NCBI GenBank assembly: GCA_016182365.1 | Contig: JACOXO010000021.1 | Coordinates: 1-32,981 of the forward strand | DNA from: Candidatus Gottesmanbacteria bacterium | Lineage (GTDB): Bacteria > Patescibacteriota > Microgenomatia > JACOXO01 | Direction: 5' to 3' | Length of the DNA stretch: 32,981 bases | Shown: positions 1 through 32,981 of the stretch, in pieces | How the letters are laid out: each line of letters begins with the position of its first letter | How positions within the stretch are numbered: position 1 is the first letter of the stretch | Notes under the pieces: model-generated | Told to the model about the DNA's origin: nothing | What the model saw: only the letters and a program-made list of their open reading frames with translations | Databases searched by the model: none | Translations under genes and position numbers: made by a program

Positions 1-2
1 TT

Positions 3-338
3 GACCCGATTGGATATACAGACGACTGGAGTTTATCAAGAAAGTTAGGATATAAGGCTGATGCCGTAAGTGGCGCTATCTGCTACCACAAAAACCCAAG
101 AAATCTTCATGAAGTTTATAAGCAAGCATCATGGATAGGTAAGAATGAGTTTATGATCAAAGGCCTTAGAAGGCAGTTTAATTTATTAAGATATAGTTTG
201 CCAATAAGTTTGTTAGTCGGAGTTATAAAAAGCCTTATTTATCGAGAAATTAGATTTATTCCTTTTAAAATAACTTATGATTTTGGTGTTTGGCTTGCAA
301 TTATCAATTCAACAAAAAGTAAAAATTTATATAAATAA
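3..338 (+). CDS. Glycosyltransferase family 2, C-terminal fragment (5' end outside window)
   Basis: Frame 3 is open from the window start: DPIGYTDDWSLSRKLGYKADAVSGAICYHKNPRNLHEVYKQASWIGKNEF..., typical of the GT2 C-terminal region; listed ORF 153..338 is an internal start of this frame. Confidence 0.6.
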   Translation, partial: DPIGYTDDWSLSRKLGYKADAVSGAICYHKNPRNLHEVYKQASWIGKNEFMIKGLRRQFNLLRYSLPISLLVGVIKSLIYREIRFIPFKITYDFGVWLAIINSTKSKNLYK

Positions 339-387
339 AAGATTCTATAAAAGTCTAATGATTCGAATCATCGAACTATCAAATAAG

Positions 388-588
388 CTATTTATTTCTC
401 AGTTTTCTAGTGCCTATTTCCACCATTGCAAGACCGGTAATTGCACTTAATGCTCCAACAACCGGAGCAAATTTACTCAACAAAACACCACCAATTACTA
501 AACCAAATCCAATTGCTTGTAAGGTCTCGGGATTGTGCTGTTGAGAGCTTTTTATCTCTTTAATTATAGGTAATTTTTCGATACTCAT
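388..588 (-). CDS. Small hydrophobic hypothetical protein (66 aa)
   Basis: ORF abutting msrB on the same strand; two hydrophobic Gly/Ala-rich segments. Confidence 0.5.
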
Positions 589-953
589 ATTTTTGACGGT
601 AAAAAATTAAGTGCTAGAGAATTGATACAATAGCGAAGGCCGGTTGGGTCGGGACCATCATTAAATACATGTCCTAAATGAGCTTCACAGTTTTTACATA
701 AGACTTCAGTTCTTTTCATTTCCAGACTATTATCTTGTTCAAGCTTTACATTTCCTTTTTGGATAACATCATAAAAGCTAGGCCAACCGGTGCCTGAATC
801 GAATTTAGTGCTTGAGGAAAATAATGGTTTACCGCAATTAACGCAGATATATGTACCTTTTTGGTTATGTTTATAATATTTTCCTGAAAACGGGGGTTCT
901 GTGCCTTTCAAGAAACAAATATTATATTGCTGTGGTGTGAGTTTATTATTCAT
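585..953 (-). CDS. msrB: Peptide-methionine (R)-S-oxide reductase
   Basis: [21 protein letters not shown], two CxxC motifs (CVNC, CKNC), [20 protein letters not shown] with catalytic Cys. Confidence 0.95.
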
Positions 954-1239
954 TTATTATTCCAACATGGTCAATTTTAGGAAATCTACTTTTAACTTCT
1001 TCATGAAATTTTTCAGCCAGATTTGAGGAAAACTTAGAATAGCCGGCACCTTCACTTTTTCTGCATAAAATATCTTCATATTTTCTCATAACCGCAAGAA
1101 CTTTCTCTCCTTCAATATTATACGTTCTCTGCCAAGCTTTGGGGTTTTTGGCATAATGACTATGCACCCATTCGAAAGAGTCAAATAACTCTTTATTTTC
1201 ACTAAGCATTGTATCGACAATCTGCTTATACTTAGTCAT
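946..1239 (-). CDS. Conserved-looking hypothetical protein (97 aa)
   Basis: ORF overlapping msrB start by 8 nt in the same orientation; no family recognised. Confidence 0.5.
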
Positions 1240-1290
1240 GTGTTAAAATTATTCTAGGTACTATTATAGTCTAAATACAAAAAACCTAAA

Positions 1291-2691
1291 ATGATAGTTT
1301 TATTAATTTTTATTGGTTTTATACTAAGGATAATTAATATCAACCAAAGTCTGTGGCTTGATGAAGCTGCTCAGGTAATCGAAAGCTCCCTACCTTTTGA
1401 AGCGCAATTTAATATACCCGCTGATTTTCAACCTCCTTTATTTCATCTTCTGCTGCATTTATGGATTAAACTTGGCGGCACTTCTGAGGCATGGATGAGA
1501 TTGCTACCCATAGGGTTAAGTGTAGTTAGTTTAATAATACTGTATAAAATTGTAAATTTTATTTATGGGAACAGAACAGCACTTTTAACAACAACCTTTA
1601 TGGCACTAAATCCTTTTGCTGTATATTATGCTCAAGAATTAAGACCTTACCCTTTATCTTTGTTTACCGCTTTAGTTACAATTTGGGGTTTAGTAAAAAA
1701 GTCCAGACTAATTACAATAATAGGGATTACTTCACTTTTATACGCCACTTATTTTGCCCCATTTTTCATCGTTTCCATATTTATATATATTCTTTTGACA
1801 AATAGAAAAGATGTTGTCTGGTTTGCAAAAAACACAATCATTTCTATCATTATTTTTTTGCCATGGATACCTTCCTTTTTAACACAATTTAAAAACGGTA
1901 CGGATTTAATTACTAAACTTCCGGGTTGGTCGGAGGCCGTATCAACACCTATTGTTAAGGCAATACCTTTAGTATTTGCAAAATTTTTTCTAGGAAGAAT
2001 AAGTATTGATCAAAAAATTATATATGGTGGAGTAATTTTACTTTTAACAACAATTTTTATTTACTTTACATATAAACTCTCTAAAGATAAAAAAAACTAT
2101 TTACCTCTAGTTCTGTTTTGGTCTACCCTTCTCGTATCTTGGTTAACATCATTTTTTGTACCTATTATTGATCCAAAGAGACTACTTTTCATGGTTCCTT
2201 TTTTCTGTCTGATTTTGGGATTGGGAGTTTTAAAAGAAAGTGTTGCTAAAAAAATATTTCTATCAATTATTATCATTATTCCTTTTATTTACGGTTTAAC
2301 AATTTATTACACCAATGAGAGATTTCAAAGGGAACAATGGAAACAGGCAGTAAGATTTGTTGAAAGTAATGGGGACGGTACCCAGGTTGTGATATTTGCC
2401 TTTCCTGCTCCATTTGCACCATATCAGTGGTATTCTCAAAATTTGATTACTACTCTTGCTGTAGCCCCAGATTTTATTGTTAACCAAAACAACCTAGATA
2501 ATATGACCAAACTTCTAGAAGGACGAAAAACAGTGTATTTGTTTCAATATCTAACTGGCCTTACTGATCCTGCAGGATCAATTCAAAAAACATTAGAATT
2601 AAACGGTTATATCAATAATAAAACTTTTGACTTTCCCGGTGTAGGGTTTGTGTATCAATATGATAAAACAGCTTTGGCGGTGGCACCCTAA
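1291..2691 (+). CDS. GT-C superfamily membrane glycosyltransferase (PMT/ArnT-like)
   Basis: Multiple TM segments, N-terminal SLWLDEA motif, ALNPFAVYYAQELRPYPL region typical of GT39/GT83-like enzymes. Confidence 0.8.
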   Translation: MIVLLIFIGFILRIININQSLWLDEAAQVIESSLPFEAQFNIPADFQPPLFHLLLHLWIKLGGTSEAWMRLLPIGLSVVSLIILYKIVNFIYGNRTALLTTTFMALNPFAVYYAQELRPYPLSLFTALVTIWGLVKKSRLITIIGITSLLYATYFAPFFIVSIFIYILLTNRKDVVWFAKNTIISIIIFLPWIPSFLTQFKNGTDLITKLPGWSEAVSTPIVKAIPLVFAKFFLGRISIDQKIIYGGVILLLTTIFIYFTYKLSKDKKNYLPLVLFWSTLLVSWLTSFFVPIIDPKRLLFMVPFFCLILGLGVLKESVAKKIFLSIIIIIPFIYGLTIYYTNERFQREQWKQAVRFVESNGDGTQVVIFAFPAPFAPYQWYSQNLITTLAVAPDFIVNQNNLDNMTKLLEGRKTVYLFQYLTGLTDPAGSIQKTLELNGYINNKTFDFPGVGFVYQYDKTALAVAP

Positions 2692-3370
2692 GGTAGCACT
2701 GCGTTATCTACCCATAGTAAACAGAATAAGAAACCTGCATTTAGAGGATAAACCTATTCTGGAAATAGGCAGTGGTTCTTTAGGGATTACACCATATCTG
2801 GCAAAAAGAGTGACCGGACTGGATATTGATTTTTCCGGTCCTAGCTCTGATTTATTAACCTACGTTTATGGGAGTGTTCTTAAGATTCCTTTTAACAATA
2901 ATGCTTTCGATACAGTCCTAATGGTGGATGTACTTGAACATATTCCTCCTAAAAATAGAAAAAAAGCCATTCAAGAGGCTGTAAGAGTAGCAAAAAAGTT
3001 TCTGGTAATTGCTGTCCCGGAAGGTAGATTATCAGAAAGTGAAGACAAAGAACTTTCTGAATACTATAAATCGGTTTTCCTTAAAGAATTTCCGTTTTAT
3101 AAAGAGCACCTTGAATTTGGACTTCCCAAAAAGGAAGAAATTGTGAATATGGTTAACTTAGCCTGTAAATCGTACTCAAAAAGAGCTACTATTAGAGTAG
3201 AGGGTAATGTAAATATGAAACTGCATAATTTCTTAATGAAGGGATGGATGACAAATAACATTTTTATCGACCTTATTTTTAGGAAATTAATGCTTTTATT
3301 CATACCAATATTTACCAGATTAAATCAAGAACCTGTTTATAGAAAAATATTTTATATAACTTTCAGATAA
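2660..3370 (+). CDS. Class I SAM-dependent methyltransferase
   Basis: ILEIGSGSLG motif I, FDTVLMVDVLEHIPP; ATG at 2660 preferred over the TTG at 2648; overlaps upstream gene. Confidence 0.8.
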   Translation: MIKQLWRWHPKVALRYLPIVNRIRNLHLEDKPILEIGSGSLGITPYLAKRVTGLDIDFSGPSSDLLTYVYGSVLKIPFNNNAFDTVLMVDVLEHIPPKNRKKAIQEAVRVAKKFLVIAVPEGRLSESEDKELSEYYKSVFLKEFPFYKEHLEFGLPKKEEIVNMVNLACKSYSKRATIRVEGNVNMKLHNFLMKGWMTNNIFIDLIFRKLMLLFIPIFTRLNQEPVYRKIFYITFR

Positions 3371-4479
3371 TGAAAATCGCAATCGATATTTCCCAAATTT
3401 GTTATCAGGGATCAGGAGTTGCCAGATACGTTGAGCAGCTAGTTGAACATATGATTAAAAACGATGATAAAAACCAGTATCTTTTATACGGCAACAGTAT
3501 GAGACAGAAGAAAATCTTATTGGACTTTATTTATAAAATGAAAAAATTAAACAGTAATATTGAAAATAAGATTATTGCAATGCCGCAAACACTTGCAGAT
3601 ATACTGTGGAACAAACTGCATATTTTGCCAATCGAAAATTTAATTGGCGAAGTTGATATTTTTCACGCTTCAGATTGGGTTGAGCCTCCGGTCAAAAAGG
3701 CATTAAAAGTAACTACAATACACGATCTTTTGGTTTTTAAGTATCCCGGGTATTTTACTCAAGAAATTATTGATACTCAAAAAAGAAGAATCTCCTGGGT
3801 GTTGGCAGAGTCCAATATGGTTATTGTTGATTCTCATACAACAAAAAATGACCTTATTGATCTTTTTGACTTCCCCAAGGATAAAATTAAGGTTGTGTAT
3901 CCTGGTATTTCCTCTAACTTTAGAAGACAATCAGAAGAAAAAATTAGAGAAGTTAGAGAAAAGTTTAGTTTAAAAAACCCCTATATTTTAAGCGTAGGAA
4001 CTCGAGAGCCAAGAAAGAATGTTGACAAAACAATTGAGGCTTTTGATAAGATTAAAGATTTATTTGATTTTGACCTTGTAATTGTTGGTAAGCTTGGATG
4101 GGGACCGGATAAACGCAGTGGAGATGACAGAGTAAAACTGTTAGGTTATGTTGATGATAAATATTTACCGTCTTTGTATTCCGCGGCATCATGTTTTGTC
4201 TACCCTTCTTTATATGAGGGTTTTGGTTTTCCGATATTGGAGGCTATGGCGTGTGGGAGTGGTGTTGTTACCTCAAAAGGTGGGAGTTTGTCAGAGATAG
4301 GTGGTAAATACGCTGTTTACATTGACCCTTTAGATTCTTCCTCGATAGCATCGGCAATTTTGAAAGTTATAAAAGGTCTAGATAAGAAAACAATAAATGA
4401 TGCAGCTAGCTGGGCCAGAAGTTTTAATTGGGATCATACTGCAAGGGAAATTATTAAAATTTACAACTCTTTGCATTGA
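3370..4479 (+). CDS. Glycosyltransferase family 4
   Basis: MKIAIDISQICYQGSGVARYVEQL, VGTREPRKNVDKTIEAF, SLYEGFGFPILEAMACG (E-x7-E). Confidence 0.9.
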   Translation: MKIAIDISQICYQGSGVARYVEQLVEHMIKNDDKNQYLLYGNSMRQKKILLDFIYKMKKLNSNIENKIIAMPQTLADILWNKLHILPIENLIGEVDIFHASDWVEPPVKKALKVTTIHDLLVFKYPGYFTQEIIDTQKRRISWVLAESNMVIVDSHTTKNDLIDLFDFPKDKIKVVYPGISSNFRRQSEEKIREVREKFSLKNPYILSVGTREPRKNVDKTIEAFDKIKDLFDFDLVIVGKLGWGPDKRSGDDRVKLLGYVDDKYLPSLYSAASCFVYPSLYEGFGFPILEAMACGSGVVTSKGGSLSEIGGKYAVYIDPLDSSSIASAILKVIKGLDKKTINDAASWARSFNWDHTAREIIKIYNSLH

Positions 4480-4483
4480 CAAT

Positions 4484-5602
4484 ATGAAAATTGCAATTGA
4501 TGGTAATGAAGCAAACGCCCCCAAACGGGTAGGCATAGGAGAGTATGCTTTTAATCTCCTTTGTGGACTTGCAAAATACCAGGACAGACACAGTTTTTCT
4601 GTCTTTTTTAAAGATAGTCCTACAGCGGATTTACCCCAACAGACCAATAAATGGAAATATTTTCAGCTCAAACCTTCTTTTTTATGGAGCCAGATTGCTT
4701 TTCCTTATTATCTTATTACACACAAGAATTATGATCTAGTTTTTTCTCCAACTCATTATGGACCAAGACTCAGTCCAATTCCTTCAATTATATCGGTGAT
4801 GGATCTTTCCTATCTTTATTATCCTCAGCTTTTTAAAAAGCAGGATCTTTATAAATTAACTGATTGGACTTCCTACTCTGTAAAGCAAGCAACATATATT
4901 TTTACAATAAGCGAATTTACAAAAAAAGATATCATTAAAAATTACAGGGTAAGTCAGGAAAAAGTTATTGTAACTTATCCTGGTTACAACAATAAAATTT
5001 ACAATATTAATTATACAAATAGCGATGTTGTAAGGATAAAAAAGAAATATTCACTAGATCAATATTTAATCTTTGTGGGTACCATTCAACCGCGTAAAAA
5101 TATTTCCAAGCTTGTAGAAGCTTATAAAATTCTTCTTGGCAAACACCCGCACTTAAAGCTTGTTATTGTAGGTAAAAAAGGTTGGCTATATGAATCCGTA
5201 TTTAATATTTTAGTTCCTTATATAAAAGAGGGAAAAGTACACTATATGGGTTACCTTCCTGATAATGAGATAGTACTTTTGTATCAAGGGGCATTGGCAT
5301 TTGTTTTACCTTCTTTGTATGAAGGTTTTGGTTTAACGGTTGTTGAGGCCATGGCTTCAGGTTGTCCAATTGCTGTATCTAATGTATCAAGTCTTCCGGA
5401 GATTGCCGGTGAAAGCGGGTTCTATTTTAATCCAAACGAGGTATCAGATATTGCCCAAAAAATTGACAAAATACTTGATCTTACAACGTCTCAAAGAGCA
5501 GATGTTATAAGAAATGGGATACTTAAAGCAAGCCAGTATTCTTGGGACAAATGTGCAAGGAAAACAATTGAGGTAATGGAGAAAATTAAGACTAATAATT
5601 AG
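4484..5602 (+). CDS. Glycosyltransferase family 4
   Basis: MKIAIDGNEANAPKRVGIGEYAFNLL at ATG 4484; VGTIQPRKNISKLVEAY, SLYEGFGLTVVEAMASG; ORF track start at 4397 overextends into the previous gene. Confidence 0.9.
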   Translation: MKIAIDGNEANAPKRVGIGEYAFNLLCGLAKYQDRHSFSVFFKDSPTADLPQQTNKWKYFQLKPSFLWSQIAFPYYLITHKNYDLVFSPTHYGPRLSPIPSIISVMDLSYLYYPQLFKKQDLYKLTDWTSYSVKQATYIFTISEFTKKDIIKNYRVSQEKVIVTYPGYNNKIYNINYTNSDVVRIKKKYSLDQYLIFVGTIQPRKNISKLVEAYKILLGKHPHLKLVIVGKKGWLYESVFNILVPYIKEGKVHYMGYLPDNEIVLLYQGALAFVLPSLYEGFGLTVVEAMASGCPIAVSNVSSLPEIAGESGFYFNPNEVSDIAQKIDKILDLTTSQRADVIRNGILKASQYSWDKCARKTIEVMEKIKTNN

Positions 5603-5617
5603 TATATAATAGAAAGT

Positions 5618-6211
5618 ATGAAAGATCGAATGGGTAATCAATTATCAGCTGATCAAATTATTCAAAAAGCTTCAAACAGATTCGGGAACTATTTATTAGA
5701 TTTTGAGCTGATGCTTCTCCGCTTCGTCGGTCATATTCCTTTTTCATTTATCAGGAAATTCATATATAGAATATCAGGTGTTAGAATTGGTAAAGGATCA
5801 ACCATACACATGTGGTGTAATTTTTTTAATCCGTATGGAGTTTCAATAGGGGAGGATACTATCATTGGCGATCATGCTTTTCTTGATGGTAGGGCAAAAC
5901 TCACAATAGGCAATCATGTTGATATTGGTTCAAGTGTGCTTATTTATAATTCAGAACATGATGTTGATGCAGCCAACTTTACAGCTATAGAGGAGCCGGT
6001 TGTTATAGAAGACTATGTTTATATAGGAGCCAGAGTTACGATATTGCCAGGAGTTAAAATCCAAAAGGGAGCTGTTGTTGCATCAGGAGCAGTTGTTACT
6101 AAAGATGTTGTTTCGATGTCTATTGTAGGCGGTGTTCCGGCAAAAGAGATTCGGATAAGAAAATTAACTAAACTTGAATACAAGTTAGGAAGAGCAAGAC
6201 TATTTCAATAA
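5618..6211 (+). CDS. Left-handed beta-helix (hexapeptide repeat) acyltransferase
   Basis: IGKGSTIHMWCNFFNPYGVSIGEDTIIGDHAFLDGRAKLTIGNHVDIGSSVLIYNSEHD...YIGARVTILPGVKIQKGAVVASGAVVTKDV. Confidence 0.9.
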   Translation: MKDRMGNQLSADQIIQKASNRFGNYLLDFELMLLRFVGHIPFSFIRKFIYRISGVRIGKGSTIHMWCNFFNPYGVSIGEDTIIGDHAFLDGRAKLTIGNHVDIGSSVLIYNSEHDVDAANFTAIEEPVVIEDYVYIGARVTILPGVKIQKGAVVASGAVVTKDVVSMSIVGGVPAKEIRIRKLTKLEYKLGRARLFQ

Positions 6212-7113
6212 TGATACTTTCTGTTGTTATTGTTTCATATAATACAAAAGAACTTCTTAGTAAATGCCTTCAGTCTTTAGATGCTTCTTTGAAATCGGCC
6301 GGGCTTTTGTCAAAAAGTGAGATTATTGTTGTTGATAATGCTTCAACTGATGGAAGTGTTGAAATGATACAAAAAAAATTCCCCAAAGTTGTTCTTATAA
6401 AAAACTCGGCTAATCTGGGGTTTGGAGGTGCAAATAATCAGGGAATAAGGCAAACTAAAGGTGATTTCGTACTTTTATTAAATAGCGATACGGTTCTTTA
6501 CCCAACTACAATAAAATCTTCTTTAGATGAGATTGCTAAAACGAAAGCTGATATTTTAGGTCCAGCACTTTTAAATCCCGATGAATCAGTCCAACAGTCT
6601 GTTGGTTACTTTCCTAATCTTGTCCGTGTTTTTTTATGGATGTTGTTTTTGGATAATATTCCACTTGTTTATAATCTAATAAAACCTTACCACGTTAAGG
6701 TAAGTTCATTTTATAAATCAGATCATTGGGTCGATTGGGTAACAGCTGCTTATTTTTTGGCAAGAAGTAAAGTTTTTGCAAAAAATTTATTTGACCCAAA
6801 AGTTTTTATGTATGCTGAAGAAGTAGAACTTTGCTATAGAATCAAAAAGCAGGGTTTTAAGATTTTGTATTCTCCTGTTTCCACCCTTCTACATTTAAAG
6901 GGAGGATCAGGTTCTGGTCAAACTGCCGGAATCAAAGAGGAGCTTTATGGAATTGAATATATTTACAGAAAACACAGCAATATCCTCGCTTTTCTGGTTG
7001 TAAAACTATTACTTACGCTTGGAGCGTTACTTCGTATCTTTATCTTTGGTATAATGTTAAAGAGTGAAAAAAGAAAAAAAAGTTATCTCGAATATCTTAA
7101 ACTGGTGGGATAA
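6211..7113 (+). CDS. Glycosyltransferase family 2 (rhamnosyltransferase-like)
   Basis: SVVIVSYNTKELLSKCLQSL, EIIVVDNASTDGSVEMI, NLGFGGANNQGI, LLLNSDTV. Confidence 0.92.
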   Translation: MILSVVIVSYNTKELLSKCLQSLDASLKSAGLLSKSEIIVVDNASTDGSVEMIQKKFPKVVLIKNSANLGFGGANNQGIRQTKGDFVLLLNSDTVLYPTTIKSSLDEIAKTKADILGPALLNPDESVQQSVGYFPNLVRVFLWMLFLDNIPLVYNLIKPYHVKVSSFYKSDHWVDWVTAAYFLARSKVFAKNLFDPKVFMYAEEVELCYRIKKQGFKILYSPVSTLLHLKGGSGSGQTAGIKEELYGIEYIYRKHSNILAFLVVKLLLTLGALLRIFIFGIMLKSEKRKKSYLEYLKLVG

Positions 7114-10100
7114 TAACCTGCTTACAATTCTTGCAGGTTTCTTGCTTATTTTTCTACCTCTTTACCCTAAGATTCCACTTTTTGATATCCTTCCCGGATA
7201 TATTGTCAGGGTGCGTATTGAAGACTTTCTTATACTTTTTACAATATTAGTTTGGTTTATTTGGCTAATAAGGGGCAAGATATCTTTAGGACGAAATCCT
7301 TTATTTAAACCGGTTGTTATTTATCTGGTAATAGGGTTATTGTCGGTTCTATCAGCGGTATTTATAATACAAACAGTTCCATTTGAATTCTTGCATGTCC
7401 AGAAAACACTGCTTCATTATTTCAGGCGAATTGAATATTTCTCTTTGTTTTTTATCCTTTTTTCGGCAGTAAGAAGTATTAAAGATGTAAAAAGGTATAT
7501 ATTTATTATTTTTGCCACTTTGGTTTTGGTAAACGTGTACGGTTTTGGTCAAAAATATCTATACTGGCCTGCTTTTTCGACAATGAATAGGGAGTTTTCT
7601 AAGGGATGGCTTCTTTATTTAACAGAACATTCCAGAGTTCTTTCCACTTTTGGCGGTCATTATGATCTTGCTGCTTATCTTATGATGGCTCTGACATTTT
7701 GTATCGCACTTTTCTTTGCTTACAAAAAAACAATAAGTAAGCTTGCGATGTTTGTAATTATTGCTGCCTCATTCTGGCTTCTGATTCTTACAGCTTCAAG
7801 GACTTCTTTTTTGGCTTACCTTGCAGGAGCATCGGTTGTCGTATTATTGTGGGTATTTAAGAAAAACCTAGGATGGGTATTTACCAGGTGGTTTGCTGTA
7901 ATCTTCTTAAGTGTTATTTTCATGCTTTCATTTGGTGATTTGTCAGACAGATTCACAAAACTTCTTAAACTTGATCAAAGATTCGGTGGACTTAAAAATG
8001 TGCTTTTAAGGCCAGCCACTAATCCTCCTCCAGAAAAAGCAGTTTTTTTGGTTAATAATTTAAATGCTGTTACTTCAAAAAGTGACCAGCCGCCAACAAC
8101 TGTAAAACCCGGAAGCGAAGTACCGGTTGACGTAACCGGAGATACAACCCAACCTATTCTGGATGAAGAAACAGGAGAAACAATCTATGTAGAGCGTACT
8201 TATTCCAATGCAGCACTACAGTATGACTTATCAACAGGAATAAGGTTAGATGCTCTCTGGCCTAGGGCAATTGCCGGATTTACTAGAAATCCATTATTGG
8301 GTTCAGGATATGCTACTTTAACAAAAACCAATATCAATGAGTTTACCGAGGCAGAATCGACAGATAATGATTACTTAAGAATGCTAGGTGAAACTGGTGC
8401 GTTGGGAACAATTGCTTTTTTGGGAATTATTGTAATTGCTGTTATAACCATTTGGAAATCATTAGGAGGTATTGAAGACCCTGTATTTTACGCTGTCTGT
8501 ATTGCAACAATTGGTTTAACAGCTGGAATGTTGGTTAACGCGGTTTATATAGACGTTTTTGAAGCTTCAAAAGTTGCTTATGTCTACTGGGCATTTCTAG
8601 GTCTTACATTAGGTGGTATTCATGTTTCAAGAAAAGAAATAGAAAAGGATAGAAAACCTTTAAAAATCCCGTTTGATTTTCCCAGATTTAGAAACAGTTT
8701 TCTGGAAGGAATTAGAAGCGATAAATTTTTATTAACACTTGTATTAATTGCTGCATTTTATGTCAGGCTTTACCGGATTGATAACCCTATTGCCGATTGG
8801 CATTCATGGCGCCAGTCTGATACTGCTGCGGTTACGCGAAATTATATTAAGCAAGGAGGTATAAATTTTTTATATCCCACTTTTGACGATTTATCATCGA
8901 TACCATCGGGTCAACCCAATCCTAGGGGACTTAGAATGGTTGAGTTTCCAATTTACAACGCAGTTTCTGTAATTGTAAAATACGTCATTCCTGAAGGTCC
9001 TCTTGAAAGGTCTATGCGTCTTACTTCAATATTTTTCTCATTAGGATCGATTGTTTTCTTATTCAGGTTAACAAAAAAGTACATAAATAGAAGAACCGGT
9101 TATATAACGTCTATATTATTTGCTATTCTCCCTTACAATATTTACTTTAGCAGGGTAATTTTACCTGAGCCCACACTGGTGTTTTTCATATTAGGAACTT
9201 TATATTTCTTCGACTGTTTTTTTACCTTATCTAAATTTAAATATTTCGTTCTTTGTGGTCTGTTTGCTGCAGCAGCATTTCTTATTAAACCTTTTGCTGC
9301 TTTTTTCTTCTTACCTATAATTTATCTAGGATATAGAAAATATAGACTTAAGATTTTTAGCCAAAAAGAATTGTATTTACTTGCTTTGATTATAATTTTG
9401 CCATTTATTTTTTGGAGAGTGTGGATAAGCAATTTTCCGGAAGGTATTCCTGCTTATCAGTGGCTATTAAACGGGGACGGGATAAGATTTAAAGGTGCAT
9501 TTTTCCAATGGATTTTTGCCGATAGGATAGGAAGACTTATATTAGGATATTGGGGTTTACCGCTTCTGGTTCTAGGCATTTTGGTTAGGCCAGCAAAAGC
9601 AGAGGGTTGGTTTTTCAGGTTTTTAGGAATTGGTTCTTTAATTTATTTATTTGTAATAGCAACAGGTAACGTACGGCATGATTATTATCAGACAATGATT
9701 ATTCCAGCAGTTGTAGTATTTGTTGCAAAAGGAATTGACTATTTACTGTCTTTTCCAAAAGATTTCCCAAAACCATTATCAATTGGTATTGCAATTTTAT
9801 GTGTTTTATTTATGGAAGCATTTGGTTGGTATCAAATCCGCGACTTTTTTAATATAAACCACCAGGAAATTGTTGAGGCCGGAAAAGCAGTAGATGAAAA
9901 TACACATAGATATGCTCTGGTAATTGCTCCATATGGTGGAGATACGGCTTTCTTATATCAAACAAACAGATCTGGCTGGCCGATTGTTGAGAATTCAATT
10001 GATTATCTTATAAAAAATGGTGCGGATTATTACGTAGGCACTAATTTTGATGACCAGACTAATAAATTGCTAGAAATTGCCAAAGACCCATATAACTCAT

Positions 10101-10180
10101 TAGGATATAAAGTCATCAAAAAAACTGATAATTATGTTTTGATTAGAATAGTTCCTGAAAATAAACTTCCAAAAGATTAA
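7064..10180 (+). CDS. Two-domain membrane protein: O-antigen ligase-like N-terminal half fused to GT-C (PMT_2-like) C-terminal half
   Basis: N-half: LLILTASRTSFLAYLAG, NPLLGSGYATLTKTN...STDNDYLRMLGETGALGTIAFLGI; C-half: FYVRLYRIDNPIADWHSWRQSDTAAVTRNY...YNIYFSRVILPEPTLVFFILGTLYFFDCFF; one uninterrupted 1038-aa ORF. Confidence 0.8.
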   Translation: MKKEKKVISNILNWWDNNLLTILAGFLLIFLPLYPKIPLFDILPGYIVRVRIEDFLILFTILVWFIWLIRGKISLGRNPLFKPVVIYLVIGLLSVLSAVFIIQTVPFEFLHVQKTLLHYFRRIEYFSLFFILFSAVRSIKDVKRYIFIIFATLVLVNVYGFGQKYLYWPAFSTMNREFSKGWLLYLTEHSRVLSTFGGHYDLAAYLMMALTFCIALFFAYKKTISKLAMFVIIAASFWLLILTASRTSFLAYLAGASVVVLLWVFKKNLGWVFTRWFAVIFLSVIFMLSFGDLSDRFTKLLKLDQRFGGLKNVLLRPATNPPPEKAVFLVNNLNAVTSKSDQPPTTVKPGSEVPVDVTGDTTQPILDEETGETIYVERTYSNAALQYDLSTGIRLDALWPRAIAGFTRNPLLGSGYATLTKTNINEFTEAESTDNDYLRMLGETGALGTIAFLGIIVIAVITIWKSLGGIEDPVFYAVCIATIGLTAGMLVNAVYIDVFEASKVAYVYWAFLGLTLGGIHVSRKEIEKDRKPLKIPFDFPRFRNSFLEGIRSDKFLLTLVLIAAFYVRLYRIDNPIADWHSWRQSDTAAVTRNYIKQGGINFLYPTFDDLSSIPSGQPNPRGLRMVEFPIYNAVSVIVKYVIPEGPLERSMRLTSIFFSLGSIVFLFRLTKKYINRRTGYITSILFAILPYNIYFSRVILPEPTLVFFILGTLYFFDCFFTLSKFKYFVLCGLFAAAAFLIKPFAAFFFLPIIYLGYRKYRLKIFSQKELYLLALIIILPFIFWRVWISNFPEGIPAYQWLLNGDGIRFKGAFFQWIFADRIGRLILGYWGLPLLVLGILVRPAKAEGWFFRFLGIGSLIYLFVIATGNVRHDYYQTMIIPAVVVFVAKGIDYLLSFPKDFPKPLSIGIAILCVLFMEAFGWYQIRDFFNINHQEIVEAGKAVDENTHRYALVIAPYGGDTAFLYQTNRSGWPIVENSIDYLIKNGADYYVGTNFDDQTNKLLEIAKDPYNSLGYKVIKKTDNYVLIRIVPENKLPKD

Positions 10181-10186
10181 GACTGT

Positions 10187-11377
10187 ATGAAAATTTTAAT
10201 GCTTACGCCCTATCTTCCCTACCCTTTATTTTCCGGGGGCCAAACCAGGTCATTTAATCTTATTAAAAATTTAGCTAAAAACCATGAGATAAGTTTGTTT
10301 AGTTTTATAAGAAGCAATGACGAAAAAAAATATATTAAATATTTGCGTCCTCATTGTAAGAAGATCCATGTATTTAAAAGAAGACCAGCCTGGTCTCCGA
10401 TTAATATTGGTCTTGCCGGTTTTACTCTTTATCCCTTTTTAGTAGTTATTTATCTTTCAAGAACACTAAGAAATTTTTTAGCAAATGAAATAGCAACAGA
10501 AAAATATGATCTAATTCATGCAGAAACTTTTTATGTCCTTCCAAACATTCCCCCAACCCAAATTCCCACACTTCTAGTTGAGCAAACCATTGAATATCAG
10601 GTTTACCAGCATTTTGTAGAACAGATGAAAATTCCACTTATCAAATATCCTTTAAGATTAGATGTTAAAAAAGTTAAATTTTGGGAAACATATTATTGGC
10701 GGAAAGTAAACCAAGTGGTTGCCGTGTCTGAGGATGATAGAAACAAAATGAGACAATTAATTCCAAATTTGTCTGTTGAAGTTATACCAAATGGTGTTGA
10801 TCCTAAAATGTTTTCTGGAAATAGCATGGTTAGTTCGGCACAAACTCCAACTGTTTTGTATGTTGGAAATTTCAAATGGCTGCAAAACAGAGAAGCAGTT
10901 GAGATTTTGATCGAAGATATCTGGCCTAAAATTAAAAAAGAAATAGCAAATGCAAAATTGTGGGTTGTTGGTAGAAATACCAGCGCGCTTAATTATTTAA
11001 AGCAGCCAGATATTATATTTGATGAGAGTGTAGATAATATTAAGGAAGCATATAAAAAAGCTGATATGGTTCTGGCTCCAATTAAAGGTCCAGGTGGTAC
11101 TAGGCTTAAGGTACTTGAGGCTATGGCTTCATCTTGCCCTGTAGTTACTACATCAGTAGGCATTGAGGGGATAGAAGCAGATCCTGGGGTTGACGTCTTA
11201 ATTGGAGATACGAATAATGATTTGGCTAAACTAACGGTCAAGCTTTTAAAAGATGCAAATCTCAGGAAAAAAATAGGCAAAGCCGGGTTTTTGGTAGTTG
11301 AAAAAAGGTATAACTGGGAATCAATTACTAAAAAGATAGAAAAAGTTTACCAAAACGTCCAACATGAAAAAAGATAA
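10187..11377 (+). CDS. Glycosyltransferase family 4 / GT1-like
   Basis: MKILMLTPYLPYPLFSGGQTRSFNLIKNLAK, VIPNGVDPKMF, LYVGNFKWLQNREAVEIL, GGTRLKVLEAMASSCPVVTT. Confidence 0.9.
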   Translation: MKILMLTPYLPYPLFSGGQTRSFNLIKNLAKNHEISLFSFIRSNDEKKYIKYLRPHCKKIHVFKRRPAWSPINIGLAGFTLYPFLVVIYLSRTLRNFLANEIATEKYDLIHAETFYVLPNIPPTQIPTLLVEQTIEYQVYQHFVEQMKIPLIKYPLRLDVKKVKFWETYYWRKVNQVVAVSEDDRNKMRQLIPNLSVEVIPNGVDPKMFSGNSMVSSAQTPTVLYVGNFKWLQNREAVEILIEDIWPKIKKEIANAKLWVVGRNTSALNYLKQPDIIFDESVDNIKEAYKKADMVLAPIKGPGGTRLKVLEAMASSCPVVTTSVGIEGIEADPGVDVLIGDTNNDLAKLTVKLLKDANLRKKIGKAGFLVVEKRYNWESITKKIEKVYQNVQHEKR

Positions 11378-12293
11378 ATTTCTTTCAGTTATTATAGTTA
11401 CCCACAATAACCAGCAGATAATTAAAAATACTTTGAATAAGCTCACTATTTCCTTAGATGCTTTAAACAAACCTTGGGAAATTATTGTTGTTGACAACGC
11501 CTCATCTGATAAAACAATAGAGGTTGTAAAAGAAAATTCCCGACGTTACAGTCGGGATCCCGACCCAAAAGCGTCGGGAAAAAAATTAACTCTTATTCAA
11601 AGTAACCAAAATAGAGGGTATGCTTGGGCAAACAATAGAGGAATAGAAAAGTCACAAGGAAAATACATTCTTCTTTTAAATTCTGATGTTGTTCTTAATG
11701 AAGATTCATTAAAAAAAACTATAGATTTTTTAGATAAGGATCCTAATGTTGGTGTTGTAACTTGTAAAATTTTATTACAAAACGGCAAAATTGATCCTGC
11801 ATGTCATAGAGGATTTCCCACTCCATGGGTGTCCTTAACTTATATGATTGGGCTTGAGAAGTTATTTCCTAATATCAGATTATTCTCCGGCTATCACATG
11901 TGGTATAAGGATATAAATAAAACTCACGAAATTGACAGCTGCTCCGGAGCTTTTTATCTTTTCAGGAGGGAAATTATTGAAAAAGTAGGATTATTGGATG
12001 AGAAATTTTTTATGTATGGAGAAGATCTGGATTTTTCCTACAGAATTAAAAATCACGGTTATAAAATCATTTATTATCCATACTGCTTTGCAGTACATCT
12101 TAAATACCAAAGCGGGTTAAAAAGTACTGACCGCGAAACTCAAAAAAGAACAATTGAAGCCTTCTACCAAGCCATGATCATCTTCTACCAAAAAAACTAT
12201 TCAAATAAATACCCATTTTTTGTAACGGGATTAATTATATTTATGATTGGTCTAATCAAAAATCTAAAACTTCTTATTAGTAGATTTTGGTGA
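11364..12293 (+). CDS. Glycosyltransferase family 2, carrying an in-frame palindromic-element insertion
   Basis: LSVIIVTHNNQQIIKNTLNKL, EIIVVDNASSDKTIEVV, NRGYAWANNRGI, LLLNSDVVL; inserted RRYSRDPDPKASG between VVKENS and KKLTLIQSNQ. Confidence 0.92.
   Translation: MKKDKFLSVIIVTHNNQQIIKNTLNKLTISLDALNKPWEIIVVDNASSDKTIEVVKENSRRYSRDPDPKASGKKLTLIQSNQNRGYAWANNRGIEKSQGKYILLLNSDVVLNEDSLKKTIDFLDKDPNVGVVTCKILLQNGKIDPACHRGFPTPWVSLTYMIGLEKLFPNIRLFSGYHMWYKDINKTHEIDSCSGAFYLFRREIIEKVGLLDEKFFMYGEDLDFSYRIKNHGYKIIYYPYCFAVHLKYQSGLKSTDRETQKRTIEAFYQAMIIFYQKNYSNKYPFFVTGLIIFMIGLIKNLKLLISRFW
11539..11578 (+). repeat. In-frame coding palindromic element, copy 1 (inside GT2 gene)
   Basis: CCCGACG TTACA GTCGGGATCCCGAC CCAAAAG CGTCGGG; two adjacent hairpins; outer arms extend to TTCCCGACG/CGTCGGGAA. 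Confidence 0.9.
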
Positions 12294-12295
12294 AG

Positions 12296-13009
12296 ATGAA
12301 AAAATTAAATAATTATTCTGCTATTCTTTGGGCATTTTCTTGCTATCTTTTTATAATTATTATAATTATTACTACAAAAGGCATTACGCATGATCCTAAC
12401 TTCTCTGGTGGCTCGGAAACTCCTTGGTTATTTCCTATGCTTGGAAGTATAGGTTTAGGTTTTATATCATTTGGATTGATGGTGTTTACTTGGATAGTAA
12501 TTTTTATAAAGAATGATAAGACGGAATATAAGTCACCACTAGGAATTTCAACTCCAAAATCAATTTTCGCTGTTATTTTATTAGTAATTATATGTATAGT
12601 TTTTGCTTTTGGTTATAGAAACTCCAATCTCGGTTACAAAAAAATAAATTATAATGGTCAGCAATTATTTGATGCAGTAAACGATTACAGAGTAGTTAAT
12701 GGGAAGCAACAGCTTCAACTAGATCAATACATTTGTGATAATTTGGTAGCAAGATATCTGAAAGTTAAAAGTGGTGATGTAGGGCATGAAGGATTTGAGG
12801 AATGGGTAAAAAACGAGGGAATCGATAGGCGTTTCTTACCTATCTCAGAGCTCTATATTAAAGATACGTATGCAACTCAAGACGCCATTAAGTTTTGGGA
12901 CGGTTCTCCTGGACACAGATTATCTTTGCTAGGTGATTTTAGCGTTGGGTGTGCATATGCTAACGAAGGTATAGGTGTGGTAGTTTTAGGTAACCCTATT
13001 TCACAGTAA
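12296..13009 (+). CDS. Membrane-anchored protein with C-terminal CAP/SCP-like domain
   Basis: Three hydrophobic segments, then FDAVNDYRVVNGKQQLQLD...FWDGSPGHRLSLLGDFSVGCAYANEGIGVVVLG, resembling CAP superfamily signatures; ATG at 12296. Confidence 0.65.
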   Translation: MKKLNNYSAILWAFSCYLFIIIIIITTKGITHDPNFSGGSETPWLFPMLGSIGLGFISFGLMVFTWIVIFIKNDKTEYKSPLGISTPKSIFAVILLVIICIVFAFGYRNSNLGYKKINYNGQQLFDAVNDYRVVNGKQQLQLDQYICDNLVARYLKVKSGDVGHEGFEEWVKNEGIDRRFLPISELYIKDTYATQDAIKFWDGSPGHRLSLLGDFSVGCAYANEGIGVVVLGNPISQ

Positions 13010-13074
13010 AAGTTGTAAGTATTATCAAGGATATTAGTTTGACATCTTTTTATAGATCAGAAATCTATATTTTT

Positions 13075-14379
13075 TTAATTATGTATTGTGATTTTACCAT
13101 ATTTTACCTCCATCCAACCTTTTTCTTTAAGTAGTATATTTTTAAACTTATCAATCTTAATCTTTTTGGAGAGTATTAAATCAAAGGCTCTTACTAAATC
13201 TAACGTACGAATAATAAGAACACCCATTTTTAAGGCATGTGCAATTTGTTCTTGTTCTATCGGTCGATCTTTATCTTTAATGGAGTTGGACGATTTAATA
13301 AATGTATTTACTATAAGTATTCCAGGAAAATTTGCTTCGAAGTTATTTCTTTCTCTGTGATCATCTACTTGATTAATGGCCTCGCGTGTAACATTGCCAT
13401 TTACTCCTTTTGCTTCGATGATAGCTATCACAGAACCATTTTCTACTTTAGGTCTGTTCCATAGTTGTAGGTCCTCATAACCGTCATCTTTTGTTGTTAC
13501 TTCCAGAGACATACCATTTTTCATTATTTTTACAAGGCTCTCGATTAATAACTTTCCAGTTAGTATTAATGGTTTCTTAAATTGTTTTAGGTTAAATATT
13601 TTTTGATTAATTATTGTAAATTTGTCTTCAAGTATTTGTTTTTCTTTTAAATATTTGCTTTCCGAATCAAATTGGAACTCATTTAACCAATTTGGCAATT
13701 CTTGATTAAGTTTTCGATAGGTGGTCACGAGTCCAGGTACTAGAGTTTTAAACAGATCTCGAACGTTTTTTTCACCCTTTTTAATTACATGACAAGGTAA
13801 AAAGAAAATTTGTCCTTTAAGACATACGGCTACATCACCATCATATTGACTTATGTCTGCTAGCACTCTGTAATCTGTGCTGCTATAATTATTGAACTTA
13901 GTTTTCGAAACACCGTAGTCACTATTAAAGTAATTAGTGAGTTCGCTAAAATATATTTTCCTGAAAAATTCATGGTCAGGAATTTGCTTAAAATTTGTAA
14001 TTGAAGACCAACCTAGTACCTCCTTAGCCAAATCGAAATCGTTGTAGGACATCCTTCCCATTAAAAATGAAATAAATCCACCTTTTGATAATAAAAGCTG
14101 TAATTGTTTCACTCTAACTCTTAGCATGTCATTCTGTATTTCAACAAGATAGTCGTCATTATTGCCATATAGGTGATTACTGCTTTTCCATCTAGCCCAA
14201 ATTCCTTGGAAAAGTATAACACCATTAAAGTTTTGAAATTTAAGTTCAGTATCAAAAGGAGCAAAGGTTAATTCAATCTTATTTATTACAACCTTTTCTT
14301 TTGGCGAGCTATAGTCCAGTCGTTCAATTCCATACACTAAAATATGGAACATGTCACTTTCTTTATATTGTGTATGCAT
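13075..14379 (-). CDS. Predicted PD-(D/E)XK-type nuclease-like protein of unknown function
   Basis: YEDLQLWNRPKVENGSVIAIIEAKGVNGNVTREAINQVDDHR fits a D-x(n)-ExK core; downstream FPGILIVNTF...IAHALKMGVLIIRTLDL resembles C-terminal strands of restriction-endonuclease-like folds. Confidence 0.55.
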   Translation of the reverse strand: MHTQYKESDMFHILVYGIERLDYSSPKEKVVINKIELTFAPFDTELKFQNFNGVILFQGIWARWKSSNHLYGNNDDYLVEIQNDMLRVRVKQLQLLLSKGGFISFLMGRMSYNDFDLAKEVLGWSSITNFKQIPDHEFFRKIYFSELTNYFNSDYGVSKTKFNNYSSTDYRVLADISQYDGDVAVCLKGQIFFLPCHVIKKGEKNVRDLFKTLVPGLVTTYRKLNQELPNWLNEFQFDSESKYLKEKQILEDKFTIINQKIFNLKQFKKPLILTGKLLIESLVKIMKNGMSLEVTTKDDGYEDLQLWNRPKVENGSVIAIIEAKGVNGNVTREAINQVDDHRERNNFEANFPGILIVNTFIKSSNSIKDKDRPIEQEQIAHALKMGVLIIRTLDLVRAFDLILSKKIKIDKFKNILLKEKGWMEVKYGKITIHN

Positions 14380-14497
14380 CGCAATGTATTATACTTGGCA
14401 AGTAGCAAGATTCAAGTTGGAGGAGATTCTGTAATAAATCTATTATACCTGAAGAGTGTGAATCTCTTTGAACTCCGCCATTTGATACAATACGGGC

Positions 14498-15346
14498 ATG
14501 GAGTTGACGATCATAATAGTCAATCACAACACTTTTACATATCTAGAGAAATGTCTGAAATCACTATTTGCGAGTTTGAAAAATTCCGGGATTAAATATG
14601 AAGTGATTGTTGTTGATAATGGATCAAATAAAGATGAAGTTAGGAAACTTGCGGGAATTAAGGGAATAAGACTAATAAAAAACAAAGAAAACCTGGGTTT
14701 TTCTACTGCAAATAATCAGGCAGTAGAAAAGGCAAGAGGACAATATATTCTTTTTCTCAATCCAGATACGATAATTTTGGGTAGTGCAATATCTAAGCTT
14801 CTAAATTTTTATAAATCTCACAGACATGCTTTTATTGGTCCAAAATTATTAAATAGCGATAAAACAGTTCAACCATCTTGCGGAAGATTTTATACACTAC
14901 CTGTGGTTTTCTCCATATTGTTTTTAAAAGGAGAAAAAACAGGATTGACTAAATTTTCACCATCATATTCTCGTGTTGTTGAGTGGCTTTCTGCAGCTTG
15001 CATTTTAACCACAAAAGAAATATTTAGTAAGTTAGGCGGATTTGATGAGGATTTGTTTTTATATAATGAGGAAGTTGATCTAATGTACCGGGCAAGAAAA
15101 CAGGGTTTTTTGTGTTATTTTTACTCTAAAGCCAGTATAATCCATTATGGAGCAGTATCAACTCTAGGGAAAAACTCTGCCGTAAATACCTATAAAGGTT
15201 TAATTTATTTTTATTCTAAACATTATTCTAAAATAAGTTTAGTTATTCTTAAAATATTGCTTTATACAAAATACTATTTAGTAAAAATTTATAGTTTAAT
15301 AGTTGGTGATAAGAATTTATTAAAGAAATATGAAAATTGGAATTGA
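14498..15346 (+). CDS. Glycosyltransferase family 2
   Basis: MELTIIIVNHNTFTYLEKCLKSLF, EVIVVDNGS, NLGFSTANNQAV, LFLNPDTI, WLSAACILTTKEIFSKLGGFDEDLFLYNEEVDL. Confidence 0.92.
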   Translation: MELTIIIVNHNTFTYLEKCLKSLFASLKNSGIKYEVIVVDNGSNKDEVRKLAGIKGIRLIKNKENLGFSTANNQAVEKARGQYILFLNPDTIILGSAISKLLNFYKSHRHAFIGPKLLNSDKTVQPSCGRFYTLPVVFSILFLKGEKTGLTKFSPSYSRVVEWLSAACILTTKEIFSKLGGFDEDLFLYNEEVDLMYRARKQGFLCYFYSKASIIHYGAVSTLGKNSAVNTYKGLIYFYSKHYSKISLVILKILLYTKYYLVKIYSLIVGDKNLLKKYENWN

Positions 15347-16430
15347 CGGGCGATTATATTTCGAAACCGGAGTAGGAAGATATATTAGAAATCTATTAAA
15401 GGAGTACGACGGTTTTGATGATAGCAATGAATATATAGTTTTCACTACCCCAAAAGCAGTAAACCAAATTAACTCATACTCTAGAATGAAAGCAGTAGCA
15501 ACTGATATTAGATGGCATTCAATTGAGGAGCAAATCAGTTTCCCCTTACTTCTTAATCGTTTTGATCTTGATCTTATTCATTTTCCATATTTTAGCGTCC
15601 CACTGTTTAACAGCCATCCTTTTGTTGTTACCATACATGATTTAACTACCTTAAATTACTCAACAGGCAAAGCGTCAACACTTCCTTTGCCCTTGTATAA
15701 ACTAAAGCACATCGCATATAGATTTGTGTTAAAAAACGCGCTTTTTAACAGTAAAAGAATAATTGTACCGTCAAATTCTGTAAAAAAAGATCTGATTAAA
15801 GTTTATCCGCAAATAGAAAATAAAATCAGAGTAACTTATGAAGCAGGTAGCTTGCCAATGTCTGACAGTCAAAGACAGTATAGTTTTGAACCCTTTTTTC
15901 TATATGTAGGGAACAGCTACCCGCATAAAAATCTGGAAAATGCAATCTTAGCTCTTAAATTATTTAATAGCGATAGAAAAAATAAATACAACTTGGTAAT
16001 TGCCGGAAAAATTGATCATTTTACCCAACGATTAAAAGATTTTGCCAAAACTCATAAAGTTGATAAGCAAATAATATTTCAAAACAGCCTTAATGATCAG
16101 GCACTCTCTAGATTGTATTTAAGATGTGAAGGACTTATTTTTCCTTCTCTTTCTGAAGGGTTTGGACTTCCTATTTTAGAAGCATTTGATCATGGCACAA
16201 TAGTTTGCTGTTCTAATATTGAGGTATTTAGAGAATTATATGGATCGGTTCCTTTTTATTTCAACCCTCTAAATATTGAAAGTATTGCAAAAAGTATGGA
16301 GAAGACCTCGTTTTTAAATGCAGCTGATAAGAAAAAGATTATAAAAGAACAAAAAGAGATATCGTCTAAATTCAGCTGGAAGAAAACTGCCTCTAAAACT
16401 TTAGAAATTTATAAAGAGGCAATGAGATGA
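15330..16430 (+). CDS. Glycosyltransferase family 4
   Basis: MKIGIDGRLYFETGVGRYIRNLL, VGNSYPHKNLENAILAL, SLSEGFGLPILEAFDHG. Confidence 0.9.
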   Translation: MKIGIDGRLYFETGVGRYIRNLLKEYDGFDDSNEYIVFTTPKAVNQINSYSRMKAVATDIRWHSIEEQISFPLLLNRFDLDLIHFPYFSVPLFNSHPFVVTIHDLTTLNYSTGKASTLPLPLYKLKHIAYRFVLKNALFNSKRIIVPSNSVKKDLIKVYPQIENKIRVTYEAGSLPMSDSQRQYSFEPFFLYVGNSYPHKNLENAILALKLFNSDRKNKYNLVIAGKIDHFTQRLKDFAKTHKVDKQIIFQNSLNDQALSRLYLRCEGLIFPSLSEGFGLPILEAFDHGTIVCCSNIEVFRELYGSVPFYFNPLNIESIAKSMEKTSFLNAADKKKIIKEQKEISSKFSWKKTASKTLEIYKEAMR

Positions 16431-17515
16431 AAGTTGCGTTAGTTTATGATTGGGTTGACACTTTAGGTGGAGCCGAAAGAGTCCTTGTCCAGTTAAAAAA
16501 AATATTTCCCCAAGCCCCTTTATTTACATCAGTCTATAACAAATCAAAAGCAGATTGGGCAAAAAACTTTAAAGTTGTAAATTCGTTTCTTCAAAATTTT
16601 CCTTTTTCCCAAAATTATCACCAAATTTATCCTTTTTTAACTCCAATTTCCTTTGAGCAATTTGATTTTTCCGGCTTTGATATTGTTATATCTGTAACTT
16701 CTGCAGATAGTAAAGCAATAATTACAAAACCTAACACTTTACATATTTGTTATCTTTTAACACCAACAAGATACATTTGGAGTCATTACGACGTTTACAT
16801 TCAAAATAAATTGATTAAATTTTTATCAAAACCTGTAATTTCGTATCTTAGAAGATGGGATTTGGTAGCAAAAGACAGGCCCGATGTAATAATTTCCATA
16901 TCCCAAACTGTTCAAAAAAGAGTTAAACAATATTACAAAAGAGATTCCAATATTATCTACCCGCCTGTCGGTATTTCAAAGCCATTGAAAAGTGCTAAAA
17001 TATCTGATTATTTTTTGGTTGTTTCAAGACTGGTTCCCTATAAACGGATTGATTTAACAATTAAAGCATGCAATAAACTTAAAAAAAATCTGGTAATTAT
17101 TGGAGATGGTAGGGTATATGGCAGTTTGAGATCAATTGCCGGGAGTACAGTAATTTTTAAAGAAAATGTATCCGAGAGTGAACTTTCCAGTTATTACAAA
17201 AACTGCAAAGCGCTTATAATTGCCTGCGAGGAAGACTTTGGTCTTACAGCTGTTGAGTGTCAAATGCATGGTAAGCCTGTTATAGCCTTAGGCCAAGGCG
17301 GTGTTTTGGAGACAGTAAAAAAGGGCAAAACTGGAATATTCTTTAAAAATCAATCAGTTGAAGATATTATTGCTTCTATTGAATCCTTTGAAAAACTTCA
17401 TTTTTCATCCCAAGACTGTATTGAAAATGTAAGAACTTTTTCTGAAAATAGCTTCAAAAAGGAGTTTACCGCGATGGTTAATTTTCATTATAAGCGATTT
17501 TTTCGTATAATATAA
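16427..17515 (+). CDS. Glycosyltransferase family 4 (mannosyltransferase-like)
   Basis: MKVALVYDWVDTLGGAERVLVQL, HICYLLTPTRYIWSHYDVY, FLVVSRLVPYKRIDLTIKACN, EEDFGLTAVECQMHGKPVIALGQGG. Confidence 0.9.
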   Translation: MKVALVYDWVDTLGGAERVLVQLKKIFPQAPLFTSVYNKSKADWAKNFKVVNSFLQNFPFSQNYHQIYPFLTPISFEQFDFSGFDIVISVTSADSKAIITKPNTLHICYLLTPTRYIWSHYDVYIQNKLIKFLSKPVISYLRRWDLVAKDRPDVIISISQTVQKRVKQYYKRDSNIIYPPVGISKPLKSAKISDYFLVVSRLVPYKRIDLTIKACNKLKKNLVIIGDGRVYGSLRSIAGSTVIFKENVSESELSSYYKNCKALIIACEEDFGLTAVECQMHGKPVIALGQGGVLETVKKGKTGIFFKNQSVEDIIASIESFEKLHFSSQDCIENVRTFSENSFKKEFTAMVNFHYKRFFRII

Positions 17516-17519
17516 ACTT

Positions 17520-18602
17520 ATGAAAGCAATTATCTTTGCTGGAGGTGTAGGGACGAGACTTTGGCCACTGAGCAGAAAGTCATCCCCAAAGCAGTTTGAG
17601 AAAATAATCGGCAATAAATCTACTCTTCAGTTGGCTGTTGAACGGCTTATACCAGAGTTTGAATGGAAAGATATATATATCTCAACTGGCGCAACATACG
17701 TTGATATTGTTGAAAAACAACTTCCTAATGTGCCAAAGCAAAATGTTATCGGGGAGCCTTTGATGAGAGATGTAGGACCAGCAGTCGGGCTAATAACAGC
17801 AATTCTTTATAAACAATCTGCAAAAGTTCCATTAACAATTCTTTGGAGCGATCATCTTGTAGGCAAACAAGACTTATTTAAAAAAATATTAAAAGATGCA
17901 GGACAGTTTATCAGTAAGAACACAAACAAAATAGTTTTTATCGCACAAAAGCCCCGTTTTGCTAGTCAAAATCTTGGCTGGATTGAATACGGTTCGGTTG
18001 TTAACAAAGTAAATGAAACCGGATTGCATTCATTCAAAAGTTTTAAATATAGACCCGATCTTGATTTAGCTAAAGTTTACTTTAATAGTGGACACCATGC
18101 ATGGAATCTTGGTTATTTTGTAACTACGCCTGAATTTTTATGGAAACAATATCAAAAACAAGCGCCGGAAATGTTTGCTCTGATTAAAGAAATTTATGAA
18201 TCTGTTGGTACTAATAAATTTACAGAAATAGTAAACAGATTATATTCAAAATTTGAGAAAATTAATTTCGACAACTTAATTCTTGAAAAAATCAAACCAG
18301 AAGATGCGTTTGTTATATCTGAAAACCTGCAGTGGAGCGATGTAGGGGCGTGGGAAGCTCTTAAAGAGGCTTTGCAAAAACATCAATCGGAAAACATAAC
18401 CTCTGGAAAAGTATTGGTTCAGGATTCTCAGGATAGCCTTATATATAACTACACCAATCAGCTAGTGGTTGCAATTGACCTGGAAGGCCTTTTAGTAGTG
18501 AATACCGGCGATGTTACTTTAGTTGCACACAAAAATTCAGTTCCAAAAATTAAGAAAATTGTTGAGAGTTTTTCAGGTACAGAGAACGAGAAACTGACTT
18601 AA
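17520..18602 (+). CDS. manC: Mannose-1-phosphate guanylyltransferase (nucleotidyltransferase domain only)
   Basis: MKAIIFAGGVGTRLWPLSRKSSPKQFEKI, LWSDHLV, YFNSGHHAWNLGYF, WSDVGAWEAL. Confidence 0.88.
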   Translation: MKAIIFAGGVGTRLWPLSRKSSPKQFEKIIGNKSTLQLAVERLIPEFEWKDIYISTGATYVDIVEKQLPNVPKQNVIGEPLMRDVGPAVGLITAILYKQSAKVPLTILWSDHLVGKQDLFKKILKDAGQFISKNTNKIVFIAQKPRFASQNLGWIEYGSVVNKVNETGLHSFKSFKYRPDLDLAKVYFNSGHHAWNLGYFVTTPEFLWKQYQKQAPEMFALIKEIYESVGTNKFTEIVNRLYSKFEKINFDNLILEKIKPEDAFVISENLQWSDVGAWEALKEALQKHQSENITSGKVLVQDSQDSLIYNYTNQLVVAIDLEGLLVVNTGDVTLVAHKNSVPKIKKIVESFSGTENEKLT

Positions 18603-18609
18603 CTTCATT

Positions 18610-19245
18610 ATGTATTCCTTTGTAAAAAGACTTCTAGATTTACTTGGTTCGATTGTTTTAATGACAATATTTTCGCCAATTATAATTATGACCATGATTG
18701 CTATTAAATTAGATTCACAAGGACCGGTTTTAGCTGATACACCAAAAAGAGTAGGCGAAAACGGGAAGGAATTTAAAATGTATAAATTCAGAACCATGAT
18801 TTTAAACGCCCATTCTATGCTAAGAAGCGATCCAAAATATAAAAATTTATTTGAGCAATACAAGAGAAATAGCTATAAGCTTGTTGATGATCCTAGGGTA
18901 ACGAAAGTGGGAAAGTTTTTAAGAAAACATTCAGTTGATGAAATACCTCAATTTCTGAATGTTTTTAAAGGTGATATGAGTTTAGTTGGGCCCCGGGCAT
19001 ATTATCCTGATGAATTAGTAGATCAGCAGAAGAAATATCCGCAAACCAGAAAACTGGTTAAAGAGGTGCTATCGGTAAAGCCAGGCATAACAGGAGCTTG
19101 GCAGGTATCTGGAAGAAGCGAGGTAAATTTTGATAAGCGTATTGCTCTTGATGCACAATATGTTAGACGAAAGTCAATAATATATGATATAAAAATATTA
19201 CTGCGTACTCCCTGGGCTATGGTTTCGGGGAAAGGCGCGGTGTAA
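18610..19245 (+). CDS. Initiating bacterial sugar transferase (polyprenyl-phosphate sugar-1-phosphate transferase, PglC/WcaJ-type catalytic domain)
   Basis: KRLLDLLGSIVLMTIFSPIIIMTMIAIKLDSQGPVL, YKFRTM, FLRKHSVDEIPQFLNVFKGDMSLVGPRAY, KPGITGAWQVSGRSEV. Confidence 0.92.
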   Translation: MYSFVKRLLDLLGSIVLMTIFSPIIIMTMIAIKLDSQGPVLADTPKRVGENGKEFKMYKFRTMILNAHSMLRSDPKYKNLFEQYKRNSYKLVDDPRVTKVGKFLRKHSVDEIPQFLNVFKGDMSLVGPRAYYPDELVDQQKKYPQTRKLVKEVLSVKPGITGAWQVSGRSEVNFDKRIALDAQYVRRKSIIYDIKILLRTPWAMVSGKGAV

Positions 19246-19249
19246 ATAT

Positions 19250-21193
19250 ATGAAAGACGGATTTGACAAAATTGACATTAAAAGCACCTCTATGAAGAAA
19301 AAAACAAAAAGTCCCGACGCAAAGGTCGGGATCCCGACCCGAAGGCGTCGGGGAAAAATATCTAAATGGTTAATTCCAGTTTTAATCGTTATTTTTATTG
19401 CTCTTGGTTTTACCGGTTTTCAGGTAAGCTCTGTGTACAGACAAGGCAAAAAAACTCAGGCAAGTGCAGAGTTGGCGATTCAGACGATCAGAGACCAGAA
19501 TATTGATGCCGCAAAAGATGCCCTTATAACTACAAAAGAGGACCTAACCAAAACCAGACAATTGTATGCTGGGCTACTTTTACCTAAATATACTCCTATA
19601 GTCAGAAGTTACTATCTGGATGGAGAGCATTTGATGACTGCAGCAGATGCCGGATTAGACGCAGGTATTATTACAACCGAAGCAATTATTCCTTATGCCG
19701 ATCTTTTGGGTCTTAAGGGTGAGAGCAAATTTGTTTCGGGATCGGCGGATGAACGTATTCAAACAGCTGTTCAGACTCTTGATAAATTGACTCCCAAACT
19801 GGGTGATATAGCCGAGAAAATCAAAATAGTTAACCAAAATTTTGATAAAATCAACCCAAATAGGTATCCGGAAAAAATTGGCAATAGAGAGATTAGACCC
19901 AAACTTCTGGCTGCCAAAACTACCATAAATAATCTAAGTGAACTTTTCTTAAATGCAAGACCCCTTCTAGAGAACTTACCTAGCCTTTTGGGTGAACCTA
20001 CCCCAAAAAGATATCTTATTATATTCCAAAATGATAAAGAGCTTCGTCCCACCGGCGGTTTTATAACTGCCTATGCAATTTTCAAACTGGAAAAGGGAAA
20101 ACCTATTGTAGAAACTGCAGATGATATCTATAAACTTGATGAAAAAAATACGGCAAAAATATCACCTCCGGAGCAGTTTATTAAAAATCTGAAAGTTTTC
20201 AATCTCAATCTTAGAGATAGCAACTTCGATCCAGACTTTAAAGACTCGATGCAGAGATTTGAAGAAATGTATAATAATATTCCCGGAACAACTCCTGTTG
20301 ATGGTGTAATTGCTGTTGACACTCATGTGTTAGTTGAGGCCATGAAGATTTTAGGACCAATTCCTGCATATGGAACCAATTTTACAGTGGATATTGATCC
20401 TAGATGCGATTGTCCTCAGGTTATTTATGAGTTGGAAGATTATGCTGGAAGAAGAGTGGCATATATAAGGGAGGACAGGAAAGATATTATCGGGGTTCTT
20501 TTGTACCAGATTATGCAGAAAGCCTTGGGTGTTTCTCCTTCTCAATATTGGGGCAAGCTTTTCCAGATGGTTTTATCTGAGTTTGAGCAAAAACATATCC
20601 TTGTTTATCTTACTAACACTGACGCTCAGCAAAGTTTAGAGGCATTAAATTTTGCAGGAAGAATGATTGATTCACCTCAAGAAGACTATCTTCATATTAA
20701 TGATGCCAACTTAGGAGGAGCCAAATCCAATCTTTTTGTCAGACAGTCAGTTAAACAGGATTTTGAAAAACAGGGTGACGGGTCAATTGTCAAAACAGTA
20801 ACAATATCGTATAAAAATCCAGAACCTGGTTCCCCTGGTTGTAATCTAGAAGCAGGAGGACTTTGTCTAAATGGTCCAATGAAAAACTGGTTGAGAGTTT
20901 ACGTACCTAAAGGATCAGAACTAATAGATTTCGAAGGTTCTAGCGATGCACCAATTGTTTCGGAAGCTTATAACAGGACATTATTTGAAGGTTTGACAAC
21001 AGTTAATCCTGAAGGAGTTGCTACTGTAACAATTAAGTATAAATTACCTCAATCAGTTAGTGGTGATAAATTTTCAGAATATATCCAAAAACAGCCAGGT
21101 ACAGACAATAATGAATACATAACTCTTGTTAATGGAAATGAAGTTGACATATTTAACCTAACCAAAGATACTATAAAAGAGATTAAATTATAA
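19250..21193 (+). CDS. DUF4012 family membrane protein, with palindromic-element insertion in its cytoplasmic N-terminus
   Basis: Single TM near N-terminus; KRYLIIFQNDKELRPTGGFITAYAIFKLEKGK is characteristic of DUF4012; inserted PDAKVGIPTRRRRG before the TM. Confidence 0.85.
   Translation: MKDGFDKIDIKSTSMKKKTKSPDAKVGIPTRRRRGKISKWLIPVLIVIFIALGFTGFQVSSVYRQGKKTQASAELAIQTIRDQNIDAAKDALITTKEDLTKTRQLYAGLLLPKYTPIVRSYYLDGEHLMTAADAGLDAGIITTEAIIPYADLLGLKGESKFVSGSADERIQTAVQTLDKLTPKLGDIAEKIKIVNQNFDKINPNRYPEKIGNREIRPKLLAAKTTINNLSELFLNARPLLENLPSLLGEPTPKRYLIIFQNDKELRPTGGFITAYAIFKLEKGKPIVETADDIYKLDEKNTAKISPPEQFIKNLKVFNLNLRDSNFDPDFKDSMQRFEEMYNNIPGTTPVDGVIAVDTHVLVEAMKILGPIPAYGTNFTVDIDPRCDCPQVIYELEDYAGRRVAYIREDRKDIIGVLLYQIMQKALGVSPSQYWGKLFQMVLSEFEQKHILVYLTNTDAQQSLEALNFAGRMIDSPQEDYLHINDANLGGAKSNLFVRQSVKQDFEKQGDGSIVKTVTISYKNPEPGSPGCNLEAGGLCLNGPMKNWLRVYVPKGSELIDFEGSSDAPIVSEAYNRTLFEGLTTVNPEGVATVTIKYKLPQSVSGDKFSEYIQKQPGTDNNEYITLVNGNEVDIFNLTKDTIKEIKL
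19313..19352 (+). repeat. In-frame coding palindromic element, copy 2 (inside DUF4012 gene)
   Basis: CCCGACG CAAAG GTCGGGATCCCGAC CCGAAGG CGTCGGG; 34/40 identical to copy 1, differences confined to spacers. Confidence 0.9.
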
Positions 21194-21197
21194 GCTT

Positions 21198-21755
21198 ATG
21201 AAATTTACTCAAGTTAATGCAATCGTTTTAAAACGGGTAAATGTTGGTGAGGCGGATAGGATTTTAGTTGTTTATTCAAAAGAGTTGGGGAAAATAAAAG
21301 TTATAGCTAAGGGAGTAAGGAAGATTACTTCAAGAAGAGCGGCCCATCTTGAAGTTTTTTCCCAAGTTAATATGATTATCAGGAACTCCAAAACACTTCC
21401 ATATGTGGGAGAAGTTTCTTCATTATATTCATTCACTACCCTTCATAAGAGTTTTAGGAAAATTGCCATAGCATACCATCTGTCTGAAATACTTGATAGG
21501 ATTCTACCTAGCCATGAGAAAAATGAATACGTTTATAATATGTTTGCCAGTTTCTTAAAAGCTCTTGATAAAGAAAGCGCAAATGAGACTGTCCGTTCAA
21601 ATGTAAGATATTTTGTCCATGATATGCTGTCACATCTTGGTTATCTTAAGAAAACCAGTCAATTCACTTACAGTCAGCTTTTGGGAGAAGTTGAAAGCGT
21701 TATCGAACGCCCCCTGGCAACAGTAAACCTCCTGCACACAATCTCAAGATCATAA
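21198..21755 (+). CDS. recO: DNA repair protein RecO (short form)
   Basis: KFTQVNAIVLKRVNVGEADRILVVYSKELGKIKVIAKGVRKITSRRAAHLEVFSQVNMII. Confidence 0.88.
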   Translation: MKFTQVNAIVLKRVNVGEADRILVVYSKELGKIKVIAKGVRKITSRRAAHLEVFSQVNMIIRNSKTLPYVGEVSSLYSFTTLHKSFRKIAIAYHLSEILDRILPSHEKNEYVYNMFASFLKALDKESANETVRSNVRYFVHDMLSHLGYLKKTSQFTYSQLLGEVESVIERPLATVNLLHTISRS

Positions 21756-21813
21756 TAAATTAAACCTATAGTTGTTATTTCTCTAATTAATTTATATAAT
21801 TTATACTTCTTGT

Positions 21814-23730
21814 ATGGCTGTTACTAAAGAGACTATTCAACAAGTTCGAAAAATGCCTCACATTTTAGGCAGAATTAGAAATGAAGTATTATTTCTTGAA
21901 CCTGAAAAAACTGAACCGGCAGTTGAGGGTATATTAAATGAAGAAAACTACACTTTATCTAAAAGACAAAAAAATGTTTTAGAAACTGGTCTGCCTTTAT
22001 TTATTCATGATAGAGAAGGGTTAGAGGATGTTTTGAGTGATGGAAGAAAATACCAAGAGATTAGAACAAGAGTAGGTATCAAGCATAAATTAAGAAAATA
22101 TAGTAGAGTCGGCAAAGATTTTCATCCCACATCAATTACATTTGTACTTGATCCTGAAAATTTTAAAACAGCATGGAATGAATCAAATGATTATGCATCT
22201 GAATCTGATGCAATTGGTTTTACAAACAGAACATACTCAATTCCTTATAATGGCTATGAAATTAGGTATTCTTTCCGGGATGGTAGCGCGTCAAACAGTT
22301 CAGCTTCTGATCACGAGAACCAGCACGTTTTAAATAGATACGTCCATCCACATCTTTTAAATACCGATTTTTTTGATACTGATTTGTCAAAGGCTAGCGA
22401 GAGCTTTTGGAATGTAAAAGATAGAAGAAGTTTTAATCGAACTCTTAAATATCTATCTTTTCATCAATTATATAATTATCTTGATGAGCTTACAGCAACG
22501 TCATTAAAAAGAAATTCAGTTCTTTCGCAATTTATAGGTGATAAGAAATGCTACTATGGAAAAATCCATAGTGACCGAATTCTTGCCTTACGTAGAGGAC
22601 TTCCAAACCGAGGACTTGAAAGGCTGTTTTGGGAGAAAATGATTCATGACGAAAATAAAATATTACAGCACAAAATTAAATTTATTGACAGAGAATATGA
22701 CTGGCTTAGATATGATCGTAGACTCACTGATGAAGTCACAAATATCTTACAAAGTTTAACGCCAAATAGAGCCTATCTTATAAAATTATTCACTACTAAG
22801 ACTATTTCAGAATTAGATATTTATAGATGGGCACGAGAGTATTTTAATGATTGGCAGCCAAAAGATTCTATAGAAAAGAGATTAGATCTGACTAATTTTT
22901 TAAATAATAGTTTTTTAAATACTACTGAAGGAACGGAAGTTGAGGATGTTGAGAGTTTTTCTAAAGTATTTGCTGGCAGAGTTTTAACTCATAAAAACGA
23001 TATACTTTCATCACAATCAGTTGGAAATGAGTCATTTGATTTCAGTTTCAAACCATTTGATGTTAGTCAAATTGAAGATGTTGTTAGTGTAGTTAAGGAT
23101 GCATCTGTAAATATGTTTAATCTTATTCGTGATGACTACATTCCCTTTATTGATCAGCAAAATTTATCAGGAGAAGAAAACCAAGATGTAAAATTCAATT
23201 TTTTTAGAGAAAACTTAAAGCCTGATTTTGTCTTCTATCTTTTTGTTGAAGGTTATGAAACCGTAATGAATCAAGTTACGGATGATTTAGTAAGGTCGAT
23301 GAATAATCCAGAAGATAAAGCGAGGTTTAAGGATATAGTAGGGTATGAACAGGAAATGTTAGCAAGAAGAGCATTAGAAATTGATGATGCAACTGAAGAT
23401 ATGCTTTCAGTTTTTAAAAAGTCAGAAGTTATTGATTTTGATCAATTGTTTGCACCAGGTTATAGAAAAAAGGATGAGACATATCAGAATATGCTGCAAG
23501 CAATTATTAACAAACCCACAGATATTGGAAAACTGGCTCCACATATTACACGTGAGCAGGCAGTAAAATTTGCGTCTTTTATTCTTAGATTATTAATATG
23601 GTCGCAAGAAAAAAGTTTGGTTTCTGACAATGATCAAAATGAATTAAAAAAATACATTAAATTAATGAGACAGAAGAGGATTTTACCAACAATATTTGAA
23701 TCCTTATCAGACTCTCTTTCTATTAATTAA
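21814..23730 (+). CDS. Uncharacterised 638-aa protein with HExxH motif, possible zinc metallopeptidase-like
   Basis: SDHENQHVLNRYVHPHLL contains HENQH at residues 167-171; downstream YNYLDELTATSLKRN supplies a candidate third ligand Glu. Confidence 0.55.
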   Translation: MAVTKETIQQVRKMPHILGRIRNEVLFLEPEKTEPAVEGILNEENYTLSKRQKNVLETGLPLFIHDREGLEDVLSDGRKYQEIRTRVGIKHKLRKYSRVGKDFHPTSITFVLDPENFKTAWNESNDYASESDAIGFTNRTYSIPYNGYEIRYSFRDGSASNSSASDHENQHVLNRYVHPHLLNTDFFDTDLSKASESFWNVKDRRSFNRTLKYLSFHQLYNYLDELTATSLKRNSVLSQFIGDKKCYYGKIHSDRILALRRGLPNRGLERLFWEKMIHDENKILQHKIKFIDREYDWLRYDRRLTDEVTNILQSLTPNRAYLIKLFTTKTISELDIYRWAREYFNDWQPKDSIEKRLDLTNFLNNSFLNTTEGTEVEDVESFSKVFAGRVLTHKNDILSSQSVGNESFDFSFKPFDVSQIEDVVSVVKDASVNMFNLIRDDYIPFIDQQNLSGEENQDVKFNFFRENLKPDFVFYLFVEGYETVMNQVTDDLVRSMNNPEDKARFKDIVGYEQEMLARRALEIDDATEDMLSVFKKSEVIDFDQLFAPGYRKKDETYQNMLQAIINKPTDIGKLAPHITREQAVKFASFILRLLIWSQEKSLVSDNDQNELKKYIKLMRQKRILPTIFESLSDSLSIN

Positions 23731-23770
23731 ATGTTCTTTTAATATTTTTCTGCTACAATATAAGGCAACG

Positions 23771-25051
23771 ATGGATAAGATTGTCGCTTTAACTAAAAGA
23801 CGGGGATTTGTTTATCCTTCCTCAAGTATCTACGGTGGGTTTGGGGGCTTCTGGGATTTTGGTCCTTTAGGAGTTGAACTTAAAAACCAAATTAAAAAAC
23901 TTTGGTGGGATACGTTTGTCCGCAACAGGTCTGATATGTACGGACTTGATTCCAGTATTATTTTAAATCCTAAAGTATGGGAAGCAAGCGGTCATACAGG
24001 TCCTGGTTTTGCAGATCCACTCCGGGAATGTAAAAAATGTCATCACAGGTTTAGAGAAGAAGATCTTAAGAAAGATTCCTGTCCTGATTGTGGTGGCGAT
24101 CTTATGTCTCCTCGTTCATTTAATATTCTGGTTAAAACTTTTATAGGATCTGTTGAAGATACTAAAGCAACAGCCTATTTAAGAGGAGAAACAGCTCAGG
24201 GTATTTTTATTAATTTTAAAAACATTTTTGATGCCTTTCATCCAAAACTTCCATTTGGTATAGCCCAGATTGGTAAAGCATTTAGAAACGAGATAACACC
24301 TGGTAACTTTTTCTTTAGAAGCCGGGAGTTTGAACAAATGGAAATTGAATATTTTGTCGATCCCACTTTAGCCACTTCGGAATTTGAGAAATGGGTTAAA
24401 CAAGTTTTTGATTGGTTTATATTATTAGGTTTAAAAAAAGAAAATCTAAGATTTTTCAAACATCCTCAGGAAAAATTAGCGCATTACTCAAAGGCTACTA
24501 CGGATATTGAGTATAAATTTCCTTTTGGCTGGAGTGAGTTTCAGGGAACTGCAAATAGAGGAGATTTTGATTTAATGCAACACAGCAAATATTCAGGTAA
24601 AGAATTAATGTATCAATTTCAGGATGGAAAAAAGATTTTTCCTTATGTAATTGAACCATCATTTGGAGTCGAGAGATTAATGTTAGCTTTACTTGTTGAT
24701 GCTTATTATGAAGACACCAGTAATAAAAGGGTAGTTCTTAAACTTAGCCCTAAAGTATCACCATATCAAGTAGCCGTATTTCCTCTTCTTGCAAATAAGC
24801 CGGAGTTGGTTGATAAAGCACAGGTCGTATTTAATAATTTAAGAAAAAAATACAGAGTAATATTTGATGGCAGAGGCAATATTGGCAAGAGATATTTTGC
24901 TCAGGATGAGATTGGTACACCATATTGCGTTACAGTTGATTTTGATACACTGGAGGATAATTCGGTTACTGTAAGAGATAGAGACACAACTAAACAGGAC
25001 AGGGTATCTATTACAAAACTTGACGAATATCTCAATAATAAGTTATTCTAA
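23771..25051 (+). CDS. glyQS: Glycyl-tRNA synthetase, dimeric class II type
   Basis: MDKIVALTKRRGFVYPSSSIYGGFGGFWDFGPLGVELKNQIKKLWW, CxxC/CxxC zinc site, LRGETAQGIFINFKN, FRNEITPGNFFFRSREFEQMEIEYF; ATG at 23771. Confidence 0.96.
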   Translation: MDKIVALTKRRGFVYPSSSIYGGFGGFWDFGPLGVELKNQIKKLWWDTFVRNRSDMYGLDSSIILNPKVWEASGHTGPGFADPLRECKKCHHRFREEDLKKDSCPDCGGDLMSPRSFNILVKTFIGSVEDTKATAYLRGETAQGIFINFKNIFDAFHPKLPFGIAQIGKAFRNEITPGNFFFRSREFEQMEIEYFVDPTLATSEFEKWVKQVFDWFILLGLKKENLRFFKHPQEKLAHYSKATTDIEYKFPFGWSEFQGTANRGDFDLMQHSKYSGKELMYQFQDGKKIFPYVIEPSFGVERLMLALLVDAYYEDTSNKRVVLKLSPKVSPYQVAVFPLLANKPELVDKAQVVFNNLRKKYRVIFDGRGNIGKRYFAQDEIGTPYCVTVDFDTLEDNSVTVRDRDTTKQDRVSITKLDEYLNNKLF

Positions 25052-25056
25052 ATATT

Positions 25057-25623
25057 ATGGATAAAGATAAAAAACCGGTTGAAAATAAGCCAAATCAGAT
25101 AAAACATGAGCATAAATCTGAGACCAATATCCCTGTTCAGGAGCCTATTCTCCATGAAGAACAACCTAAAAAGAAAAATCCTTTAATTATTATTGCAATT
25201 GTTGTTATTGTTTTGGGTCTGCTTTGGGGAGGAGCAAGAATACTAGGTATCGGAGGTGGATCTGGTTCTAACGGTCCGGCACCAACCGCAACTCCATTTT
25301 TACCACCAGCAGATCCTAACATTGTAGTTGAACTTATTCCTCTTACTACAGGTCAGACAGTTGATCTTAGAATAAGTAAGATCCCAGCAGATATAACTTC
25401 AGTTGAATATGAATTAAAATATAAGACAGATAAGCTACCTCAGGGTGTATCAGGAACAGCTCAGGTTGAGGATGGTAGAGTGACCCGTGAGCTTACACTT
25501 GGAACATGTTCAAGTGGTGCATGTAAGTACCACACAATTCCAGATGGTAAAGGCATGCTTACAATTAAATTTAATTCTTCAAAAGGTGCTACCCGCTTCC
25601 AAAAAGAATTCAAGCTTTTTTAA
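25057..25623 (+). CDS. Membrane-anchored hypothetical protein (single TM, extracellular domain)
   Basis: Lys/Gln-rich N-terminus, one TM (PLIIIAIVVIVLGLLWGGARIL), Gly/Pro linker, C-terminal globular region; 5 nt after glyQS. Confidence 0.7.
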   Translation: MDKDKKPVENKPNQIKHEHKSETNIPVQEPILHEEQPKKKNPLIIIAIVVIVLGLLWGGARILGIGGGSGSNGPAPTATPFLPPADPNIVVELIPLTTGQTVDLRISKIPADITSVEYELKYKTDKLPQGVSGTAQVEDGRVTRELTLGTCSSGACKYHTIPDGKGMLTIKFNSSKGATRFQKEFKLF

Positions 25624-25636
25624 AGTTATCTGTCTC

Positions 25637-25664
25637 TTGTAAATGATAAATTTTATGCTAGAAT
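25637..25664 (+). promoter_or_regulatory. Predicted extended -10 promoter for intergenic small RNA
   Basis: TTGTAA (25637-25642), 16-nt spacer, TGC-TAGAAT (25659-25664) extended -10; predicted start coincides with first base of the downstream stem. Confidence 0.5.
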
Positions 25665-25670
25665 AGTTAT

Positions 25671-25737
25671 AGTCGAGCTAAAAGCGTACCCTCGCCGTAA
25701 AAGCGGAGAGTGAGGACGATACAGCTTGACTTTTTTT
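25671..25737 (+). ncRNA. Candidate structured small RNA (~67 nt) ending in an intrinsic-terminator-like stem and U-tract
   Basis: AGTCGAGCT (25671-25679) pairs with AGCTTGACT (25723-25731), 9 bp with one G.U; inner stem CCTCGC/GTGAGG; seven T from 25731. Confidence 0.5.
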
Positions 25738-25770
25738 ATTTAAGCATAAATTTTCTAACCTTTTGTTCTA

Positions 25771-25784
25771 ATGTTTCGAAACAT
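25771..25784. repeat. 14-bp perfect palindrome ATGTTTCGAAACAT, extendable by imperfect flanks; possible convergent terminator hairpin
   Basis: Self-complementary; flanks TTTTGTTCTA / AGAAACAAAA extend pairing with single-base bulges; lies between convergent genes. Confidence 0.45.
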
Positions 25785-25795
25785 AGAAACAAAAC

Positions 25796-26287
25796 TTATA
25801 GCCTCTTTATCATCTTTTTTACCTTGAATGTTTTGTCTCCGATTTTTTCGACAGAACTATCATAATCTTCAAAACCTTGTTTTCTGTAAAATTCAATTGC
25901 TTTTTGGTTCATTTCTTCTATATCAACAAAAACAGTTTTAATACCCTTAAATTCTACTAGTGTCTTATTAAATAGCATTTTTCCAATTCCCTTGTTTTGA
26001 TGAGATGGAAGAATATAAAGACGATCTAATTGTAGAGTTTCATTATTCTCTATTCTTCTTGCAGTAATAATGCCAACTATTTTTTCATTCTCATCTTTTG
26101 CAACTGCAAAGTAAACTTTGGGATTTTGAATTTGCTGTTTAAGAAGTTCTGGGTCGTGCCATGTTGAAGTAACCACTTCTATGGTTTCAGCTGAAAAATA
26201 AGAATGATATGTGTTAATCCATGTATGTTTAAGTAATGCTTTTATTTCGTTAACTTGTTCAACTTTAGCTTTTTCAACTGTAAACAT
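25796..26287 (-). CDS. GNAT family N-acetyltransferase
   Basis: LQLDRLYILPSHQNKGIGKMLF acetyl-CoA-binding motif, VFVDIEEMNQKAIEFYRKQGFE. Confidence 0.9.
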   Translation of the reverse strand: MFTVEKAKVEQVNEIKALLKHTWINTYHSYFSAETIEVVTSTWHDPELLKQQIQNPKVYFAVAKDENEKIVGIITARRIENNETLQLDRLYILPSHQNKGIGKMLFNKTLVEFKGIKTVFVDIEEMNQKAIEFYRKQGFEDYDSSVEKIGDKTFKVKKMIKRL

Positions 26288-26295
26288 TTAATTGT

Positions 26296-27426
26296 TTATT
26301 TAGATAAATATTCTTCAAGCTTTGATAAAACTTCAGGCATATTTTCCCTTCCAAACCCTATTCTAATATGTTTGTCATCGTAATCATAAACAGTTGACGG
26401 TAACAACATAATTCCAGTATCTTTAATAACCTGTTCACAAAACTCATACGCGCTTTTATTAATTAATAGTTTTGGAAAGCAAATTGTACCGGCTTTTGGT
26501 TTTGACCAAGAGAATATATTTGAAAATTTATTAAAAAATACATCCAATAATTGTAAATTTCTTTCAATTCTTTTTAAATGCCTCATGATGATTTTATCCT
26601 TATTTCTTAGAGCAATAATAGAAAGTATTTCGCTTGGGGCACTGCTGCAGATCGTAGTGTAATCTTTAAACTCAGACATTTTTGAATATAAAGATTTATT
26701 TTTAGTAACAAGCCAACCTATCCTAACTCCAGCCATACCAAATGTTTTTGACATGCCAAATAAACTGACAGAGTTGTCATAAAGATCAGAAACAGAATCT
26801 AATCTATCATCTTGGTTGTATTCCAAAAATCTATACATCTCATCAGAAAATATCGATATATTATTCTCTTTTGCAAAATTAACAATTTGTAAAAGTTCTT
26901 CGTTGCTGGGTAAATACCCTGTTGGGTTATGGGGAAAATTAATTATAATTAACTTTGTATTTGCTTTAACAATCTTTTTCAGTTGATTAATATTAAAATT
27001 CCACCCGTTTTGTTCCTCTGGATTCCATTTGGTAACTTCGCATCCTATACTTTGGGCTATTTGATAAAGCGATTGATATCCAGGAAAGGTACAAACAACA
27101 TGGTCGCCTGACCTGAGCATTGTATTAAATGCAATAAATATTCCTTCTTCAGGCGTAGTAATTAAAACGTTTTCGTGGGTAATTGTTTCATAAAGTTTTG
27201 CAACCTCTTTTCTAAGTAAAGGATTTCCTAAGGATTCTGTATAACCAAGCTTTAAACTATTCCACAACTCTTTTGTCTCCGAATCTGCCCATTCCAATAA
27301 CTCTTTTTGTGCTAGACCGTCACAGTCAGAACTGCAAAGTAGATATTTTGCTGAAAATTCATATTTTGCAAAATAACGCTCTAATTTAAAAGGTTTTATA
27401 TTCACAATCGTATTATAACAAACCAA
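26296..27426 (-). CDS. PLP-dependent aminotransferase class I/II
   Basis: LITTPEEGIFIAFNTML, FPGYQSLYQIA, INFPHNPTGYLPS, SDEMYRFLEY, LFGMSKTFGMAGVRIGWLV (Schiff-base Lys). Confidence 0.9.
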   Translation of the reverse strand: MVCYNTIVNIKPFKLERYFAKYEFSAKYLLCSSDCDGLAQKELLEWADSETKELWNSLKLGYTESLGNPLLRKEVAKLYETITHENVLITTPEEGIFIAFNTMLRSGDHVVCTFPGYQSLYQIAQSIGCEVTKWNPEEQNGWNFNINQLKKIVKANTKLIIINFPHNPTGYLPSNEELLQIVNFAKENNISIFSDEMYRFLEYNQDDRLDSVSDLYDNSVSLFGMSKTFGMAGVRIGWLVTKNKSLYSKMSEFKDYTTICSSAPSEILSIIALRNKDKIIMRHLKRIERNLQLLDVFFNKFSNIFSWSKPKAGTICFPKLLINKSAYEFCEQVIKDTGIMLLPSTVYDYDDKHIRIGFGRENMPEVLSKLEEYLSK

Positions 27427-27516
27427 TATATTTATTAAATTAACCTAATTTACACACTAGCGAAATTACGGTTAATTTCCTAGGTGTCCTATATAATTCA
27501 CCTCCCAGGTGATCAT

Positions 27517-27602
27517 ATAATGTTTTCACGGTTTCATAGGAAGTATGAAATTGGATTGTTGTATTGCTAAATTGGGTATTGACAGAAGCGTGAAAACATT
27601 AT
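27517..27602. repeat. 14-bp perfect inverted repeat ATAATGTTTTCACG / CGTGAAAACATTAT, arms 58 nt apart
   Basis: Left arm 27517-27530, right arm 27589-27602, exact reverse complements; in the divergent aminotransferase/mraZ intergenic region. Confidence 0.8.
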
Positions 27603-27607
27603 TAAAT
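27579..27607 (+). promoter_or_regulatory. Predicted sigma70-type promoter for the mraZ operon
   Basis: Consensus TTGACA (27579-27584), 17-nt spacer, weak -10 TTAAAT (27602-27607). Confidence 0.4.
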
Positions 27608-27641
27608 GGGATGAAGTGGTACAAAGTGGTGATAAATGGTG
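27604..27641 (+). promoter_or_regulatory. MraZ operator (four MraZ boxes)
   Basis: aaaTGGGatg aagTGGTac aaagTGGTg ataaaTGGTg: TGG at 27607, 27617, 27627, 27637, exact 10-nt period, immediately upstream of the mraZ ATG at 27647; matches known 10-bp-phased MraZ direct repeats. Confidence 0.7.
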
Positions 27642-27646
27642 AATAT

Positions 27647-28084
27647 ATGGTTATAGGGCAGCACCAATCAAAAATAGCTGAAAATGGAAGAATCGCATTA
27701 CCAAAAAAATTTAGAGACCAACTTGGAAACAAATTTGTTATTGCTCAGGGATATGAAGGCTGTCTTATTATTGTTGCAGAAGGGAAATGGGAAAACCTTG
27801 TATCTGACCTTACAAACCGCCCCTTTTTTATGGGTCAGGCTCGAGACTCGTTACGGTTTTTATTGGGTAGTGCTAGTTTTATCACGGTTGACGAGCAGGG
27901 GCGGTTTGTAATACCCGATTATCTGAGGAAATACGCAAACATTGAGAATAGCGGTATATTCTTAGGATTGGGAAGTTATATAGAGCTTTGGGATAATAAA
28001 AAATGGGCTCAGTACAGTGAAAATCTTAATAGTAACAGCGAGTCCATTGCCCAGAGATTAATTAATGAGAACAAGAGTGAATAA
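27647..28084 (+). CDS. mraZ: Transcriptional regulator MraZ
   Basis: MVIGQHQSKIAENGRIALPKKFRDQLGNKFVIAQGYEGCLIIV and second repeat FITVDEQGRFVIPDYLRKYANI; start moved from 27545 to 27647. Confidence 0.92.
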   Translation: MVIGQHQSKIAENGRIALPKKFRDQLGNKFVIAQGYEGCLIIVAEGKWENLVSDLTNRPFFMGQARDSLRFLLGSASFITVDEQGRFVIPDYLRKYANIENSGIFLGLGSYIELWDNKKWAQYSENLNSNSESIAQRLINENKSE

Positions 28085-28946
28085 CTATCATATACCGGTT
28101 CTTGTCAATGAAATTGTACATTACTTGCAAGTTAAAGAAGGTAACAAGTATATAGATGCAACTTTAGGAGGTGGAGGTCATACAAGAGCAATATTAGACA
28201 AAGGAGGAATAGTTTTAGGAATTGATCAGGATCAGGATGCAATAGAATACACAAAAAAGGAATTGGGAAAAATTTATAAGGATAAATTAATAATTGAAAA
28301 AGGAAATTTTAGCCAGATGAAAAAAATTGCACAAAAAAACAATTTTATACCCCAAGGAATACTTTTTGACCTTGGTGTATCCAGCTATCAAATTGATAAT
28401 CCTGATCGTGGTTTTTCTTTTAATAAAGATGCAACTCTTGATATGAGGATGGATAAGAGTTCGGACTTTAACGCTCTGGATATAGTTAACAGATATCAAT
28501 ACCAGGATTTAGTGAGAATACTTCAGAAATTTGGTGAAGAGCATCTTGCCGGTCCTATAGCCTCAGATATAGTAACCAAAAGAAAAACAGCAGAAATTAC
28601 AACTACTTCACAGTTAAGTGAAATTGTTTTTGATGTATATCGAAAGCATGGACAAAAAGTTAAACACAATCAGTCTACCAAAGTATTTCAGGCAATTAGA
28701 ATGGAAGTAAATAGCGAACTTAATAACTTAAAGTTTGGGTTGGAACAGGCAATTGATCTTCTTAGTAAAGACGGCAGACTAGCTGTTCTTTCATACCATT
28801 CGCTTGAGGACAGGATAATAAAATTAAATATTAAAAATAAAAAATTAAAAATAATAACAAGAAAGCCAGTTTTACCTAGCGAACAAGAAATTAAAACAAA
28901 TCCCAGGTCAAGATCGGCAAAACTTAGGGTAGCTCAAAAATTATGA
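28065..28946 (+). CDS. rsmH: 16S rRNA (cytosine1402-N4)-methyltransferase
   Basis: YHIPVLVNEIVHYL, YIDATLGGGGHTRAIL, GILFDLGVSSYQIDNPDRGFSF, FQAIRMEVNSEL, LSYHSLEDRI. Confidence 0.97.
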   Translation: MRTRVNNYHIPVLVNEIVHYLQVKEGNKYIDATLGGGGHTRAILDKGGIVLGIDQDQDAIEYTKKELGKIYKDKLIIEKGNFSQMKKIAQKNNFIPQGILFDLGVSSYQIDNPDRGFSFNKDATLDMRMDKSSDFNALDIVNRYQYQDLVRILQKFGEEHLAGPIASDIVTKRKTAEITTTSQLSEIVFDVYRKHGQKVKHNQSTKVFQAIRMEVNSELNNLKFGLEQAIDLLSKDGRLAVLSYHSLEDRIIKLNIKNKKLKIITRKPVLPSEQEIKTNPRSRSAKLRVAQKL

Positions 28947-29215
28947 AATCATATACTTTATATATATTGATTGCTATTCTTGCTGTTTTTCAAATAATTA
29001 TAAGTAATAGACTCGCTTCATATGGCAGAAAAATTTCAGATATATCCGTAAAAACAAATGAAATTCTTCTTGAAAATGAAAGAATTAAGAAAAATATTGC
29101 TTCTTCTTCTGCAATACTCACTCTTACTAAAAGGGCCGAAGATTTGGGCTTCACAAAACAGGCAGAAATCTTTTATATTGATGAGCAGTATCCTGTGGCT
29201 CAAAATTCGTTTTAA
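28943..29215 (+). CDS. ftsL: FtsL-like cell division protein
   Basis: Single N-terminal TM plus coiled coil, between rsmH and ftsI; sequence identity weak so mainly synteny. Confidence 0.65.
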   Translation: MKSYTLYILIAILAVFQIIISNRLASYGRKISDISVKTNEILLENERIKKNIASSSAILTLTKRAEDLGFTKQAEIFYIDEQYPVAQNSF

Positions 29216-29227
29216 GCTTTCCTATAT

Positions 29228-30904
29228 ATGTGGCGTTCTCGTCTAATATTCACTTTTTTCCTACTCTGGTTTTTTTTAGTTATTGGAAAACTTTTCTACT
29301 GGCAGGTTCTTTCATATAATAAATTAGCTGCCGCTGCCGATAAACAACATTTCATTAGTTTCACCTTACCTGCATTGCGCGGCGATATTTTGGCTTCAGA
29401 TGGTTCGATTTTAGTCACTAACCAGCCAGCGTATTTAGTTTGGGCTGAACCGCCAAAAGTAGAAGGTAAAAAAAGACTAACCGATGTTCTATCCAATGTC
29501 CTTAAAATGCCTCAAGCATCGGTTTCTGCGATTTTAGATACCTCTAATGCTTTGTGGGTTCCGTTGGCAAGGCGTATTGATGAAGACACTGTAAATACAC
29601 TTAAGCAGCAAAACCTGGCAGGTATAGGTTTTGAGAAAATGGGCAAAAGATATTATCCGGAAGCCTCAATGAGCGCCCAAATATTGGGTTTTGTCGCTTC
29701 AGATAATATTGGAGATGACAAAGGATACTTTGGAATAGAAGGATCATATGATAAAGAACTAAGAGGTAGAGATGGTTTTTTGCGGCAGGAGAAAGACCCT
29801 TATGGGTTTCCAATCGTTATTGGAGAGGGAGAAAGAATTGATCCTGAAAATGGTAGAAATGTGGTTTTGCACATTGATAAAATTGTCCAAAATTCTATTG
29901 AAACCAAGCTTAAAAAAGGGATTGAAAAATTTGGCGCTAAAGCGGGAAGCATTATAGTTATGGAGCCAGCAACTGGTGCTATTCTGGGAATGGCTTCATA
30001 TCCATCATACGATCAGTCTTCATTTTCAGAATATGATAAAGAGTTGTATAAAAACCCTACCGTTGCTACAAGTTATGAGCCGGGATCAACATTTAAATCC
30101 ATTGTAATGGCTTCAGCTATATCAGAAAAAGTAGTAACACCGCAAACAGAAACAGACGAGGAAGGTCCAGTTAAAATATCAGGTTATGAAATCCGCACTT
30201 GGGATAATAAATACAGAGGTAGAATTAATATGACTGAAATTCTACAGCATTCATCAAATGTTGGTATGGTATTTGTGGGAGAAAAATTAGGAAAAGATAA
30301 ATTTTTAGATTATCTTGAAAAGTTCGGATTTGGGCAATCAACCGGAATTGATCTTTCCGATGAACAAGTACCTAATTTGAGACCAGTTAACCAGTGGAGA
30401 GAAATTGATCTAGCGACAGCAACATTTGGTCAAGGCATTGCAGTCACGCCAATACAAATGATCAGAGCTGTTGCTGTACTTGCAAATGGAGGGAAACTTG
30501 TTGAACCACATATTGTATCCAAAATTATTGATAGTTTTGGCAATGAGACAGAGATCAAGCCCAAAGTAATTAGACAGGTAATTACTCCACATGGTTCTAA
30601 GGTAATTACAGAAATGTTAGTTCAAAGTGTTATTGGTGGGGAGGCGCATTATAAAATACCTAAGGGTTATAGAATTGCTGGTAAAACAGGAACCGCACAA
30701 ATTCCGGTTGCAGGTCACTACGATGAACAAAAAACAATAGCGTCTTTTGTAGGATATGCTCCAGCAGATAATCCTAAGTTTGTAATGTTGGTTACTATAA
30801 CCGAGCCGACCAGCTCTCCTTGGGGATCTGAAACAGCCGCCCCCCTTTTTATGGATATAACAAGCGATTTGCTTGCCTATTACAAAATATTCCCAAGCCC
30901 TTAA
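29228..30904 (+). CDS. ftsI: Class B penicillin-binding protein (peptidoglycan transpeptidase FtsI)
   Basis: N-terminal TM, ATSYEPGSTFKS (SxxK), SSN (HSSNVGMVF), KTGTAQ. Confidence 0.95.
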   Translation: MWRSRLIFTFFLLWFFLVIGKLFYWQVLSYNKLAAAADKQHFISFTLPALRGDILASDGSILVTNQPAYLVWAEPPKVEGKKRLTDVLSNVLKMPQASVSAILDTSNALWVPLARRIDEDTVNTLKQQNLAGIGFEKMGKRYYPEASMSAQILGFVASDNIGDDKGYFGIEGSYDKELRGRDGFLRQEKDPYGFPIVIGEGERIDPENGRNVVLHIDKIVQNSIETKLKKGIEKFGAKAGSIIVMEPATGAILGMASYPSYDQSSFSEYDKELYKNPTVATSYEPGSTFKSIVMASAISEKVVTPQTETDEEGPVKISGYEIRTWDNKYRGRINMTEILQHSSNVGMVFVGEKLGKDKFLDYLEKFGFGQSTGIDLSDEQVPNLRPVNQWREIDLATATFGQGIAVTPIQMIRAVAVLANGGKLVEPHIVSKIIDSFGNETEIKPKVIRQVITPHGSKVITEMLVQSVIGGEAHYKIPKGYRIAGKTGTAQIPVAGHYDEQKTIASFVGYAPADNPKFVMLVTITEPTSSPWGSETAAPLFMDITSDLLAYYKIFPSP

Positions 30905-30935
30905 CGTGATAGATATAAAATGGTATAATTCACCA

Positions 30936-32150
30936 ATGGAGCATATTAAAGCTCTATATCACTACATAGTTGCAGTAATTGCTGTTTTAGTTTACGGCTA
31001 TCCGGCAAAAGACTTAACAGTAATTGCCGTCACGGGTACTTCAGGTAAAACGACAACTTCCCATCTTATTTACTCAATCCTCAAAAAATCAGGCAGGAAA
31101 GCTGCCTTAATATCGTCAGTTGAGGCTATAATTGGAGGAAAAGTTTCCGATACTGGTTTTCATGTTACTACACCAAGCCCCTTTGCCTTGCAAAAATTCT
31201 TAAAAACAGCGGTTTCTAAAGGAGATAAATATGTTGTTGTTGAGGCTAGTTCTCATGGAATTGCCCAATATAGAATGCTGGGAACCAATGTAAAAATTGC
31301 GGTTTTGACTAATATTGCCCATGAGCACTTAGATTGGCATGGGACTTTTGAAGCTTATTCCCAGGCTAAGCTTTCCCTCATTCAAAAAGCTCAAGTATCA
31401 GTTGTCAATAAAGATGACGAGTCATACAAGTTAGTTGAAAAATTAGGTAACAAAAAAGCAGTGATATTAACATATAGCTTAAAAGATCCTGACGCTGATT
31501 TTATACCTGAAAATACAGTATCCGAAGTCACTTTACCAGGTGAATATAACAGGCAGAATGCAATTGCAGCAAGCAGCGTATGTCAACTTTTAGGAGTAGA
31601 ACTTGAAGATATTAAAAAAGCTTTTAATAGCTTTAATGGAGTACAGGGCAGATTTGAGGAAATAAAAAATAAAAGAGGATTTAGAATTATTATTGATTTT
31701 GCTCATAAACCCAATGCTTTTGAAGCTTTATTATCAACACTTAAAAAAAATGCCGACGTTTCAGTCGGCACCCCGACCCAAAGGCGTCGGGGGAGATTAA
31801 TTATTATGTTTGGATCTGCAGGTGAACGGGATAAAGGTAAAAGATCAATGATGGGCAAAATTGCTGCAAAATACGCAGATATTTGTGTACTGACCGCAGA
31901 AGATCCCAGAAGCGAAGATGTTAACAGGATTATAAATGAGATATCCCAAGGTACAAAAGGTAGTGAAGCTCAGGTTATAAGAATTGCAGACCGGGCCTTA
32001 GCAATAAATACAGTAATAAATAAACTTGCCAAAAAAGGTGATATAGTTGCTTTTTTGGGTAAGGGTCATGAAAAATCAATGTGTTTCGGTTCTAAAGAAT
32101 ATCCTTGGAGCGAACATGAACAAATTAATAAAGCATTGGCAAAGAGATAA
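30936..32150 (+). CDS. murE: Mur ligase, MurE-like (UDP-MurNAc-tripeptide synthetase), short N-terminus, carrying a palindromic-element insertion
   Basis: VIAVTGTSGKTTTSHLIY, VVEASSHGIAQYR, TNIAHEHLDWHGTFEAYSQAK, GVQGRFEEI, DFAHKPNAFEALL, AEDPRSEDVNRI; ATG at 30936; inserted ADVSVGTPTQRRRG. Confidence 0.9.
   Translation: MEHIKALYHYIVAVIAVLVYGYPAKDLTVIAVTGTSGKTTTSHLIYSILKKSGRKAALISSVEAIIGGKVSDTGFHVTTPSPFALQKFLKTAVSKGDKYVVVEASSHGIAQYRMLGTNVKIAVLTNIAHEHLDWHGTFEAYSQAKLSLIQKAQVSVVNKDDESYKLVEKLGNKKAVILTYSLKDPDADFIPENTVSEVTLPGEYNRQNAIAASSVCQLLGVELEDIKKAFNSFNGVQGRFEEIKNKRGFRIIIDFAHKPNAFEALLSTLKKNADVSVGTPTQRRRGRLIIMFGSAGERDKGKRSMMGKIAAKYADICVLTAEDPRSEDVNRIINEISQGTKGSEAQVIRIADRALAINTVINKLAKKGDIVAFLGKGHEKSMCFGSKEYPWSEHEQINKALAKR
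31752..31791 (+). repeat. In-frame coding palindromic element, copy 3 (inside murE)
   Basis: GCCGACG TTTCA GTCGGCACCCCGAC CCAAAGG CGTCGGG; 35/40 identical to copy 1; first stem changed to GCCGAC/GTCGGC with pairing preserved. Confidence 0.9.
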
Positions 32151-32703
32151 CGTCAACACTGGAACCACTACCAAATTACTGAGTTCATTTACAAAGTTTA
32201 AGACTAAAAACTTTGTCTATGCACAACAGGTGCATAGTAATAAAGTGGTTGTTGTTACTAATAAAGATTCGGGGAAGACTGTAAAAGGCGCAGACGGTTT
32301 GATTACTAATTCAGACAACCTGTGTTTAGTGATCTATACAGCAGATTGTATTCCAGTATTTTTTTACGAACCAGTAAAAAAAATAATTGCTCTTGTTCAT
32401 GCTGGAAGAAAAGGAAGCCTTATTAATATTTCCGGAAGTACGGTAAAAGAGATGGTTAAGTTAGGAGCAAATGTTAATAAAATTAAGGTCCATCTGGGAC
32501 CCCATATTTGTAAAAATTGTTATGAAATAGATTTGGCCAGTGTTAATATTAATCAACTTACCAGTTTAAATATTTTGAGGTCTAATATATCTTTAACCGA
32601 TTACTGTACTTATGAAGATAAAGAGTTGTTTTATTCATACAGAAGAGAAAAACCGAAAAACCGGGAGTTTGATGAAATGATTTCTTATATAACTCTAAAA
32701 TGA
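32116..32703 (+). CDS. pgeF: PgeF/YfiH (laccase-domain, DUF152) family protein
   Basis: YAQQVHSNKVVVV, GADGLITNSDNLCLVIYTADCIPVFFYEPVKKIIALVHAG, LGPHICKNCYEID; ATG at 32116 inside the murE 3' end. Confidence 0.85.
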   Translation: MNKLIKHWQRDNVNTGTTTKLLSSFTKFKTKNFVYAQQVHSNKVVVVTNKDSGKTVKGADGLITNSDNLCLVIYTADCIPVFFYEPVKKIIALVHAGRKGSLINISGSTVKEMVKLGANVNKIKVHLGPHICKNCYEIDLASVNINQLTSLNILRSNISLTDYCTYEDKELFYSYRREKPKNREFDEMISYITLK

Positions 32704-32981
32704 AGATAAAAAACATATATTTTTTTGGTATTAAAGGTGTTGGTATGACTGCCTTGGCAATCTATTGTAAGCAGAGGGGTTTTGCTGTTTGGGGAGGTGA
32801 CAGCAAAGAAAGTTTTCATACAGATAGTCTTTTAGAAAAAGAAGGTATTCCGATCGGACTGGTATCTGGGAATAACTTTAGTGATGTTGACCTTATTATT
32901 TATTCAGGTGCGTACGATATTAATAATAATAAAAAAATATCAGCAGCTGTGAGAAAAGGAATAAAAGTTATGTCACATGGG
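32700..32981 (+). CDS. murC: UDP-N-acetylmuramate-alanine ligase-like protein, N-terminal part (truncated by window end)
   Basis: MKIKNIYFFGIKGVGMTALAIYCKQRGFAVWGGDSKESFHTDSLLEKEGI...DLIIYSGAYD; ATGA overlap with previous stop. Confidence 0.85.
   Translation, partial: MKIKNIYFFGIKGVGMTALAIYCKQRGFAVWGGDSKESFHTDSLLEKEGIPIGLVSGNNFSDVDLIIYSGAYDINNNKKISAAVRKGIKVMSHG

Follow-up and report, generated by a model that had tools for sequence, protein, structure and literature searches.

How does the same short DNA sequence come to lie inside several different genes of one bacterium, read in more than one frame, with each gene left open? The 32,981-nt stretch of DNA analyzed here (hereafter, the window) raises this question through a 42-nt element at 11538-11579. 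The preliminary description had reported three copies of it, and all three are indeed present, with pairwise identities of 33 to 36 of 42 positions; the repetition is beyond chance, given that shuffled sequence yielded no matches to the element. The copies, the parts of copy 1 and the host genes are as follows.

11364..12293, + strand: host gene 1, glycosyltransferase family 2 (GT2; PF00535), with the element within the domain
11538..11579, + strand: copy 1, 42-nt hairpin-pair element inside the GT2 gene, read SRRYSRDPDPKASG
11538..11557, + strand: hairpin 1 of copy 1, TCCCGAC/GTCGGGA, with the conserved unpaired G at 11545
11558..11579, + strand: hairpin 2 of copy 1, inverted relative to hairpin 1, with the conserved unpaired C at 11572
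19250..21193, + strand: host gene 2, DUF4012 protein (PF13196)
19312..19353, + strand: copy 2, inside the DUF4012 gene, in the N-terminal tail ahead of a predicted membrane helix (called by eye from the sequence), read PDAKVGIPTRRRRG
30873..32150, + strand: host gene 3, MurE-type Mur ligase (PF08245, PF02875)
31751..31792, + strand: copy 3, inside murE, in the Mur ligase C domain, read ADVSVGTPTQRRRG (inserted peptide in MurE, for example, NADVSVGTPTQR)

The peptides originally given for the host frames, namely SRRYSRDPDPKASG in the GT2 gene and the products of another frame in the DUF4012 gene and murE, are correct, and all three ORFs stay open once the 42 nt are removed and the flanks are joined. 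No Rfam family matched above the gathering score anywhere in the window.

Structure and covariation of the hairpin pair

Copy 1 folds into two adjacent hairpins (z of -4.6 as DNA and -5.3 as RNA), each with a GC-rich stem of 7 bp and one further pair beyond a bulge. Each hairpin contains one unpaired base at a fixed place; in hairpin 1 it is a G in the 5' arm, in hairpin 2 a C in the 3' arm. Therefore, the second hairpin is the first one inverted, and the element is a head-to-head hairpin pair. Beyond the unpaired base, a co-varying pair is present in each hairpin. In an alignment of 33 sequences from Patescibacteria, there are 84 two-sided compensatory cells compared to 22 in shuffles, and the covariation score is 0.40 compared to 0.11 for shuffled sequences and at most 0.09 for slid-partner controls. 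Because the search pattern prescribed both the CCGAC and GTCGG cores and the unpaired G and C next to them, the invariance and identity of these bases carry no evidence; the six base pairs outside the pattern vary on both sides, with 98% of the cells paired. Thus, the stems are maintained through compensatory changes.

Copies in the source genome and the lack of stop codons

The source genome (1.04 Mb, 92% complete) probably belongs to Microgenomatia: its SecA shares 66% identity with the SecA of a Gottesmanbacteria genome and 52-61% with the SecA proteins of further named Patescibacteria compared. It contains the hairpin pattern in 30 places, compared to none for a reversed-pattern control, and a covariance model delineates about 18 dimers, of which 13 lie in or touch an ORF by ORF inspection (10 under the stricter criterion applied to the catalogue described below). 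The hosts are the GT2, DUF4012 and MurE proteins, a transglycosylase-transpeptidase PBP, SecA, an O-antigen ligase/TPR protein, phosphoribosyltransferase, Trp-repressor-like, beta-lactamase-like and integrase-like proteins, with copies at the C terminus of L17 and the N terminus of a signal peptidase, plus one ORF without a Pfam match. The 12-nt flanks on each side of ten genic copies are A-rich on the coding strand (55% compared to 34%). The reading in two frames described previously holds within the window; genome-wide, all three frames are in use among the genic copies. The count of orientations, also suggested originally, gave 11 of 13 genic copies in the same sense (p = 0.02); this bias is weak, since the dimer is nearly symmetric and its orientation was assigned by model score. 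The claim that the conserved unit is a DNA element rather than a peptide is borne out by the use of all three frames, the co-varying stems and the existence of intergenic copies.

As first described, the three window copies contain no stop codon in any forward frame, and on the opposite strand, a stop occurs in one frame in copies 1 and 3 and in no frame in copy 2. It had been proposed that such a sequence is suited to insertion into ORFs. We found no support for this view: the absence of stops reflects the composition of the GC-rich stems, and intergenic copies do contain stops. The comparison with shuffled sequences that had been put forward as a check showed no excess over chance, with 25, 43 and 39% of the mononucleotide shuffles and 47, 100 and 85% of the dinucleotide shuffles also free of stops in three frames. 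The lack of stops is therefore unremarkable, because shuffles of the same composition match it 25 to 100% of the time; among random 42-mers of the AT-rich window, 5% are stop-free in three frames. In the source genome, 9 of the 13 genic copies but none of the 5 intergenic ones are stop-free (p = 0.03), a comparison of few and partly decayed copies. Not all other copies share the stop-free character: several genic ones carry a stop in a forward frame, although never in the host frame (L013, L018, L023 and L043). Overall, being stop-free in all forward frames is mostly a matter of base composition and survivorship.

Distribution in Patescibacteria and length of genic copies

A scan of 84,980 species with the exact pattern yielded at least 118 stretches, and most of the matches listed carry Patescibacteria titles, including Nomura-, Taylor-, Kaiser-, Adler-, Yanofsky-, Doudna-, Kerfeld-, Uhr-, Berkel- and Gottesmanbacteria, among others; reversed-pattern controls gave no matches. 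In the window's own class, the covariance model matched, mostly weakly, in only 12 of 59 genomes, including the source genome. Pattern matches in Actinobacterial, Nocardioides, Terrimonas and Hymenobacter sequences were excluded as likely coincidences or other repeats. Spread by viruses was considered and rejected: only three viral contigs match the pattern, none of them clearly of the element's family.

We assembled a catalogue of 123 copies, counting as genic any copy that has 10 codons on each side inside an ORF of 150 aa or more. By this rule, 27 copies (22%) are genic, whereas random positions drawn from these loci are genic 67% of the time; the element is thus depleted in genes phylum-wide, yet a substantial minority of the copies are genic. 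The genic share is higher in the source genome (10 of 18 compared to 27 of 123, p = 0.007), with modest counts that come from different searches. The frames of 26 genic copies in the catalogue are divided 11, 8 and 7, and at least 13 copies lie inside Pfam domains of their hosts, among them MnmA, FBA, a PilB-type ATPase, L3, LysRS, PheS, Pth and DnaG.

The length of the element differs between genic and other copies. It is a multiple of three in 21 of the 27 genic copies but in only 29 of the 96 non-genic ones (p = 1.3e-5); typical lengths among the genic copies are 39, 42 and 45 nt, whereas 40 nt is the commonest length of the intergenic ones, only 30% of which are divisible by three. Six genic copies, at least one of them probably in a spurious ORF, deviate from this rule, so boundaries or flanking indels vary. 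This length filtering is the clearest sign of coding compatibility, as selection after insertion, which accounts for the frame-compatible lengths together with the lack of in-frame stops. In one locus (L177:4561-4598 and 4637-4674), two copies of the element lie within a single ORF, 76 bases apart.

Insertion relative to homologous proteins

At the site of copy 3, MurE contains 14 residues compared to 3 to 8 in 24 homologues of the same class, so that the copy adds about 6 to 11 residues, and MurE chains in the PDB have a gap at this place. SecA contains 14 residues at the respective site, compared to 0 to 5 in 24 of 26 homologues. The segment in MurE and SecA is therefore an insertion, as it is missing from the homologues of both proteins. 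In an AF2 model of MurE (mean pLDDT 88.7), the inserted residues 294-307 are predicted to form a loop between a helix (280-294) and a strand (309-313), with a pLDDT of about 71 to 74 compared to more than 90 for most of the neighbourhood. Unrelated long expansions occur in L240 and L247 in the same SecA loop that bears the element in the source genome.

Copies adjacent to tRNA genes

Within 200 nt of a tRNA gene, there are 24 of the 123 catalogue copies compared to about 5 expected, and the tRNA-adjacent placements are 27 upstream and 2 downstream. In 16 cases, joining the flanks of the element gives a stretch of about 20 bases that agrees with the 5' part of the adjacent tRNA (at 15 to 20 of 20 positions), with the cut point in the tRNA-like repeat mostly at TAG^CTCAG or CTCAG^TTGG. 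In the best cases, identity reaches 20 of 20 with no base lost or duplicated, that is, the junctions are seamless, and no target-site duplication was found at the junctions compared with adjacent tRNA copies. Thus, at about 16 loci from Patescibacteria, an intact tRNA gene is directly preceded by an incomplete copy of its 5' end that the element interrupts (for example, L135:3399-3434, L083:2757-2791, L084:6976-7013, L132:1886-1923 and L136:6081-6197); the source genome contains one decayed case (L004). We also considered insertion into functional tRNA genes and rejected it: the joined flanks yield a tRNA across the junction in only 1 of 134 copies, and therefore, the tRNA-flanked copies sit in partial repeats, not in working tRNAs.

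An exact upstream copy of tRNA bases 1-10 is found for 9 of 31 tRNA genes with an upstream hairpin, compared to 3 of 58 without one. Among the latter three, one appears to be a tandem tRNA, and in another (the tRNA-Arg of L140), the 5'-end repeat is cut by a related CCGCC/GGCGG hairpin pair, which suggests sister families with other stem sequences.

A specific scenario for these loci, which we put forward tentatively as one possibility, is that a hairpin pair mobile across Patescibacteria, moved as single-stranded DNA by some mobilizing enzyme, would prefer the D-arm sequence of tRNAs (TAG^CTCAG or CTCAG^TTGG) and leave an interrupted tRNA 5'-end repeat upstream of the intact tRNA gene, with other copies persisting in frame in essential proteins.

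Proposed mobilization and alternative explanations

We consider it likely that the element is a short non-autonomous mobile palindrome of the general REP/RPE kind, mostly 39 to 45 nt long and spread through Patescibacteria, whose insertions in genes are filtered by selection and which would be mobilized in trans as single-stranded DNA by a HUH/Y1-type enzyme. Under this scheme, the apparently parasitic element would enter new sites without target-site duplication. The insertions that persist in genes would mostly be those of a length divisible by three, free of stops in the host frame and situated in loops, linkers or tails. What is conserved would be the DNA hairpins, and the approximately 13 to 15 added amino acids, differing by frame, would be incidental. 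The type of enzyme is suggested by a resemblance to the targets of TnpA-REP and to HUH/Y1 substrates, namely in the paired hairpins with their unpaired base, the junctions free of duplication and the YAR^YTR-like flanks; since no examined Y1 gene bears the element hairpin at its ends, we only infer the identity of the mobilizing enzyme. The family of the source genome was represented by this one genome among those compared.

A narrower alternative, which we find rather doubtful, is that the copies are true REP/RAYT members, that is, REPINs moved by the RAYT (TnpA-REP) of the same genomes. The element shares with this system the inverted, head-to-head hairpin pair, a flanking motif of the YAR type, a stem irregularity of the kind recognized by TnpA-REP (PMC8266576) and the lack of target duplication, and Y1 transposases are common in Patescibacteria. 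However, E. coli TnpA-REP requires a flanking GTAG as well as the stem bulge (PMC8266576), whereas the flanks of the element contain a loose YAR^YTR-like motif, with no conserved GTAG tag at the hairpin foot. Furthermore, a linked Y1 transposase had to be rejected as a candidate: a CCGAC hairpin was found at the gene ends in none of the 31 examined Y1 loci (the single Y1 gene of the source genome and 30 loci of the 37 Y1 genes of 7 other genomes), so that across the 8 genomes covered there is no cognate Y1 gene flanked by the element hairpin, and genome G065 carries copies of the element with no detected Y1 gene. The Y1 (RAYT-like) genes of Patescibacteria (L016:1282-1962 and L182-L211) are frequently bordered on both sides by a hairpin pair of their own, such as TTCCACCTTAGAGGTGGAA or ACTTGGACGT..ACGTCCAAGT.

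It appears still less probable that the hairpins are primarily RNA signals, such as terminators, mRNA stabilizers or processing sites, maintained for this function, with the genic copies as by-products. The RNA fold is very stable, and the commonest loop, CTTCG, resembles the cUUCGg sequence, a stable RNA tetraloop; the depletion in genes and the strong association with tRNA leaders also fit such a role. By contrast, the T-tract that follows the hairpin of an intrinsic terminator is present after only 6 of the 96 non-genic copies, compared to 5% of random sites, the genic copies lie mid-gene in unrelated proteins, and those in the source genome are followed by A-rich sequence. A role for the encoded peptide itself, as a functional module under selection in its hosts, draws on the in-frame occurrence in many genes and on the basic peptides ahead of membrane helices in the DUF4012, PBP and beta-lactamase-like proteins, but is highly improbable in view of the three frames with their unrelated peptides, the base-pair covariation at the DNA or RNA level, and the homologues without the segment.

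Relationship to known repeats

The mobile palindrome that we favour has its closest counterparts among in-frame palindromic inserts known in Rickettsia, the RPEs (Ogata 2000, 2002, 2005), with counterparts in Wolbachia, which are likewise palindromic and tolerated, and lie in frame in numerous protein genes, some of them conserved, as well as in intergenic regions and RNA genes (PMC2229807). In contrast to the RPEs of 105-146 bp (PMC2229807), the element is about 39-45 nt long, consists of two hairpins and belongs to another phylum; RPEs meet tmRNA or RNase P RNA, whereas the element meets tRNA 5' repeats. Intragenic REPs are also known elsewhere, and, in the families treated by Di Nocera 2013 (GTAG and CGTC), short hairpins in head-to-head dimers lie in some ORFs, including repair and tRNA synthetase genes; RPE-4 and RPE-6 are equated there with CGTC REPs, which, like the element, are described without a dedicated transposase (PMC3733652). 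The REP stems and terminal tags given in that source do not match the element, and Patescibacteria are not among the phyla it names (PMC3733652). In particular, CGTC REP families 1-4, as presented there, have a terminal unpaired CGTC and a stem of 8-9 bp starting with AT pairs, whereas in the element, CGTC lies within the 3' arm of a GC-rich stem of 7 bp plus one. The enterobacterial MITEs ERIC/RU-1, RU-2 and RU-3 are also small non-autonomous repeats fused in frame in genes (PMC2229807), although they are about 100-200 bp long, with terminal inverted repeats and, often, target duplications. Target-site duplication is expected of a classical MITE as well, in contrast to the seamless junctions of the element relative to adjacent tRNA copies.

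In general terms, the element is a protein-coding palindromic element: it lies in frame in unrelated conserved proteins, the host genes remain open, and their homologues lack the insert. We found no description of such an element for Patescibacteria in the literature searched, which is not proof of absence; until now, most descriptions of in-frame palindromic inserts concerned Rickettsiales and certain REP-rich bacteria. The copies in SecA, MurE, L3, DnaG, PheS and LysRS show that such elements can reside in essential proteins even where the genome is strongly reduced and dense in genes. The element would explain odd insertions of 13-15 residues in Patescibacteria proteins and would mark insertion-tolerant protein sites, and the tRNA-adjacent copies, as natural pairs of empty and filled sites, define the ends of the element and make the transposition mechanism testable.

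Two other arrangements involve longer repeats. In Taylorbacteria RIFCSPLOWO2_12_FULL_43_20 (L115 and others), 56 copies lie inside a longer shared module in which the hairpin pair is bounded by ATTCGTATNCATCC and AGTCGTATATTCGTAT. At L007:50-110, a single hairpin is located within a GTCATCTTGAGCGA...GTCGAAGGATCT repeat, which we take to resemble a widespread bacterial repeat.

Follow-up and report, generated by a model that had tools for sequence, protein, structure and literature searches.

A dispersed 42-nt inverted dimer of bulged hairpins, carried in frame by murE and other genes of a Candidatus Gottesmanbacteria bacterium

The murE gene of a Candidatus Gottesmanbacteria bacterium carries a 42-nt (14-codon) element in which a bulged hairpin is present twice, as an inverted dimer, and among the copies of this element it is the fold, not the encoded peptide, that is conserved. 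The DNA analysed here, hereafter the window, is a stretch of 32,981 nt representing one of the 42 contigs of a 1.04-Mb genome, and it holds three copies. The hairpin unit can be written as TCCCGAC-G-X(Y)NNN(Y')X'-GTCGGGA, in which a single unpaired G is conserved. The second hairpin, read on the opposite strand, is the hairpin-1 unit plus one extra apical pair; in other words, hairpin 2 is an inverted hairpin 1, and the element is therefore an inverted dimer. The features of the window are the following.

11364..12293, + strand: ORF of a family 2 glycosyltransferase, carrying copy 1
11538..11579, + strand: element copy 1, read as SRRYSRDPDPKASG (frame 0)
19250..21193, + strand: ORF of a DUF4012 protein, carrying copy 2 in its N-terminal tail, before a likely membrane segment
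19312..19353, + strand: element copy 2, read as PDAKVGIPTRRRR (frame 1)
30873..32150, + strand: murE ORF (TIGR01085 murE), carrying copy 3
31751..31792, + strand: element copy 3 (the murE copy), two hairpins forming an inverted dimer of 42 nt, or 14 in-frame codons
31751..31770, + strand: hairpin 1 of the murE copy, TGCCGAC-GTTTCA-GTCGGCA, with unpaired G 31758, apical pair T31759-A31763 and compensated G-C pair 31752-31769
31771..31792, + strand: hairpin 2 of the murE copy, CCCCGAC-CCAAAGGC-GTCGGGG, the inverted unit, with unpaired C 31785, apical pairs 31778-31784 and 31779-31783, and a C-G foot pair (31771-31792) that is T-A in most copies

The murE copy (window 31751-31792, TGCCGACGTTTCAGTCGGCACCCCGACCCAAAGGCGTCGGGG) is parsed as T GCCGAC GTTTCA GTCGGC A followed by C CCCGAC CCAAAGGC GTCGGG G. 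The compensatory stem change that the first-pass annotation had described in this copy is real: the arms are GCCGAC/GTCGGC in place of the CCCGAC/GTCGGG of copies 1 and 2, and pairing is kept. A second two-sided change, in which the foot pair of hairpin 2 went from T-A to C-G, had been missed. The spacers, given as 5 and 7 nt, measure 6 nt in hairpin 1 and 8 nt in hairpin 2, and the assignment of most other differences to these spacers has to be qualified, as part of the spacer is itself paired and covarying. The 42-nt murE copy folds better than 200 of 200 shuffled sequences (z of -5.1 as DNA and -5.5 as RNA). A 20-mer hairpin pattern allowing up to three mismatches has six matches in the window, where 1.28 would be expected; its three perfect matches coincide with the three copies. 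A DNA uptake sequence was considered and rejected, GTCGGG not being scattered singly: 10 of its 12 window matches lie within the three elements.

In the whole genome, covered by searches and targeted stretches, perfect-arm hairpins of the form CCGAC-N3..14-GTCGG number 43, against three for the reversed control, and the exact two-hairpin spacing is found in eight copies. A search with the inner arms only (GTCGGGATCCCGAC, up to two mismatches) retrieved 15 junctions, at nearly all of which the outer arms, lying outside the query, are paired, bar isolated positions. A sequence-only model, trained with 11 copies and giving no credit for pairing, located 16 element sites in the 1.04-Mb genome, nearly all hairpins of which pair; the training copies had been gathered partly by their arms, which biases the stem core, while the patterns left the loop letters free. 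Searches at the level of genus, family and order returned matches from the element's own genome only, genomes of this class ranging from 0.5 to 1.7 Mb. The exact consensus had no match among GTDB species genomes, and no copy was found in the viral contigs searched. A loose double pattern gave 11 matches in GTDB genomes, mostly G+C-rich ones; loci outside this genome, all of them pattern-selected, reached at most 15.3 bits with the sequence-only model, and single hairpins across the class are mostly at control level.

Other hairpins were encountered in the course of these searches. Bulge-free CCCGACGTTACGTCGGG / CCCGACGTAACGTCGGG hairpins occur within longer repeats in two genomes of the class (L042:45-165 in G000:C15 and L057:1480-1580 in G172). 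These longer repeats, GAGCG...AGTCGAAGGATC and TTGCGAGG...GACGTGGCAATC, have hairpin modules nested within them. In addition, CCGACTAAGTCGG recurs in tRNA-gene-like sequences (L031:1485 and 1851 in G000:C33, and in G134 and G162), which are unrelated yet counted by the loose pattern.

The first-pass annotation had proposed covariation across genomic copies as the check on a conserved structure, and frequent stem-breaking substitutions as the observation that would speak against it. In substance this check was run and passed. Specifically, the 13 distinct hairpin-1 units form standard pairs in 104 of 104 cells, against a mean of 88.2% in shuffled alignments (none of 500 as high), and the covariation score is 0.378 compared with 0.123 in shuffles (0/500), with two-sided changes at three pairs. 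Sliding the register by one to three columns lowers pairing to 50% or less. For hairpin 2, with seven distinct units, the signal is weaker (93.7% paired; score 0.185 versus 0.082; 3/500). Over the 34 element hairpins pair 2 is C-G in 25, G-C in four, T-A in three and broken in two, and the stem core CCGAC/GTCGG is almost invariant, so that the stem covariation rests on three pairs. The shuffles ignore the relatedness of the copies, a point addressed by the differing pair combinations and by the changes counted along a minimum spanning tree connecting the units: six two-sided and two one-sided stem changes, the latter both wobbles, alongside nine loop changes.

The best case of covariation lies on the loop side of the unit. 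The unpaired G is kept in 32 of 32 standard units, and the apical pair X-X' just inside it is C-G in 18, T-A in 10 and A-T in four, thus paired in all 32. Counting distinct units only, 20 of 20 are paired, against 9.2 expected by shuffling and 0 to 7 of 20 in neighbouring registers; this count omits units with long nested loops as well as bulge-free CCGACGTAACGTCGG single hairpins, the latter unmatched by the sequence model. RNAalifold, run on the units, misses the apical pair beside the bulge, and this pair consequently rests on counts, not on the folding program.

Matched changes of this kind might also come from the mutation process itself. In template switching at an imperfect palindrome, one arm serves as template for the other and both partners are altered at once; such events are expected at near-perfect palindromes, which these elements are, and some single hairpins (CCGACGTAACGTCGG) are indeed perfect and bulge-free. 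Arm copying, however, should also erase the off-centre unpaired G, which all 32 standard units retain, and the two-sided changes fall at three separate pairs in differing combinations. We consider this origin of the covariation unlikely.

The first-pass annotation had left open whether a fold or a symmetric protein-recognition site was at stake. The fold is upheld; a symmetric duplex site is less well supported, because the unpaired G is off-centre and invariant and the pair inside it takes three Watson-Crick combinations. A duplex DNA binding site, for a nucleoid protein or gyrase as proposed for BIMEs, with the symmetry serving a protein dimer, would account for palindromic symmetry at scattered sites and for the fixed spacing of the two hairpins in standard copies. 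Such a site would nevertheless fix the bases and not permit C-G, G-C and T-A in step, and an off-centre unpaired G or an apical pair closing a short loop matters only in a folded strand, making a role of this kind improbable.

Ten of the 16 copies lie inside ORFs with recognised (Pfam) domains, in at least three frames and in both orientations. The host genes encode a glycosyltransferase, a DUF4012 protein, MurE, a Wzy ligase, a transglycosylase/transpeptidase (PBP1A-like), a phosphoribosyltransferase, SecA, a TrpR-like protein, a beta-lactamase-like protein and an integrase-like protein. The element forms an insertion relative to MurE and SecA relatives, the MurE comparison being made at about 50% identity. 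In particular, the insert is absent from all 29 class-level MurE orthologues (47-51% identical) and from solved MurE proteins, and SecA has an insertion relative to solved SecA at the position of its element copy. The net gain in MurE is 11 residues versus most orthologues, though the element encodes 14; among the orthologues, this loop differs in length by up to three residues. In an AlphaFold2 model of MurE (mean pLDDT 89.6) the insert is predicted as a loop (pLDDT about 53) that links a helix to a strand. This MurE (window 30873-32150) is without the usual N-terminal substrate domain, and its class relatives match over a similarly shortened length.

The use of several frames and orientations also bears on the encoded peptide. 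As the first-pass annotation had argued from the stem change, peptide selection alone is insufficient to explain the copies, which are read in differing frames and orientations. Several copies do share the frame PDxxVGxPTxRRRR, as a small inserted domain under selection would; on the other hand, recognisable genes use three frames or more as well as both orientations, and intergenic copies have the same fold. Selection for the encoded peptide was accordingly rejected as extremely improbable. Standard copies have four to six of six frames open, compared with a mean of 2.9 for 42-mers of the window and 4.2 for shuffled elements, the latter value indicating that base composition explains much of the openness. 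ORFs cover 94% of the window, and the share of genic copies (10 of 16) is below what this coverage predicts, which implies some selection against genic copies; this selection is far less than for typical extragenic repeats.

A function at the RNA level, with the transcribed hairpins serving as stability elements, attenuators or terminators, would draw on their strong RNA folding and on the T runs that follow two copies outside recognised genes (C20:23773 and C32:6817). Against it, the coding copies of the window have no sense-strand T runs after them, both orientations are present within genes, one of the stem departures is an A.C on the sense strand of the gene (C19:36355), and a terminator within secA or murE would be harmful; we regard such a function as having little likelihood. 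The curated RNA models of Rfam gave no match in the window.

AG/TCCC, the slash marking the element end (GGGA/CT on the other strand), is found at 11 of 32 ends against 1.8 expected, an enrichment that fits a preferred junction, and AG/AAG is the enriched foot flank of the 16 elements. No consistent target-site duplication was found in the element flanks. Several copies harbour further palindromes, located either inside a loop or at the hairpin junction (C38:16427, C32:6817 and C20:23773), and some sites, with nested or unusual loops, fit the standard unit poorly. In C38:16427-16485 (G000; L033:1529-1585) the loop of one unit contains a second, complete unit, and the resulting element of 57 nt is in frame in a beta-lactamase-like protein. 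In C32:6817-6884 (G000; L029:1522-1582) the junction between the two hairpins is occupied by a different palindrome, CCTGCCTGCCGGCGAGGCAGG, which looks like an insertion.

The description of these sequences as REP-like or RPE-like holds as an analogy, while the tags that define the REP families were tested for and are absent. RPE-1 and other RPEs are palindromes that lie in frame within conserved genes, as well as in intergenic DNA, in Rickettsia and also Wolbachia (PMC2229807, PMC3733652). The likeness lies in dispersed palindromes, both intergenic and in-frame within conserved genes, that are tolerated as extra loops (PMC2229807, PMC3733652), and the element is indeed a dispersed in-frame palindrome in conserved genes, absent from orthologues. 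The original Rickettsia RPEs, however, are 105-146 bp long (PMC2229807), a range that the 42-nt standard copy does not reach; the element is built as a dimer from short bulged hairpins, and its small host genome is unrelated. GTAG and CGTC REPs inside genes are known from several phyla (PMC2229807, PMC3733652). The CGTC-tagged REPs include RPE-4, RPE-6 and dRS3; dimers are common among them, they are found in genes, and no dedicated transposase is known (PMC3733652). The element shares with them small palindromes, dimers and intragenic copies, but its stem sequence and loop architecture differ and it lacks CGTC beside the stem; no unpaired CGTC (or TGTC/CCTC, as defined in PMC3733652) was found at one end in the element flanks.

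With REPINs or BIMEs and their RAYT (TnpA-REP) enzymes the element has in common an inverted dimer of short hairpins, two units in inverted orientation as in a REPIN, a conserved stem bulge, a CT-enriched foot and a non-autonomous character. It differs in its low copy number (16), its mostly intragenic location and the lack of a GTAG tag, none being shared at the hairpin foot in the flanks of the 16 elements. A hairpin with an unpaired base is also seen at the ends of IS200/IS605 elements, where this base is a likely single-strand recognition feature; the element, by contrast, consists of short hairpins only, with no transposase between two ends. Y1/HUH enzymes recognise both REP and IS200/IS605 hairpins. 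In E. coli, TnpA-REP has folded single-stranded REPs as its substrate; it depends on the bulge and cuts at a CT next to the hairpin (PMC8266576). By analogy, the conserved bulge and CT feet of the element would be similar to a TnpA-REP substrate.

The genome has a single Y1/RAYT-like gene, with a weak match to REP transposases (40 bits versus a cut-off of 80).

G000:C3, about 24112-24786 (L096:1613-2287), - strand: Y1/RAYT-like transposase, 224 aa, with direct CCACCTTAGAGGTGGAACAGCCCCGCCACC copies on both sides

This gene is flanked by a repeat different from the element, CCACCTTAGAGGTGGAACAGCCCCGCCACC, of which the genome has nine copies, five of them on contig C3, and no copy of the 42-nt element was found near it. 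The genome's RAYT is thus not supported as direct partner, the gene carrying its own repeat. The assembly is about 92% complete, and a mobiliser gene may consequently be absent from it.

It is probable that the element is a small non-autonomous mobile palindrome that spreads as a folded single strand with the help of an enzyme in trans. A transposase or similar enzyme would recognise the folded strand, and only the copies able to fold would be good parents, which would leave compensated stem changes behind. The fold is kept in copies otherwise unalike (in genes, frames, strands and intergenic sites), as expected if the parents had to fold in order to move. Copies landing in genes might survive because their usual length is divisible by three and the majority of their six frames are open, adding some 14 residues to surface loops and tails. 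A narrower and more tentative possibility, which we hold as doubtful, is that of a lineage-specific ssDNA hairpin element adapted to genes and moved in trans by a putative HUH-type enzyme reading the bulged-G hairpin. Adapted to genes refers here to the frame-neutral 42-nt length and the scarcity of stops in both orientations; the host would be a small-genome candidate-phylum bacterium. The literature searched contained no report of coding palindromes in candidate-phylum bacteria, a result that speaks only weakly for their absence.

Few bacteria are known to carry protein-coding palindromes. To the question of their mobility the element brings covariation, a conserved bulge and a preferred junction, and the clarity of the fold covariation together with these two features makes the idea of the folded strand as substrate directly testable. 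Moreover, essential genes of a streamlined genome, such as secA and murE, accept new 14-residue loops from this element.
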